DNA of 64,000 bases from Clostridium massiliamazoniense. Lineage in GTDB: Bacteria > Bacillota > Clostridia > Clostridiales > Clostridiaceae. Under the pieces are notes generated by a model, which was not told the DNA's origin, did no database searches, and was given only the letters and a program-made list of their open reading frames with translations. Shown piece after piece: positions 1-64,000 of this stretch. The DNA lies in the NCBI RefSeq assembly GCF_001403635.1, contig NZ_LN879466.1, positions 1 through 64,000 on the forward strand, written 5' to 3'. A program made the position numbers and the translations under genes. Every line of letters starts with the position of its first letter. Position 1 is the first letter of the stretch.

Positions 1-166
1 GAAGGGATAAACGCTGAAAGCATCTAAGCGTGAAGCCCCCCTCAAGATAAGATTTCCCATAGAGTAATCTAGTAAGACCCCTTGAAGACTACAAGGTTGA
101 TAGGTCGGAGGTGTAAGCATGGTAACATGTTCAGCTGACCGATACTAATAGGTCGAGGGCTTGATC
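1..166 (+). rRNA. 23S ribosomal RNA, 3' end (partial)
   Basis: The window opens inside the last helices of large-subunit rRNA. The segments GCTGAAAGCATCTAAGCG (near 11-30) and GATACTAATAGGTCGAGG (near 141-158) are conserved 3'-terminal 23S sequence. The mature end is placed near 166 by similarity to other Firmicutes and could be off by a few bases. It starts upstream of the window and heads the 5S-tRNA-5S tail of the operon. Confidence 0.95.
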
Positions 167-218
167 TAATAAATAGAATCACATATTTAGTGCAATTTTC
201 AGAGAACAAATTCTCTAA

Positions 219-335
219 TCTGGTAATTATGTTTCTTAGGGTAACACCCGTTCCCATTCCGAACACGAAGGTTAAGCCTAAGAAAGCCAATGGTACTGCA
301 TGGGTGACCGTGTGGGAGAGTAGGTTGTTGCCAGG
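219..335 (+). rRNA. rrf: 5S ribosomal RNA, copy 1
   Basis: Length is 117 nt. The 5' TCTGG pairs with the 3' CCAGG to close helix I, and the core ACACCCGTTCCCATTCCGAA and GGGAGAGTAGG are universal 5S segments. It differs from copy 2 mainly at paired positions (TTTCTTAGG/CCTAAGAAA here against CTCTTTAGG/CCTAAAGAG), so both copies keep their helices by compensating changes. Confidence 0.97.
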
Positions 336-343
336 TCTAATGT

Positions 344-418
<75 letters not shown>

Positions 419-441
419 ATTATAAAATTAAATTAATAAAA

Positions 442-558
442 TCTAGTGATTATGCTCTTTAGGGTAACACCCGTTCCCATTCCGAACACGAAGGTTAAGC
501 CTAAAGAGGCCAATGGTACTGCATGGGTGACCGTGTGGGAGAGTAGGTTGTCGCTAGG
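442..558 (+). rRNA. rrf: 5S ribosomal RNA, copy 2
   Basis: A second 117-nt 5S gene whose ends pair as TCTAG/CTAGG. It lies 23 bp after the tRNA-Asn CCA end and is followed at once by a terminator, so the operon tail is 23S-5S-tRNA-Asn-5S. Confidence 0.97.
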
Positions 559-565
559 TAAGATA

Positions 566-600
566 AAGACTTAAAGATTTTCTTTAAGTCTTTTTATTTT
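566..600 (+). terminator. Terminator of the rRNA operon
   Basis: The arms AAAGACTTAAAGA and TCTTTAAGTCTTT are perfectly complementary with a 2-3 nt loop, and a T-rich run follows. It ends the rRNA transcript just before the copA1 promoter. Confidence 0.9.
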
Positions 601-624
601 TTTAAAATTAATTTAAAAAAATAT

Positions 625-684
625 TTGACAAAGAATTTTAAAAGTAGTATAGTTTATTTGTAGACACCCCCCTAGGGGGAGGTC
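625..684 (+). promoter_or_regulatory. copA1 promoter with CsoR-type operator
   Basis: TTGACA (625-630) and TATAGT (648-653) are separated by exactly 17 bp. Just downstream, CCCCCTAGGGGG (668-679) is a perfect 12-bp palindrome inside ACACCCCCCTAGGGGGAGGT. The same C-run/G-run block stands at 9853-9875 in front of csoR. Known CsoR operators have this C4-6/G4-6 layout, and csoR itself is in this window. Binding at +5 to +25 would block transcription until Cu(I) releases the repressor. Confidence 0.8.
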
Positions 685-708
685 AATGAACAGAAGAAGG
701 TGAAAATA

Positions 709-3387
709 ATGAGTGAAACTTATAGGAAGGAAACTTATAAGGTTGAGGGTATGAGCTGTGCAGCTTGTGCAACATCAATAGAAAAAGTTTTAGGTAAACT
801 TGATGGTGTGGAAAATGCAGCAGTTAACTTTGCAGCAGAAACTGTAACAGTTAATTATGATAGTTCAAAAACTAAATTTGATATAATGCAAGAAAAATTA
901 AATAAACTTGACTTTAAACTTAAAAATGAAAATTTAAAGAAAGAAAGTTATAAAGTTGAGGGGATGAGTTGTGCAGCTTGTGCAACATCAATAGAAAAAG
1001 TTCTAGGAAAGCTTGACGGTGTAGAAAAAGCAGCAGTTAACTTTGCAGCAGAAACTGTAACAGTTGAATATGATAATTCACTGGTTGGGTTTGATAAAAT
1101 GCAAGAGAAGTTAAATAAGCTTGACTTTAAGCTTAAAAAGGACAATAAGGAAGTTACATATAAAGTTCAGGGAATGACTTGTGCAGCCTGTGCAACTTCT
1201 ATTGAAAAGACATTAAAGAGAATGGATGGTATAGATGAGGCGGCAGTTAATTTGGCTACAGAAACTGTAAAGTTCTCTTATGATGTTGATAAAGTAAGAA
1301 TAAGCGATGTAAAAGCTAAATTAGCAAAATTAGATTTTATATTAGTTGAAGATACAGATTCTAAGAATAAAGAAGCTGTAGATGGGAAAGAAAAAGAAGT
1401 AAAGGAAATGAAAAATAGACTTATTTGGTCTAGTATATTTACAGCACCAGTATTTATTATTGCTATGTGGAATATATTCGCAGCAAGTTCTTTACCTTCT
1501 TGGATAAATCCAAATACAAGTCCATTTACATTTGTTTGGGTTGAATTCATATGTACATCAGTTGTAGTAGGTGTAGGCTGGAAATTCTTTAAAGTTGGTA
1601 TTAAGAGTTTATTTGCAGGTAGTCCTAATATGGATACATTAATTGCTATAGGTTCTGGTGTAGCTTATATCTATAGTATATTTGCTTTATGTATGATGTA
1701 TGCAGGGGATCTTAGTTATGTTCAAAATCTATACTTTGAAACAGCAGCAATGATACTTGCGTTAATTACTTTAGGTAAGTACTTCGAAGCCTTAGCAAAA
1801 GGTAAAACTTCAGATGCTATTAAACAACTTATGGAGCTTGCTCCAAAAACAGCTGTTATATTAGTTGATGGAAAAGAACAAGAAATTTCTATTGACGAAG
1901 TTAGAGTTGGAGACTTAATTGTTGTTAAACCAGGTGAAAAATTCTCAGTTGATGGAATAGTAGTTGAAGGTACTACTTCAGTTGAAGAAAGTATGTTAAC
2001 TGGTGAAAGTATTCCAGTAGAAAAGAAAATTGGAGATGAAGTTTTCGGAGCTAGTATTAATAAAAACGGTAGAGTAGTTTATGAAGCTACTAAAGTTGGT
2101 AAAGATACAGTAATATCTCAAATAGTTAATTTAGTTAAAGATGCTCAAGGAACAAAGGCACCAATCGCTAAAACAGCAGACATTATCGCAGGTTACTTTG
2201 TACCAGTAGTTATTACTTTAGCAGTATTAGGTGCTATAGGTTGGTTTATAGCAACTAAAGATTATAAAAAATCATTAGAAATATTTATAGCAGTTATAAC
2301 AGTAGCTTGTCCATGTGCTTTAGGATTAGCAACACCAACAGCTATAATGGTTGGTACTGGTAGAGGAGCTGAAAATGGCGTACTTATAAAAGGTGGAGAA
2401 GCTTTAGAAGCAGCTCAAGGAATTCAAGCAGTTGTATTTGATAAAACTGGTACTTTAACAGAAGGTAAGCCAGTAGTAACAGATATAATAACTGAAGGCT
2501 ATGATAAAGAAGAAATATTAGCTATAGCAGCAGCAGCAGAAAAAGGTTCAGAACACCCACTTGGTGAAGCTATAGTAAATTCAGCAAAAGAAAAAGGTTT
2601 AGCTGAAAAAGAAATTAAAGATTTTACTGCAATTCCTGGTAAAGGTATTGAGGTTAAAGTTGAAAATAAAGTTGTATTCTTAGGAAATAAAAAACTTGTT
2701 GAAGATCAAGGTGTTAAATTAGGTAAATTTGAAGATAAATCTAATACTCTTGCAGAGCAAGGTAAAACACCAATGTACATGATTATTGATGGTAAATTAG
2801 AAGCTATAATAGCTGTTGCAGATACAGTTAAGAAGACTAGTAAAAAAGCTGTTGAAGAGTTAACAAAAATGGGAATTGAAGTTGTTATGTTAACTGGAGA
2901 TAATGCAAGAACAGCAAAAGCAATTGCTAGAGATTTAGGAATTACAAGAGTATTTGCAGATGTAATGCCTAATGAAAAAGCTGATAAAGTTAAGGAAATC
3001 CAAGCTGAAGGTAAAAAAGTTGTTATGGTTGGTGATGGTATCAACGATGCTCCAGCATTAGCTTTAGCAGATGTAGGTATGGCTATTGGATCAGGAACAG
3101 ACATAGCAATGGAAACAGCTGATATAGTTCTTATGAGAAGTGATATTATGGACGTTGTAGGTGCTATAAAACTAAGTAAGGCAACAATTAAAAATATAAA
3201 AGAGAGCTTAGGCTCATCAGTAGTTTATAACTGTATAGGTATTTTAATAGCTTTAGGAGCTCTTAGAATATTTGGAGGTCCATTACTAAATCCTATGATA
3301 GGAGCTTTAGCAATGAGTTTCAGTTCTATATCAGTTCTACTAAATGCTTTAAGATTAAAAAGATTTAAAGTTAATTACGAAGCATAA
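709..3387 (+). CDS. copA: Copper-translocating P1B-type ATPase with three HMA domains
   Basis: Exports Cu(I) across the membrane using ATP. Three N-terminal heavy-metal domains carry CAAC pairs at about residues 17-20, 88-91 and 158-161; the first two are almost identical, which points to recent internal duplication with a 213-nt period. The P-type core has TGES, the membrane metal site CPC ([14 protein letters not shown]), phosphorylation motif DKTGTLTEG, the SEHPLGEA nucleotide-binding motif and [11 protein letters not shown] start at ATG 709, nine bases after AGAAGG; a GTG at 700 would overlap that ribosome binding site. The gene is preceded by a CsoR-type operator and followed by its own terminator, so it is probably a single-gene copper-induced unit, separate from csoR-copA2-copZ. 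Confidence 0.95.
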   Translation: MSETYRKETYKVEGMSCAACATSIEKVLGKLDGVENAAVNFAAETVTVNYDSSKTKFDIMQEKLNKLDFKLKNENLKKESYKVEGMSCAACATSIEKVLGKLDGVEKAAVNFAAETVTVEYDNSLVGFDKMQEKLNKLDFKLKKDNKEVTYKVQGMTCAACATSIEKTLKRMDGIDEAAVNLATETVKFSYDVDKVRISDVKAKLAKLDFILVEDTDSKNKEAVDGKEKEVKEMKNRLIWSSIFTAPVFIIAMWNIFAASSLPSWINPNTSPFTFVWVEFICTSVVVGVGWKFFKVGIKSLFAGSPNMDTLIAIGSGVAYIYSIFALCMMYAGDLSYVQNLYFETAAMILALITLGKYFEALAKGKTSDAIKQLMELAPKTAVILVDGKEQEISIDEVRVGDLIVVKPGEKFSVDGIVVEGTTSVEESMLTGESIPVEKKIGDEVFGASINKNGRVVYEATKVGKDTVISQIVNLVKDAQGTKAPIAKTADIIAGYFVPVVITLAVLGAIGWFIATKDYKKSLEIFIAVITVACPCALGLATPTAIMVGTGRGAENGVLIKGGEALEAAQGIQAVVFDKTGTLTEGKPVVTDIITEGYDKEEILAIAAAAEKGSEHPLGEAIVNSAKEKGLAEKEIKDFTAIPGKGIEVKVENKVVFLGNKKLVEDQGVKLGKFEDKSNTLAEQGKTPMYMIIDGKLEAIIAVADTVKKTSKKAVEELTKMGIEVVMLTGDNARTAKAIARDLGITRVFADVMPNEKADKVKEIQAEGKKVVMVGDGINDAPALALADVGMAIGSGTDIAMETADIVLMRSDIMDVVGAIKLSKATIKNIKESLGSSVVYNCIGILIALGALRIFGGPLLNPMIGALAMSFSSISVLLNALRLKRFKVNYEA

Positions 3388-3410
3388 TAATTAAACAAAA
3401 AAATGTAAAG

Positions 3411-3452
3411 ACTTATACGAACCATTAGGTTTGTATAAGTTTTTCTTTTTTT
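3411..3452 (+). terminator. Terminator after copA1
   Basis: ACTTATACGAACC and GGTTTGTATAAGT form a 13-bp stem (one G-T pair) with an ATTA loop, followed by TTTTTCTTTTTTTC. Confidence 0.9.
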
Positions 3453-3561
3453 CAAAAGTAATACTAAAATTGAGAAATCTAAAATATAAAATATATAAGG
3501 AATATATTAGAACGTTAAACTAAATAGTTTATGGATAGAGTAATTTTTAGGGAGTGTAAAT

Positions 3562-4824
3562 ATGATAGAGGTATTTAATTCTAAATTTGAGTATCCAGAG
3601 TTTACTAAGGAAATGAAAAAGGATTATACCATATTAGTACCAACAATGTTGCCTATACATTTTAAATTATTATCTAAGTTATTCAAAGAAAATGGATATA
3701 ACATAGAAGTTTATGAAGCGGATAATCATAATGCATTAAGTGAAGGACTTAAGAGTGTTCACAATGATATGTGTTATCCTGCCCTCATCGTTATAGGGCA
3801 GATGATACAAGCTTTAAAGAGTGGAAAGTATGATATTAATAAAACAGCCCTTATAATGAGTCAAACAGGAGGGGGATGTAGGGCATCTAATTATATACAT
3901 CTTTTAAGAAAAGCTTTAAGAGATAATGATATGGGCTTTGTACCTGTTATATCACTAAATGCTTCAAAACTTGAAAAACATTCTGGTTTTAATTTGTCTC
4001 CAATTTTACTAAGTAAGTTAGCATACGCTGCTTATTATGGAGATTTAATTATGATAATATCCAATCAATGTAGACCTTATGAAGTTAATAAAGGAGAAAC
4101 TGATGAAGTAATAAATAAAGTTGTAGATAAATTAATTGAGGAGTTTAGAGGAATAGGATATTTAAAATTAGGAAAAATAAATAAATATATCCTAAATGAA
4201 TTTGAAAAGATAAATAGAAGTGATGAGGAAAAAGTAAAGGTAGGTATTGTTGGAGAAATATATATGAAATATTCTCCAGTTGGTAATAATAATCTCGAAG
4301 AATTTTTGTTAAAGGAAAATTGTGAGGTTGTTATGTCAGGAGTTTGTGATTTTTTCTTGTACTGCCTATCAGAAGGAGAAATAGATAGAAGATTATATAA
4401 TATGAATACCTTCACTAATTTTGGAAAGGAAAAGCTTTATTCTATTGTAAAAAGAATGCAAAAACTTATGATATCTTCAATAAAAAAACACGGTATTTTT
4501 AGAGCACCAACACCTTTTGATAAGGTAAAGGAATTAAGAAATGATTATATTGGTGAAGGAGTAAAAATGGGAGAAGGATGGCTTATGACAGCAGAAATGA
4601 TAGAGTTAATAGATAGTGGTATTAATAATATTGTTTGTGCTCAGCCTTTTGGATGTTTACCAAATCACATAGTTGGAAGAGGAATGAATAGAAAAATAAT
4701 GAATAAACATCCTAATGCTAATATTGTTACGGTAGATTATGATCCTGCATCTACTAAAGTAAATCAGGAAAATAGAATAAAGCTTATGTTGTCTAATGCA
4801 AAAATGCTTAATTTATTAAAGTAA
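3562..4824 (+). CDS. HgdB-like 2-hydroxyacyl-CoA dehydratase superfamily protein (stand-alone paralogue)
   Basis: A 420-residue protein that matches the one at 8310-9560 along its whole length, with shared blocks HNDMCYPAL, TGGGCRASNY, SNQCRPYE and CAQPFGCLPNH. Such conserved cysteines are typical of the iron-sulfur carrying HgdB/BcrC-type and double-cubane-cluster protein (DCCP) superfamily, which accept electrons from an ATP-driven activase. The neighbour at 5347 is such an activase. The start ATG follows GGGAG by eight bases. The physiological substrate is not evident. A 520-bp non-coding gap separates it from the activase, so it may be transcribed separately. Confidence 0.75.
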   Translation: MIEVFNSKFEYPEFTKEMKKDYTILVPTMLPIHFKLLSKLFKENGYNIEVYEADNHNALSEGLKSVHNDMCYPALIVIGQMIQALKSGKYDINKTALIMSQTGGGCRASNYIHLLRKALRDNDMGFVPVISLNASKLEKHSGFNLSPILLSKLAYAAYYGDLIMIISNQCRPYEVNKGETDEVINKVVDKLIEEFRGIGYLKLGKINKYILNEFEKINRSDEEKVKVGIVGEIYMKYSPVGNNNLEEFLLKENCEVVMSGVCDFFLYCLSEGEIDRRLYNMNTFTNFGKEKLYSIVKRMQKLMISSIKKHGIFRAPTPFDKVKELRNDYIGEGVKMGEGWLMTAEMIELIDSGINNIVCAQPFGCLPNHIVGRGMNRKIMNKHPNANIVTVDYDPASTKVNQENRIKLMLSNAKMLNLLK

Positions 4825-5346
4825 AGATGAAAATATAAATAATGTTATTATTTTAGAAATTAAGGAATTTAACTATACAATTAGTTAAAAAAGAGATTTT
4901 TTATTAATAAGGTACGAAAAAAAACAAATTCTTATTAATAATATAAAATATTTTTAAAAATCAGAAAAGTAAAGAAAATAGTAAAATTAAAATGGAAAGA
5001 GTTAATTCTTACTATTTGTATGGATTTAAACTTGTATAAAATAACAATTAATTCAGTTAAGATTATTAGAAAAAATTTAAAGAATAATTATTTAAATTTA
5101 TTAGACCATGATTAAAAATCTTTAACTGAATTTTTAGTTAGTTCTATCTAGAGAGGAAGTTAGTAATAGAAAATTTGAAAAAATAGTATATTGCAGTAAC
5201 TGGCTAGATAAATTTCTATGTCTAGGTTTATATGTTTATTAGATATAGATAATATATTTTAATGAATTTCAATGAATTTATCTAAGGAATTCATGGAATT
5301 TAAAAATAACAACAAAGAAAAAGCTGTAGAGAGAGGGGATTTAATA
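4825..5346. other. Non-coding gap with dispersed-repeat-like sequence
   Basis: No credible gene. The A/T-rich stretch includes TTAATTCAGTTAAGATT (near 5048) and an approximate inverted counterpart AATCTTTAACTGAA (near 5117), resembling fragments seen in other gaps of this window (near 18780, 29060, 40060 and 42960). An ATG at 5272 opens the activase frame but lacks a ribosome binding site. Confidence 0.4.
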
Positions 5347-8304
5347 TTGTCTTACAAAATAGGTATAGATGCTGGATCAACAACGGTAAAGCTTTTAGTT
5401 AGAGATGATGAAAATAATGTAGTTTACCAAAGTTACGAAAGGCATTTTTCAAAAGTTAGAGAATTAATTTTAAAGGAATTAAAGTCAATAGAGAACATTA
5501 TAAAAGGAAAAGAGTTAAAAGTGGCTATCACTGGATCAGCAGGATATGGTGTTTCTAAAGAAACAGATATAGATTTTGTCCAAGAAGTTTTTGCTACAAC
5601 ATTAGCAATTAGAAAAACTTTACCTGATGTTGATGTTGCAATTGAACTTGGTGGAGAAGATGCCAAGATAATCTTTTTAACAAATGGTTTTGAGGAAAGA
5701 ATGAATTCTAGTTGTGCAGGAGGAACAGGGGCATTTATAGATCAAATGGCACATTTATTAGATGTAACAGGAGAAGAATTAGATGCACTTAGCTTAAAGC
5801 ATGAATCTCTTTATCCAATAGCATCTAGATGCGGAGTTTTTGCAAAAACAGATGTTCAACCACTTTTAAATCAAGGTGCGAAAAAAGAGGATATAGCAGC
5901 AAGTATATTCCAATCAGTGGCAGATCAAACTATTGGAGGACTTGCACAAGGTAGAGAAATAAAAGGAAAAATATTATTTTTAGGTGGACCATTAGATTTC
6001 TATGAAGGCCTTAGAGATAGATTTAGAGAAACTTTAAAGCTTGATGAAGAACATGCTGTTTTACCTGAAAATGCAAAGGTATTTGTTGCTTTAGGAGCAT
6101 CAATTTATGCTGGAGAACAACAAAAATCATATAAATATGAGGATATCATAAATGTATTAGAGGATAAATCTAATAGAATAAGAACAATAAATATAATCCC
6201 ATCATTATTTGAATCAGAAGAGGATTATAGAGAATTTAAGGAACGTCATGATAAAGCATCAGTTGCATTTAAGGATATTAGTGAGTATTCAGGAAATGCA
6301 TACTTAGGAATTGATGCTGGTAGTACAACAACAAAAATTGTTTTATTAGATGAAGAAGAAAATATAATTTATGAATACTACGCTTCTAATAAGGGGAATC
6401 CAGTAGAAGTTGTTAGAAGACAGCTTGTAGATATATATGAGAAATGTGGAGATAGAATTAAAATAAAGGGAAGTTCTGTAACAGGTTATGGTGAAGAACT
6501 TATAAAAAATGGATTTAATATAGACTTTGGAATAGTTGAAACTATAGCTCACTTCTTAGCTGGTAAGCATTTTAATCCAAAAGTTGACTTTATCCTTGAT
6601 ATTGGTGGTCAGGATATGAAATGCTTCAAAATTAAAGATGGTGTTATAGATAGCATAATGTTAAATGAAGCATGCTCAGCTGGATGTGGATCATTCATAG
6701 AAAGTTTTGCTAATCAAATGGGCTATGATGTTAAAGAGTTTGCTAAATTAGGATTATTTGCAGAAGGAACAGTTGAATTAGGTTCTAAGTGTACAGTATT
6801 CATGAACTCATCTGTAAAACAAGCTCAAAAGGATGGGGCAACTATAAAGGATATATCAGCTGGATTATCTGTAAGTGTTGTTAAAAATGCTTTATACAAA
6901 GTTATACGTGTAAGAAATCCTAAAGATTTAGGTGAAAATATACTTGTTCAAGGTGGAACAATGTATAATGATGCTATTTTAAGAAGTTTTGAAATGGAGC
7001 TTGGAAGAAATGTTGTTAGACCAAACATAGCTGGTCTTATGGGTGCTTATGGTGCAGCTTTATATGCTAAAGAAAATATAGGAGCAAAGGAAACATCAAC
7101 TTTAAAGAGAGAAGATATGGAAGAATTTAAACATAGTTCTAAGAGTGCTAGATGTGGACTTTGTACAAATAGATGCAACTTAACTATTAATATATTTGGA
7201 GAAGGTGCAAATAAAAGATTTATGTCAGGTAATAAGTGTTCAAGACCAGAAGGAAAGGGCGAACAAAAACATTTACCAGACGTATATCAATATAAATATG
7301 ATTTTATAAGAGGATTAGAATACAAGGAAGGTAAAAGGGGGACTGTAGGGTTACCTGTAGCTCTTAATTACTATGAAACTTTACCTTACTGGGTTGAATT
7401 TTTCAAAACATTAGATATTTCAGTAGCAATATCAGATCCATCATCAAAGAAGCTTTATGTAAAAGGTCAACATACTATACCATCAGATACTGTATGTTAT
7501 CCTGCTAAGTTAGTGCATGGTCATATAGAAAGTCTATTAGAAAAAGGTGTTAATAATATATTCTATCCATGTATGACTTACAATGTAGATGAAGGATTAA
7601 CAGATAGTTGCTTCAACTGTCCAATTGTTGCATATTATCCAGAACTTATAAATGGTAATGTACCTTCACTTGAAAGTAGACACTTTATGTATCCTTATTT
7701 AATGCTTGGTAATGAAAAAAGCTTAGTTAAAAGTTTATATAAAGAATTAAGTCCAGTTTATGAAGGGCTTACAATGGATATGATAAAGGAAGCAGTAAAT
7801 AATGCTAATAAAGCCTATGAAGCTTTCAAAAATTCTGTAAGAGAAAAAGGTAAAGAAGCTATAGAATATGCAAGAACTAATAATTTACCAATAATAGTTT
7901 TAGCGGGAAGACCTTATCATGTTGATGAAGAGATAAACCATGGTATCCATAAGGCTTTAACATCCTTAGGAACAGTAGTTATAACAGAGGATTCAATATC
8001 ATCAGTTGAACATAATCCGAGAGTAAAAGTTCTTAATCAATGGAGTTATCAAGCTAGACTTTATAGTGCAGCTGCATGTGTGGCTAAGAATCCAGATATG
8101 AATTTAATACAACTTGTATCATTTGGATGTGGAACAGATGCTATAACATCAGATGAGGTTAAGGATATATTAGAGGAAAACGGAAAAGTTTATACACAAA
8201 TAAAAATTGATGAAACAAACAATTTAGGAGCAGCAAAAATAAGATTAAGAAGTATGTTAGAAGCTGTTGCACAAAAGGAAAAAGCTAAGGTCAAGGAGGT
8301 ATAG
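5347..8304 (+). CDS. 2-hydroxyacyl-CoA dehydratase activase-type ATPase (two ASKHA domains plus DUF2229-like part)
   Basis: An ATP-dependent low-potential electron injector. Two BadF/BadG/BcrA-type ASKHA domains are seen, one opening IGIDAGSTTVK and one, about 315 residues on, LGIDAGSTTTK. Each has the cysteine loop expected to hold a bridging [4Fe-4S] cluster at the dimer (SSCAGGTGAF, ACSAGCGSF). After about residue 620 comes CGLCTNRCNL and a long cysteine-bearing DUF2229-like region. I choose TTG 5347 (MSYKIGIDAGSTTVK) because GAGAGGGGAT stands seven bases upstream and activases normally begin this way; an ATG at 5272 would add 25 residues without a site. The gene ends five bases before the HgdB-like 8310 gene, so the two form one operon; many clostridia have them fused. 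Confidence 0.85.
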   Translation: MSYKIGIDAGSTTVKLLVRDDENNVVYQSYERHFSKVRELILKELKSIENIIKGKELKVAITGSAGYGVSKETDIDFVQEVFATTLAIRKTLPDVDVAIELGGEDAKIIFLTNGFEERMNSSCAGGTGAFIDQMAHLLDVTGEELDALSLKHESLYPIASRCGVFAKTDVQPLLNQGAKKEDIAASIFQSVADQTIGGLAQGREIKGKILFLGGPLDFYEGLRDRFRETLKLDEEHAVLPENAKVFVALGASIYAGEQQKSYKYEDIINVLEDKSNRIRTINIIPSLFESEEDYREFKERHDKASVAFKDISEYSGNAYLGIDAGSTTTKIVLLDEEENIIYEYYASNKGNPVEVVRRQLVDIYEKCGDRIKIKGSSVTGYGEELIKNGFNIDFGIVETIAHFLAGKHFNPKVDFILDIGGQDMKCFKIKDGVIDSIMLNEACSAGCGSFIESFANQMGYDVKEFAKLGLFAEGTVELGSKCTVFMNSSVKQAQKDGATIKDISAGLSVSVVKNALYKVIRVRNPKDLGENILVQGGTMYNDAILRSFEMELGRNVVRPNIAGLMGAYGAALYAKENIGAKETSTLKREDMEEFKHSSKSARCGLCTNRCNLTINIFGEGANKRFMSGNKCSRPEGKGEQKHLPDVYQYKYDFIRGLEYKEGKRGTVGLPVALNYYETLPYWVEFFKTLDISVAISDPSSKKLYVKGQHTIPSDTVCYPAKLVHGHIESLLEKGVNNIFYPCMTYNVDEGLTDSCFNCPIVAYYPELINGNVPSLESRHFMYPYLMLGNEKSLVKSLYKELSPVYEGLTMDMIKEAVNNANKAYEAFKNSVREKGKEAIEYARTNNLPIIVLAGRPYHVDEEINHGIHKALTSLGTVVITEDSISSVEHNPRVKVLNQWSYQARLYSAAACVAKNPDMNLIQLVSFGCGTDAITSDEVKDILEENGKVYTQIKIDETNNLGAAKIRLRSMLEAVAQKEKAKVKEV

Positions 8305-8309
8305 TAACA

Positions 8310-9560
8310 ATGATTGAGATAAAGGATAAAAACTATGTAGAATTTACTAAAGAAATGAAAGATGAATACACTATATTAGCACCAACAATGTTACCAATTC
8401 ATTTTAATATGTTTTCAAGAATGATGGCTACACAAGGATATAAGCTAGAGTTCTATGAAGGAGATGTAAGTAGTGCATTAAATGAAGGTTTAAGAAGTGT
8501 TCATAATGACATGTGTTTTCCTGCATTAATAGTAGTAGGTCAAATGTTACATGCTTTGAAAAGTGGAGAGTATGATCCTAATAAAACAGCATTAGTTTTA
8601 AGTCAAACTGGTGGTGGATGTAGAGCATCTAACTATATTCCAATGTTGAGAAGAGCTTTAAAAGAAAATGGATTTGAGCAAGTACCTGTTATTTCAGTTA
8701 ACCAAGGTGGTGAAACACATTCAGGGCTTGTACTGACTCCAGATTTTCTTCTTCAAGTTGCCTATGCTATTTTATATGCAGATTTCATAATGTATATTTC
8801 AAATCAATGTAGACCATATGAAATTAATAAAGGTGATACTGAGAAGGCTATAGAAGAGGCTACAGAATTAGTTCTAGATTCTTTAGAAAATAAAAAGTAT
8901 TTAAAAACAAAGGTTTTATATACAGAATTAATAGAAATCTTTAATAATATAGAAAAGTCAGATGAGAAAAAACCTAGAGTAGGAATAATGGGAGAGATAT
9001 TTATGAAATATTCTCCTATTGGAAATAACCACTTAGAAGAATTTTTACTAAGTGAAGGGTGCGAAGTTGTTGTACCTGGAATAATGGATTTTTGTCTTTA
9101 TTGTTTAAATGATGCAAAGATGAATAAAACATTATATGGAATATCAGATATGTCAGCAGGTGTAAAATTAATGATGACAAACCTAATTGAAGGAATGCAA
9201 AAAACAATGATTTCAGTTATAAAGTCTAAAAGTAATTTTACAGCTCCAGCATCATTTAAGCACTTAAAGGAATTAGTAAATGGATACATAAGTGAAGGAA
9301 TGGTTATGGGAGAAGGATGGCTTGTAACTGCAGAGATGTTAGAATTTATAGATATTGGAGTTAATAATATAGTTTGTGCACAACCATTTGGATGTTTACC
9401 AAACCATATAGTAGGTAAAGGGATGAACAGAAAGATATTATCAAATCATCCTGAAGCAAATATAGTTACTATTGATTATGACCCATCATCATCAAAGGTA
9501 AATCAAGAAAATAGAATAAAGTTAATGTTAGGTAGAGCAAAAATGGCTGAATTATTTTAA
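8310..9560 (+). CDS. HgdB-like partner of the activase
   Basis: A 416-residue paralogue of the 3562-4824 product, sharing HNDMCFPAL, TGGGCRASNY, SNQCRPYE and CAQPFGCLPNH. AAGGAGG (8295-8301) overlaps the end of the activase gene and lies eight bases before the ATG, so the two are translationally close. It is the probable iron-sulfur electron acceptor of the activase. Related two-component DCCP systems reduce small molecules at a double-cubane cluster, but I cannot tell from sequence whether this one acts on an acyl-CoA or another substrate. Confidence 0.8.
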   Translation: MIEIKDKNYVEFTKEMKDEYTILAPTMLPIHFNMFSRMMATQGYKLEFYEGDVSSALNEGLRSVHNDMCFPALIVVGQMLHALKSGEYDPNKTALVLSQTGGGCRASNYIPMLRRALKENGFEQVPVISVNQGGETHSGLVLTPDFLLQVAYAILYADFIMYISNQCRPYEINKGDTEKAIEEATELVLDSLENKKYLKTKVLYTELIEIFNNIEKSDEKKPRVGIMGEIFMKYSPIGNNHLEEFLLSEGCEVVVPGIMDFCLYCLNDAKMNKTLYGISDMSAGVKLMMTNLIEGMQKTMISVIKSKSNFTAPASFKHLKELVNGYISEGMVMGEGWLVTAEMLEFIDIGVNNIVCAQPFGCLPNHIVGKGMNRKILSNHPEANIVTIDYDPSSSKVNQENRIKLMLGRAKMAELF

Positions 9561-9621
9561 ATTCAAGAAACTTGTTTCTAAGTGGCGAATAGTTGACTAT
9601 TTAGTATTAAGTTTTAATTTA

Positions 9622-9653
9622 AAAGGATGTATCTGATTTTTGATACATCCTTT
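9622..9653 (+). terminator. Terminator after the activase operon (GGATGTATC type)
   Basis: AAAGGATGTATC and GATACATCCTTT form a 12-bp perfect stem with an 8-nt loop. The GGATGTATC stem recurs in the elements at 15255, 41780 and 46001. Confidence 0.85.
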
Positions 9654-9814
9654 AACTTTGGAAAATTAATATTCATATAATAATTAATTTAAGTAATATT
9701 CTAATATTTATAAATTAATTATAAGTAAATGGAGAATTTTAACTTATATAGATAAGGTTCAAAAATCTATGTGAATTAGATTTAAGTTTATTTTAAGGAA
9801 TATTATTAAAAATA

Positions 9815-9875
9815 TTGACAAAGTATAATAAAAAGAGTATTCTTTAATTAAAGACACCCCCTATGGGAGGGGGTG
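9815..9875 (+). promoter_or_regulatory. csoR operon promoter with CsoR-type operator
   Basis: TTGACA (9815-9820), 17 bp, TATTCT (9838-9843), then GACACCCCCTATGGGAGGGGG (9853-9873). The layout and distances match those before copA1, so one repressor can control both units. The operator lies within a few bases of the csoR ribosome binding site. Confidence 0.8.
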
Positions 9876-9889
9876 GGGAGGTGGAAAGT

Positions 9890-10159
9890 TTGACTGAAGA
9901 AAAGAAAAAAGCAATACAATGCTTAAAAACTGCTAGAGGGCAAGCTGATGGTATATTAAAAATGATTGAAGATGAGAGATATTGTATAGATATATCTTAT
10001 CAAATAATGGCAGCACAAGCTTTACTAAAGAAAGCTAATAAATATATTTTATCATCTCACTTAAAAAGTTGTGTTAAAGATGCACTTCTAAGTGAAGAGG
10101 ATAAAGATGAAAAAATAGAAGAGTTAATAAAGGTATTAAATACTTTAATAGATAAATAA
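9890..10159 (+). CDS. csoR: Copper-sensing transcriptional repressor
   Basis: An 89-residue all-helical DUF156 repressor. The Cu(I) ligand set is complete: Cys32 (RYCID) and His57/Cys61 (SSHLKSCVKD), matching the C-H-C set of characterised CsoR proteins and excluding the FrmR/RcnR ligand patterns. An ATG at 9863 overlaps the operator and has no ribosome binding site, whereas TTG 9890 has GGAGGTG six bases upstream, so I use TTG; GTG 9881 remains possible. It heads csoR-copA2-copZ and probably represses both this operon and copA1, releasing DNA when Cu(I) binds. Confidence 0.92.
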   Translation: MTEEKKKAIQCLKTARGQADGILKMIEDERYCIDISYQIMAAQALLKKANKYILSSHLKSCVKDALLSEEDKDEKIEELIKVLNTLIDK

Positions 10160-10186
10160 TTGAAATAAATAATCGAGGGGAAAAAA

Positions 10187-12613
10187 ATGAATAAAGAAGT
10201 TTTAGTGTTAAGAGATTTAAAAAACGTTACTTACAATTTCTCTGATATTAAAGAATTGATATCTAACATAGAAGGTATTGAAGAAATATCATTAGAGGGA
10301 AATAATGCTACTATAACCTATGACCAAAGAAAGACATCTCTTAAAGAGGTATCTAAGATTCTAAGTCAAAATGGATATAATAACAACTATGAAGAAAAGT
10401 ATAAAAGTTACACTTATGATATAGAAGGTATGAGTTGTGCAGCTTGTGCAACTTCAATTGAAAGGGTATTAAGAAAAGTTGAAGGCGTAGATTTAGCAAA
10501 TGTAAATTTTTCTACTGAAACCTTAAAAGTTAATTATAATGAGGAAAAAGTAACTTTTGAAGAAATAAGTAAAAAGTTAGAGAAGTTAGATTTTAAACTT
10601 ATTAAGGAAAGGGAAGAAAAAGAAGAAAATGGCAATGAATCTGAACTTTCAAAAGTTAAAAAGCGATTTGTTTTTTCAGCCATATTTACAGTTCCCATAT
10701 TTCTTATAGCCATGCTACCAATGGTAGGAATACCGCTACCAAGCATAATAAATCCAACAGAAAACCCAGAAATAAATATAACTATTCAAATGATATTAGC
10801 AACTATTGTGGTGTGTTTTGGATATGAATTTTATAAGGTTGGGTTTAAAAGTTTAATAGCTGGTAGTCCTAATATGGATACTTTAATTGCCATAGGGTCC
10901 TCAGCGGCTTACTTATATAGTCTCTATGCAATGTTTAATGTTTTTAGAGGAAATGAACATTATATACATTATCTTTACTTTGAAACATCAGCAATGATAT
11001 TAGCATTTATAAGCCTTGGAAAATATATGGAGGCCATAGCAAAAGGAAGAGCATCTAATGCTATTAAGAAGCTAATGGATTTAACTCCTAAAATGGCTAC
11101 TATATTAATTGATGGTGTTGAAAAAACAATTCCAGTTGAGGAAGTTGAAATAGGAAGTAAAATTATTGTAAAACCAGGAGACAGGATACCTGTTGATGGT
11201 GAAATAATAGATGGTGCAAGCTCAGTTGATGAAAGTATGTTAACAGGAGAAAGCATTCCAGTTGAGAAGTCAAAGGGAGATTCTGTTTATGGAGCTAGCA
11301 TAAATAAAACAGGAAGATTTATTTATAAAGCTACCAAGGTTGGGAAAGATACCTTAATTTCTCAAATAGTGAATCTTGTTAGAGATGCTCAAGGAAGCAA
11401 AGCACCAATTGCTAGAATGGTAGATGTAATATCAGCATATTTTGTTCCAGTAGTTATAGGTTTAGCTCTTGTGAGTTCAATAGGTTGGTATATAGCAGAA
11501 GGAAATATTCAATTTTCTTTAGAAATATTTATAGCTGTTCTTGTTATAGCTTGTCCTTGTGCTTTAGGATTAGCAACTCCAACAGCTATAATGGTTGGAA
11601 CAGGAAGAGCAGCAGAAAAAGGAATATTAATAAAAGGTGGAGAAGCTTTAGAACTAACTCAAGCTGTAAATACAATAGTTTTTGATAAGACAGGAACTAT
11701 AACAGAAGGAAAGCCTGTTGTAACAAATATAGTTACAGAAACTATGAGCGAAGATGAAATTTTAGCTATAGCTGCTTCCGCAGAAAAGGGTTCTGAACAT
11801 CCATTAGGTAAAGCAATTGTAAATGAAGCTGTAGATAGAGGAATTGATTTTAAAGCCATATCTGAATTCAAAGCTTTATCAGGGATGGGAATAGAAGCTA
11901 CTATAGATAGTAAAAAAATATATATAGGTAATAAAAAGCTTCTACAGGATATAAATATTAAAGTTGAGAATTTTAAAGAGGTATCAGATAGATTAGCAAA
12001 TGAAGGCAAAACTCCTATGTTTATTGTTGTAAATAATAAGCTAGAAGGAATAATAGCTGTGGCAGATACTATTAAGAAAAATAGTGCAGAAGCCATAAGA
12101 CAGTTAAATGAAATGGGCTTAGAAGTTGTAATGTTGACTGGAGATAATAAAAAAACAGCAGATGCTATTTCAAAAAATCTCAAGTTAAACAGAGTAATAT
12201 CTGAAGTGCTACCAGATGAAAAGGCTGATAAAATAAAAGAAATCCAAAGAGAAGGTAAAAAGGTAATAATGGTTGGTGATGGAATAAATGATGCACCAGC
12301 ATTAGCTTTAGCAGAAGTTGGTATAGCCATAGGATCTGGAACAGATATTGCAATGGAGTCAGCGGATGTAGTGTTAATGAAAGATGATTTATTAGATGTT
12401 GTTGAAGCAATAAATCTTAGTAAAAGAACTATGAAAATTATTAAACAAGGATTATTTTGGGCCCTTATTTATAATGTAATAGGAATACCTATAGCTATGG
12501 GGTTATTCCATATATTTGGAGGACCACTTTTAAATCCTATGATAGGAGCCTTAGCCATGAGTTGTAGTTCAGTATCTGTAGTATTAAATGCTTTAAGATT
12601 GAAATTAAAGTAG
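10187..12613 (+). CDS. copA: Copper-translocating P1B-type ATPase, second copy
   Basis: An 808-residue Cu(I) exporter. One functional HMA domain has Cys84 and Cys87 ([10 protein letters not shown]). Before it, residues 1-70 look like another HMA fold ([20 protein letters not shown]) that has no CxxC. Core motifs are intact: TGES, CPC ([14 protein letters not shown]), [17 protein letters not shown] and [10 protein letters not shown]. The start has GAGGGGA eight bases upstream and the gene follows csoR by 27 bp. It is about as long as typical CopA and is clearly paralogous to copA1, but has fewer metal domains. Confidence 0.95.
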
Positions 12614-12732
12614 TAAAAATTATTGCCATAACAAGGGGCCTTGTACCTTGTCCTATGAAATGCTTATTAAGCAAAGAAAAAATCAAATCAATAAATTACA
12701 TTTTCAAAAAAATATATAAAGGAGTGTTACAA

Positions 12733-12930
12733 ATGAAAAAAACAATAATTATCGAAGGTATGTCATGTGGAAACTGTGTTAAACATGTTACTAAAGCTTT
12801 AAATGGAGTAGATGGATTAGAAATAATCGAAGTTGAAGTTGGTAAAGCTGTAGTTGAAGGAGATGCTTCAGATGCAGTTATAACTGAAGCTATAGAAGAC
12901 TTTGGTTTTGATGTAAAATCAATCGGTTAA
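12733..12930 (+). CDS. copZ: Copper chaperone
   Basis: A 65-residue single HMA domain protein with the Cu(I)-binding pair Cys12/Cys15 in GMSCGNC. It carries Cu(I) in the cytosol to CopA. ATG 12733 has AAGGAG eight bases upstream; longer upstream frames have no site. It lies 120 bp after copA2 in a gap that holds the palindrome ACAAGGGGCCTTGT (near 12632-12645), and a strong terminator follows. Confidence 0.93.
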   Translation: MKKTIIIEGMSCGNCVKHVTKALNGVDGLEIIEVEVGKAVVEGDASDAVITEAIEDFGFDVKSIG

Positions 12931-12941
12931 TTTAAATTGAA

Positions 12942-12987
12942 AAGTACCTTACATTACTAGAGGTTAGTGGTGTAAGGTACTTTTTTG
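12942..12987 (+). terminator. Terminator after copZ
   Basis: AAGTACCTTACA pairs with TGTAAGGTACTT and six T residues follow. It ends the csoR-copA2-copZ transcript. Confidence 0.9.
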
Positions 12988-13099
12988 TTTGCTTTTTTTA
13001 TTTAGTTTAATTACTAAAGGAGTTATTTCGATATCGTTGAAATAGAAATAATAATTTAATATAATATTGTTAATGCACTAAGGGACGGGAGGACATGGT

Positions 13100-13579
13100 A
13101 TGAATAGAGAAGAAGTTATGGGAGGGCTTAGAGATTTATTAAACAAGATAGCTTGGCTTAGTAAGTTTAAGATGGAAGAAGCTCTTAAAGAGTATAAACC
13201 TTCTGAAGTACATTGTATGGAATATATTGAAAAAAATATAGATTCAAATGTGACAAAACTTGCAGAGTCCTTTTATATGACTAGAAGTGCTATGAGTAAA
13301 ATAACTAAGAAGCTCATAGAAAAAGGCCTTATCGAAAGTTATCAAAAGCCAGATAATAAGAAAGAGATTTATTTTAGGCTTACTGAACAAGGGAAAGCAG
13401 TTAACAAAATCCATGAGGATTTGCATAAAGAATTTCAAGAACGAGATAAAGCTGTATTTGAGCAATTAACTAAGGACGAATTTGATAGTATACTTAGCTT
13501 TGTGGAAAAGTATAACAGGCATTTAGATAAAGAGGTAAAGAAAAAGAGAATAGAATTAAGTCAGAATAAACTTGAATAA
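13100..13579 (+). CDS. MarR-family transcriptional regulator
   Basis: A 159-residue winged-helix protein. The MarR HTH is visible (NVTKLAESFYMTRSAMSKITKKLIEKGLIES, quoted in part), followed by a wing ending KKEIYFRLTEQG. GGGAGGA is six bases before the ATG. It stands 140 bp upstream of an MFS exporter whose promoter carries two copies of a palindrome; the pair has the usual layout of a ligand-released MarR repressor and its drug exporter. The ligand is unknown. Confidence 0.88.
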   Translation: MNREEVMGGLRDLLNKIAWLSKFKMEEALKEYKPSEVHCMEYIEKNIDSNVTKLAESFYMTRSAMSKITKKLIEKGLIESYQKPDNKKEIYFRLTEQGKAVNKIHEDLHKEFQERDKAVFEQLTKDEFDSILSFVEKYNRHLDKEVKKKRIELSQNKLE

Positions 13580-13641
13580 TGAAAATAAAAGATAAGCAGC
13601 CAAACTCTATTAAGAGAAGGCTGCATTTTTTATTGTTATAA

Positions 13642-13696
13642 TTTTGTTGACAAGGAAACAAAATTAAGTTATTATTTTGTTAACTAGGAAACAAAA
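13642..13696 (+). promoter_or_regulatory. MFS exporter promoter with two MarR-type palindromes
   Basis: TTGACA (13647-13652), 17 bp, TATTAT (13670-13675). Two 22-bp inverted repeats, TTTTGTT-8-AACAAAA, occupy 13642-13663 and 13675-13696. The first covers the -35 box and the second starts at the end of the -10 box. They are offset by 33 bp, about three helical turns, so two dimers would lie on the same DNA face. Confidence 0.75.
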
Positions 13697-13719
13697 AGTT
13701 TTTTGAAAGGAGAATTTAA

Positions 13720-14961
13720 GTGTTTAAATCTAAATCATACAATGAACAGAACGTAGAACAAATTGTTGATAAAAAGGCTTTAATGTTCGGTCTTATGTCT
13801 GTATTTCTTTGTGGAATAGGTTTTGGTGTTATATCACCTGTTCTTCCATTTTTAGTGCAGCCTTATGTAAGTAATTCAGGAGAGCAAGCTATGGTTGTTA
13901 CTCTCTTAACTTCTGTTTATGCAGTCTGCGTATTTTTAGTAGCTCCTGGACTTGGAGCTTTGAGTGATAGGTATGGTCGTCGTCCAATACTTTTAGTATG
14001 CCTTTTGGGTTCTACAATAGGATATTTAGTTTTTGGTATAGGGGGAGCTCTATGGGTGTTATTTGTTGGGCGTATAATAGATGGTATAACAGGTGGAAAT
14101 ATAAGTACTATTTTTGCATATTTTGCAGATATTACTCCAAAAGAAGAGCGAACTAAATATTTTGGATGGGTAAGTGCGGTGGCAGGTGCAGGCTTCATTC
14201 TTGGTCCTACTTTAGGTGGATTACTTGCTAAATTTGGTTATTCTGTACCATTGTATTTTGGAGCAATAATAACTTTATTAAATTTTGTTTATGGAATTTT
14301 ATATATGCCTGAAAGCCTTGATAAGAATAATAGGCTAGAAAAGATTACCTTTGCAAGATTGGATCCATTTACACAACTTATAAACATACTCTCCATGAAA
14401 AATTTAAAGAGATTATTTATATCAGGATTTTTACTTTGGATACCTAGTGGATCTTTACAAGCAATTTTTTCACAATTTACAATGAATACTTTTAATTGGG
14501 GACCAACACTAATCGGACTTATGTTTTCAATTATGGGTGTTCAAGATATTATTTCACAAGGAATTATAATGCCAAAGCTTTTGATAAAACTTAGTGATAT
14601 ACAGATAGCAGTTCTCGGAATGGCTTCGGAGATTATAGGTTACGGTTTTATTGCAGCATCAGCTTTATTATCATTTTATCCTCTTTGTATTGCTGGAATA
14701 TTTATATTTGGCTTTGGTGATTCAATATTTGGATCTTCATTTAATGGGATGGTCTCAAAATCTGTGGATGCTAGTGAACAAGGTAAGGTTCAAGGAGGTA
14801 GCCAATCTATTCAATCTTTAGCGAGGATAATTGGACCTATTATTGGAGGTCAAATCTATGTATCACTTGGACATGCCGCTCCTGCTTTTATGGGAATGAT
14901 TTTTATAGCAGTTGCCATACCAGTTTTATATAAGAGAAAGGGTACCCATGTGAATATATAA
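13720..14961 (+). CDS. MFS multidrug exporter (DHA1 type)
   Basis: A 413-residue protein with about 12 membrane segments. The MFS motif A (GALSDRYGRRPILL) is in the first cytoplasmic loop and the antiporter motif C (GFILGPTLGGLL) in TM5, the latter marking proton-coupled drug exporters. The start is GTG 13720 with AAAGGAGA six bases upstream. It is probably controlled by the upstream MarR protein. The substrate cannot be told from sequence. Confidence 0.88.
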   Translation: MFKSKSYNEQNVEQIVDKKALMFGLMSVFLCGIGFGVISPVLPFLVQPYVSNSGEQAMVVTLLTSVYAVCVFLVAPGLGALSDRYGRRPILLVCLLGSTIGYLVFGIGGALWVLFVGRIIDGITGGNISTIFAYFADITPKEERTKYFGWVSAVAGAGFILGPTLGGLLAKFGYSVPLYFGAIITLLNFVYGILYMPESLDKNNRLEKITFARLDPFTQLINILSMKNLKRLFISGFLLWIPSGSLQAIFSQFTMNTFNWGPTLIGLMFSIMGVQDIISQGIIMPKLLIKLSDIQIAVLGMASEIIGYGFIAASALLSFYPLCIAGIFIFGFGDSIFGSSFNGMVSKSVDASEQGKVQGGSQSIQSLARIIGPIIGGQIYVSLGHAAPAFMGMIFIAVAIPVLYKRKGTHVNI

Positions 14962-14964
14962 GTT

Positions 14965-15250
14965 ACCTATTCCTATTAGGAAAGTTTCGTCTTTATTTTT
15001 GAACAATAATTTCGTAAGTGACTATCTAAATCTTGATTTAGTCATAGGAACTTACTCAGCGAGTAATGCGAGTTGAGTTTCCCTTTAAAAGAAGTTTAGT
15101 GCTAAACGCACTGAGTAACTTCCAGTTACCAAATCATAGATTTGGACTGTCAGTCAAACAAAGTGAGTTTGGAAATTTTAGAAACTGTTGCAGAAAAGAT
15201 ATTAGAGTTTCTTTACGTAAGTGAGTTGTCACAAATGATGAACCTATATA
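14965..15250. other. Structured non-coding region of unknown function
   Basis: About 285 bp without a gene but with denser G/C and several small palindromes: CTAAATCTTGATTTAG, GTTTAGTGCTAAAC, GTAACTTCCAGTTAC and CCAAATCATAGATTTGG. CGTAAGTGA occurs twice (near 15013 and 15215). It lies between convergent MFS genes and just before a bidirectional terminator. It could be an untranslated region, a small RNA or a degenerate repeat. Confidence 0.45.
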
Positions 15251-15254
15251 GCTA

Positions 15255-15305
15255 GATAAAAGGCAAAGAGGATGTATCTGTAATTTGATACATCCTCTTT
15301 TATTC
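15255..15305. terminator. Dispersed bidirectional terminator element, copy A
   Basis: AGAGGATGTATC and GATACATCCTCT form a 12-bp stem, with T-rich sequence on the + side and the arm TAGCTAGATAAAAGG on the other. Near-identical copies occur at 41780-41840 and 46001-46060 in the opposite orientation. It sits between convergent transcription units and can end both. Confidence 0.85.
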
Positions 15306-15313
15306 ATATTTTA

Positions 15314-16513
15314 TTAAGCTTCAGTGTTGAATACTTTTAATTTACCAGCACCGATTATAATACATGCAATTACTAATGAGAAGAAACAAATAGGCATTAT
15401 TAAATCAGTATATCCTTTACCTATTAAGTATCCACCAACTAAGTTACCTATGATTTGAGGGATACATAAAAATACGTTGTTTATACCCATGTATTCACCT
15501 AATTTTTCTTTAGGAGCAACTGCTGGGATTAAAGCATAGAATACAACTTGAAGTATAACGAATCCTATACCTAGTAATAACATGAATAACCAAAGCATTG
15601 CAATGCTTGAAATGAAGAACCATCCAACAATAAATCCTATTCCGTAGATAGCACAAGCGATGAATAAGATTTTTTGTTTGCTCCATCTATCACACCACAT
15701 TCCAACAAATAATGATAATATTAAACCTATGAATGTGAAGATTGTTAATGCTAAGCTTATTTGACTACTTGAAAAATGATGTACTTTTTCAAAGTATGGT
15801 ATCATGAATGGCATTATAAATCCATAACCTAAGTAGAAGAAGAATGCTGTCATGAATACTCTCATTGCTGAACTATTTTTTAAGAAGTCTAAGCTAAGTT
15901 TAGAAGGTTTTTGGAACTTGCTTGTATCTTCTTTAATTATTAACATTGACCAAATTGTTGGTATGAATAATAAACATGCAACTAAAATAAATGGATAAAG
16001 TGTATATTTATTATATAATTCAACACCACATAGGAAGAATATAACACCACCAAGTGACATTAATAATTTTCCCCATCCATTAACAAGACCAATTTGACTT
16101 TCATCAACTGATTCTGGCATTAATGAGAAGTAAGGTCCTTGATAAAAGTTAACTGATGCATATAAAAGTGTTGCAAAAATGAACATTAATGCATAAGTTT
16201 TTGAAATTCCTAATAGTATTAGTAATACTGTTGCACATATACAACCCCAGATAACCCAAGGTTTTCTTTTTCCCATTTTGAAATTTGTTCTATCACTTAT
16301 AATACCTGCTATGTATGGCATGAATATTCCTGTTATTGGAGCCATCATAGTTAATAATCCTAATAAAAATGTTGAACTAGTAGCTTTTTCAACTAACATT
16401 GGAACAACTGTACTATTCATGTTCCAAACGATACCAATACCCATGTTTGGTAGGGCAACAAGAAATGGTATAAGCCAGCTTTTCTTATTAGGTACTTTAC
16501 CTGTGTTATTCAT
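15314..16513 (-). CDS. SLC45-like MFS sugar transporter
   Basis: A 399-residue protein with about 12 membrane segments. The first cytoplasmic loop reads DRTNFKMGKRKPW, the GKRKPW form typical of the sucrose/maltose proton symporter (SLC45/GPH-like) branch rather than drug exporters. GGAAGT lies eight bases before the ATG. A LacI-family-like palindrome is in its upstream region, which fits a sugar-regulated gene, but no glycosidase gene lies next to it, so the substrate is open. Confidence 0.75.
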   Translation of the reverse strand: MNNTGKVPNKKSWLIPFLVALPNMGIGIVWNMNSTVVPMLVEKATSSTFLLGLLTMMAPITGIFMPYIAGIISDRTNFKMGKRKPWVIWGCICATVLLILLGISKTYALMFIFATLLYASVNFYQGPYFSLMPESVDESQIGLVNGWGKLLMSLGGVIFFLCGVELYNKYTLYPFILVACLLFIPTIWSMLIIKEDTSKFQKPSKLSLDFLKNSSAMRVFMTAFFFYLGYGFIMPFMIPYFEKVHHFSSSQISLALTIFTFIGLILSLFVGMWCDRWSKQKILFIACAIYGIGFIVGWFFISSIAMLWLFMLLLGIGFVILQVVFYALIPAVAPKEKLGEYMGINNVFLCIPQIIGNLVGGYLIGKGYTDLIMPICFFSLVIACIIIGAGKLKVFNTEA

Positions 16514-16570
16514 CTTTTGTACTTCCTTTCATCTATGTTTTGTGCTTAATTTAATCTGCATTGCGGAAAG

Positions 16571-16585
16571 TTGACAACGTTTACC
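16571..16585 (-). promoter_or_regulatory. LacI/CcpA-like operator upstream of the sugar MFS gene
   Basis: TTGACAACGTTTACC has the central AACGTT step of LacI-family operators and is two mismatches from a cre site (TGWAANCGNTNWCA). It is 58 bp before the transporter ATG. A candidate minus-strand promoter lies further upstream: TTGAAT (16663-16668), 16 bp, TATTAT (16641-16646). The operator would then act as a roadblock in the leader. Confidence 0.45.
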
Positions 16586-16668
16586 TTTCCTAGAATAACA
16601 AACATTATGATTTTTTATAAATAAAATAATTTATATACTAATAATACACTTCTATACAAAAAATTCAA

Positions 16669-17030
16669 GCTTATAAAAAATGTAATAAATATAATTATAA
16701 TATAAATTATTTTTTAAAATATTAACTTATTTGTAGAGTTTATTGATTATTTAATCAAAAACAAGATTAGAATTTGTTAAAAATATAAGATGTAATGGAT
16801 TTCTTTCTTGTATTACAAAGTTTAAAAGGCTGATTTTAAGTTTTTCTTTTTACTATTTTTCTCGTATTTAACCTAAATTATTTCTGAATTTATTGGATTT
16901 TTTTAAGACTAAAAAGTAACAATAGAGATAAAATTTCAATAATATATATTATATTTGAAAAGGATTTATGCTTAGTTAGAGAATAATTAAAAATGTTAAA
17001 AGAAATAAATAAAAAAATAAATAAAAAGTG
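16669..17030. other. A/T-rich gap without visible genes
   Basis: I see no coding frame with a ribosome binding site, no stable hairpin with a T run and no recognised regulatory motif here. It separates the divergent sugar MFS promoter and the tRNA-Asn promoter. Confidence 0.4.
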
Positions 17031-17059
17031 TTGACAATATATTTATATAAGTATATAAT
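17031..17059 (+). promoter_or_regulatory. Consensus promoter of the solitary tRNA-Asn
   Basis: TTGACA (17031-17036), 17 bp and TATAAT (17054-17059) match the housekeeping sigma consensus exactly. The tRNA begins 16 bp downstream. Confidence 0.9.
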
Positions 17060-17074
17060 AGTTACTGTAGTTAT

Positions 17075-17149
<75 letters not shown>

Positions 17150-17159
17150 TTTTTTTGTT

Positions 17160-17195
17160 AGAGATATGCAAATTGCATGGCTCTTTTTTTTTTTT
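17160..17195 (+). terminator. Terminator of tRNA-Asn
   Basis: AGAG-ATA-TGCAAATTGCA-TGG-CTCT can fold as an interrupted stem and is followed by about 14 T residues. Confidence 0.75.
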
Positions 17196-17473
17196 GCCCA
17201 AAATTAATTTGTTTTATTTAATCACTAGAATTTGGAACATTCAAATATTTATAAGTTGTAGATAAATAAATATATAGCTATCGATAACTTCTATCAAAAT
17301 TCAAATAGAGTTAAATTTTTATAAAAATTAAATATCAGTTTATATTAATAAAAAATTAATTTTATTAACTTTAACATATTAAACAAATTTATACATTTAT
17401 TTTACTTGTTTGTAACTATTATTTGGTAGAATAAGGGAAGTGGGTTGGAAATAATGAAAAAATGGGGGATAAT
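17196..17473. other. Gap before the deacetylase gene
   Basis: No gene seen. Contains ATCAAAATTCAAATAGAGTT (near 17296), an inverted copy of a motif that recurs in other gaps of the window. Confidence 0.35.
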
Positions 17474-18403
17474 ATGAAGAAAAGAAATATACAAAATATG
17501 TTGAAAAGTAAAAAAAAAGCTAAAGTAATGGCTATTAGTGTTGTAATGGCAGGGGTTTTAGGTGTAGGAACAATAGTTGGTGTTGTAGTTAATAAAAATG
17601 ATATGATAAATAAAAAAATAAAGTCTAACATTGTAGAAGCAGGAGAAAATAGTGAGAAAGAGCCAAGTGAAAATGAAATTGTTAAGGGTAAAAATCATGC
17701 ATATAAAGCAGAAAAAAATGCAGTAAGCCCAGCAGAGGTAAGAAAAATGCTAGATGGAGAATATGAGGGCGAATTAAAGGATAAAAAAATTGTATTTTTA
17801 ACATTTGATGATGGACCAAGTGTACAAACTGAAAAGGTTTTAAATATATTAGAAGAAAAAGGAGTACAAGGTACGTTCTTTATTTTAGGAGAAAATATTA
17901 AAAAGGCAGAAGGAAATAAGGATATTATAAAGAAAATAATTGAAAATGGTAATTCTTTAGGAAATCATACATATACTCATAATTTTAAAAAACTTTATCC
18001 AGGTGGAAATATTGACTTAGATGCTTTTATGAAAGAATATAAGGATACAGAAAATGAACTTAAGGAAATTTTGGGAGATAATTTTAAAAATAATTTAGTA
18101 AGATTTCCAGGGGGAGAAAATACTAGAATTTATAAAAAAGATAAAAATTTAGATGATGCCTTAAAGACTTTTGATCAAGAAGGAATAAGTAGTATTGATT
18201 GGAATGCTTTAAATGGAGATGCAGAAGGTAGAAGTTATTCTGAGGAAGAAATGCTTAATTATGTTAAGAAAAGTTCTGCTAATAAGAATCATGTTGTAAT
18301 ACTTATGCATGATAGTGCACCAAAGGAAAAAACTATTCAGACTTTACCAGAAGTAATAGAATATTATAAATCTCAAGGATATGAATTTAAAATAATAGGA
18401 TAA
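17474..18403 (+). CDS. Membrane-anchored polysaccharide (peptidoglycan) deacetylase
   Basis: A 309-residue NodB-homology enzyme that removes acetyl groups from GlcNAc- or MurNAc-type sugars outside the cell. The basic N-terminus and hydrophobic segment (residues 18-40) form an anchor. Catalytic motifs are complete: TFDDGPS, the metal site GNHTYTHN, RFPGG and the late ILMHDSA. I use ATG 17474, five bases after GGGGG; an ATG at 17462 would lie across that site. PgdA/PdaA-type lysozyme resistance or sporulation roles are possible, but nothing next to it decides. Confidence 0.87.
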   Translation: MKKRNIQNMLKSKKKAKVMAISVVMAGVLGVGTIVGVVVNKNDMINKKIKSNIVEAGENSEKEPSENEIVKGKNHAYKAEKNAVSPAEVRKMLDGEYEGELKDKKIVFLTFDDGPSVQTEKVLNILEEKGVQGTFFILGENIKKAEGNKDIIKKIIENGNSLGNHTYTHNFKKLYPGGNIDLDAFMKEYKDTENELKEILGDNFKNNLVRFPGGENTRIYKKDKNLDDALKTFDQEGISSIDWNALNGDAEGRSYSEEEMLNYVKKSSANKNHVVILMHDSAPKEKTIQTLPEVIEYYKSQGYEFKIIG

Positions 18404-18957
18404 TTATGCAGTAATTCACAAAAAATTTAATTATTAAATTAAAATAATTTTTTAATTTGCGTATTAATATTTTTTTAAAAGGTGTATAATAATAGATGTA
18501 ACTCTAATAATTTAATTAAAAATAAATAATTTTAAAGAATATAGTATTAATGCGTAGTGTAATTCTATAAAGCAAAGGCCGTAAACCCTCAATTTATGTT
18601 GAGGGTTTAATTTATTGTATAAAATTAACTTTCTTAACAACTTAAATTTAAAAAAAAATAAGGTGAAAATAAAATATCTTGTCTATGTTTATTTCCAATA
18701 AAATCTTCCTTTAGAAATGAAAATAAATAATATTTCATAAGAAACTCTAATATATTTTAATATATAAACGTCGACTTAATTCAGGTAGAGTTTTGATTCT
18801 ATTTGAATGTATAGTCGAAATTATCTAGAAGATCTTAAATTATTGCTAAAAATTTTTACTTATATTCACACGCTTAGATTTTGGTGATTAATTTTGAATT
18901 ATCGCTTAACTAAAGAGGTTAAAATGATTTTAATTTTGATCAATGTTTAAATAAAAA
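18404..18957. other. Gap with a possible small transcript and terminator
   Basis: TATAAT (18485-18490) precedes a 95-bp stretch that ends in the perfect hairpin AAACCCTCAA-6-TTGAGGGTTT (18583-18608), followed by TAATTTATTG. No ribosome binding site or open frame fits, so this is either the deacetylase terminator or a small RNA. The later part contains TTAATTCAGGTAGAGTTTTG, a member of the dispersed gap motif. Confidence 0.4.
18583..18608 (+). terminator. Hairpin, probable terminator
   Basis: Ten-base-pair perfect stem AAACCCTCAA/TTGAGGGTTT. The following sequence is only moderately T-rich in either direction. Confidence 0.55.
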
Positions 18958-18973
18958 AGGAAGGCGGTGAAAG

Positions 18974-19004
18974 CATAATTTAAAATGTAAACATTTAAAT
19001 TATG
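18974..19004 (+). promoter_or_regulatory. Hairpin between ribosome binding site and start of the EF-G-like gene
   Basis: CATAATTTAAAATG and CATTTAAATTATG are complementary apart from one bulged A. A strong AAGGAAGGCGG (18957-18967) lies just 5' and the ATG at 19012 just 3'. If the stem forms, about 31 nt are looped out and the site comes within about 14 nt of the ATG; otherwise the gene has no good ribosome binding site. Confidence 0.5.
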
Positions 19005-19011
19005 TGGTTAT

Positions 19012-21099
19012 ATGAAAAAATATAGTATTGAGAATTTAAGAAATGTAGGAATTATGGGACATAGTTCATCTGGAAAAACATCTTTAGTAGAAGCACTTCT
19101 TTACTATTCAAAAACAATAGATAGGCTTGGTAAAATTGAAGAAGGAAGTACTATAAGCGATTATGATATTGAGGAGAAGAAGAGAAGAATTTCTTTAGGA
19201 ACATCAATTTCATATTTGGAATGGGATGAAAGAAAGGTTAATCTAATTGATACACCTGGTTATTTTGATTTTAAAGGAGAGGTTATAGAAGGAATGAGAG
19301 CAGCTGATATGGCTCTTATAGTGACATGTGCTGTTTCAGGAGTTGAAGTTGGTACAGAAAAAGCTTGGGATTATTGTAGTAAAATTAATTTACCTAGGGC
19401 ATTCTTTATAAATAAGTTAGATAGAGAAAATTCAAATTATGAGAAAACCTTAGCTTCATTAAAAGAACATTTTGGAATAAGTGTTGTACCAGTTCAGTAT
19501 CCCATAGGAAAAGAATCAAATTTTAGTGGAATCATAAATATTATTACAGGAAAGGCACGGATATTTAATGAAAAAACTCAAAGAATGGAAGAATGTGAAG
19601 TTCCAAGTCAATATAAGGATAAATTAAATGAATGTAGACAAATGCTAGCTGAATCGGTGGCAGAAACTGATGAAGAGTTGTTAGAAAAATACTTTGAGGA
19701 AGGTAATTTATCAGATGAAGAAATGTATTTGGGTCTTGTAAAAGGTTGTGCTTTAGGAGAAATAGCACCAGTTTTATGTGGTAGTGCCTTAGAATGTAAG
19801 GGTATGGAAACCTTGTTAGAGGATATTGTAGAGTGTTTTCCATCACCAAAATTATCATTGAAACAAAAAGCTATAGATTTAAAAGATAATAAGGAAATAA
19901 GGGTTAGTATATCAGAAGAAAATAATTTTTCAGCAATTGTATTTAAAACAATTGCAGACCCTTTTGTAGGGAAACTTTCTATGTTTAAAGTTATGACAGG
20001 AGAGTTAACTTCAGAAACTGAAGTTATTAATACTAATAAGAATAAACAAGAAAAGTTATCAAATATATTTTTTATGTTAGGAAAAAATCAAATTCAAAGT
20101 AGAAGAATAATAGCTGGAGATATAGGGGCTGTAAATAAACTTCAATATACAGAGACTGGGGATACTCTTTGCGACCCTAAATTTAAAATAAAGTATGACA
20201 AGATGAATTTCCCAAACCCTATTATTTCTATGGCTATGTTTCCTAAAAGTAAGGGTGATGAAGATAAAATATCCTTAGGTCTATCAAAATTAGGAGAAGA
20301 AGATAAAACATTTTCCGTAAAAAGAGATGTTGAGAATGCTGAGACTATAGTATCAGGTTTAGGTGAAACTCACATTGACATTATAGCTAATAAATTAAAA
20401 AATAAATTTGGAGTTGATGTTAAATTAGAGCTCCCTAAGATACCTTATAGAGAAACTATAAAAGGTGTAGCAGATGTTCAGGGAAAATACAAAAAACAAT
20501 CAGGTGGACATGGTCAATATGGTGATGTAAAAATAAAATTTGAAGCAAGAAAAGATGGAAAAAAAGAATTAGAATTTATTGATGAAATAGTTGGAGGAGT
20601 TGTTCCTAGAAATTATATTCCAGCTGTAGAAAAAGGTTTAAAAGAGGCAATGATAGAGGGAATTGTTGCTGGATATCCTGTTATAGGATTAAAGGCAACT
20701 TTATACGATGGTTCTTATCATCCTGTTGATTCATCAGAAATGGCATTTAAAGTTGCAGCATCAATGGCATATAAAAAGGGGTTAGAATTGGCAAAGCCTG
20801 TTTTGTTAGAGCCAATAATGCATATAGAGGTAATGGTACCAGAAATCTATATGGGAGATGTGATTGGGGATTTGAATAAGAAAAGAGGAAGAGTAATAGG
20901 GATGGAACCTATAGAAAAATCTAATAATATACAAAAAATAATTGCAGAAATTCCTATGTCTGAGAGCTTTAAATACGCTACAGATTTGAGGTCTATAACC
21001 CAAGCAAGAGGTGAATTTAAAATGAGTTTTGAAAGATATGATGAGGTTCCACCAAATGAAGTAAATAAAATAATTGAATTAGTTTCAAAGAAGAAGTAA
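19012..21099 (+). CDS. Elongation factor G-like GTPase (paralogue)
   Basis: A 695-residue translational GTPase with the EF-G domain plan. The P-loop is GHSSSGKTS in place of the canonical GHIDAGKTT; the switch II motif reads DTPGYFDF, and NKLD is present. Domain IV has GGHGQYGDV and the C-terminal part SGLGETHIDI precedes it. This P-loop marks the EF-G-II/FusA2-like branch, whose job is uncertain and which is not the essential translocase. It is not a TetM-type ribosome protection protein as far as I can see. The translation signal is unusual (see the hairpin). Confidence 0.85.
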   Translation: MKKYSIENLRNVGIMGHSSSGKTSLVEALLYYSKTIDRLGKIEEGSTISDYDIEEKKRRISLGTSISYLEWDERKVNLIDTPGYFDFKGEVIEGMRAADMALIVTCAVSGVEVGTEKAWDYCSKINLPRAFFINKLDRENSNYEKTLASLKEHFGISVVPVQYPIGKESNFSGIINIITGKARIFNEKTQRMEECEVPSQYKDKLNECRQMLAESVAETDEELLEKYFEEGNLSDEEMYLGLVKGCALGEIAPVLCGSALECKGMETLLEDIVECFPSPKLSLKQKAIDLKDNKEIRVSISEENNFSAIVFKTIADPFVGKLSMFKVMTGELTSETEVINTNKNKQEKLSNIFFMLGKNQIQSRRIIAGDIGAVNKLQYTETGDTLCDPKFKIKYDKMNFPNPIISMAMFPKSKGDEDKISLGLSKLGEEDKTFSVKRDVENAETIVSGLGETHIDIIANKLKNKFGVDVKLELPKIPYRETIKGVADVQGKYKKQSGGHGQYGDVKIKFEARKDGKKELEFIDEIVGGVVPRNYIPAVEKGLKEAMIEGIVAGYPVIGLKATLYDGSYHPVDSSEMAFKVAASMAYKKGLELAKPVLLEPIMHIEVMVPEIYMGDVIGDLNKKRGRVIGMEPIEKSNNIQKIIAEIPMSESFKYATDLRSITQARGEFKMSFERYDEVPPNEVNKIIELVSKKK

Positions 21100-21114
21100 A
21101 AGGTTAGTAACTTT

Positions 21115-21160
21115 CTCCTTAAGTAGGTATAGTTAATTCTTAAGGGGGGAGTTCTTTTAG
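21115..21160 (+). terminator. Probable terminator after the EF-G-like gene
   Basis: CTCCTTAAG pairs with CTTAAGG..GAG (21139-21151), followed by TTCTTTTAG. Confidence 0.5.
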
Positions 21161-21351
21161 TTAAAACTTTTTTACTTATGAAATGGAATGAAAAAGGAGA
21201 GATTTTAGAACTTTTTATAATAATATAAGTGAAATAGGAAAAAAATTTATATATTTGGAATAATAATTTAAAAATACGCATATTCTATAATTAGAATAAG
21301 GAAAGTATATTAAAACCATGTAAGAAAAAGCTTTAAGGAGGGAATTCCACT

Positions 21352-21618
21352 ATTACTATAGGTTGTAGTTGGGAAATTAGTATGTGTAATTATAGAATGG
21401 AGATAAGAGGTAATATTGGATTGTGTGATTATAGCAATATATATGATTACATAAGCATAGTGGAAAGTAATGATGAATTTACAATTATTATAGATAGTTC
21501 TAATGAAGAAAATATAAGAATAGTATGTTCAATGTTAAAAGATAAAAATTTTAGCATTAATTCTAAGAAAATAGAAAATAATGGAGTATATAAGATAAAA
21601 GCTTCCAAAAACACATAA
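21352..21618 (+). CDS. Small conserved-looking protein with an uncertain start
   Basis: From ATG 21382 the product has 78 residues (MCNYRMEIRGNIGLCDY and on). That ATG has no proper ribosome binding site. A strong AAGGAGGG at 21335-21342 stands nine bases before an in-frame ATT at 21352, which would add TIGCSWEIS and make 88 residues. ATT starts are rare (infC is the known case), but the spacing is ideal and the frame is open throughout. No family recognised; alternating hydrophobic strands and charged helices suggest a small alpha/beta fold. It stands alone between the EF-G-like and ROK genes. Confidence 0.6.
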   Translation: MTIGCSWEISMCNYRMEIRGNIGLCDYSNIYDYISIVESNDEFTIIIDSSNEENIRIVCSMLKDKNFSINSKKIENNGVYKIKASKNT

Positions 21619-21771
21619 AAAATTATTAGTAAAGTTCTATAAATATGTATACGTTTTATGGTATAATTTTAAACAGAGATAGAACATGCTTTTGAGGAAA
21701 GTTTTTTATTAAAGATAAGACTTTAGATTAACAAAAGATTATTCAATTTTATTGTAGGAGATGTTTAATTT

Positions 21772-22725
21772 ATGAAAGATTATGTTATAGGTGTAGATTT
21801 AGGTGGAACAAAAATAAGTTGCGCACTAGCAACAGTGGCTGGAATAGTGGAATCTAAATGGACTATTCCTACTGAAGCACATTTAGGAGAGAAAGTTGTA
21901 TTAGACAACATAGTAGACTCAATTAATAAAGTAATGGAACTTGGTAAAGTTTCCATAGATAGAATTAAGGCGATTGGTATAGGTTCACCAGGACCATTAG
22001 ATATAGAAAAAGGTATAGTGGTAACAACACCAAACTTACCTTTTAAAAACTTTAAATTAGTTGAACCAATTAAAAATGAATTTAATGTACCAGTATTTTT
22101 AGACAACGATGCTAATGTTGCAGCCATTGGAGAATATATGTTAGGAGCAGCAAAAGGACTTAAAAACATGATATATGTAACGGTAAGTACTGGAGTTGGT
22201 GGTGGTGCTGTCCTTGATGGTAAGGTATACAGAGGAAGTACATACAATGCATTAGAAGTAGGTCATATGACTTTAGATCCATTTGGTCCAACCTGTGGAT
22301 GTGGAAATAATGGTTGTTTAGAAGCACTTTCATCAGGAACAGCAATAGCTAGAAGAGCAAATGAAGCTTTAAGAAGTAAAGTAGAAACTTCACTTAGAAA
22401 GTATGAAAACGTAACCTCTTACGAAGTTTTTGAAGAGGCTAAAGCTGGAGATACAGTTGCTAAAGAAATCATAGATAGAGCTTTAACTTACTTAGGAATA
22501 GGTATTTCTAACATGATAACATCATTCGATCCAGAAATAATAATAATCGGTGGTGGAGTAGCAAAAGCAGGAGATATAGTATTCAATAAAGTTAGAGAAG
22601 TTGTAAATAGAAGAAACTTTAAAACCATGGCAGAAAACTGTAAAATAGTTCCTGCAGGTTTAGGAACAAATGCAGGTATGTTAGGTGCAGTTGCTCTTGC
22701 AATGCTTGAAAGTAAAAATTTATAA
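21772..22725 (+). CDS. ROK-family sugar kinase (glucokinase-type)
   Basis: A 317-residue kinase that phosphorylates glucose or a related hexose at C6. The N-terminal phosphate loop is GVDLGGTKIS, and the ROK zinc motif CGCGNNGCLEA is present with its preceding glycine-rich loop GVGGGAVL. There is no N-terminal HTH, so it is an enzyme and not a ROK repressor. AGGAG lies 11 bases upstream of the ATG. A bidirectional terminator separates it from the convergent hydF. Confidence 0.9.
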   Translation: MKDYVIGVDLGGTKISCALATVAGIVESKWTIPTEAHLGEKVVLDNIVDSINKVMELGKVSIDRIKAIGIGSPGPLDIEKGIVVTTPNLPFKNFKLVEPIKNEFNVPVFLDNDANVAAIGEYMLGAAKGLKNMIYVTVSTGVGGGAVLDGKVYRGSTYNALEVGHMTLDPFGPTCGCGNNGCLEALSSGTAIARRANEALRSKVETSLRKYENVTSYEVFEEAKAGDTVAKEIIDRALTYLGIGISNMITSFDPEIIIIGGGVAKAGDIVFNKVREVVNRRNFKTMAENCKIVPAGLGTNAGMLGAVALAMLESKNL

Positions 22726-22730
22726 AAACA

Positions 22731-22763
22731 AAAAAAAGAAAACCCTGTATTTGGGTTTTCTTT
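22731..22763. terminator. Bidirectional terminator between the ROK kinase gene and hydF
   Basis: AAAAGAAAACCC and GGGTTTTCTTTT form a 12-bp stem around TGTATTT; T-rich sequence flanks it on both strands. Confidence 0.88.
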
Positions 22764-22785
22764 TTTGTTGTAATCAACTAAAATC

Positions 22786-24060
22786 TTATAGTAATATTTC
22801 AGTTGCTCTATCTAAAATACCATTTAGTTCTGCTATAGCCATACCAAAATTTGTTATAGCTAAATTTTTATTTTTACAATGATTCACTCTTGTCATGAAT
22901 TCTGCTCTATTTAGCATACATGAACCACAGTGAATTACTAATTCGTATTGGTCTAAATTCTCAGGAAAATCATGTCCTGAGTAGTTTTCTACTATTATTC
23001 CAGGGCAAAAATCTGAAAGCCATTTAGGTAACTTATCCCTAGCAATATCACCTTTTAAACTGTGATGAGTACAAGCTTCTGCAATTAGGATTTTATCTCC
23101 TTCTTTTAATAGTTTTATTTTTTTAGCTCCTTGGTAAAGTAATTCTAATTCACCTTTGAATCTAGCCATTAGTATTGAAAATGAAGTAAGAGGAACATTC
23201 TTTGGAATAACTTCTTCAACTTCTTTAAATACTTGTGAATCTGTTATAACAAGGTCTGGCTTGTTGTTAAATACAGATAGAGCCTCATTAAGATTTTCTA
23301 GTGAAACTACTAAAGGCATTGCTTTATGATCAAGTAAATCTCTAAGAACTTGGACTTGTGGTAGTATTAATCTTCCTTTAGGTGCTTCTATATCTTGAGG
23401 TGTAACTAGTATAACTTTGTCACCAGCTTTTACTTTATCACCTACTAAAGGTTTATCTATTGATGTGATTGGAGCATTCTTTATAATACAATCCTTTAAT
23501 CTATTTATAAATTTCTTCTCTTTATAAAGAACTATAAAGTCCATAGGGAATATTTGTTTAAGCATATTAAGTGCTTTATCTATGTAAAATTCTTCTTCTT
23601 TTTCTGAATTTAATCCTCTAAAAAGATCACATTTATTAAATGCACCTATAATTGTTTTATTTAATTTTTTAGCTTCATTATACCAAGCTATTTCTTTGGC
23701 AAACATTTCTTCTAATATAGGTATTTTTAAGAAATCATCCATATTATCTACAGGATAGAATTCTTCGGCTGAGAATACCATAACAACCATATCTGTTTTA
23801 TTTAATACATCTACAGATTTTTTTATTCTTAGTTCACCTATTTCACTATCGTCATCTATGCCGGCAGTGTCCACGAAAACAACAGGTCCTATTGGTGGTA
23901 GTTCCATTGTTTTATATACTGGATCTGTAGTTGTTCCCCTAAAATCTGAAACTACAGAAACTTGTTGGTTAGTAATAGAGTTTATAATTGTTGACTTACC
24001 TACATTAGTTTTACCGAATAAACTAATGTGGAGTCTATTTGCTATTGGTGTTTGTTGCAT
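22786..24060 (-). CDS. hydF: [FeFe]-hydrogenase H-cluster maturation GTPase HydF
   Basis: A 424-residue scaffold on which the 2Fe subcluster is assembled before delivery to HydA. The GTPase part has GKTNVGKST (G1), DTAGIDD (G3) and NKCD (G4). The C-terminal part carries the conserved EACTHH and HCGSCMLNR residues that bind its [4Fe-4S] cluster. GGAGG precedes the ATG. Reads in the same direction as hydG but 340 bp downstream of it, so it may have its own promoter; hydE is not in this window. Confidence 0.95.
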   Translation of the reverse strand: MQQTPIANRLHISLFGKTNVGKSTIINSITNQQVSVVSDFRGTTTDPVYKTMELPPIGPVVFVDTAGIDDDSEIGELRIKKSVDVLNKTDMVVMVFSAEEFYPVDNMDDFLKIPILEEMFAKEIAWYNEAKKLNKTIIGAFNKCDLFRGLNSEKEEEFYIDKALNMLKQIFPMDFIVLYKEKKFINRLKDCIIKNAPITSIDKPLVGDKVKAGDKVILVTPQDIEAPKGRLILPQVQVLRDLLDHKAMPLVVSLENLNEALSVFNNKPDLVITDSQVFKEVEEVIPKNVPLTSFSILMARFKGELELLYQGAKKIKLLKEGDKILIAEACTHHSLKGDIARDKLPKWLSDFCPGIIVENYSGHDFPENLDQYELVIHCGSCMLNRAEFMTRVNHCKNKNLAITNFGMAIAELNGILDRATEILL

Positions 24061-24401
24061 TTCTAAATCCTCCTAAGTTAATGAATTTAATAATTTAATA
24101 TATGAAATAAAATAAATATTTAATTTTAATTTATCCTTTGACTAAATTTATACTACTCGTATAACCTCTAATGGAAGTCTATTCGATTGTTTCATTAAGA
24201 CATATTGTATCATATTTCCTTATTTTTTAATTATTTTAGGATATTAAATTAACAGATAATAAAAGAACTTTTTAAAGATATGTAATGTTTTACAAAGTCA
24301 AATCTTATATTTAATAGGAAAGAGAGATTTAAATTTTTAATATATGAAAAAAATAAAGGGCACTGAATATACAGACCCCTTTATTTATACCTATTTACAG
24401 T
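24061..24401. other. Gap between hydG and hydF
   Basis: About 340 bp of A/T-rich sequence without a gene. It should hold the hydG transcript end and a hydF leader. I see no clear terminator with a T run. Confidence 0.35.
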
Positions 24402-25829
24402 CTAGAAACGAAGGTCTCTAGTTCCATTACCTATTTTATTAAGCTTTTCTTCAACAGAGGCTTTAAACTCAGGTTTTTCTATAGTTTTTAAGTTCTCTGC
24501 AATAACTTTATTACCAAGTTCTTTAGTTTTTTCAGTACCATAATCATCTATGAATTCTTTAAGTGTTAACATAGCATTGGCTTCACAGATGTTATCAAGA
24601 TTTCCGCTTTTAACTATATCCATAAATACTTCACCAGTTCTTCCTTCTCTGTAACAAGCTGTACAGTAGCTAGGAATATATCCAGCTTCCATTAAGCTTT
24701 CAATCATTTCAACAGGTGATCTGTGATCAGCTAATTCAAATTGAGGTTTTTCTTCTGGATCTCTGTGGCTTTCAGAATATCCACCAACTCCAGTACATGA
24801 ACCTGTACTAACTTGAGAAATACCTAAGGAAATTATTTCATCTCTTAAAACTGGTTTTTCTCTAGTTGAAAGAATCATTCCTGTATAAGGAATAGCTAAT
24901 CTTAAAGTAGCAACTATCTTTTTAAAGTCATCATCAGAAACTAAATAAGGGAAGTTTTCTAATGTAACATTTTCAGCCTTTTGAATTCTAGGAACTGAAA
25001 CAGTATGAGGGCCGACACCTGTAGTTTTTTCTAAGTCATTAGCATGCATAAGCATAGCTAATGTTTCATATTTGTAGTCATATAAACCATAAAGTACGCC
25101 CATTCCGATATCATCTATGCCAGCTTCTCTAGCTCTATGCATAGCTGTTGTATGATAGTTATAGTTGTGTTTAGGTCCAGAAACATGTAATCTTTCATAA
25201 GTTTCTTTATGATAAGTTTCTTGGAATAATATATAAGTACCAATATCAGCTGCTTTTAATTGTTTGTATTCATCAACTGTAGTAGCAGCGATATTTACAT
25301 TTATTCTTCTTATAGCACCATTATCAAATTTAATTGAATAGATGTTTTTGATACAATCTATAATATAGTCAAGTGGAGCATTAACAGGATCTTCACCAGC
25401 TTCAAGAGCTATTCTTTTATGACCTAAGCTTTCAAGAATTTTAACTTCTTCAATAAGTTGTTCTTTATCAAGTCTTTTTCTCTTTAATTCTTCATTACAA
25501 TGTTTGTACCCACAATAACTACAGTTGTTAACACAGTAATTACTTACATAAAGAGGGGCAAAAATAACAATTCTTTTACCATAGAATTTTTCTTTAACTT
25601 CTTTAGCAATAGTAAACATTTTATTTAATGTTTTTTCATCTTTGATACTAAGAAGCACAGCTGCTTCCTCAGGGCTTAATCCTTCTGCTTTTCTTGCTTT
25701 TTCAAGAATGCTATCAACAAGATCTGAGTCATTAGCAAGTTTTTCGCTTTCTGAAATTATCTTTCTTATTTCGCTATCTTTGATAAAATCCTCAGCTTTA
25801 TATTTTTCATTTTCAGTTTTAGTGAACAT
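24402..25829 (-). CDS. hydG: [FeFe]-hydrogenase maturation radical SAM tyrosine lyase HydG
   Basis: A 475-residue radical SAM enzyme that cleaves tyrosine to make CO and cyanide for the H-cluster. The N-terminal radical SAM motif is CVNNCSYCGY (CxxxCxxC). The C-terminal auxiliary cluster ligands are in SYCTACYREG followed by the later cysteine in DNICEAN; this second set separates HydG from ThiH. AAGGAG is well placed before the ATG. It follows the TM1266-type regulator by 11 bp, as one operon. Confidence 0.96.
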   Translation of the reverse strand: MFTKTENEKYKAEDFIKDSEIRKIISESEKLANDSDLVDSILEKARKAEGLSPEEAAVLLSIKDEKTLNKMFTIAKEVKEKFYGKRIVIFAPLYVSNYCVNNCSYCGYKHCNEELKRKRLDKEQLIEEVKILESLGHKRIALEAGEDPVNAPLDYIIDCIKNIYSIKFDNGAIRRINVNIAATTVDEYKQLKAADIGTYILFQETYHKETYERLHVSGPKHNYNYHTTAMHRAREAGIDDIGMGVLYGLYDYKYETLAMLMHANDLEKTTGVGPHTVSVPRIQKAENVTLENFPYLVSDDDFKKIVATLRLAIPYTGMILSTREKPVLRDEIISLGISQVSTGSCTGVGGYSESHRDPEEKPQFELADHRSPVEMIESLMEAGYIPSYCTACYREGRTGEVFMDIVKSGNLDNICEANAMLTLKEFIDDYGTEKTKELGNKVIAENLKTIEKPEFKASVEEKLNKIGNGTRDLRF

Positions 25830-25840
25830 AACAAAACTCC

Positions 25841-26086
25841 TTATCTTTTAGATATAGCTGCCTTGACCGATACTCCTTGTAATCTTCCAATTTTACCAGT
25901 TATAGCAGATATAATATCAGTGCTTCCATCTATTACGATAGAAATTATTCTAAGGTTTTTTTCTTTATATGGAAGCCCCATTCTACCTATAATAACATGA
26001 TTATATTCTGATAGAATATTATTTACAGCAGGAATAGAGGTTAGATCTTCAATGATTATTCCAACAACAGATATTCTTGTTTCCAT
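25841..26086 (-). CDS. TM1266-type iron-only hydrogenase system regulator
   Basis: An 81-residue ACT/NikR-like domain protein (METRISVVGIIIED at the start, GRMGLPYKEK in the middle) of the family usually encoded beside hydE/hydG and called the iron-only hydrogenase system putative regulator. It has no DNA-binding domain visible. First gene of the unit with hydG. The role in maturation is not established. Confidence 0.85.
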   Translation of the reverse strand: METRISVVGIIIEDLTSIPAVNNILSEYNHVIIGRMGLPYKEKNLRIISIVIDGSTDIISAITGKIGRLQGVSVKAAISKR

Positions 26087-26507
26087 AGTTTACAACAACC
26101 TTTCGTAGTAAAATTAGAAAATAAACAAAATCACTAATTGCGACTACCTTTTTGTTTAGAATGAACTCCTTACAATTGGGCTAGGCATAATACTTTTATT
26201 TGGATTTTCTCTTTAAAAAGGAATGACTAAATGCTTTTTAAAAAGGATATCCTATAATATTATACAAAATTTAATAAGGGGATAGAAGTAAGAATAAGAA
26301 TATTTTAGAAGTAGTAGGCGATTTTAGGAGTGAAGAAAATATTAAATATTATTTAATTATAATATTTTCCAAATTAATATGATAAAATTTATAAGTAGGG
26401 TTATGGAATAAATAAATTTAATATGTAAAATCTAAAAATATGATATTTTAGAAACAGATGAAAAATAAAAATTAAGGTTAAATACTTTAATAGAGAGGTG
26501 ATAAGTT
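26087..26507. other. Divergent gap between the hyd operon and cinA
   Basis: About 420 bp without genes. It must contain the minus-strand hyd promoter and the plus-strand cinA promoter. I see no distinct operator or terminator. Confidence 0.35.
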
Positions 26508-27806
26508 ATGAAAGCTGAAATTATAGCAGTTGGAACAGAACTTTTATTAGGTGATATTGTTAATACCAATGGAAGATTTCTAGCAAGAGAGTTAGCAAAT
26601 TTAGGAGTTGATGTTTATCATCAGTGTGTAGTTGGAGATAATGAAAAAAGGCTTTTAGAAGAATTTGAAAGAGCTTTTGAAAATTGTGATTTAGTTATAA
26701 CTAGTGGAGGTCTTGGACCAACAGAGGATGATTTAACTAAAGAAACAGCAGCTAAGTATTTAAATAAGGAATTAGTTTTAAATACAAAGGCTTTAGAAGA
26801 TTTAGAAGCATACTTTAAAAAAATAAATAAGGATTTAACTGATAACAATAAAAAGCAATGTTATTTTCCAGAAGATGCAATAATTCTAGATAATCCAAAT
26901 GGAACTGCACCTGGATGTATTATGATAGGGAAAGTGAAGGATAAAGATAATAATGAAAGAGAGAAAATAATAGCTGTATTGCCAGGACCACCAAGAGAGT
27001 TAGAACCAATGTTTTTAAATCATGTAGTTCCTTTCTTAGAAGAAAGAACTAATGCTATTTTAAAATCTAGAGTTTTAAGGATTTTTGGAGTTGGTGAATC
27101 AACAGTAGAAACTATAGTTAAAGATTTAATAGACAATCAAAGTAATCCAACTATAGCTCCATATGTTAAAGATGTAGAAGCTATATTAAGAATAACAGCT
27201 AAGGGTAAAAATGAAAAAGAATGTGAAGCACTTATAGAACCTATAGCAGATGAAATAATAAAAAGAATTGGAATTTTTGTTTATGCAATAGGTGAAACAA
27301 AACTTGAAACAGTTTTAGGTGAAATGTTAATTGATAGAAAATTAACCATAGCTACAGCAGAATCTTGTACAGGAGGGCTTCTTGCAGGGACTATAATAAA
27401 CTATCCTGGAATTTCAGAAATATTCTTAGAAGGTGCTGTTACTTATAGTAATGAAGCAAAGATGAAAAGACTTGGAGTTAAAGCAGAAACTTTAGATAAG
27501 TTTGGTGCAGTAAGTGAAGAAACAGCAAAGGAAATGGCTGAAGGAATAGCTAAAGCCGCAGGAACAAAGATTGGATTGTCAACAACAGGTATTGCGGGGC
27601 CTGGTGGAGGAACAGAAGAGAAACCAGTAGGACTTGTTTATGTTGGAGTATACTTTGATGGAGAAGTTTTTGCTAAGAAATTTAATTTTGCAGGAAATAG
27701 GGAAAGAGTAAGACTTCAAACTGTGTTATATGCAATGGATATGTTAAGAAGACTTATAATGGAAAAGGAAGGACTTAATACTGTACCATATTATGAGGAA
27801 CTTTAA
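26508..27806 (+). CDS. cinA: CinA-family protein (NMN deamidase / ADP-ribose pyrophosphatase)
   Basis: 432 residues, slightly longer than the usual 410-415. The N-terminal MoCF-like COG1058 domain has EIIAVGTELLLGD, TSGGLGPTEDD and PGPPREL; the C-terminal PncC domain has TAESCTGGLLAG and the STTGIAGPGGG loop, and it deamidates nicotinamide mononucleotide. The extra length is around KVKDKDNNEREK (about residues 143-154), an added loop. AGAGAGGTG precedes the ATG. recA is not adjacent in this window. Confidence 0.92.
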   Translation: MKAEIIAVGTELLLGDIVNTNGRFLARELANLGVDVYHQCVVGDNEKRLLEEFERAFENCDLVITSGGLGPTEDDLTKETAAKYLNKELVLNTKALEDLEAYFKKINKDLTDNNKKQCYFPEDAIILDNPNGTAPGCIMIGKVKDKDNNEREKIIAVLPGPPRELEPMFLNHVVPFLEERTNAILKSRVLRIFGVGESTVETIVKDLIDNQSNPTIAPYVKDVEAILRITAKGKNEKECEALIEPIADEIIKRIGIFVYAIGETKLETVLGEMLIDRKLTIATAESCTGGLLAGTIINYPGISEIFLEGAVTYSNEAKMKRLGVKAETLDKFGAVSEETAKEMAEGIAKAAGTKIGLSTTGIAGPGGGTEEKPVGLVYVGVYFDGEVFAKKFNFAGNRERVRLQTVLYAMDMLRRLIMEKEGLNTVPYYEEL

Positions 27807-27860
27807 ATAGATAAAAAATAATCAGTGGTAGTTACAAAAAGTATATTAAAAAATAAAACA

Positions 27861-27890
27861 GCCTTAGCTGTGAATATTCACTGCTAAGGC
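27861..27890. terminator. Inverted repeat after cinA
   Basis: GCCTTAGC and GCTAAGGC flank TGAATATTCA to give a long stem. T-rich sequence lies on the minus-strand side, with only ACATAAAAAATAAA on the plus side, so termination of cinA by it is uncertain. Confidence 0.5.
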
Positions 27891-28023
27891 CACATAAAAA
27901 ATAAAATGGGGGAGAGGCTATTATAAGATTGAAGCTTATTGCCTCAGTAATAAGTATTACCACGGTAATAGTTTTTTATACATTTAAATAAAATATTTTA
28001 AAAAAAAAATTTAGGGGGATGAA

Positions 28024-29034
28024 ATGATTAATCAAAGTGAAAAAGTAAGAAGACCAATTTTAAGCTCGAATTTATTTTTTCTAGCTATATTACTAATATC
28101 TATAATTGTACCTATAGTTCTATCACCATTTCTATATGTAACTTTAGGTCTTAGTCAACCTGTGGCTCTAATTGCTGCACACTTTATAATGTTTGTGCTA
28201 CCAGCTATAATCTATATATTAATAACTAAACAAAGTTTTAAAGAAGTACTTAGATTAAATAAAATATCAAGAAAAGAAGTTCTTTTATCATTTGCGTTGG
28301 CTTTTTTAGCACAACCTGTAATGATGTTTTTTTCATATATAGCTTCTTTCTTTGTTAATAATGATGTGGCAGCAATGCTAGATAATTTAAGTAAAACTCC
28401 TCTTTGGCTTATGGTATTAATGATAGGGGTTACACCAGCTATAAGTGAAGAAATAACTGTAAGGGGAATTGTTTTATCAGGATATAAGTTTAAGAACAAG
28501 CATATAGGGGCAGTAATGTCTGGATTAATGTTTGGAATACTTCATTTAAATCCACACCAATTTTTATATGCCTTTGCTATGGGAGTAATTTTTGCTTATG
28601 TTGTAACAGCAGCTAATAGTTTAATACCTGCTATGATAGCTCACTTCACTATAAATACTACACAACTATTATTACAAAGAGGTTTAATATCAATTCAAAA
28701 TTCAATGCAAAAGGTTTTAACGTCAGTGCAAGATTCAATACCTTCTATAGGTGATATAGATCAAGCTACTCAAACCTTAAAGGAAATTCCTCTTATGTCC
28801 AAGATAGGTATGGGGATCTTCATTGGAATATTTGCAATTGGTGCAGCTTATTTAATTTCTCTTATAATAAAAAGTATGGAAAAATCAAAAATGCAGGATG
28901 TGGCTAGAGTAGAGAGTGAAAATAGATTTAATGCAAGAAGTGAAGTAGTCTCTGAAAAGGTAGTAAATATACCTTTAGTTTTAATAATTATTGTCTATAT
29001 TGCTTATATGGCTTTAATTGCTATGCTTAAGTAG
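28024..29034 (+). CDS. CPBP-family intramembrane metalloprotease
   Basis: A 336-residue protein with about eight membrane segments. The Abi/CPBP motifs are EEITVRG (EExxxR), FGILHLNPHQ, and IPAMIAHFTIN (HxxxN), the metal ligands of Rce1-like proteases. GGGGG lies before the ATG. A hydrophilic loop at about residues 290-310 precedes a last membrane helix. Bacterial members act in bacteriocin immunity or membrane-protein processing; no bacteriocin gene is next to it. Confidence 0.87.
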   Translation: MINQSEKVRRPILSSNLFFLAILLISIIVPIVLSPFLYVTLGLSQPVALIAAHFIMFVLPAIIYILITKQSFKEVLRLNKISRKEVLLSFALAFLAQPVMMFFSYIASFFVNNDVAAMLDNLSKTPLWLMVLMIGVTPAISEEITVRGIVLSGYKFKNKHIGAVMSGLMFGILHLNPHQFLYAFAMGVIFAYVVTAANSLIPAMIAHFTINTTQLLLQRGLISIQNSMQKVLTSVQDSIPSIGDIDQATQTLKEIPLMSKIGMGIFIGIFAIGAAYLISLIIKSMEKSKMQDVARVESENRFNARSEVVSEKVVNIPLVLIIIVYIAYMALIAMLK

Positions 29035-29469
29035 GTATTCAGGTAGAAGCAACTAAGATTTAATTTAGATAGAGTTTTGACTTCAACTAAAAAGTATGAA
29101 GTATTAATTATTTAGATAAAAAAATTAAAAAATAAGATGAGTAGTATGAGTAAGTAAGAATCTAGATAGATTATATTAAAGAAAAGACTACTCATTTTTT
29201 ATATTCAATAAAAATAATAATTTAGAAAACATAATAAATTACATAATTTATTAAATATTTAGATTATAAATATTAAAAAATCTATTAAAATAAAAATAAT
29301 GCAATAAGAAAGTGTATTTTATTATATTACTTAGAAAAATATTCTAATATTAACTAGTACTTTTTACTGGGAAAAGGAAAAAAGTATGATGAATTATGAT
29401 ATAATATTTAGACGTCAGTTAATAAGCTTTAAAAAATTAAATAGCGAGTAGCTATAACGAGGTGATAAT
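29035..29469. other. Gap with long-loop hairpin and extended -10 promoter
   Basis: ATGAGTAGT (29137-29145) pairs with ACTACTCAT (29187-29195), followed by six T residues, a plausible terminator with a 41-nt loop. TGATATAAT (29397-29405) is an extended -10 element 65 bp before the next operon. The early part carries the dispersed motif TTAGATAGAGTTTTGA. Confidence 0.5.
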
Positions 29470-30396
29470 GTGAGTTTAGACTTAAAAGAAAGGAATGAAG
29501 CTCAGCAAGGAGATCCTATGAAAAGGGGGTTTTTCTTCAATTTATTGAAGTTAATGAGACCTAAGCAGTGGATAAAAAATCTATTTGTTTTTGCACCTTT
29601 ATTGTTTTCCTATAGCTTTGCTCAGGAGGGTAAGATTGAAAAATCTATAATAACATTCATACTATTCTGCCTAACATCATCAACAGTATATATAATGAAT
29701 GATATTTTAGATGTAGAGAGCGATAGAGTGCATCCAAAGAAAAGATTTAGACCTATTGCTAGTGGTGCTATAAAAGTACCTCAGGCTATTGGAGCTTTAA
29801 TAGTATTATTATTAATAAGCTTAATTGGGTCATATTTTGTAAACAGAGACCTCTTTATAGTAATAGTACTTTACTTAATAAATAATTTACTATACTCATT
29901 TAAAATAAAGCATATAGTAATTGTGGATATTGTATCTATAGCTATAGGTTTTATTTTAAGAATTACAGCAGGTGGTATAGTAATAGACGTTAAGTTATCA
30001 GGATGGATAATACTTTGTACATTCTTTATTTCTTTATTCTTAGGTTTTGAAAAAAGAAAAAATGAACTAGTGAAATTAAGTGATAAAGCAACAGAGCATA
30101 GAAAAATATTGGAGGATTATTCAGAGGATTTACTAATACAATACTCTAATATTTCAGTAACTTGTACCCTTGTATGTTACGCAATTTATACCTTTGTAGC
30201 ATATCCTGCTAATAATTATATGATGTTTACAAATATATTCGTTGTATATGGATTATTTAGATATAAATACTTAGCAGAGAAAAAAGGTACAGGGGGAAGC
30301 CCTACAGAAGCAGTGCTAACAGATAAAACTATAATGATAGATGTTTTATTATGGATAATTTCAAGTGCTGTTATAATTATTTATTTCAATAAATAG
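29470..30396 (+). CDS. UbiA-superfamily decaprenyl-phosphate phosphoribosyltransferase-like enzyme
   Basis: A 308-residue membrane prenyltransferase. MRPKQWIKNLFVFAPL and the Asp-rich NDILDVESDRVHPKKRFRP closely resemble mycobacterial Rv3806c, which joins phosphoribose from PRPP to polyprenyl phosphate, and not menaquinone-type UbiA enzymes. About eight membrane segments. GTG 29470 has GAGGTG five bases upstream; an in-frame ATG at 29518 also has a fine AAGGAG and gives 292 residues, so the start is uncertain. First gene of a five-gene operon with a GT-C-like protein, a HAD phosphatase and two half-flippases. Confidence 0.85.
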   Translation: MSLDLKERNEAQQGDPMKRGFFFNLLKLMRPKQWIKNLFVFAPLLFSYSFAQEGKIEKSIITFILFCLTSSTVYIMNDILDVESDRVHPKKRFRPIASGAIKVPQAIGALIVLLLISLIGSYFVNRDLFIVIVLYLINNLLYSFKIKHIVIVDIVSIAIGFILRITAGGIVIDVKLSGWIILCTFFISLFLGFEKRKNELVKLSDKATEHRKILEDYSEDLLIQYSNISVTCTLVCYAIYTFVAYPANNYMMFTNIFVVYGLFRYKYLAEKKGTGGSPTEAVLTDKTIMIDVLLWIISSAVIIIYFNK

Positions 30397-30420
30397 GACA
30401 AGGGTAGGAGGATTTCAGTT

Positions 30421-32022
30421 ATGTACCAAAGATTAAATAAAATAGAAGATAATAAGGCTTCTTATTATTCTATTTTAATATCATTTATGTTTTTAGCTTT
30501 TATAGGAAGTATATTCATAGGAAGTGCGCTTTTATTTTACATAAAAGTTCCTGTTAATGGTGTAAGCTTTGTGATTTTCCCTATAATAACTATGATTATA
30601 GGGAAATTTGTTTTAAATAAGGATGAAAAGAACGTAAGTTGGAAGTTTTTAATTTTAACTTTAATAGGATTCTTTGTTCTAGTAGCTATTTTAGCGGTAA
30701 TAAATAATTTAGTATGGGATTCAAGTTATGATTCTTTAGCATATCATCAAGAAAATGTAATAGATCTTTATAAAGGATGGAATCCATTTTATGATTCAAC
30801 TAATCAAAAGATAAATTTATGGGTAATGCACTATGCAAAGGCACCAGCAATATTTGCAGCAGCTCTATATAAAATAACAGGAAGAATCGAAGCCGCAAAG
30901 GTATTAACAATGTTATTACCTATTATTTTAGGAATTTTAAGTTTTGGAGCATTTAATTTACTTTCTAAAAATAGAAAGGGATTATCAATATTTGCAGCAA
31001 TAATATCAGTATTAAATCCAGTAATAATAGGTCAGTCATTTAGTTATTATGTAGATTCAAGTTTAGGAGTATATGTTCTTGTATTACTAATAAACTTATA
31101 TCTTATATTATTCTTTGATGACTTATTTTTCTTTAAATATTTTGCATTAATAAATATTGCTGTATTTTTAATAAATATAAAATTTACTGGACTTGCTTAT
31201 GCAGGGGCAATATTATTTGGTTTCTTAATACTTAGTTTTATATATAATAAGAAATCATATAATGTTAAGTTAATTATATTTTTAATATGTGGATTAATTT
31301 TTTCAGTAATCATTCTAGGATTTAATCCATACGTAACAAATACAATTAATGATGGAAACCCTTTATATCCTTTAGCTGGTAAAGGAAAAATAAATATAAT
31401 GACAAATAATACACCATTAGATTATAGATATGCTGGAGAGTTTAAACAGGAATATGACTCAATGATAGCTTTCCCAAATCCAAAGAACTTTAAAGGAGCA
31501 CCAGCAACATCATTTGGAGAAATGTTTGGTGTAAATGGAGCAACTTTAAACTATTATTCTACAACAGATGCTAGGGTAAGAGGTTTTGGTGTATATTCAA
31601 TTATCTTTATACCATTATCATTTATAGGAGCGCTTTATTTATTGATAACTAATAAAGATAGGAAAATGATGTTGGGAAGTTTAGTGACGGTAATACTGGT
31701 TTCGGCAGTAACCATAGCTGGAGGTTCTTTCTGGTGGGCAAGATATGTTCCATTTCTCTGGGCATTACCTCTTTCAGTGGGATTCTTTATGTATTTAAGA
31801 AAAAGCAAAATAGTAAAGGTAATAGGAATGTGTTTCTTATTACTAATGTTTATAAATTCAGCTATTATACTTCCTGGAGCAATATACTTTAAGGTGCAAC
31901 GTTCAAATCAATTAAAGAATTACATATTTAGTAAGCCTTTAATTATAACAGAAAATAACTTTACACCATCATTTATAAATAAGGCGAGAGAGTTTCATCT
32001 TAGTTATAAACTAAAATCTTAA
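30421..32022 (+). CDS. Polytopic membrane protein, putative GT-C glycosyltransferase (copy 1)
   Basis: 533 residues with about 11-12 membrane segments and a large extracellular part. The first long loop reads WDSSYDSLAYHQE, an acidic motif placed as in GT-C enzymes that take sugars from polyprenyl phosphate. Late in the protein is WWARYVPFLWALP. It closely matches the 40184-41770 product throughout. It begins 24 bp after the phosphoribosyltransferase gene with GGAGG upstream. I infer a surface glycosyltransferase using the polyprenyl-linked pentose made by its neighbours; family assignment is by architecture and context only. Confidence 0.65.
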   Translation: MYQRLNKIEDNKASYYSILISFMFLAFIGSIFIGSALLFYIKVPVNGVSFVIFPIITMIIGKFVLNKDEKNVSWKFLILTLIGFFVLVAILAVINNLVWDSSYDSLAYHQENVIDLYKGWNPFYDSTNQKINLWVMHYAKAPAIFAAALYKITGRIEAAKVLTMLLPIILGILSFGAFNLLSKNRKGLSIFAAIISVLNPVIIGQSFSYYVDSSLGVYVLVLLINLYLILFFDDLFFFKYFALINIAVFLINIKFTGLAYAGAILFGFLILSFIYNKKSYNVKLIIFLICGLIFSVIILGFNPYVTNTINDGNPLYPLAGKGKINIMTNNTPLDYRYAGEFKQEYDSMIAFPNPKNFKGAPATSFGEMFGVNGATLNYYSTTDARVRGFGVYSIIFIPLSFIGALYLLITNKDRKMMLGSLVTVILVSAVTIAGGSFWWARYVPFLWALPLSVGFFMYLRKSKIVKVIGMCFLLLMFINSAIILPGAIYFKVQRSNQLKNYIFSKPLIITENNFTPSFINKAREFHLSYKLKS

Positions 32023-32065
32023 TTAGAATATTTTTAACTCTTAGTTATATAAGGGAGTGAAATTT

Positions 32066-32701
32066 ATGGAAAAGAGAAAAATAGCATTTTTTGATGTGGA
32101 TAAGACTTTAATAGAGGGAGATTCCATGTTCCTACTATTAAAATATACTCTTGGTAAATACCCTAAAGCGAAAGGGAGGTTACCAAAGCTTTTTATAGAT
32201 CTTTGTTGCCATAAGGTAGGATTAATGAATACAAAAAAAGCCAAAGAAAGTATGTTTTATACAATAAACCATTTAAATGATAAAGATTTAATTGATTTTT
32301 ATCATAATGTTATAAAAATTAGAATGTTTCAAGATGCCCTTAAGGAAATAAAAAGATTAAAGGCAGAAGGATATATGACTATGCTTATATCAGCATCACC
32401 AGAATGTTATTTGAAATGTTTTGAGGAAGAAGATTTTGTGGATGTTGTTATAGGAACAAGGCTAAAGGCTAAAGATAATTTTTACACTAATGTCATTGAA
32501 GGGGAAAACTGCAAAGGCGTTGAAAAGGTAGAAAGAATAAAAAAATATTTATCTGAAAATGGCATAGAGATAGATAAAGAGAATTCTGTTGCTTATTCAG
32601 ATTCTTTATCAGACAAGCCTATGTTTGATTTAGCAAAAAAGGCTTATCTAATCAACTATAAGAAAAATCATGAAGACTATGAAATTTTAAGATGGAAATA
32701 G
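32066..32701 (+). CDS. HAD-superfamily phosphatase (subclass IB, phosphoserine-phosphatase-like)
   Basis: 211 residues. Motif I is FFDVDKTLIEGDS (DxDxT nucleophile), motif II LISASPECYL, and motif IV YSDSLSDKPMF. I start at ATG 32066, nine bases after AAGGGAG; GTG 32057 overlaps that site. Stop overlaps the ribosome binding site of the next gene. In this operon the natural substrate would be the 5-phosphate of polyprenyl-phosphoribose-5-phosphate, the role a PAP2-type enzyme is thought to fill in mycobacteria. That is inference; the family is broad. Confidence 0.78.
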   Translation: MEKRKIAFFDVDKTLIEGDSMFLLLKYTLGKYPKAKGRLPKLFIDLCCHKVGLMNTKKAKESMFYTINHLNDKDLIDFYHNVIKIRMFQDALKEIKRLKAEGYMTMLISASPECYLKCFEEEDFVDVVIGTRLKAKDNFYTNVIEGENCKGVEKVERIKKYLSENGIEIDKENSVAYSDSLSDKPMFDLAKKAYLINYKKNHEDYEILRWK

Positions 32702-32711
32702 GAGATTAGTT

Positions 32712-33050
32712 TTGAATAGTAATAGTTTAATAAAAGGTATAGGATTAGTAGTGGTATCAGCTTTATGTACTTCTTTTGGACAATTATTTTGGAAAATTGG
32801 AGTAGATAAGGGACTTTGGTTATTAATATTAGGTTTTATTTTATATGGATGTGGAGCATTATCATTAATAGTGGCATTTAAATTTGGTAAATTATCAATA
32901 TTACATCCTATAATGTGTATAGGATATATCTTTGCTCTTATAAATGGATACTTTTTCTTAGGAGAAGTAATCTCAGTGAAGCAACTAATAGGAATAGGTA
33001 TAATAATTCTAGGTGTTATATTTATAGCAAGGGGGGAAGATAATGAGTAG
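32712..33050 (+). CDS. SMR/EamA half-transporter, ArnE/ArnF-like (subunit 1)
   Basis: 112 residues and four membrane helices. TM1 reads SALCTSFGQLFWKIG and lacks the proton-coupling glutamate of EmrE-type drug exporters, which places it with ArnE/ArnF-like polyprenyl-phosphate-sugar flippase subunits. The start is TTG 32712 with GGAGATT five bases upstream. It overlaps the next gene by 8 bp, so the two are probably made as a heterodimer. Confidence 0.75.
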   Translation: MNSNSLIKGIGLVVVSALCTSFGQLFWKIGVDKGLWLLILGFILYGCGALSLIVAFKFGKLSILHPIMCIGYIFALINGYFFLGEVISVKQLIGIGIIILGVIFIARGEDNE

Positions 33051-33378
33051 TGTATATTGGTTATTTCCATTCATGACCTTTTTTGGAGCACTAGGGGCAT
33101 TCTTCTTCAAAAAAGGTACAGAGACGTTAGATGGAATACTTTCATTATTCATCAATTGGAGAATTTATCTTGGAGGAATATTCTATGTAACAGCAGCAGT
33201 TTTAAATATAATTGCTCTTAAGTTTTTACCATATAATATAGTATTGCCATTAACAGCTTTAACTTATATTTGGACAATAATAATAGCTAGAGTAACTTTA
33301 GGAGAAAAAATAACACCAAAGAAAATCATAGGAGTTATTTTAATAATAGTAGGTTCAGCTTTTATAGCAATGAAATAA
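33043..33378 (+). CDS. SMR/EamA half-transporter, ArnE/ArnF-like (subunit 2)
   Basis: 111 residues, four membrane helices (FFGALGAFFFKKG in TM1, PLTALTYIWTII in TM3). Also without a TM1 glutamate. The ATG lies inside the end of the preceding gene, and AAGGGGGG is seven bases upstream. Together with subunit 1 it is a candidate flippase for a polyprenyl-phosphate-linked sugar. Last gene of the operon. Confidence 0.75.
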   Translation: MSSVYWLFPFMTFFGALGAFFFKKGTETLDGILSLFINWRIYLGGIFYVTAAVLNIIALKFLPYNIVLPLTALTYIWTIIIARVTLGEKITPKKIIGVILIIVGSAFIAMK

Positions 33379-33380
33379 AG

Positions 33381-33427
33381 AAACAACTTCTTCTTGTTTT
33401 ATATTATTACAAGAAGAAGTTGTTTTA
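33381..33427. terminator. Terminator after the pentose operon
   Basis: AAACAACTTCTTCTTGT and ACAAGAAGAAGTTGTTT form a 17-bp perfect stem around TTTATATTATT, followed by TATTTTA. It lies between convergent operon and chitinase gene. Confidence 0.88.
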
Positions 33428-33505
33428 TTTTAAATAAGAAGATTAAACAAATTTATTTTTATACTAGAGTAAAAGAGAAAAATTAGTTGTTTAATATTAA
33501 AAAGA

Positions 33506-35356
33506 CTAATAAATTCGTTGTCTACCTATCTCTGTGCCTTTTTCATTCATACGTTGAACTATTTCGATAGATTCTATGGCTGATATATCTTCAGGAGCTT
33601 CTGATGCAGATAACATAAATTTATAGCTTTGGCCTGGTTCTATATTTTTACCTTCCCATGAGCCTTTTATATCAACAACAACATAACCATTTTCATAAGT
33701 TACTTGTCCAGCCATATGATCTCCAGCAGTAAGTTTTTGATTAGTTTTTATATATAATTTTGGAGTTTTAATTGTTTCTCCTGAACGTTCAACTTCTTTT
33801 AAAACCTCATCAGATTCTTCTAATTTTTCGTTATTTTTAATAGTTATTTCATATCCTCCGCCTGTGCCCCATTCTTGTTTTACTGGCTTTATTTCAACAT
33901 CAACATCTAATTCAGAATATACAATTTCATTAGCTGGTAATTTACTTTCTCCAAATAATCCTTTTTTAGTTGCATTAGTAAGTTCATCTCTTTTAGCTGA
34001 ATTTGAATTACTTTCAGCATCTTGTGAAGCCATCCATCCAATAACTCCACCAAGACCTTTTTGATTAACATAGTTAGTTTTTTCTTTTATAGATTCTACA
34101 TTATCATAGGTAAAGAATACACCAGTAGTTTCATCATATAAGTAAGGTGCTTTAGCGTAATCATCCCAATATTCTTTTATATTTGGATATAATTCTTTAA
34201 GCTTATCTAAGCTTCTATATGACCATACACCACCACGACGACCGCCTTCTCCAACTTTAAGTGCAGCTTCATTAACAGCACCTCTAGTAGGTGTTTGATC
34301 TGCATCTTTAGCAGAAATTTCTGCTTCTCCAAATAATCCAGGGTATTTATTATCAGTACCAGAAGAAACTTTGTCCCAACCTCTGGTGTAGTAAGCAGCA
34401 CCAATTACTATTTTATCAGCTTTTGCTCCTTTACTTATTAAGTAATTTACACTTTCATCTACAGATAGACCATTATCTTTAGTAGGGTCATTAGGATTTG
34501 TATATAATCCAGTTTGATGTCCACTAACTTCATCCCATGCTCCTCTCATGTCATAGGTCATTATATTAGCAAAGTCAACAACATTAAATAATTTTTCAAT
34601 ATCTATTCCAGAATCAAGTTTAGATTTAGGAGCAGGTAAGGCAACTGATAATTCATATTCTTTACCTAACTCTTTTCCTTTTTTATCAAGAGCGCTTCTG
34701 AAATCTTCTAATAGTTTTATATAATTTTCTTTATCTTCAGGTTTAGCGTTAGGAGTTCCTTCGTCATTTTGATTATCTACTTTATCTGGGTCTCTTTTTT
34801 CAGCAGGATATTCCCAATCTAAATCAACAAAATCCATATTAGTATATTCTATAAACTTCAAAACGTTTTCGACAAGTTTAGCACGTTTTGTTGAATCAGC
34901 AGCAACTTCAGAAAAATCACCAGATTTAGACCAACCACCAATAGAAATTCCAATTTTTAAGTTTGGATTTTTAGCTCTTAATTCTTGAAAAGCTGATAAT
35001 ATACCTGCATTTGGACCACCCCATTGAACTCCTTCTTCTCCGACTGGAGCACCTATAGCAGCATCTTTATCAGTAAACTTTAAATTTCCATTAGCATCAA
35101 AATCTAAAAAGGCAAAATTTAAATGAGTTAATTGGTCAGCTGGTATATCTTTAGGATAAAAATTTCCTTGCCCACCCCAGATAGACCAATCTCCATAATA
35201 CATAACATTACGCTTACCTTGTGTTATACTTTGTTCTGCTGCATTAACTTTAGTATTTTGAGTAAAAGTATATACTGAAGTACCTAAAAGTATAGTAGCT
35301 AAAGTAAAAGTAGCAATTGTCCTATTTCTTAATTTTTTTAAAGCTCTTTTTGCCAT
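33506..35356 (-). CDS. Secreted chitinase, glycoside hydrolase family 18
   Basis: 616 residues. Signal peptide: KRALKKLRNR, a hydrophobic stretch and a probable cleavage at VNAAEQ (near residue 40). The GH18 barrel has KIGISIGGWSKSG (about 134-146) and the catalytic DFVDLDWEYP (175-184) with acid/base Glu182. The barrel ends near residue 460 with GGVIGWMASQD. The last 130 residues form a beta-rich module with paired W and G residues (QEWGTGGGYEI, SWEGKNIEPGQSY) that resembles a carbohydrate-binding module. TAGGGGG lies eight bases before the ATG. It would hydrolyse chitin or chitin-like host glycans. Related to clostridial ChiB-type enzymes. Confidence 0.92.
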   Translation of the reverse strand: MAKRALKKLRNRTIATFTLATILLGTSVYTFTQNTKVNAAEQSITQGKRNVMYYGDWSIWGGQGNFYPKDIPADQLTHLNFAFLDFDANGNLKFTDKDAAIGAPVGEEGVQWGGPNAGILSAFQELRAKNPNLKIGISIGGWSKSGDFSEVAADSTKRAKLVENVLKFIEYTNMDFVDLDWEYPAEKRDPDKVDNQNDEGTPNAKPEDKENYIKLLEDFRSALDKKGKELGKEYELSVALPAPKSKLDSGIDIEKLFNVVDFANIMTYDMRGAWDEVSGHQTGLYTNPNDPTKDNGLSVDESVNYLISKGAKADKIVIGAAYYTRGWDKVSSGTDNKYPGLFGEAEISAKDADQTPTRGAVNEAALKVGEGGRRGGVWSYRSLDKLKELYPNIKEYWDDYAKAPYLYDETTGVFFTYDNVESIKEKTNYVNQKGLGGVIGWMASQDAESNSNSAKRDELTNATKKGLFGESKLPANEIVYSELDVDVEIKPVKQEWGTGGGYEITIKNNEKLEESDEVLKEVERSGETIKTPKLYIKTNQKLTAGDHMAGQVTYENGYVVVDIKGSWEGKNIEPGQSYKFMLSASEAPEDISAIESIEIVQRMNEKGTEIGRQRIY

Positions 35357-35503
35357 AGTTATACCCCCTAGAAATAAAATATTTAATAAAGTGTCTATAG
35401 TTAATATATTCTATATATACCTTAAATTTCCTTTTATAAATTTGAATTATACAACAAAAAATTTTATATTATAGTATTTCATACTAAAAATTATAAATTA
35501 ATA

Positions 35504-35536
35504 GGTTTGATCTCGTTGGAATATCGTGATCAAACC
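35504..35536 (-). terminator. Inverted repeat downstream of the decarboxylase gene
   Basis: GGTTTGATCTCG and CGTGATCAAACC are complementary except one pair. It lies 70 bp past the decarboxylase stop and upstream of the chitinase. The T run that follows on the minus strand is weak (TATTAATTTA), so an operator role for chitinase cannot be excluded. Confidence 0.5.
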
Positions 35537-35606
35537 GTAGTTATTTAATTTTTAATTTTTTACTTCATAAGGGATTGTTTATTTAGAAATAGTTCTTTTT
35601 TGTACT

Positions 35607-37259
35607 TTAATAATTATTTTGACTAGAGAATAGTTTACCCATTTCTTTTAAAGCTATAGGTGCATCATTTTTATCCATGGAAACTTCTATTAATGAAAGT
35701 TTTGATGAATTTTTTCTAGAAGTTGATAAAGCTTTGTTTAATTCTTCAACTGTAGAAGCTTTAAATTTAAGACTCTCTCTATGAAGGGTTACATCAAATA
35801 CATCTAATAGTTGAGTGTAATTCCACATATTTATATCATTGTACTTTCTTTTTGGTCCATGTATATATCTTTCAACTGTATAACCATCATTGTTAATAAC
35901 TATTATAATAGGATTTAAGTCTTCTCTAAGCATAGTTGATAATTCTTGAGCTGTAAGCTGTAATGAACCATCACCAATAAGTAAAATGTTTCTTCTATTT
36001 TGGTCAGCTAAACATGTACCTAATAAAGAACCAAAAGTATAACCTATAGAACCCCAAAGAGGTTGGCCTACAAAAGTTACATTTTCAGGTAACTTTATTG
36101 CTTCAGATCCAAAGAATGAAGTTCCTTGTTCAGCAATAAGAACATCTTTAGGAATAAGATTTTTTTCTATAACATTAAAGAAGTTACTTTGAGTAAGCTT
36201 TCCTGATAAATCAGTGCTTTTTATATCTTTATCATCATGTTTTATGTTTCCATTAAATTTTATATTATTAGCTAATTCTTTTAAAACATCTTCCATTAGA
36301 ATATCATTGTAGATTTTTTTACCTATTTTACTGTAAAGGGGATGAATTTCAATAGTTGATATTGAACAATCCTTGTGTATATAATTGAAACCAGCAGTGA
36401 TGGAATCAGTTAGTTTAACACCAATTAACAATATACAATCAGAATTTTTTATAACAGAAGTTACAGTGTCATCACTTAAGATACCATTGTACATTCCAAT
36501 AAAGTTTTTATGATTTTCATTGAAAACACCTTTTCCCATAGATAGTGAAGCAATAGGTAAATTTGACTTTTCTATAAAATCTTGAAGTTCCTTATTTAGC
36601 TTATACCTATTAACTTCATAGTCAGCAAGTACAGTTTGTGATTTTGATTTTTCTAATTCTTTTTTTACATCATCTATAAATTTATTTAATATTTTCTTAT
36701 CACTTTCTGGTTTATAATCTATTGAAGCTGATACTTCTATTTCTATATTAGGTACATCTACAGGAATACCAATATATACTGGTTTCTTTTGTAGATAACA
36801 TTCTCTTAAAACTCTATCAATTTCTTCTTTGGCATTTTGTTTATTTAGTATAGTTTGAGCAACTGTTATTTCCTTGTACATATTATAAAACTTAAGAAAT
36901 TCTCCATCACCTAGAGTGTGATGAACTAATTTTTTGTTTTCAGAAACATTTCTAGATGGCATACCAACTATTTTTACAACTGGTACACTTTCGGCATAAG
37001 AACCAGCAATACCATTTATTGCACTTAATTCACCAACTCCAAAAGTAGTCACTAATGCACTCATTGGTCTTATTCTTCCGTAGCCATCAACTGCATAGGC
37101 AGCATTGAGTTCATTACAATTTCCTATCCATTGAAGATCTTTATCATCTTCAATAAAATCAAGAAATCCAAGATTGTAATCTCCTGGAACTCCAAAAATG
37201 TGTTCTATATCATAGGCTTTAAGCCTATCTAGAAGATATTGTCCTATAGTTGTTTTCAT
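35607..37259 (-). CDS. Thiamine-diphosphate-dependent 2-keto-acid decarboxylase (pyruvate/indolepyruvate decarboxylase type)
   Basis: 550 residues, the usual length of PDC/IPDC/KDC enzymes. It has the proton-relay Glu in GNCNELNAAYAVDGYGR (about residue 50), the catalytic HH pair in LVHHTLGDG, and the ThDP motif GDGSLQLTAQE ending INNDGYTVE. The substrate may be pyruvate (giving acetaldehyde), indolepyruvate or a branched-chain keto acid; sequence alone does not decide. I use ATG 37259 with AGAAGG eight bases upstream; an ATG at 37280 lacks a site. Divergent from a Crp/Fnr gene with an FNR-like box between them. Confidence 0.87.
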   Translation of the reverse strand: MKTTIGQYLLDRLKAYDIEHIFGVPGDYNLGFLDFIEDDKDLQWIGNCNELNAAYAVDGYGRIRPMSALVTTFGVGELSAINGIAGSYAESVPVVKIVGMPSRNVSENKKLVHHTLGDGEFLKFYNMYKEITVAQTILNKQNAKEEIDRVLRECYLQKKPVYIGIPVDVPNIEIEVSASIDYKPESDKKILNKFIDDVKKELEKSKSQTVLADYEVNRYKLNKELQDFIEKSNLPIASLSMGKGVFNENHKNFIGMYNGILSDDTVTSVIKNSDCILLIGVKLTDSITAGFNYIHKDCSISTIEIHPLYSKIGKKIYNDILMEDVLKELANNIKFNGNIKHDDKDIKSTDLSGKLTQSNFFNVIEKNLIPKDVLIAEQGTSFFGSEAIKLPENVTFVGQPLWGSIGYTFGSLLGTCLADQNRRNILLIGDGSLQLTAQELSTMLREDLNPIIIVINNDGYTVERYIHGPKRKYNDINMWNYTQLLDVFDVTLHRESLKFKASTVEELNKALSTSRKNSSKLSLIEVSMDKNDAPIALKEMGKLFSSQNNY

Positions 37260-37306
37260 ATTAAGACCTTCTTTCATCATAAGTTTTTAAGAAATAATAT
37301 ACTTTT

Positions 37307-37348
37307 ATTGTAACCTAAAAAAATTTTTAAAACATTGATAAAAGTCAA
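37307..37348. promoter_or_regulatory. FNR-like box between the decarboxylase and Crp/Fnr genes
   Basis: TTGATAAAAGTCAA (37335-37348) is one base from the FNR consensus TTGATNNNNATCAA. On the minus strand a TACAAT -10 candidate (37312-37307) would put the start site near 37300 and the box centre near -41.5, the class II activator position. The site is also about 50 bp upstream of a TAAAAT -10 candidate (37395-37400) for the regulator gene. Confidence 0.6.
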
Positions 37349-37443
37349 TTTTTTAAAATGAATTATTATCTTTTAAAGAAAATTTATATTGGTGTAAAAT
37401 AAGAAGAGTTTTATTTTAATAAAGATAGGAAGGTTTTTTACTT

Positions 37444-38151
37444 ATGAGAAATTTTTTAGAATTTAGAAGAACATTTACAGAAGAAATTTTGAAATACGCA
37501 GATAAAAAGTTAAATATAAAGAAAGGTACTTATTTAGGAAAAGATTATTTAAAGAATGAAAAAATATTAATTTTAAAAAAAGGATTAATAAGATATAGTC
37601 ATATGATGGAAGGTGGTAAAGAAATTTTATTTGGATGTTATAGAGAATATGTTTCTTTTATAATTGGAGAATTATTTAGTAAAAATATGAATTATGAATT
37701 TTTAGATGATATGTTTATTATAGAAGTATCGGAGGATTCAGAAATTTACTTTATATCTGAAAAAACAGTAAAAGAAAAAATATTAAAAAATAAAGATCTC
37801 TCAGAAAAATTAGTTGAATATTATGTTTCTTTTTATCAAAAGCAATTTTTCCAAATGAGAGATATTCAATTCTTGAACATAGAAGATGCAATTTTGTCAT
37901 TAGCAGTAAGGATATATAATACTTATGGAGATACTATTAATGAGAAAAATGGTCTTATGCATAAAATATTAAATAAAAATATTGCGAAATGTATAGGGTG
38001 CTCTGAAGAAACAGTATGTAGAGCCATTGTAAGATTAAAAAAACAAGGAATGATATCTAGAGAAAATGGAGTAATTGTAATAAAAGATATTGATATTGTT
38101 AAGAAAAGACTTGGATGTAAATTTTGTAAAGAAAGTATTTGTTATTTTTAA
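37444..38151 (+). CDS. Crp/Fnr-family transcriptional regulator
   Basis: 235 residues: a cyclic-nucleotide-binding-like beta barrel (about 20-120), dimer helix, and the HTH IAKCIGCSEETVCRAIVRLKKQG near the C-terminus. Unusual is a cysteine-rich tail, LGCKFCKESICYF, three cysteines that could bind a metal or respond to redox. GATAGGAAGG is upstream of the ATG. The recognition helix Cys-Ser-Glu-Glu-Thr-Val-Cys-Arg has the E..SR-like pattern of FNR proteins that read TTGAT. It probably controls the divergent decarboxylase and itself. Confidence 0.85.
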   Translation: MRNFLEFRRTFTEEILKYADKKLNIKKGTYLGKDYLKNEKILILKKGLIRYSHMMEGGKEILFGCYREYVSFIIGELFSKNMNYEFLDDMFIIEVSEDSEIYFISEKTVKEKILKNKDLSEKLVEYYVSFYQKQFFQMRDIQFLNIEDAILSLAVRIYNTYGDTINEKNGLMHKILNKNIAKCIGCSEETVCRAIVRLKKQGMISRENGVIVIKDIDIVKKRLGCKFCKESICYF

Positions 38152-38371
38152 TTAAAACAAAAATATTGTAAGCATTAAGATTTTATATGATAATACATGA
38201 AATAATTTAGTAAACTTTTAGATATTGATTTTTAATAATAAAAGTGTAATATTAGAAATAATAGACATAGATGTAATTAGTGTCTATAATAAGGAAGATA
38301 TGATTAAGTTTATTACATGAAATTGAGATTTTTTCAAAGTAAAAATCAAAGAGTGAAATGGAGATAAAATT

Positions 38372-39919
38372 ATGAAAAACAAAAGATTAGTAGCTATAAT
38401 AGCAGTAGCATTAACTGGTGCTATGGGTACTTTACCTTCTATTGATAATACTGGTAGTAAGATTGAAAATGTAAGATTACTAGATGGTGGATCAATAAGT
38501 ACAACAGTAAATAATAATGGTGGAAATAATAATACAACAGTTAACAATACAGTAAATAATGGAGCTAATTCAAGTAGTACTGAAAATAGTAATACAGGAA
38601 GCAACAATAATACAGGAGATAATAACAAGGTAAATCAAACAAAAACTCCTGCTAGTTCACAACCAGGATACAAGCCAGGGCAAATTATTGTAACTTTAGG
38701 GGCAAACTTAACTTATCCTCAAAGAGAACAAATGTTAAAGGACTTTGGTGTAACAACTAATGAAAAGGGAGTTAAATTTGTTAGTACAACTAACTATGAT
38801 ATAGCTGTGGAACTTGGATTATCAACTACACATATAAGTCCAACTTCACAATCAATAAGTTCAACTAAGGTAACATTACTTCCAGCAGGTAGTGGTATAT
38901 CAGTATCAACAAATAATTTAACTCAAGTTACAGGAGATATGCTTGCTAGTGCTTTAGTTACTTGTGGAATAACAGATGCTAGTATAGTTGCAAATGCACC
39001 TTATCCAGTAACAGGACAAGCTGCTTTAGCAGGGATACTTCAAGGATTCCAAGATGTAACAGGAACTACTATACCAGAAGCTAATAAAAAGGTAGCTAAT
39101 GATGAGGTTAATGTAACAACTAGTTTAGGTCAATCTATTGGTCAACAAAAAGCAGAACAAGTTGTAACTCAAGCTAAAAAGGATGTTGTAGACCAAAAAC
39201 CTCAAAACCTTACTCAAGTTATAAACATAGTAAATAACGTAACTAACAATAATGGAGTTACTTTAAGTGAAGCGCAAAAACAAGAATTAACTAACCTAAT
39301 GGTTCAAATAAAGGATTTAAATTTAAATGCAAATAAGGTTAATAGTACATTAAATGCTATACAAAATTCTATAAATAATGGAAAGAAAGATTTCAGTAAC
39401 GTAAGTAAAGCTATTTCAGATGAGTATAATAAACTTAAAAATGAAGGATTCTTCACTAAAATAGGAAATTGGTTTAAAGATGTATGGCATGATATATGTT
39501 CATTATTTGATGGTGGTAATAAAAATAATAATGAAAATAGTACAAATAACTCAAATAGCAATAGCACTAATAACAGTGGAAATAATAGTGCAAGTACTAA
39601 TGGAACAACAGGAAATACAAACACTGAAAATACATCAAATAATGAAAGTACTACAGCTAATGGAACAAGTAACCAAGGAAGTAGCCAAGGAACAGAAGCC
39701 AACCAAGACAATAACTCACAAGGTACAACAGAAGGTTCAACTACTTCAAAAGGAAATAATACTCAAAGTCAAGAAAATAAAAATAATCAAAGTACAGGAA
39801 ATGAAAATAAAAATGGTGTAAATACAACAGTAGGACCTAATGGAACAGTAACTACAACAACAGGAGGGTCAACTACAACAGTAAACCCTAATGGACAAGT
39901 TACTAATACAGTTAATTAA
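38372..39919 (+). CDS. Secreted DUF1002 protein with low-complexity Asn/Thr/Ser tails
   Basis: 515 residues. A signal peptide (MKNKRLVAIIAVALTGAMG) is followed by an Asn/Thr/Ser/Gly-rich linker (about 30-90), a DUF1002 domain (about 100-370; PGYKPGQIIVTLGANLTY, LSEAQKQELTNLM) as in Bacillus YpuA, and a 130-residue Asn/Ser/Thr/Gln/Gly-rich tail ending TTVNPNGQVTNTVN. No LPXTG or membrane anchor is seen, so it is probably secreted or wall-associated. GGAGA precedes the ATG. DUF1002 has no known biochemical function. The tail may vary in length between strains. Confidence 0.82.
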   Translation: MKNKRLVAIIAVALTGAMGTLPSIDNTGSKIENVRLLDGGSISTTVNNNGGNNNTTVNNTVNNGANSSSTENSNTGSNNNTGDNNKVNQTKTPASSQPGYKPGQIIVTLGANLTYPQREQMLKDFGVTTNEKGVKFVSTTNYDIAVELGLSTTHISPTSQSISSTKVTLLPAGSGISVSTNNLTQVTGDMLASALVTCGITDASIVANAPYPVTGQAALAGILQGFQDVTGTTIPEANKKVANDEVNVTTSLGQSIGQQKAEQVVTQAKKDVVDQKPQNLTQVINIVNNVTNNNGVTLSEAQKQELTNLMVQIKDLNLNANKVNSTLNAIQNSINNGKKDFSNVSKAISDEYNKLKNEGFFTKIGNWFKDVWHDICSLFDGGNKNNNENSTNNSNSNSTNNSGNNSASTNGTTGNTNTENTSNNESTTANGTSNQGSSQGTEANQDNNSQGTTEGSTTSKGNNTQSQENKNNQSTGNENKNGVNTTVGPNGTVTTTTGGSTTTVNPNGQVTNTVN

Positions 39920-39940
39920 TCAATTAAGATTAATTTATAA

Positions 39941-39976
39941 AATATAGAGGTATAATTCAGACCTCTATATTTTTTT
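39941..39976 (+). terminator. Terminator after the DUF1002 gene
   Basis: AATATAGAGGT and ACCTCTATATT form an 11-bp stem with a 9-nt loop, followed by seven T residues in all. Confidence 0.92.
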
Positions 39977-40183
39977 ACAATAAACTAAAATTTAATGAGG
40001 ATATAAACATACATCCTTAGATAATGTTAATTAAAATTTAGCTAGAGTCAAAATTCTATTTGAATTAAATCTTAATTTATCAATTAGAAAAAATTTAAAA
40101 AATAATCAATAGGAAAAAATAGTAAGAGGTGATATAATATCTACTTAGATTAAATAGAATATAAAGTTAAGGGGGACAAATTC
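39977..40183. other. Leader region of the second GT-C-like gene
   Basis: No gene. Contains GAGTCAAAATTCTATTTGAA, one of the recurrent gap motifs, and GTGATATAATAT near 40130 as a possible extended -10 promoter. Confidence 0.4.
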
Positions 40184-41770
40184 TTGGAAAGAATAGAAAA
40201 CAATAAGTTGTCTTATATGCTTATTACAATATCCTTTTTATTTTTAAGTTTCATAGGAAGCATATTTATAGGTAGCTGTATTTTATTTATTTTCAAAATT
40301 CCTATAACCAAATTGAATTTTATAGTATTTCCTATAATAACTATGGTTATATCTAAATTTATTTTAGATAAGGATAATGAAAATTTAGGATGGAAGTTTT
40401 TTATTATAATATTGGTAAGCTTTTTTGCTTTAGTAGGTATTTTAGCATTAGTAAATAATTTCATATGGGATACAAGTTATGATTCTTTAAGTTATCATCA
40501 AGATACTGTAATAAAACTTTATGAGGGATGGAATCCATTCTATCAATATAGAGAAAATATTAATATATGGGTTATGCATTATACAAAGGCAGCAGCAATT
40601 TTTGCAGCAGCTCTTTATAAGTTAACAGGTAGAATAGAAAGTGCAAAAATTCTTACAACATTAATGCCTATAATACTTTTTATGTTAAGTTATGGTGTGT
40701 TTAATTTAATAACAAAAAATAAAAGAAAACTATCATGTTTTGCAGCGATAATGTTAGCTTGCAACCCAGTGATATTAAGTCAAATATTTAGTTATTATGT
40801 AGATTCTTTACTAGGAATATATATAATAATTCTAATAATAAATCTTTTTCTAATATTCTTCTATAGAGATTTATTTTTCTTTAAATATTTTACTTTAATT
40901 AATGTGGCTGTATTTTTAATAAACATAAAGTTTACAGGTCTTGCTTATGCAATGGTAATATTATTTGGTTTCCTAGTAATGAATTTTATATATAATAAGA
41001 AAAGCTATAATATAAAGCTAATAGGCTTTTTATTAAGTGGATTTATATTTTCAGTAATTATAATAGGATTTAACCCATATGTAACCAATACTATTACAAA
41101 TGGACATCCTTTATATCCTTTAGCAGGAAAAAATAAGGTTGATATAATGACAAGTAATACGCCAGAGGATTTTAGATATGATAACTCCTTTGTACAAGCA
41201 ACTAAAGCACTTATAGGATTGCCATCATTAGCTAATCCGAAGGGGGAAGCTCCAAAGAATATATTAGAAGCCTTTAAAATAGACCAATATGTTTTATATT
41301 ACTATTCAGTGACAGACCCTAGAGTAAGAGGATTTGGAGTGTATTCTCTTATATTTTTACCTATATCTTTTATAGGTTTATTATATTTGTTAATGAGATG
41401 TAATAATAAAAAATTAGTAGTAAGTTCAGTAATAACACTAGGAGCAGTTGCTTTTGCAATGGTTTATGGTGGAGATTTTTGGTGGGCTAGATATGTTCCA
41501 TACCTCTGGGCAATACCAATTTTAGTTGCATTTTTCTTTTCTGCCGATAATAATAAAAATTTAAGAAGAGTAGGAAAGGGATTATTTATTTTAATGGTAA
41601 TAAACTGTTTCTTAATTGGGGTTATGTCAGTAGGAGGAAAGGTATATCGTTCAAATGATTTAAAGAAATATATATTTAGTGAAAACCTAAAAATAAAAGC
41701 TAATGTATTTGGAAATTCTTTTATAAATAAAGCAAAGGAATATAAAATAAATTATGAGATAATTGAATAA
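40184..41770 (+). CDS. Polytopic membrane protein, putative GT-C glycosyltransferase (copy 2)
   Basis: 528 residues, aligned end to end with the 30421-32022 product (WDTSYDSLSYHQD against WDSSYDSLAYHQE; WWARYVPYLWAIP against WWARYVPFLWALP; shared HPLYPLAGKNK-like loop). About 11-12 membrane segments. TTG 40184 has AAGGGGG seven bases upstream. It is a single-gene unit closed by the dispersed terminator, 10 kb away from the polyprenyl-phosphate pentose operon. It probably uses the same lipid-linked donor with a different acceptor; this is inferred from paralogy. Confidence 0.62.
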   Translation: MERIENNKLSYMLITISFLFLSFIGSIFIGSCILFIFKIPITKLNFIVFPIITMVISKFILDKDNENLGWKFFIIILVSFFALVGILALVNNFIWDTSYDSLSYHQDTVIKLYEGWNPFYQYRENINIWVMHYTKAAAIFAAALYKLTGRIESAKILTTLMPIILFMLSYGVFNLITKNKRKLSCFAAIMLACNPVILSQIFSYYVDSLLGIYIIILIINLFLIFFYRDLFFFKYFTLINVAVFLINIKFTGLAYAMVILFGFLVMNFIYNKKSYNIKLIGFLLSGFIFSVIIIGFNPYVTNTITNGHPLYPLAGKNKVDIMTSNTPEDFRYDNSFVQATKALIGLPSLANPKGEAPKNILEAFKIDQYVLYYYSVTDPRVRGFGVYSLIFLPISFIGLLYLLMRCNNKKLVVSSVITLGAVAFAMVYGGDFWWARYVPYLWAIPILVAFFFSADNNKNLRRVGKGLFILMVINCFLIGVMSVGGKVYRSNDLKKYIFSENLKIKANVFGNSFINKAKEYKINYEIIE

Positions 41771-41779
41771 TTCAGAGAA

Positions 41780-41840
41780 GAGGGGATGTATCAAATTATA
41801 GATATATCCTCTCTACCTTTTATCTAGCTATATAGCTGTC
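41780..41840. terminator. Dispersed terminator element, copy B
   Basis: GAGGGGATGTATC and GATATATCCTCTC form an imperfect stem, followed by CTTTTATCTAGCTATATAGC. It is the reverse-complement form of the element at 15255-15305 and closes the second GT-C-like gene. Confidence 0.8.
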
Positions 41841-42286
41841 TCGGCAGATGAAAAAATATATTTATAAGTAATATAAATTAAGGTGTTAATTTGATAAAGC
41901 CTTTTTTTAGATAGTATTTATAGTAAATAGTTATAGGTTAAGAATTTTGAGGTTAAAGAGAGTGAGAATTATTATCTACAATACAATAATTATATAAATA
42001 GAAATTGATTACAATGATGATTTAAAGAAAGTAGAAGTGAATATCTTTTTAAATATGGAATTCACATTAAAGTCAAAAAAGTTTAACAGAAAATTAAAAT
42101 ATATAAAATATTAATTATTAAAAGGATAAAAGAGAGGATTTGAAATTTTTCGTAATAATAGTTAATATTTATAATTAGAGTTAGTTTGTTATATTAATTC
42201 AAAAAATAATATAGTCTTAAGAAATTTTATCTGAATTAAGTCTTAACTTATGAAAGTTTGAAGCTATTATTAATGGAGAGTAATTA
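41841..42286. other. A/T-rich gap
   Basis: About 445 bp with no credible gene. The end contains ATCTGAATTAAGTCTTAACT, related to the recurrent gap motif. Promoter of the next gene not resolved. Confidence 0.35.
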
Positions 42287-42856
42287 ATGAAAAAGATAAT
42301 GATTGGAATTGGGGTATTAATTATAATTTCAGTTTTAGGAATATCTATTTATAGCTTAAAAGAAAATATTCTAATTAATGGTAGGATAAAAACAATAGAA
42401 ACTAATATTAGTAAAAATCAATTAAAAAAAGCTCAAAGTAATTTAAGTAAGTTAGAAAATAGCAATTATAGGATAAATAAAGAAGAACAACAACAGGAAT
42501 TAAAATTAAAGGTAGAAATACAAAATTTGAGTTATAATAATTTACAACCATTTTTAAGCAATAATAAATTAGAGGGAATAATAAACAATAAATATGAAGT
42601 AACAATGGTATTAGATAAATGTAAAAAGATTGATGGAAATATTATAGCTACTGAATATTATAATAATTATCCAAAGGAAATTCTTGATTTAAAAATAATA
42701 AGTGATGATAAAAATAAGTGTACTATAGAAGAATCTTATAATGGTGACCCTATAGGTATTTATAAATTATCATTTAATAATGAAAAAGCTACAGGGACTT
42801 ATGAGTATTTTCCAACAGGAAAGGCAGTACCAGTTACTATGGAATTTAAAAAATAG
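42287..42856 (+). CDS. Membrane-anchored hypothetical protein
   Basis: 189 residues: a short basic start, one membrane segment (about 5-24, IGIGVLIIISVLGISIYSL) and an extracytoplasmic part with a charged coiled-coil-like stretch (about 30-80) and a beta-rich C-terminal half (LDKCKKIDGN, CTIEESYNGDPIGIYKLSF). The two cysteines could pair. No lipobox. GGAGAG is upstream of the ATG. I do not recognise a family. It stands alone between two terminators. Confidence 0.75.
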   Translation: MKKIMIGIGVLIIISVLGISIYSLKENILINGRIKTIETNISKNQLKKAQSNLSKLENSNYRINKEEQQQELKLKVEIQNLSYNNLQPFLSNNKLEGIINNKYEVTMVLDKCKKIDGNIIATEYYNNYPKEILDLKIISDDKNKCTIEESYNGDPIGIYKLSFNNEKATGTYEYFPTGKAVPVTMEFKK

Positions 42857-42878
42857 GCTTAAAAAAATTAAATTAAAG

Positions 42879-42926
42879 GAGTATCTCTAAAAGAAAAATA
42901 TTTTATATAGAGGTACTCTTATTTTT
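42879..42926 (+). terminator. Terminator after the membrane-anchored protein
   Basis: GAGTATCTCT and AGAGGTACTC pair over 10 bp with one mismatch, then TTATTTTTAT. Confidence 0.75.
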
Positions 42927-43022
42927 ATAAATTTAATAAACTGAAGCTTAATTGGGATAGAGGTTGGATTCTAGCTAAATTTTAGTCAAAATTATCTATT
43001 TAATAAAAAATAGAGATTTGAC

Positions 43023-43053
43023 TTGACTTGGAGTTTACTCCAAGTAATATACT
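43023..43053 (+). promoter_or_regulatory. MerR-type promoter of the DXS-like gene
   Basis: TTGACT (43023-43028) and TATACT (43048-43053) are separated by 19 bp, the overlong spacer that MerR proteins correct by twisting DNA. Inside it lies the perfect palindrome CTTGGAGT-TT-ACTCCAAG (43027-43044), the typical operator of AdhR/NmlR-type MerR proteins. Two merR genes follow this gene. Confidence 0.85.
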
Positions 43054-43194
43054 AGGAGATAAGAAACTTAATTTCTTTAAACCTTTAAAAATTTCCAATT
43101 ATTTAGAATAGCTAATAAATATTTAATTTTATTAGTTATTAAGCAAATAAAAGAAAAATATAAGTTTTTAAATATAAATTTAGGAGGATTCAGT

Positions 43195-44958
43195 ATGGAA
43201 TTAAAAATATTAAATAAAGTTAATAGTCCTAAAGATTTAAAAAGTCTTAATAGGGATGAATTAAAAGTATTAGCAGATGAAGTTAGAAATATTATTATAG
43301 ATAAAGTAAGTAAAGTGGGAGGACATTTTGGGCCTAATTTAGGTATGGTAGAAGCCACTATAGCTTTACACTATGTATTTAATTCACCAATAGATAAAAT
43401 GGTTTGGGATGTTTCTCACCAATCATATCCACATAAAATTTTAACAGGAAGAAAAAATGCTTTCATTAATCCTGATGAATACAATAGTATTACAGGTTAT
43501 ACTTCACAAGATGAAAGTGAACATGACTTCTTCAAAATTGGACATACATCAACTTCTGTAAGTTTAGCTTGTGGACTTGCTAAAGCTCGTGATACAAAAG
43601 GAGCTAAAGAAAATATTATAGCAATAATAGGAGATGGATCTTTAAGTGGAGGAGAAGCTTACGAAGGTTTAAACAATGCTTCTGCATCAGGTAAAAATAT
43701 AATTATAGTAGTAAATGATAATGATATGTCTATATCTGAAAACTACGGTGGTCTTTATAAAAATTTAGCATTGCTTCGTGAAACTAATGGTAAAGCAGAA
43801 GATAACTTCTTTAAATCATTAGGATTTGAATATCACTTCGTTAAAGAAGGAAACAATGTTGATGCATTAATTGAAACTTTTGCAAAGGTTAAAGATATAG
43901 ATCATCCTGTAGTAGTTCATATACACACAATTAAAGGTAATGGATATAAAAAAGCTGAAGAAAATAAAGAAAGCTTCCACTATGTAGCTCCATTTAACGT
44001 AGAAACTGGAGAATCTTTAGTTAAACCTAGCGGAAATGAAACTTATGCAAGCATATTAGGTAACCTTTTATGTGAAAAAGCAAAAGACGATAAAAGTATT
44101 GTAGCTATATCAGCTGCTACAGCACCTTTTGTTGGTTTAGGGGCATTTAGAAATAAATTTAAAGACCAATTTATAGATGTTGGTATAGCTGAAGAACATG
44201 CAATAGCACTAGCTTCAGGAATAGCATCACAAGGGGCTAAACCTGTAGTAGGAATAGCAAGTACATTTATACAAAGAACATATGACCAATTATCTCAAGA
44301 CCTTGCTATGAATAATAACCCAGCTTTAGTTATGGTTCACAATGCAGGTATAGGTGATAATCGTGATGTAACACACTTAGGAATATTTGATATTCCATTA
44401 ATATCTAACATTCCAAACATAGTATATGTAGCTCCTACTAGCAAGGAAGAATATATTGCTATGGTTGAATGGGGATTAGAGCAAGATAAACATCCAGTAG
44501 CAATACGTGTTCCAGCTCATGCTGTAATTTCAACTAATAAAGCTGTTAAAGCTGACTTTAAGCTAAATACTTATGAAAAAGTAATAGATGGAAGTGAAGT
44601 TGCTATAATAGGACTTGGAGCTTTCTTTAGTCTTGGAGAAAAAGTACAAGAAAAATTAAAAGAAGCAACAGGAATAAATGCTACATTAATAAATCCTAGA
44701 TTTATCAGTGGAATAGACAAAGACATGTTAACTGAATTATTAGATAATCATAAATTAGTTATAACATTAGAAGATGGAATTCTTGATGGAGGCTTTGGCG
44801 AAAAAATATCAAGATTCTATGGAGATAAAAATATGAAAACATTAAACTTTGGTGCAACTAAAGAATTCACAGATAGAGTACCAATGGCTGAATTAAATGA
44901 ACGTTATCATTTAACAGAAGATTTAATCATAGAAGACATAAAAAAAGCTCTTAAATAG
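43195..44958 (+). CDS. 1-deoxy-D-xylulose-5-phosphate synthase-like transketolase (DXS paralogue)
   Basis: 587 residues, some 30-40 shorter than typical DXS. ThDP-binding motifs are GHTSTS, GDGSLSGGEAYE and NDNDMSIS; the pyrimidine-domain GIAEEHAIALASG has the catalytic Glu, and WDVSHQSYPHKILTGR is DXS-like. The missing part is the linker that follows MSISEN, where housekeeping DXS has a longer mobile loop. DXS joins pyruvate and glyceraldehyde 3-phosphate for isoprenoid, thiamine and pyridoxal synthesis. The MerR-controlled promoter suggests an induced, specialised copy, perhaps using other aldehydes. AGGAGG lies eight bases before the ATG. Confidence 0.82.
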   Translation: MELKILNKVNSPKDLKSLNRDELKVLADEVRNIIIDKVSKVGGHFGPNLGMVEATIALHYVFNSPIDKMVWDVSHQSYPHKILTGRKNAFINPDEYNSITGYTSQDESEHDFFKIGHTSTSVSLACGLAKARDTKGAKENIIAIIGDGSLSGGEAYEGLNNASASGKNIIIVVNDNDMSISENYGGLYKNLALLRETNGKAEDNFFKSLGFEYHFVKEGNNVDALIETFAKVKDIDHPVVVHIHTIKGNGYKKAEENKESFHYVAPFNVETGESLVKPSGNETYASILGNLLCEKAKDDKSIVAISAATAPFVGLGAFRNKFKDQFIDVGIAEEHAIALASGIASQGAKPVVGIASTFIQRTYDQLSQDLAMNNNPALVMVHNAGIGDNRDVTHLGIFDIPLISNIPNIVYVAPTSKEEYIAMVEWGLEQDKHPVAIRVPAHAVISTNKAVKADFKLNTYEKVIDGSEVAIIGLGAFFSLGEKVQEKLKEATGINATLINPRFISGIDKDMLTELLDNHKLVITLEDGILDGGFGEKISRFYGDKNMKTLNFGATKEFTDRVPMAELNERYHLTEDLIIEDIKKALK

Positions 44959-45089
44959 AATGTTGATTGAAATAAAGTAGTGTAGAAATTGAAGAAAAAT
45001 AGTTTTTAGGTCAGAAACTAGGCTTTAATTAGATAAAAATGAACTATATCTTTATGGTATGGTTCATTTACTTTTTTGATTTATTTTCC

Positions 45090-45120
45090 TTGCTTTGGAG
45101 TTAACTCAAAGGTATATAAT
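45090..45120 (+). promoter_or_regulatory. MerR-type promoter of the merR pair
   Basis: TTGCTT (45090-45095), 19-bp spacer, TATAAT (45115-45120). The spacer holds CTTTGGAGTTAACTCAAAG, an imperfect palindrome closely related to the one before the DXS-like gene. It implies autoregulation. Confidence 0.82.
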
Positions 45121-45154
45121 ATGTTTAAGTTAATAAATTTCCAAGGAGGATAAA

Positions 45155-45538
45155 ATGAATATTACTGAAGTTAGTAAAAAGTATAATATTACCCCAGATA
45201 CATTGCGTTATTATGAGCGAATTGGCTTAATTCCTCCAGTGACTAGGAATAAGAGTGGATATAGGGATTATACAGAATATGATTGTAACTGGGTTTATTT
45301 TGCTAAAGTTATGCGTAATGCAGGAGTTTCTGTAGAAGCAATGGTTGAATATGTATCCTTATTTATGCAAGGTGGAAACACTAAAGAAGTAAGAAAACAA
45401 ATATTAGTTGATCAATATGAACAACTTGAGAAAAAGGTTGAGGAAATGCAAGAAACCCTTAGGTATCTAAAACATAAAATTGATAGGTATGAAGATCATA
45501 TACTTACATATGAAAAAAAATTAACACCAAAAGAATAA
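45155..45538 (+). CDS. MerR-family regulator 1
   Basis: 127 residues: MerR HTH at the start (ITPDTLRYYERIGLIPPVTRN), wing, then a long dimerisation helix. No cysteine cluster for metals, so it fits the aldehyde-responsive or redox NmlR/AdhR-like branch. CAAGGAGG precedes the ATG. About 60% identical by eye to the next gene, 34 bp downstream; they arose by tandem duplication. The two promoters with matching operators are its likely targets. Confidence 0.87.
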   Translation: MNITEVSKKYNITPDTLRYYERIGLIPPVTRNKSGYRDYTEYDCNWVYFAKVMRNAGVSVEAMVEYVSLFMQGGNTKEVRKQILVDQYEQLEKKVEEMQETLRYLKHKIDRYEDHILTYEKKLTPKE

Positions 45539-45572
45539 AATAGGATAGCTTTATAGATTTAGGAGGAGTTTT

Positions 45573-45941
45573 ATGACAATTAAAGAGGTAAGTGAAAAAT
45601 ATGGACTTTCAGCTGATACACTTCGTTATTATGAACGTGTAGGCTTAATACCAAGAGTAAATCGTAATAAAAGTGGAATTAGAGATTATACAGAAGGAGA
45701 TTGTAATTGGGTTCAATTTGCTAAGTGTATGAGAAGTGCTGGACTTCCTATAGAAGCAATAATAGAATATGTTGCTTTATATCAAAAGGGAGAAGAAACT
45801 GTTGAAGCAAGAAGAGAATTATTAATTGAGCAACGTAATATATTAATGGAAAAGTTTGAAGAAATAAAAAGTACAATAGAACGATTAGATAGAAAAATAG
45901 ATAATTATAAAAAAATATCACTAGATAAAAAGAAATGTTAG
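45573..45941 (+). CDS. MerR-family regulator 2
   Basis: 122 residues with the same plan as its neighbour (SADTLRYYERVGLIPRVNRNKSG, quoted only in part as the HTH). One cysteine pair, DCNWVQFAKC, is in the linker between HTH and helix; regulator 1 keeps only the first cysteine. AGGAGG is seven bases before the ATG. Could form heterodimers with regulator 1. Cotranscribed with it, then a dispersed terminator. Confidence 0.86.
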   Translation: MTIKEVSEKYGLSADTLRYYERVGLIPRVNRNKSGIRDYTEGDCNWVQFAKCMRSAGLPIEAIIEYVALYQKGEETVEARRELLIEQRNILMEKFEEIKSTIERLDRKIDNYKKISLDKKKC

Positions 45942-46000
45942 AGTTTCTATGTAAATAAGCTGTGATAATTGATGGTAAGTTACATAGTTGGTTAAAAAGT

Positions 46001-46060
46001 AAGAGGATGTGTCAAATTACGTATACATCCTCTCTGTCTTTTATCTAGTTATATAAGTTC
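46001..46060. terminator. Dispersed bidirectional terminator element, copy C
   Basis: AGAGGATGTGTC and GTATACATCCTCT form a stem, followed by CTTTTATCTAGTTATATAAG. It lies between the convergent merR pair and selenoprotein gene and has the same orientation as copy B. Confidence 0.8.
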
Positions 46061-46082
46061 ACAAAGTAATATAAATTAAGTT

Positions 46083-46349
46083 TTATTTTATAACAAGTTT
46101 TTTTCCGAAAAAGGTAGTTTTAAGTTCTATAGTTGCATCTGAAAAAAGTTTAGCAAATCTAGGTTCAACTAATATTTTAATTCCTTTATCTTCAAAAACA
46201 ACATCATCTTCTTTTTGTTCATCCAGAACAAATTCCCAGTCAATGCCACTTCAGCAGCCTTTTTTTCCAAGGATTCTAATGGATTTACTTTGAGAATTTT
46301 TAAGAAGTTCATTGATATAATCTATTGTGTTTTCATGGATTTTTATCAT
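46083..46349 (-). CDS. HesB/IscA-like selenoprotein (in-frame UGA as selenocysteine)
   Basis: 88 residues if the TGA at 46253-46251 is read as selenocysteine. The frame runs from ATG 46349 (GAAAGGA about ten bases upstream) to TAA 46085-46083 and the UGA falls in GKKGC-U-SGIDWEF, exactly at the A-type carrier GCSG motif of IscA/HesB proteins; the sequence after it (LVEPRFAKLFSDATIEL) goes on as a normal family member. HesB-like selenoproteins are a known family. The C-terminal CxC of classical IscA is absent. A stem-loop suited to SelB lies 18 nt after the UGA. Automatic annotation would cut it at residue 32 or miss it. Possible role: redox or Fe-S handling. Confidence 0.85.
46214..46253 (-). 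promoter_or_regulatory. Bacterial SECIS-like stem-loop after the UGA
   Basis: On the minus strand the UGA (46253-46251) is followed by 18 nt and then TTTGTTC-TGGAT-GAACAAA, a 7-bp perfect stem with a 5-nt loop. A G is the second loop base, at about 26 nt from the UGA, within the range known for bacterial SECIS elements. Confidence 0.75.
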
Positions 46350-46599
46350 AGTAATCAATCCTTTCTTTAGAATAATAAATAAAATGTCTTTTACATTATT
46401 TTACCACGAATTAACTCAGATAAACTTTCAAGAAGTTGAGATTTAATATATTATTAAATTTATAGTGTATTAGATTTTAATAAGTGTTATTATTAAAAAA
46501 TTGTATTGATTTTTCCTTGTTAAATTAACCTAAACAATAGATTTAAGGGGATAATTAGGATATAATTAATTTGTGCAATAATAAAAGGTGGTGAAAATT

Positions 46600-46746
46600 A
46601 TGCCTACAAAAAGTAGAAAATCTGTAGCCTATAAGGAAAAAATGAGAAGACGTAGAATAACAACTATGTCATGGCTTAATATTATAGGGGTAAGTATTTT
46701 ATCATTAATTATATTATTTATAGGTAAATGCTTCCTAAGTTTTTAG
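46600..46746 (+). CDS. Small basic single-pass membrane protein
   Basis: 48 residues: a Lys/Arg-rich start (MPTKSRKSVAYKEKMRRRR) followed by one membrane helix (LNIIGVSILSLIILFIG). AGGTGG is eight bases upstream of the ATG and the frame is well formed. No family recognised. N-in topology is expected. Stands alone between the selenoprotein and ABC-F genes, divergent from the former. Confidence 0.65.
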   Translation: MPTKSRKSVAYKEKMRRRRITTMSWLNIIGVSILSLIILFIGKCFLSF

Positions 46747-47054
46747 AAGAATTAAAAAGTAACTGAAAGCTTTTTGTTTGGTAAGTAATTATATGATTTT
46801 ATTATAGGGCTAGTTTTCTATGAAAGCTTGCTTTATTTTTATCCTTTAAAAGTATTTATAAATTAAAGTGAAGTTAAGTTTATTTCATTAATAAATAATG
46901 TGTAAAAATTTCCTTTTAATATAATAAAATTAAGTTTTAAAAGATATTAAAATCATATATAATAAGATTCTGAATATAAGAAATAGAATTTAATATTAGT
47001 AACTTATTTAGTTACTAATTATATATAAAAGTATACATAAATGGAGGATGTTGA
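46747..47054. other. Gap before the ABC-F gene
   Basis: About 308 bp of A/T-rich DNA. No gene, terminator or attenuator-like leader peptide can be supported. Confidence 0.35.
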
Positions 47055-48611
47055 ATGAGCGTTTTACATGTACAAAACATGAGTCATGGTTTTGGAGATA
47101 GAGCTATTTTTGAAGATGTGTCTTTTAGATTATTAAAAGGTGAACATGTTGGATTAATAGGGGCCAATGGTGAAGGTAAATCAACTTTTATGAACATAAT
47201 AACAGGAAAGTTAATGCCTGATGAAGGTAAAATAACTTGGAGTAATAAGGTAAGAGTTGGTTATATGGATCAACATGCTGAACTTGTTAAAGGACAAACT
47301 ATAAGAGATGTATTAAGAAGTGCATTTAAATATCTTTTCGATATGGAAGAGGAAATGAATGAGCTTTATGGAAGAATGGGAGAAATGTCAGAGGATGAAA
47401 TGAATAAAGCTTTAGAAAGAACAGCTGTTATTCAAGATACCCTAGATAATAATGGATTCTATGTAATTGACCCTAAGGTTGAAGAAGTTGCAGGAGGACT
47501 TGGGCTTAAAGATGTTGGTCTTGAAAAAGATGTAACAGATTTAAGTGGTGGACAAAGAACTAAAGTACTTTTAGCAAAACTTCTTTTAGAAACACCAGAC
47601 ATACTTCTTCTAGATGAGCCTACAAACTATCTTGATGAAGAACATATAGAATGGTTAAAGAGATTCCTTCAAAATTATGATAATGCATTTATATTAATAT
47701 CTCATGATATTCCATTCTTAAATAGTGTAATTAACTTAATTTATCATGTTGAAAATAGAGAATTAACTAGATATGTTGGTGATTACGATAACTTCATGAG
47801 AATATATGAAGCTAATAAAAAACAATTAGAAGCAGCTTATGAAAGACAACAAGCTGAAATAGCTAAACTTGAAGATTTCGTTGCTAGAAATAAAGCTAGG
47901 GTTGCAACAACTGGAATGGCAAAATCAAGACAAAAGAAACTTGATAAAATGGAAAGAATTGAACTTGCAGGAGAAAAACCAAAACCAGAGTTCAACTTTA
48001 GATATGGAAGAACATCAGGAAAAATGATATTCGAAACTAAGGATTTAGTAATAGGATATAATGAACCATTAACAAAACCTCTAAACTTAACAATGGAAAG
48101 AGGTCAAAAAATAGCTCTAGTTGGTTCTAATGGACTTGGAAAAACTACATTACTAAAAAGCTTAATGGGAATAATCAAGCCATTAAGTGGAGAAGTAGAA
48201 CTAGGAGACTATCAACAAATAGGATACTTCGAGCAAGAAATAAAAGACGAAAACTATAGAACATGTATAGATGAAATATGGGAAGAGTTCCCTTCATATA
48301 CACAGTATGAAGTAAGATCAGCACTAGCTAAATGTGGATTAATGACAAAACATATAGAAAGTGCAGTACAAGTCCTAAGTGGAGGAGAACAAGCAAAGGT
48401 TAGACTATGTAAACTAATAAATAGAGATACTAACATACTAATCCTAGACGAGCCTACAAACCACTTAGACGTAGAAGCAAAAGATGAATTAAAAAGAGCT
48501 TTAAAAGAATATAAAGGAACAATACTTTTAGTATGCCACGAACCTGAATTCTATAAAGATGTAGTTACAGATATATGGAATTGTGAAGAGTGGACATTAA
48601 AAATAATATAA
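47055..48611 (+). CDS. ABC-F family ATPase (YbiT-like)
   Basis: 518 residues with two ABC domains and no membrane part. Walker A motifs are GANGEGKST and GSNGLGKTT, signatures LSGGQRTKV and LSGGEQAKV, and Walker B DEPTNYLD and DEPTNHLD. The linker between them (about 240-300) is helical and charged, the P-site tRNA interaction motif. It binds the ribosome. It resembles the housekeeping YbiT group and not the antibiotic-resistance types. TGGAGG precedes the ATG. Confidence 0.9.
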   Translation: MSVLHVQNMSHGFGDRAIFEDVSFRLLKGEHVGLIGANGEGKSTFMNIITGKLMPDEGKITWSNKVRVGYMDQHAELVKGQTIRDVLRSAFKYLFDMEEEMNELYGRMGEMSEDEMNKALERTAVIQDTLDNNGFYVIDPKVEEVAGGLGLKDVGLEKDVTDLSGGQRTKVLLAKLLLETPDILLLDEPTNYLDEEHIEWLKRFLQNYDNAFILISHDIPFLNSVINLIYHVENRELTRYVGDYDNFMRIYEANKKQLEAAYERQQAEIAKLEDFVARNKARVATTGMAKSRQKKLDKMERIELAGEKPKPEFNFRYGRTSGKMIFETKDLVIGYNEPLTKPLNLTMERGQKIALVGSNGLGKTTLLKSLMGIIKPLSGEVELGDYQQIGYFEQEIKDENYRTCIDEIWEEFPSYTQYEVRSALAKCGLMTKHIESAVQVLSGGEQAKVRLCKLINRDTNILILDEPTNHLDVEAKDELKRALKEYKGTILLVCHEPEFYKDVVTDIWNCEEWTLKII

Positions 48612-48639
48612 TGACAACTTAATTTGACAGTTAATAGGA

Positions 48640-48676
48640 ACAGCTTAAACACTAATGTTTAAGCTGTTTTGTTTAA
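48640..48676 (+). terminator. Terminator after the ABC-F gene
   Basis: AACAGCTTAAAC and GTTTAAGCTGTT form a 12-bp perfect stem around ACTAAT, with TTGTTTAAT after it. Confidence 0.88.
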
Positions 48677-48776
48677 TAAGTGGCAAATTAGATTATATTT
48701 TGTTTTAATAGTGTATTAGTGAGCTAAGAAGACTAAGTTCATAACTTTAAGCATATAAATATAGCCTGTAATTATA

Positions 48777-48829
48777 GGTGTAACGTCAGGAAAATGCGAA
48801 TTTACAACGTTAAGAGCATTTTCCTAGCT
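48777..48829 (+). repeat. Tn3-family terminal inverted repeat, element 1 left end, plus intron target
   Basis: The 38 bp at 48777-48814 match the 55386 repeat (CGTCAGGAAAATG, TTTACAAC, TTAAG end) and the general Tn3 38-bp layout ending TAAG. The outer bases GGTGTAA are degenerate against GGGGGAG. Over 48784-48829 the two copies differ at only two of 46 positions. AGGAAAATGC and GCATTTTCCT form a 10-bp stem, and the group II intron starts five bases after it. Confidence 0.82.
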
Positions 48830-50057
48830 GTGTGCCCGGCATGGGCAATAACTTGACGGTGAAAGTCCGTTGTGGGCTTGGTAGTGGGAACCACTAGCTA
48901 ATGACAAGGGTGTCCATCGTGAGGTGGAATCTGAAGGAAGTCGGAGGCAAAGTCTTGGTCTGAGGAATACAAACTACATATAAGGCTTGCTAAGGTTGGA
49001 CGAGTTTGCGGCACAAAACAAAGTCCTACACTACCCGAAACCTTAGAAGTAAATGTAGCAGATATATGAGATGAAGGTTATTGTTCTTACCCGGGGAGAT
49101 CTGATAAATACATTGCTAGTAAAGATGAATTTCTAAAGCAATAACCTATATAGTGATATATAGCTGAATTATCAGAAGTCAGCAGAAGTCATAGTAACTC
49201 CGCTAATCGCGATAGCGGACGAAGGACTGAACTTTAAGGAGGATTCAAATTTTGAAAGTTTCGCAGAATAATCAAAGATTGCAGAAAACTAAATATATAG
49301 GCTCTAGTGCTGAAGATAAAGTGGAGCTTGAAAATAAGCAAAGAGTGCATAGAAATTTCTCGGCAACTTCAAAAGGAGAAACAGGTGAATTTGAGTATGG
49401 CTCATTGGAAAGAATATTATCAAGAGAAAACTTGCTCTTAGCAATGAACAGAGTAATATCTAATAAAGGTAGTCACGGTGTTGACGGAATGACAGTTTAT
49501 GAACTTAAACAATTTCTGAAAACACATTGGCTACAGATTAAGCAGAATATAATTAACAATGAGTATAGACCAATGCCAGTAAGAAGAGTTGAAATACCGA
49601 AACAAAACGGTGGAACTAGACTTCTAGGAATACCAACAGTTTTGGATAGACTTATCCAACAGGCAATAGCACAAGAACTAAATAATATATATGATAGAAA
49701 ATTTTCCGAAAATAGCTTTGGCTTCCGTCCTCAAAGAAGGGCAAAAGAAGCTATTAAACAAGCTGAAAGATTCATTGATGAAGGTTTTAGATGGGTTGTA
49801 GATATAGACTTAGAAAAATTCTTCGATAAAGTAAACCATGATATTTTAATGTATAAACTTTCAAAAGATATTAAGGATAAAAGAACTTTAAAATTAATAA
49901 GAAAATATCTACAGTCTGGGATAATGATAAATGGAGTCGTAATTTCTAACAAAGAAGGAACACCACAAGGTGGACCGCTTAGCCCTTTATTATCTAATAT
50001 TATGTTAGATGATTTAGATAAGGAATTAGAAAAAAGAGGACATAAATTCTGTCGTTA
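48830..50057 (+). mobile_element. Group II intron, 3'-truncated
   Basis: Begins with GTGTGCCCGGC, the group II 5' boundary. AAGGGTGTCC, GGAATCTGAAGGAAG and GTCTGAGGAATAC are conserved domain I stretches seen in many bacterial introns. The 420-nt RNA part is followed by the reverse transcriptase frame inside domain IV. Domains V and VI are absent: sequence homology stops inside the coding region at about 50057, where a transposase relic begins. The intron cannot splice as it is. Confidence 0.9.
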
Positions 50058-50058
50058 G
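49252..50058 (+). pseudogene. ltrA: Group II intron reverse transcriptase/maturase, truncated
   Basis: The first 268 of about 420-480 expected residues. RT motifs up to block 4 are present (RVEIPKQNGGTRLLGIPT, FSENSFGFRPQRRAK, VVDIDLEKFFDKVNHDIL, TPQGGPLSPLLSNIMLDDLD), but the frame stops at HKFCR, just where the catalytic YADD block should follow. Maturase and endonuclease domains are gone. TTG 49252 has AAGGAGG nine bases upstream. The cut is a deletion fused to a tnpA relic, not a point mutation. Confidence 0.9.
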
Positions 50059-51599
50059 TAATCTGAGATTTTGAAAGAGTATTGTGATTAAAATAATATT
50101 CATTTACTCTTCTTAAAATAGTTTCTGGTATAGAACTCGATAACGACATCTTTGAAAAACCTATATTATGGCCATTAGCTAGTAAGGTTGCAATAATAGC
50201 TTGTTGTTTTTGTGAAATACTTGAATAGAAATTTTCATTAAATGCATCTAAAAAATTTGTCCATGTATTTACTTCATAAATCATTTCAGTCATGGTGATT
50301 TTAGGAAAATAACTATATATTTTTGTGATAAACAAACTTTTAGAATCTTTTTCTATATCTAAATTAAACTCTATATCTTTGGGTGGCGAATTAAAAGAAT
50401 TTTTTAGATTTTGTAAAAAAAGAATAGTCTCATCATTCATTGAATCTTTAAAGGGTTCTACTAAATAATAATCTAAACTATTATATTTTCCACTTTCTTT
50501 TACAAATAAATCACCTGAACGTATATTGTCTCTTATAGTATAAATCAATGCAATTTCTATAATTTTTTTACTATAGTTATATTTCTTTATATATTTTTGC
50601 CAATAGCCATTAAAAAAAGAAATATCTAAACTTAACCTTTTTTTATGCTTATAACTAGAAAAATTATTTATTAATTTAATGAGGTCTAATTTAGTATTAC
50701 TATTAAATTTAATATATTTTAATAATTCATTTATATAATTAAATCCTTTATTATTTTTTATTAAAAAATCAATGTCTTCTATTTCGTCAGCTTCAAAATC
50801 ACATTCTTCTTTTAATTTAATTAATGAACTTTTATATTTTTTAAACTCATCAAAATCATTTATTTCAATAAGAGTATCTAGTAGATTCTTCAACTTATTA
50901 AAATTTATTTGATAGTTTTTAAAAATTGTCATATTGTATTTTAAAGCTTTTTTATGATTACGCTTTAAAACTTTATGAGCATAATTACAATTAATTTCAA
51001 TTGCCATATCTACAAAATCTTTTCTTCTAAAATAAAGAAACATTATAAGATACGCATATTTTTTATTTTCATTAGAAAGTCTTTGTATCCTAAATGTATC
51101 TGATTTTTGAATTTCATTTTTAAAACAACTCAATCTACTAGTTGATATAAAATCAAGATTGCAGTTACAATTTAATGAATCAATATATTTTATTTTATCT
51201 AAAATTTCTTTTATACCATAGGAACTTATATTTATTGAAATATTTTTTAACTGAGAAAATTTAGACTCTCTTTCATTAACATTTTCTAGTAAATCATTTA
51301 ACTTTTCTTTATGCTCAATTTGTACTAAGATATTATCATAAATTCTACTCTAATTGTTCTCCAATATAATTTAAAATTTCTATTGGAATATTTTTTTGTA
51401 ATTTATATCCTAAATTTTTTAGTAAAAGATATTGTGTTGCATAGCCAAACTTTAAATTATCTTTTTTTAACTTATTAATATATCTAATTTCATAAGCTTC
51501 AAGTGTAAAATTATCAGTAATATACTTTTTAGATGTTTCTAATTTAAAAAGGTTTTTCTTATCATTCTCTGTAAGGAATCTATATTTTTTAGTAGTCAT
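50058..51599 (-). pseudogene. tnpA: Tn3-family transposase relic, element 1 (N-terminal and middle part)
   Basis: Begins with MTTKKYRFLTENDKK, the DUF4158 N-terminal DNA-binding domain, then a one-base frameshift near 51346 (after GEQLE) and continues as RIYDNILVQIEHK to NIGFSKMSLSSSIPE. That last block aligns with ATLLGMGTNIGLSKMA of element 2. The DDE catalytic domain is missing: the gene is cut near 50058 at the intron junction. The open frame runs on past that to 50000 only by chance. Overlaps the end of tnpR (TACTAA/ATGACT), the ancestral tnpR-tnpA coupling. Confidence 0.85.
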
Positions 51600-52156
51600 T
51601 TTCATCCTCAAATTCATTTAATCTTCTATATAAAGTAGTTTTTGAAACACCAGTTTTTTTTTATAATTTCATTAATTGAATATTGATTTGTACGATAAAG
51701 AGTAATAGCTTCTTTAACAGAATCACTATTCAAACGTGGTCTACCACCCAATCTCCCCCTAACTCTAGCATTTTTAACTCCTTCACGTACTCTTTCAGCA
51801 ATTAATTCTCTTTCAAGTTCTGAAAATATAGATATCATACCAATCATAGCTCTTCCCATAGGAGAATTGGTATCTATTTTTTCTTTAAGTGAAATTAAAG
51901 TAATACTATTATTGTTTAACGTTTCTATCAATTCAATTAAATCTTTTGTTTTTCTCCCTAACTTAGAAAGGGAATATACAATAAGAGTATCATCAGCTCT
52001 TAATTGATCAAATAATTTCATAAATTCTTTTCTATGCATATTTTTTCCTGTAACTTTGTCTGAAAATATTTTATCTACACCATATTCTTCTATTGCATTA
52101 ATTTGTATTTCAAGATTTTGATCTATAGTAGAAACTCTTGCATATCCAAATTTCAT
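51589..52156 (-). pseudogene. tnpR: Serine recombinase (resolvase), element 1, frameshifted at the C-terminus
   Basis: KFGYARVSTIDQN holds the catalytic serine; KVTGKNMHRKEF, DTLIVYSLSKLGR and the helical GRLGGRPRL linker follow. One extra A in a poly-A run (about 51651-51659) shifts the frame in the HTH. Without it the end reads KKTGVSKTTLYRRLNE and stops at 51589, overlapping the tnpA start by 11 bases. The catalytic domain is whole, so a truncated protein without DNA binding could be made. Confidence 0.85.
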
Positions 52157-52264
52157 AATAAACTCCTATCTATAAATTTGTATTAACAAAGGGGGAATTT
52201 GAGAATATTCTGATATATTAAAAATAATTTATCGTTAAAATATTTTTTTGATATAGGAGGATAT
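52157..52264. other. Gap between tnpR relic and sigma gene
   Basis: 108 bp. ATAGGAGG at the end serves the sigma gene. I looked for a right-hand terminal repeat matching 48777 or 55386 and found none. A res site for element 1 is expected here but not evident. Confidence 0.3.
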
Positions 52265-52869
52265 ATGATTAATTTAAATAAAGTATTAGTACAATTAAAA
52301 AAAGGTAATACTGAAAACTTTCATATGATATATACTGAATATTATAATAAAATATTTTTTCTAGTATTAAAAAAATAAAAGATAAAAGTTTATCTGAAGA
52401 TATTACACAAGAAATTTTTATTGATGTTATAAATGGAATAAGAAAGCTTAAAAATATAGAAGCTTTTGATAGTTGGTTGAAAAAAATAACACTAAATAAG
52501 ATTAATATGTATTTAAGGAATTTAATTAAACATAAAAATATTATTCACGGCACAGATGTTAGTGAATTAACTTATATAAAAGATAAAAATTTATCTCAAG
52601 AAGATTTAGTTATACAGGAAGACTATAAGAACCTAATAAGTAAATTTTTAAATAAATTATCTGAGAAAGAAAAAGAAGTTGTTTCATTATTTTATTATGA
52701 TGAACTTTCATTGAAAGAAATATCAATAATAAATAATATTCCAATAGGTACTGTAAAAAGTAGATTATTTTCTGCAAAGAAAAAGCTAAGTTTTTTTATT
52801 AAAAATCTAGCTTTTTCATTTTATAAAATTTATTTTTATGATATGTTTTCGGGGAAAAAATGGTGCTAG
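52265..52869 (+). pseudogene. ECF-type RNA polymerase sigma factor, frameshifted
   Basis: MINLNKVLVQLKKGNTENFH and FHMIYTEYYNKIFFLVLKK form the start of sigma region 2. A TAA then follows because a poly-A run (52368-52374) is one base short; with one more A it reads LKKIKDKSLSEDITQEIFIDV. Region 4 is whole: LSEKEKEVVSLFYYDELSLKE and IPIGTVKSRLFSAKKKL. The far C-terminus (SGKKWC) looks like a join to foreign sequence. No anti-sigma gene follows. The poly-A could also be a phase-variable or misread run. Confidence 0.75.
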
Positions 52870-52950
52870 GTCTTCTGAGGAATGTCAGAAGATAAACCAC
52901 AATAAGAAAACTTTGGAGTTTTATCACAAGAAGCAAAAGGAGAAAGCAGA

Positions 52951-53322
52951 ATGCAAAGATTTATTACAGACGAAAGAACAGGTATCCGATACGAACTCAT
53001 CGGAGATTACTACTATCCCTGCTTGAGTGTGGAAGAAAAGCCTACTCTCTCAAAATATTGGCGATTACGAGAGCGTTATTTAAGAGAGCATAGGGAAATT
53101 TTATATTTCAATCTGCTTACAAGCGGAAAACTATATGAACACCTTGTTGAAATTGATACTTCAGCTTGTAATATGGCGGAGTTTCTAATAAAAGATATGG
53201 CGATAAAGCAAGATGTAACGGAAAAACTAAAAGCGGAGGGTATGATGAGATGGGTCGGACTTATGAATAATATTCGAGCCTGTGCAGATGAGATTGTATT
53301 GAATGATATTGTGTATTCATAA
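52951..53322 (+). CDS. tnpV: TnpV-like transposon-encoded protein
   Basis: 123 residues. KYWRLRERYLREHREILYFNLL, SGKLYEHLVEIDTSA and VTEKLKAEGMMRWVGLMNNIRA (quoted in pieces) match the TnpV protein of Tn4451/Tn4453-type mobilisable elements and conjugative transposons. Base composition is richer in G/C than the flanks. No recombinase or mob gene remains beside it, so it is a remnant; the function of TnpV is unknown. AGGAGAAAG lies upstream of the ATG. Confidence 0.72.
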   Translation: MQRFITDERTGIRYELIGDYYYPCLSVEEKPTLSKYWRLRERYLREHREILYFNLLTSGKLYEHLVEIDTSACNMAEFLIKDMAIKQDVTEKLKAEGMMRWVGLMNNIRACADEIVLNDIVYS

Positions 53323-53341
53323 AAAATACCAGCCGAAAAGG

Positions 53342-53375
53342 AACTGCTGTCGATTGATAGCAGTTTTTCTTTTTC
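53342..53375 (+). terminator. Terminator after tnpV
   Basis: AACTGCT and AGCAGTT pair around GTCGATTGAT, then TTTTCTTTTTC. Confidence 0.8.
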
Positions 53376-53659
53376 GGCAAGTATCCAAGAAGTCATTAGG
53401 TCGTGAGTATAATCGAAGTGGTAAAAAAGTTTGCAAAGATGTGATACAATATATTCAATTAAGAGCGATAAAAAGGAATTTGTGTTAGATATAAACAGAG
53501 CGAGAGGTATAACTAAAAAAGAACTCTTAAACAAGAATGAGTCAGCTTATCTTCAATGGAAATATTGAGTGTAATAGTATTTTGGGTAGCACATTTTCTT
53601 GTTTTCAGTCTGAAAGTGTTCCGTATTTACTGAGGAATATTATTAAACCGATAATGCTG
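53376..53659. other. Remnant sequence between tnpV and tetR
   Basis: No intact gene. A short frame near 53484-53565 (LDINRARGITKKELLNKNESAY) looks like the end of a regulator or mobilisation protein. The higher G/C content continues from tnpV to the SDR gene, so this belongs to the same acquired segment. Confidence 0.4.
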
Positions 53660-54184
53660 CTACTTGCAATTTGTTATACGCATAAACTCTCTTGCCATAT
53701 CTTCAGGACTTTCTTTGGTTCCATTCTCTAACCAATGTATGACCATATTATAAAACGCACCGGAATAGTAATATAATTCATATTTTGAAATAGAATTTGA
53801 AGGCATATCTCCATAGACGTCTATCATAAAGTCATCAATCACAGTAAGTAGAGTTTGCGGTGCTTGTGCATGGTGAAAAGTCAATACAAGGTCAGCGTAC
53901 TTTTTATAAAATTCAAACTTGAAAAGTATAAGCTTTTTATCGTGAAAGTTTTCATCATTTGATGGATTTTCCTCATTATACTTTTTTACCATCTCCATAA
54001 CCCCATAATCAATAATATCTTCAATAGATGAAAAATTACGATAAAAAGATGCTCTTGCAACACCGGATTTTTCAATCAACTCGGTAACCGTTATAGTAGA
54101 CCATTTTTTGATTTGGGATAATTCAATGAGTGCTTTTAATAAATTGTTTTTCACTTTTTGATTTGCTATCATTCTTTTATCCAT
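53660..54184 (-). CDS. TetR-family transcriptional regulator
   Basis: 174 residues. The N-terminal HTH is ITVTELIEKSGVARASFYRNF, followed by a helical ligand domain with a TetR_C-type arrangement (FKFEFYKKYADLVL). AAGGAG precedes the ATG. Divergent from an SDR gene with a 230-bp gap that holds paired GTATC palindromes. Codon use and composition differ from the chromosomal genes on each side and resemble those of conjugative-transposon cargo. It probably represses the SDR gene and itself. Confidence 0.86.
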   Translation of the reverse strand: MDKRMIANQKVKNNLLKALIELSQIKKWSTITVTELIEKSGVARASFYRNFSSIEDIIDYGVMEMVKKYNEENPSNDENFHDKKLILFKFEFYKKYADLVLTFHHAQAPQTLLTVIDDFMIDVYGDMPSNSISKYELYYYSGAFYNMVIHWLENGTKESPEDMAREFMRITNCK

Positions 54185-54204
54185 AAGACATTTCTCCTTG
54201 TTTT

Positions 54205-54261
54205 GTATCAGGTTAGATACTTGAATAAGTAATTAAATGTGGTATGATTAGTATCAGATAC
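54205..54261. promoter_or_regulatory. Candidate TetR operators between tetR and the SDR gene
   Basis: GTATCAGGTTAGATAC (54205-54220) is a palindrome with GTATC arms, and GTATCAGATAC (54251-54261) a compact second version. They lie 20 and 65 bp before the tetR ATG and upstream of the SDR promoter. Confidence 0.55.
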
Positions 54262-54414
54262 ATTATATATCATATCGAATATATATATTTATGTCAAATC
54301 GCTTATTCTATACAAATAGATAGAAAAAATCATATCTAAAGGTTATGATAGATGTATTGAAAAATGATAAATTCTTTTTATGGATTTAAGTGAATGATAG
54401 TAGGAGGATTTAAT

Positions 54415-55191
54415 ATGTCAGACAAATCAATTGCCATCGTAACAGGTGCTAGCGGTGGACTGGGAAAAGAGTTTATAAAATTATTTTCTACTGAAAAAGG
54501 AGTAGAAGAAATTTGGGCTATTGCAAGAAACGAAGATAAACTTGCAAAAATCAAAAGTGAATTTGGCGGAAAAGTTCGCACAGTTCCTATGGACTTGTCC
54601 GATAGAAACAGTTACACAAAACTTAAACAGTTGCTTAATCAGAGTAGTGTCAAAGTTGAGTATCTCGTTAACAGTGCCGGATTTGCAAAGTTTTGTTCAT
54701 ACGATGATATTAGCCTTGAGGAATCGCTTAATATGATTGACCTAAATGTTAATGCTGTTGTAGCAATCGGATTGATTTGCATTCCATATATGAAAGAACA
54801 CAGCCATATTATCAATATTGCTTCTCAAGCTTCTTTTTTTCCTCTTCCATATCAGAATATTTATAGCTCTACAAAAGCATTTGTCCGAAATTATACAAGA
54901 GCATTGAATGTGGAATTAAAGGATAAAGGTATTCATACAACTGCTGTTTGTCCGGGTTTTATAAAAACCGGTCTTTTAGATAGTGCTGTAATCGGTGCAA
55001 AGAAAGGTACTAATAACTTTTTAGGAATGGTAACGCCTGATGTGGTTGCGGCAAAGGCTTTGAAAGATGCGAAAAAGGGAAAGGATATTTCTGTATATGG
55101 ACTGTATGTTAAATTTACACATCTACTTTCAAAGATTGTGCCACAGAAGATTATGATGAAAGTATGGTGTATTCAGCAAAAAATTAAATAA
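54415..55191 (+). CDS. Short-chain dehydrogenase/reductase
   Basis: 258 residues of the classical SDR fold. The NAD(P) loop is VTGASGGLGKE, NSAGFA follows, and the catalytic pair is YSSTK with the upstream Ser in IASQAS. TAGGAGG lies seven bases before ATG 54415; an ATG at 54394 lies across that site. The arginine after the second strand (AIARNEDKL) suggests NADPH. The substrate is unknown. Part of the acquired tetR-SDR pair. Confidence 0.87.
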   Translation: MSDKSIAIVTGASGGLGKEFIKLFSTEKGVEEIWAIARNEDKLAKIKSEFGGKVRTVPMDLSDRNSYTKLKQLLNQSSVKVEYLVNSAGFAKFCSYDDISLEESLNMIDLNVNAVVAIGLICIPYMKEHSHIINIASQASFFPLPYQNIYSSTKAFVRNYTRALNVELKDKGIHTTAVCPGFIKTGLLDSAVIGAKKGTNNFLGMVTPDVVAAKALKDAKKGKDISVYGLYVKFTHLLSKIVPQKIMMKVWCIQQKIK

Positions 55192-55280
55192 AAAATAAGA
55201 TTATAGTAACAAAATAGAGAGTTCTTTCGCTTTTGGCAATAACTTTCAGTTTGTCGGTATGACATAGTTGAAAGACAGAA

Positions 55281-55307
55281 AACATCGTAGAAATACGGTG
55301 TTTTTTG
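55281..55307 (+). terminator. Terminator after the SDR gene
   Basis: AACATCGTA and TACGGTGTT pair (with G-T pairs) around GAAA, then six T residues. Confidence 0.82.
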
Positions 55308-55385
55308 TTACCAAAAATAAACAATTAAATACATAACCACAGGTTAGTACAAATACCTTGTGTGATTTTTTGAAAGGCTTAGAGA

Positions 55386-55438
55386 GGGGGAGCGTCAGGA
55401 AAATGAGAATTTACAACATTAAGAGCATTTTCCTAGCT
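55386..55438 (+). repeat. Tn3-family terminal inverted repeat, element 2 left end, with empty intron site
   Basis: GGGGGAGCGTCAGGAAAATG opens a 38-bp repeat (55386-55423) that ends TTAAG, the right length and ends for Tn3 family. Compared with copy 1, the following AGCATTTTCCTAGCT is present but goes on as TATACCAAGGG, with no intron. Confidence 0.85.
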
Positions 55439-55477
55439 TATACCAAGGGTTTACAGACTTTTTAAAATATTTGTAAC

Positions 55478-56053
55478 TTATACTGTTTTTTCTTCTGAAA
55501 GTCTTCTATAAAGTGATGATTTAGATATATTGGTTATTTTACAAATTTGTTTAACTGTCATGTCACCTTCATGATATAGCTTAATTGCATAATTCATTCC
55601 TTCATGATTCTTGTTATATTTTTTTAATCGGCCTTTATATTTACCTTGAGATTTTGCAATTTCTATTCCTTCTTTTTGTCTCATTTTTATAAGATCTCTT
55701 TCAAGTTGATTGACTCCAGCCATTACAGTTATTAAAAAATCGCTATATGGATTACTTTCAGATAAATCAATCCAGGTATCTTTAAGTGATTTTAAATTTG
55801 CCCCGTTACTCTTAATTTTTTCTATCAACAAAAATAAATCTTTAGTGCTTCTCGTGATTCTAGTTAAATCAGTTACATAAATTGTATCTCCTACTTTTAA
55901 AGTATTAATCATTTCATTTAGTTTTTCTCTATTAATTGTTGCTCCTGAAACTTTTTCTTTGTAAATAAAATCCATTCCAATTTCATTTAATTGTCTAATT
56001 TGTCTTTCTTCATTTTGATCTTGAGAACTTACTCTTACATAACCTAATTTCAT
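55478..56053 (-). CDS. tnpR: Serine recombinase (resolvase), element 2
   Basis: 191 residues, intact. KLGYVRVSSQDQN has the catalytic serine, DTIYVTDLTRITRST and MAGVNQLERDLIKMRQKEG follow, and the HTH is MTVKQICKITNISKSSLYRRL. ATG 56053 has AGGAGTG ten bases upstream. It lies just inside the left terminal repeat and is divergent from tnpA, with a palindromic res-like region between. It resolves the cointegrates that Tn3-type transposition makes. Confidence 0.9.
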   Translation of the reverse strand: MKLGYVRVSSQDQNEERQIRQLNEIGMDFIYKEKVSGATINREKLNEMINTLKVGDTIYVTDLTRITRSTKDLFLLIEKIKSNGANLKSLKDTWIDLSESNPYSDFLITVMAGVNQLERDLIKMRQKEGIEIAKSQGKYKGRLKKYNKNHEGMNYAIKLYHEGDMTVKQICKITNISKSSLYRRLSEEKTV

Positions 56054-56119
56054 TATTTTTTCACTCCTATTCTGAAACAAGTCTTATGGGACTTGACAAA
56101 GGTAGATTCTATCATGTTT

Positions 56120-56163
56120 ATTATAAAGTATCAATAGGGTATACTCTACTGATACTTTATAAT
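56120..56163. promoter_or_regulatory. Probable res site of element 2
   Basis: ATTATAAAGTATCA (56120-56133) and TGATACTTTATAAT (56150-56163) are perfect 14-bp inverted copies separated by 16 bp, placed between the divergent tnpR and tnpA as resolution sites are in Tn3-type elements. The promoters of both genes must overlap it. Confidence 0.7.
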
Positions 56164-56197
56164 GTTTTTATAGGTTATTGTAATGGGGGCGAAGTTA

Positions 56198-59055
56198 ATG
56201 TCTAACTTAATACGTGGAAGAGAACTATTTGCTAAAGATCAAAGAAGTTCATTTATGAAAATACCTGAAGATGAATTTTCTATTGGATCTTACTATACAT
56301 TTTCAAAAGAAGACTTAGAAATAATTATGAAACATAGAAAAGAAGAAAATAAATTGGGATTTGCAATACAATTAGCATTATTGCGTTATCCTGGTTGGTC
56401 ATATACTAGTTTTAAATATATACCTGAAAATGTAATTAAGTATATTGCCAAACAAGTAGGAACAGTTCCAAAAGCATTGAAGTATTATGCTAAGAGAGAA
56501 AATACTATTTGGAACCATCTCCAAGAAATTAGAAGTCATTATGAATTTAATTTATTAAACTCTGAGATATATGAAAAAACAAAAGTATATCTGTTTAATA
56601 TTGCAACTAAAAATGATGATACATTAATTTTAATGAATAGAGCTATAGATTATTTAAGAGAACAAAAAGTTATATTACCTGCAATAATAACAATTGAAAA
56701 GCTTGTATGGGAATCAAAAAATGAATCTGAAAAGTTTGTAACAAATACAATAATAAGTTCACTAAATCAAATTCAAAGAAAGAAACTTGATGATATAGTA
56801 TTTTTACATTCAAATAAATTAAAAGGCAAAACTATTTTAGGATGGTTGAAGGAGCCAATCGGAGCACCTTCACCTGATAATTTTTTGAAAGCTATTGATA
56901 AATTAGAATATATATGATTAATAAAATTAGAATCTATTAACGTAGCTGACTTACATCCAAATAAGATTAATAAAATATATAGCTTAGGACAACGCTATGA
57001 ACCACTTGCATTTAGAGAATTTAATGCTGATAAAAGACATGCTTTACTTGTTGTATTTTTATTAAATTTATCAAAAGATTTAATAGGTAAATCTTTTGAA
57101 ATTCATGATAGATTAATCATTACTTTAATGGCTAAGGGGAGAAAAGCTCAAGAAGAACTTCAAAAGCAAAATGGTAAAAAAATAAACGAAAAAAATTCAA
57201 TTCACTAGCATTGGTAAAGCTTTAATAAAAGCTAAAGAGAATAACCTGGATCCATATAAAGTTATTGAAGAAATAATGGACTGTTCAACACTTATAAAGT
57301 CAATTGAAGAAGCCAAAACACTTACTAGACCAGAAGATTATGATTATTTAGATTTAACGTTATTCATTTTTAAGAAGATATACTCCTAAATTATTAAAAG
57401 TATTAGAGTTTAAATCTACAAAATTAAATGAAGCAATACTAGAATCAATTGAAATAATAAAATCTTTGAATAAAAGTGGAAAGCGTAAGATTCCGGATAA
57501 TTCTCCAGTAGATTTTATATCTAAACGTTGGAAAAATCATGTTTTTGAGAAGGATGGATCTATAAATAGACACTATTATGAAATGGCTGTAGTGACTGAG
57601 CTAAGAGGTCGTGTTAAAGCTGGAGATATATCTATATCAGGTAGTAAACAGTAGAAAGATTTTGAGGATTATTTGTTGTCAAAAAATGAATGGATTAACT
57701 CAAAAGAAAACAATAAATTATCTGTAAGTTTATCTTTTGATGAATATATACAAGATAGACTAAATAATCTTAATGAAAGACTTAGGTGGTTATCTAAAAA
57801 TATAAAAAATATTAGTACTATTTCTATTGATAACTGTAAAATTTCAATATCTAGGTTAGAAAATATTACTCCTAAAGAATCTAAAGAACTTAGTTGTAGC
57901 CTATATAAGCTTTTACCTAAAATTAAGCTTACAGACTTACTTATGGATGTTGCAAGAATAACTGGATTTCATAAAGAATTTATTCATGCATATACTAATA
58001 AAAAGCCCGATACAGAAGATACTATTTTAATTATGGCTACTTTATTAGGAATGGGAACAAATATCGGATTAAGCAAAATGGCGGATGCAACTCCAGGAAT
58101 TACTTATAAACAATTATCTAGTGTCTCTCAATGGCGTATGTATGATGATGCTATGTCTAGAGCACAAACGGTCTTAGTAAATTATCACAATAAATTGAAA
58201 CTTGCTAAATATTGGGGTGAAGGAAACACTTCATCTTCAGATGGGATGAGACTTCAACTTGGAGTATCTTCACTACATGCAGTCTCTAATCCGCATTATG
58301 GAACTAGAAAAGGAATCACAATATACAGATTCACTAGTGATCAATTTTCTTCTTATTATTCAAAAATTATAAATACTAATTCTAGAGATGCTACTCATGT
58401 TTTAGATGGATTATTAAATAATGATACTGATTTAAATATAGAAGAACATTATACAGATACAGCCGGATATACAGATCAAGTATTTGCTTTGATATATTTA
58501 CTTGGATTTAGATTTGCACCAAGAATTAGAGATTTATCTGATGTTAAACTATTTACTTTAAACAAGTGTGATAAATTTTCAAATTTAGATGGAATTTTAA
58601 AAGGAAAAATTAATGAAAAAAATATTAAAGATAATTATGATGAAGTATTAAGATTAGCTAGTTCAATAAAGGAAGGTACAGTTACATCATCTTTGATAAT
58701 TAGTAAGTTAGCTTCTTATCCTAGACAAAATAGCTTAGCTACTGCATTAAGAGAAATGGGTAAAATAGAAAAAACTATATTTATTTTAGATTATATTTCA
58801 AATGAAGAATTGAGAAGAAAAATTCAAAAGGGGTTAAACAAAGGAGAAGAAATGAATGGACTTGCTAGAGCAATATTCTTTGGTAAACAAGGGGAAGTAA
58901 GAGAACGAACTATGCAAAATCAACTTCAAAAAGCAAGTGCATTGAATTTAATAATAAATGCTATTAATATTTGGAACACATTATATTTAGAAAAAGCAAT
59001 AAATTATAAAGAATCTATTGGTGAATATATTAATTATAATTTAAAAAAGTTCTAG
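56198..59055 (+). pseudogene. tnpA: Tn3-family transposase, element 2, broken by stop codons and frameshifts
   Basis: Read across four lesions it covers nearly a whole TnpA. DUF4158 part: MSNLIRGRELFAKDQ and GFAIQLALLRYPGW. Lesions: TGA at 56917-56919 region, frameshifts near 57205 and 57370, and TAG at 57652-57654. The C-terminal 460 residues are open and keep the DDE residues: Asp in SSSDGMRLQLG, Asp in HYTDTAGYTDQ, Glu in NKGEEMNGLARAIFFGKQGE. The end is cut at 59055 (NYNLKKF), short of the usual tail, and no right terminal repeat follows. Start ATG 56198 has GGGGGCG upstream. Confidence 0.88.
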
Positions 59056-59863
59056 CTGGAAAGATATTAGTGTTACAAGTGATTTTGATAATGTTAAGCA
59101 TTTAATTCAAAATACAAGAGAGGATGCGTTATTTTTATCATGGGCTAATTTTGGGAATAATGAACTTGCTATGAAAATATATAAATGGTTTGATAGTATC
59201 GAAATTTTTGATGGAGACGATACAAATGAGTTTTTATCATCTACTGTTAGCTATATAGAAGATAACGAAGAGAATAAAGAAAAAGTATTGAATTTTCTTA
59301 ACAAAGCGGCTATAGATGTTTTAGATATCAATTTAGAAATTAAAGAGGATGAGAGTAGAAATTTCTTTATGGAATCTTTAAAAAAGAGTGCTAGGAATAA
59401 ATTAGAAACTTTACCATCAGTTAAAAAGGTAGATTTAAAGGTTCTTCATAAAGTATATTCTGAAGATTGGTCAGAAGTTGGGACTATAGAAAAAAACATA
59501 GGGATTGAATCTAATGGAACAAGAAAGATGTTTGAAATAGTAGGACCTATAATTGACGCTATAGAAAATGGTAAAGTTATAATAATAGATGAAATAGATG
59601 CAAGATTACATCCACTATTAGTAAATCATTTAGTAAGGCTTTTTAATTCCAACACAACGAATGCACAATTAATTTGTACTACACACAATATAATGCTGTT
59701 GGATGAAGATTTGAGAAAAGACCAAATATATTTTATAGATAAAAATGAGTATGGAGTTAGTAAAATTGAATGTTTAGCAAATTTTAAAGGTATAAGAGAA
59801 GATAGTAAAATTGTTAAACAATATTTATCAGGAGCATTTAATAGTTTGCCAAATATAAAATAA
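59048..59863 (+). pseudogene. AAA-family ATPase, N-terminally truncated (AAA15/OLD-like)
   Basis: An open frame of about 270 codons from 59048 with no start signal; the first ATG is at 59171. The C-terminal half keeps the ABC-like signature ESNGTRKMFEIVGP, Walker B VIIIDEIDARLHP and the switch His in ICTTHNIML. The Walker A part is missing: the gene begins at the broken end of tnpA. Related COG1106-type ATPases often belong to abortive-infection or RloA-like defence pairs, so this may be a dead defence gene hit by element 2. Confidence 0.75.
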
Positions 59864-59882
59864 ACATTCCTAAAAAACAAAA

Positions 59883-59911
59883 GAGCAAAATAGTTGGCGC
59901 TATTCTTGCTC
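59883..59911. terminator. Inverted repeat after the AAA relic
   Basis: GAGCAAAATAG and CTATTCTTGCTC pair with one mismatch around TTGGCG. T residues lie on the minus-strand side (CTCTTTTGTTTTTTA). Confidence 0.5.
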
Positions 59912-60080
59912 AAAAGTAAATAAATACAAATTAATTTTTAATATTATTGTTAATTATTTAACATTGTATATTAATATTGTATTTATTTCAAGACTTTTTT
60001 CTAAATAAGTGAAAAAGGAGAGAATAAAAGTATTATAGATTTTGTTTTTTAGTTAATCATAGATAAAATAAAATTATGAG
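59912..60080. other. Gap in the decayed island
   Basis: A/T-rich, no gene seen. Confidence 0.3.
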
Positions 60081-61002
60081 GTGATTAATATAAAAATATC
60101 AACATTATACAATATTAAAAAAATCAAGAGGATTTAGAATTTGTAGATATAGAATTAAATGATGACTTGAAATTATTTATAGACCCATATATATTTACAA
60201 AATTAAGAGGCGATTTTGCTAAAAAGTGCAATAATATTATTATAAATTTTTCAGTGAAGTTATAAACTTAATAAGGAAAAATGATGAAGTAAATGCAAAA
60301 CGTATTTTAAATGGTTTAAAAGAACCATCAGAAACTCATTTAGGGTTATCGAAGATTCTATAGATGGAAATGGTGTAAGAGGAAAAAAAGCTATTAAATT
60401 ATATCAAAAATTAGCTAAAAGTAAGGCTGCTAAAACCGGAAATTTAAAGGATTTATCAGATTGTGAATTAATGATAGATGGAATTGGAAAAGATAGTATA
60501 TCAGATATAACGACAAATGTTATTAGGAAGTATTTAATAGAATTTACTCAAAATCAGTGTAATATTTATAATATACCAATGACATCATTCAAAAATAATA
60601 TTTGGGATGAAGACTTAAAGAAGTGGGTTAATATAGAATATAAATTACCAAGTATTAATGGTAATAGAATTATATTGGTACCTAAAAGTATTGTTACAGA
60701 TAAATTAATACTAAGCTATAATGATTTCTACAATATTGGGTTATTGGAATATTACAGAAAAATAGGAAGAAATAATGCATCTACTTCTTTAGTTAGGGTA
60801 TTAAAAAATGGTGAAAGAAAAGTTGTAAAAAAGAACTAAAAAAGAAGTATCCAAAATCTAAAAATTAGTATATAGTTTTATTAATAAAAATCCTGAATAT
60901 TTAGAGTTATATAAGGAGAGAAAAAAGATTCTTAATAATATAGATGTAGATAAAATTATTTTTAAAGCTAATGAAAAGAATAAGAAGTTAAAAAGCGAGT
61001 AG
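60081..61002 (+). pseudogene. Unrecognised protein, multiply frameshifted
   Basis: At least four frame changes (near 60120, 60250, 60345 and 60840) break one gene. Pieced together it reads DLEFVDIELNDDLKLFIDP, IRKNDEVNAKRILNGLKEP, DGNGVRGKKAIKLYQKLA, GIGKDSISDITTNVIRKYL and a longest intact part (60471-60839) with IILVPKSIVTDKLIL. It ends KNKKLKSE. I do not recognise the family. The pattern of an early LFIDP motif and a late VPK block suggests a nuclease-like or restriction-associated protein, but that is a guess. Ends at a good terminator. Confidence 0.6.
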
Positions 61003-61013
61003 TAATATATTTT

Positions 61014-61050
61014 AGCCCTCAAAAGCATAACTTTTGGGGGCTTTATTTTT
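61014..61050 (+). terminator. Terminator after the unrecognised pseudogene
   Basis: AGCCCTCAAAAG and CTTTTGGGGGCT form a 12-bp stem (one G-T pair) around CATAA, followed by TTATTTTTTTTAT. Confidence 0.9.
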
Positions 61051-61179
61051 TTTATAAAATAAATATAAAATTATAGGTCAAATAAGTGGCAATAGAAAAA
61101 ATAAATAGAGATTAAGGAGGTAGTATTTACTAGCTATTTATTTTTATATTTAAGTGAATTTTTAAATTAAGTTTATATA

Positions 61180-61365
61180 ATATCAGTAGGGAAAATACCG
61201 AAATTTAATCATAGTTTTTTAAGATTATGGAGCACATTAAGAAAATATTTAAAATATAATGAAACATTAGAAATAGAAGAGGTATTACTGAATAATATGG
61301 AGGTTTTTTTTAAAAATATGAAAGAACTAGATGAGAATAGTATAAGATTAAGATATCCTAAATAA
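61180..61365 (+). pseudogene. Open gene fragment without a start
   Basis: A 61-codon frame, ISVGKIPKFNHSFLRLW and on to NSIRLRYPK, has the look of coding sequence but no start or ribosome binding site. Probably the 3' remnant of a lost gene. Family unknown. Confidence 0.4.
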
Positions 61366-61697
61366 AATAATGATTCTGATAGCTAAGAAGAATTTTTATG
61401 GGTAAATACAAGAAAAATAGTAGGACAAACAAAAGTGTTTGTTAGATAATTAAAGTATTTGAGATTGTATTAATATAAAGAAAGGTACATCTAAATTTAA
61501 AGTTGTGTACAACATTGATTAATTTTTTTATTAGTTGGTTGTTGTTAAGCTGTAAAAGATGAATTACTAAAATGGTATAGGAGTTTTAAAAGAAAAGTTA
61601 GCTTTTACGCTAACTTTTTTGTAATGATTAATGTTTATTATAGATTTTGAGTAGTATACAATTAAGATAATATGTTAGTTAATGGAGGTGCTGAATA
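61366..61697. other. Gap with orphan terminator
   Basis: No gene. AAAGTTAGC-TTTTAC-GCTAACTTTTTT (61594-61620) is a strong terminator with no gene before it, which suggests a lost gene or a small RNA. The next gene begins at 61698. Confidence 0.5.
61594..61620 (+). terminator. Orphan terminator
   Basis: Nine-base-pair perfect stem AAAGTTAGC/GCTAACTTT with a run of six T. Confidence 0.85.
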
Positions 61698-61862
61698 ATG
61701 GATAATAAAAAATTAGAATTATATGATATTTTTTTTAGTTATACCTATAAAGATATTATGGATCTTTTTAGAAAAGCTAAAAATAAAGAGGAAAAAGACT
61801 TTTATGCTAATATTTTAAATATAATCCTTCAAAGAGAACAAGAAAAGGTTATCGGAAAGTAA
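61698..61862 (+). CDS. Small hypothetical protein
   Basis: 54 residues, MDNKKLELYDIFFSYTYKD to QEKVIGK, mostly charged helix. GGAGGTG lies seven bases before the ATG. It stops three bases before the end of the convergent hxlR. No family recognised; no membrane segment. Confidence 0.65.
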   Translation: MDNKKLELYDIFFSYTYKDIMDLFRKAKNKEEKDFYANILNIILQREQEKVIGK

Positions 61863-61864
61863 AA

Positions 61865-62224
61865 TTAGGAAGATGTTTTATTAGCTTCTTCTTCTAAGAA
61901 TTTACTAAAAATATCTCCCCAATCACAGATGGAAGTTATAACAGGTTTTAGAAGATAACCTAGTTCACTTAGTTCATATTCAACTTTAGGAGGGACAACA
62001 GGGTATACAGTTCTAGTAATTATTTTATCATCTTCTAACTCTCTTAATTGTCTAATTAACATACGTTGATTAGCTTGAGGAAGTTTTTTTTGTAGCTCAC
62101 TTAATCTTAGTGGAGACTGCTGAAGTAAACACCATATAATAGCTATTTTCCAACGACCTCCTATAACTGATAATGCCAAATCTTTAGTGGTAAAGTAGGC
62201 TCTTTCTTTATAATAAATTGTCAT
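61865..62224 (-). CDS. HxlR-family transcriptional regulator
   Basis: 119 residues with the winged HTH IGGRWKIAIIWCLL, SPLRLSELQKKLP and NQRMLIRQLRELEDD. A single Cys (IIWCLL) in the HTH helix and another (SICDWGD) near the C-terminus could sense electrophiles, as Cys does in YodB/HxlR proteins. HxlR of Bacillus subtilis controls formaldehyde detoxification, and this gene is divergent from adhC-fghA. AAGGAG is ten bases before the ATG. Confidence 0.87.
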   Translation of the reverse strand: MTIYYKERAYFTTKDLALSVIGGRWKIAIIWCLLQQSPLRLSELQKKLPQANQRMLIRQLRELEDDKIITRTVYPVVPPKVEYELSELGYLLKPVITSICDWGDIFSKFLEEEANKTSS

Positions 62225-62256
62225 GTATTTTCACTCCTTTTATTTATATTATATCT

Positions 62257-62278
62257 ATACTGACAAAAAAGTCAGTAT
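62257..62278. promoter_or_regulatory. HxlR operator candidate
   Basis: ATACTGAC-6-GTCAGTAT is a perfect inverted repeat with 8-bp arms, 33 bp before the hxlR ATG. On the minus strand it lies just upstream of TATAAT, covering the -35 region. Confidence 0.72.
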
Positions 62279-62342
62279 TGTATGATGAATTATACTTTAT
62301 TACTATGGAAATATAGATGTCGTATTAAAAAGTTTTATTATG

Positions 62343-64000
<1,658 letters not shown>

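Follow-up and report, generated by a model that had tools for sequence, protein, structure and literature searches.

HesB-like selenoproteins are already described: excerpts of one paper count 90 of them in 86 organisms and characterize Clostridia as selenoprotein-rich (PMC5029168). In the portion of a second paper available to us, Alkaliphilus has one HesB-like selenoprotein, and the five selenoprotein types given for C. difficile are all of other kinds, with none HesB-like (PMC1794560), and excerpts of a third paper list a recoding candidate of C. perfringens that is related to HesB (PMC1242214). Extracts of a 2026 review give U-x-G-P as the motif of HesB-like selenoproteins and CxxU as that of the family modeled by NF041239 (PMC13188914). 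The same extracts state the rules for bacterial SECIS elements, namely a loop of 3-9 nt with a G at its first or second position, a stem of 4-16 bp, a distance of 16-37 nt between UGA and loop, and a minimum free energy (MFE) of ≤ -7.5.

The locus compared here with these systems lies in a 64-kb stretch of DNA, called the window below, whose GC content is 28.6%. On the minus strand, a frame of 88 codons (46349-46083) runs from an ATG start to a TAA end and is interrupted solely by one TGA, codon 33 (46253-46251). Read through, it encodes the 88 residues MIKIHENT...GKKGC-U-SGIDWEF...KKLVIK, while under the standard code the gene would end at codon 32. A first-pass annotation of this DNA had reported an 88-codon minus-strand frame with a single TGA in a GC-U-SG motif, and we found frame, coordinates, and motif as described. 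The features are as follows.

46083..46349, minus strand: putative HesB/IscA-fold selenoprotein gene (hesB), 88 codons, matching Pfam PF01521 with 29.0 bits (cut-off 26.3)
46251..46253, minus strand: in-frame UGA, predicted Sec33, on the domain's first-Cys position (28 of 30 homologues have Cys there)
46254..46256, minus strand: codon of Cys32, adjoining the UGA and the sole Cys of the window protein
46214..46232, minus strand: SECIS-like hairpin by fold prediction, UUUGUUC-UGGAU-GAACAAA, 7 bp with the loop UGGAU
46195..46252, minus strand: longer predicted stem that carries the hairpin and starts within the UGA codon (60-nt fold, -11.1 kcal/mol)
46359..46364, minus strand: RBS-like AAAGGA, 9 nt upstream of the ATG, read from the sequence
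45996..46034, minus strand: terminator-like hairpin followed by a T-rich tail, in the gap separating hesB from the regulator gene convergent with it

The hesB gene is apparently transcribed alone. On one flank is an ORF of 52 residues on the opposite strand (46588-46743), which had no family match in the family-profile searches. The other flank holds two tandem MerR-type regulator genes (45155-45535 and 45573-45938, plus strand) convergent with hesB, and for both the best NCBIfam match is NmlR, at 135.1 and 154.7 bits, below the cut-off of 175. The region of the terminator-like hairpin (45980-46046) folds with -14.4 kcal/mol; a terminator consensus scan listed none here, its loop limit of 8 being smaller than the loop of this hairpin. 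The promoter scan returned 3 sites vs 6.2 in shuffles, and we therefore claim no promoter.

The kinship with HesB/IscA proposed in the first-pass annotation is borne out by the domain match, since PF01521 (Fe-S_biosyn, HesB/IscA domain) exceeds its cut-off and covers residues 2-83, and by the part behind the UGA, which scores 34.6 bits against a profile of homologues described below. Among NCBIfam models, eleven families matched at E ≤ 1, all below their own cut-offs. The best is NF038090 (IscA_HesB_Se; 44.9 bits, cut-off 85, residues 1-75), the second is TIGR00049 (41.5 bits vs 58.8), and lower scores were obtained with TIGR01911 (HesB_rel_seleno; 32.2 bits vs 66.35, with C scored in place of U), on which window residues 7-87 align to model positions 9-91 of 92, and with the CC/Se motif family NF041239 (16.5 bits, E 0.0065, cut-off 40, residues 1-88). 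The cut-off of NF038090 is strict: 111 of 294 archaeal genomes match this model, and it is reached in none of them and in none of 14 control genomes. A phmmer search against solved structures retrieved IscA (1s98, 1r94) and AQ_1857 (1nwb), with residue 33 aligned to their Cys. The best of five AlphaFold2 models, built from a two-row alignment, has a mean pLDDT of 86.9 and a pTM of 0.75 (mean pLDDT of the five from 86.9 down to 55.4), and places residues 31-35 in the loop that joins strand 23-30 to strand 36-42. As judged from the PF01521 match, the read-through product is a protein of the IscA/HesB fold.

To place the UGA in the family, homologues were collected from a Methanosarcina genome (G001) and the genomes of its phylum, 294 in all and all archaeal, of which 31 match the window protein in a search with residue 33 masked. 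From 52 loci (L001, L002, L004-L053) we obtained 30 distinct homologues. The first-pass annotation had suggested an alignment with Cys-containing homologues as a check, and in it the UGA column is Cys in 28 of these 30, with Glu and Ala in one each. The preceding column is Gly in 17, Ala in 10, Asp in two, and Ser in one. The UGA thus coincides with the domain's first Cys, and none of these homologues has a counterpart of Cys32. At least two C-terminal Cys are present in 29 of the 30 and none in the remaining one (L029), which the window protein resembles in this respect, its only Cys being residue 32. Identity to the window protein is 17-33% over the aligned columns (median 30%) and 22-39% in the local matches of the masked search, and these archaeal and distant homologues are uninformative about near kin.

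The same 30 homologues, with the window row excluded, were used as a profile to examine homology on either side of the UGA. The whole window protein scores 45.4 bits; the post-UGA part alone, at 34.6 bits, is matched by none of 500 shuffles, and the pre-UGA part scores 5.5 bits, equaled by two of 500 (shuffles unlisted by HMMER, 10 and 18 of 500, were counted as below the score). For codon usage, we kept as genes 42 frames of the window that do not overlap and are 120 aa or longer, and built a codon table from them; their stops are TAA in 26, TAG in 15, and TGA in one, a frame of a Tn3 transposase. The 55 codons behind the TGA reach 0.398 bits per codon by this table, compared with a median of 0.327 for 268 genic chunks; as high a value is seen in only 0.3% of 1340 off-frame chunks and 0.7% of 438 intergenic ones. 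The part ahead of the TGA, a short stretch of 32 codons, scores only -0.097 bits per codon, which counts against the selenoprotein reading. Frames with at least 25 codons before and at least 45 after a single TGA occur eight times in the window; seven of them overlap kept genes, and the hesB frame is the only one outside.

The hairpin that the first-pass annotation had placed 18 nt after the TGA, with a 7-bp stem and a G-containing 5-nt loop, was reproduced at 46232-46214 and agrees with the SECIS rules. After the 18-nt spacer, the UGA-to-loop distance is 25 nt and G is at loop place 2, so that loop, stem, G, and spacing all lie within the published limits, and the MFE does so when 50-60 nt are folded (-9.3 to -11.1) and falls short of -7.5 when 40-45 nt are folded (-6.5). 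A 59-nt fold containing the same hairpin has -10.2 kcal/mol (z -1.81), with 10 of 200 shuffles as good. An equally stable hairpin fitting the loop, stem, and spacing rules follows 30 of the 2095 TGAs of the window and arises in 37 of 20,000 synonymous redraws; if the loop must also carry G then G or U, these numbers are 18 of 2095 and 31 of 20,000. By its total MFE, the fold stands out only mildly from synonymous redraws (P 0.064). The hairpins of E. coli fdhF and fdnG likewise follow the rules, yet neither is unusual by this null (P 0.63 and 0.45, respectively), implying that the redraw is no general test for SECIS elements. An Rfam scan at a permissive threshold gave six matches, none of them close to its gathering score or relevant.

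We consider it very probable that the UGA at 46253-46251 is read as selenocysteine. Its position on the Cys column, the homology behind it, and the rule-abiding hairpin together make Sec much likelier than a chance nonsense mutation or a read error. Against it weigh the NCBIfam scores under the cut-offs, the low codon score ahead of the UGA, the modest fold energy, and the single known sequence. The claim of the first-pass annotation that this is a real selenoprotein thus gains from all three, with the reservation that C-U-S-G-I differs from the U-x-G-P motif. The alternative with the most in its favor is a Cys-type gene in which TGT or TGC became TGA by nonsense mutation or sequencing error, so that the gene is freshly broken or misread and contains no Sec. 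A single base change would suffice, the gene is known from one sequence only, and another TGA-broken gene, the Tn3 transposase fragment, is present in the window. Published criteria for selenoprotein prediction, in the part available, include the warning that one in-frame TGA by itself can stem from a sequencing error (PMC1088965). However, the TGA would have had to hit the Cys column by chance and also to be followed by a rule-abiding hairpin, with the low frequencies given above for other TGAs and for redraws, and the 60 nt at the Tn3 TGA fold with an MFE of only -1.0 vs -11.1 at the hesB TGA. We therefore regard this explanation as improbable.

Taking the UGA as a true stop, with a 32-residue peptide and the rest as a remnant, is the reading of the standard code, but the 55 codons behind the UGA hold most of the homology and are coding-like in codon use, which makes it very improbable. 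Still less credible is decoding of UGA as Trp (code 4). The scarcity of UGA as a stop, one in 42 kept frames, would agree with such a code, whereas the same frames contain 105 TGG codons, just one of the eight TGA-spanned frames lies outside kept genes, and the homologues carry Cys, not Trp, at the UGA column.

Relatives of the gene were sought more widely, and the hesB gene with its in-frame UGA is known from one sequence, with no close relative found. The contig scans used exact 8-residue patterns and therefore detect close kin only: in genome contigs, 116 pattern-matched stretches yielded one relative, an A-type carrier of Methanosarcina with 31% identity, and in viral contigs none was obtained from 6 and from 18 stretches. 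Matches in plasmid (six records) and phage (two) sequences were all below 38% identity and included no close relative, with Sec or with Cys; those annotated are ErpA, IscA, or 'assembly accessory' proteins. A single contig from the motif scan was rejected as a relative, and we attribute it to chance because stops flank its frame on both sides and it shows no likeness. As to the Sec machinery, tRNA-Sec is not among the two tRNAs found within the window, and SelB had no match in the 38-kb plasmid record of Tepidibacter aestuarii that was reached via the ABC-F gene of the window.

Several other elements of the window were recorded. The ABC-F ATPase gene (47055-48608, plus strand) scores 406 bits with a ribosomal-protection-like model, just above the cut-off of 380, and has ~75% DNA identity to a plasmid gene of T. 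aestuarii (Peptostreptococcaceae). A group II intron follows (48913-50058, plus strand), with Rfam D1-D4 matches at 48913-49085 and 49142-49227 and a short maturase frame that covers positions 2-211 of 353 (291.7 bits vs a cut-off of 300). The Tn3 transposase is in pieces (56183-59055, plus strand); its frame at 56183-56917 ends in TGA, stays open for 96 more codons past it, and scores 149.9 bits with the NCBIfam Tn3 model vs a cut-off of 500, and 57058-58998 has 74% DNA identity to Tn3 transposases of Cetobacterium plasmids. A stretch with class III alcohol dehydrogenase and fghA (62401-64000, plus strand) was probably transferred recently because it has 84.8-86.6% DNA identity to plasmids annotated Klebsiella grimontii and Cytobacillus. 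HydG is also encoded in the window (661.3 bits vs a cut-off of 312.15). Together with the ABC-F gene, this suggests that the host is probably an anaerobe resembling Clostridia. The first 559 nt (plus strand) comprise the end of LSU rRNA, then 5S, tRNA-Asn, and 5S, and the second tRNA-Asn (17075-17149, plus strand) is identical to the first in anticodon and Rfam score.

If the UGA is read as selenocysteine, SelB with Sec-tRNA-Sec would bind the hairpin at the moment when the UGA is in the ribosome, and residue 33 of an 88-residue protein would be Sec, with the adjacent Cys32 and Sec33 in the loop between the two modeled strands. A C-terminal Cys besides the first Cys is a feature of A-type Fe-S carriers of the IscA type, with a role in IscA. 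As the C-terminal Cys of the homologues is missing here, cluster carriage as in IscA is improbable, and the classic role of an Fe-S cluster carrier is unlikely for the window protein. The role we prefer, tentatively and with somewhat less than even confidence, is that of a redox-active Cys32-Sec33 pair or of metal or sulfur binding via Sec33. Were the reading of the UGA right, the host would be implied to have the Sec-decoding trait.

Compared with known systems, the window protein shares with the A-type Fe-S carriers IscA, ErpA, and SufA (PF01521; 1s98, 1r94, 1nwb) the domain and the position of the first Cys, but would have Sec in place of that Cys and has no C-terminal Cys. With NF041239, there is a weak match over the full length, whereas the motif in the extracts on that family is CxxU and here it is CU. 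NF038090 is the best match, but the last 25 of its 101 positions are unmatched. With the HesB-like selenoproteins of TIGR01911, the protein has in common the domain, the length, and the predicted Sec at the first Cys, and differs in its score, below the cut-off, and in having C-U-S-G-I where the excerpted review gives U-x-G-P for the family. The first-pass annotation had stated that U occupies this motif in HesB-like selenoproteins, which is right only in part, given the U-x-G-P of the review. A HesB/IscA-fold branch with C-U-S-G-I is absent from the family table in the extracts of the review (119 by its count; PMC13188914) and from the papers searched, in the parts available. The motif, as listed, and the family-model scores suggest a divergent branch. 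We think it rather unlikely that this is a separate branch with adjacent Cys-Sec and no C-terminal Cys, in which an Fe-S carrier has become a protein for Cys-Sec redox chemistry or metal binding; with scores under the NCBIfam cut-offs, such a branch would have escaped notice. The window protein is probably a divergent member of the HesB-like selenoproteins, an already known kind, which would thereby gain such a member.
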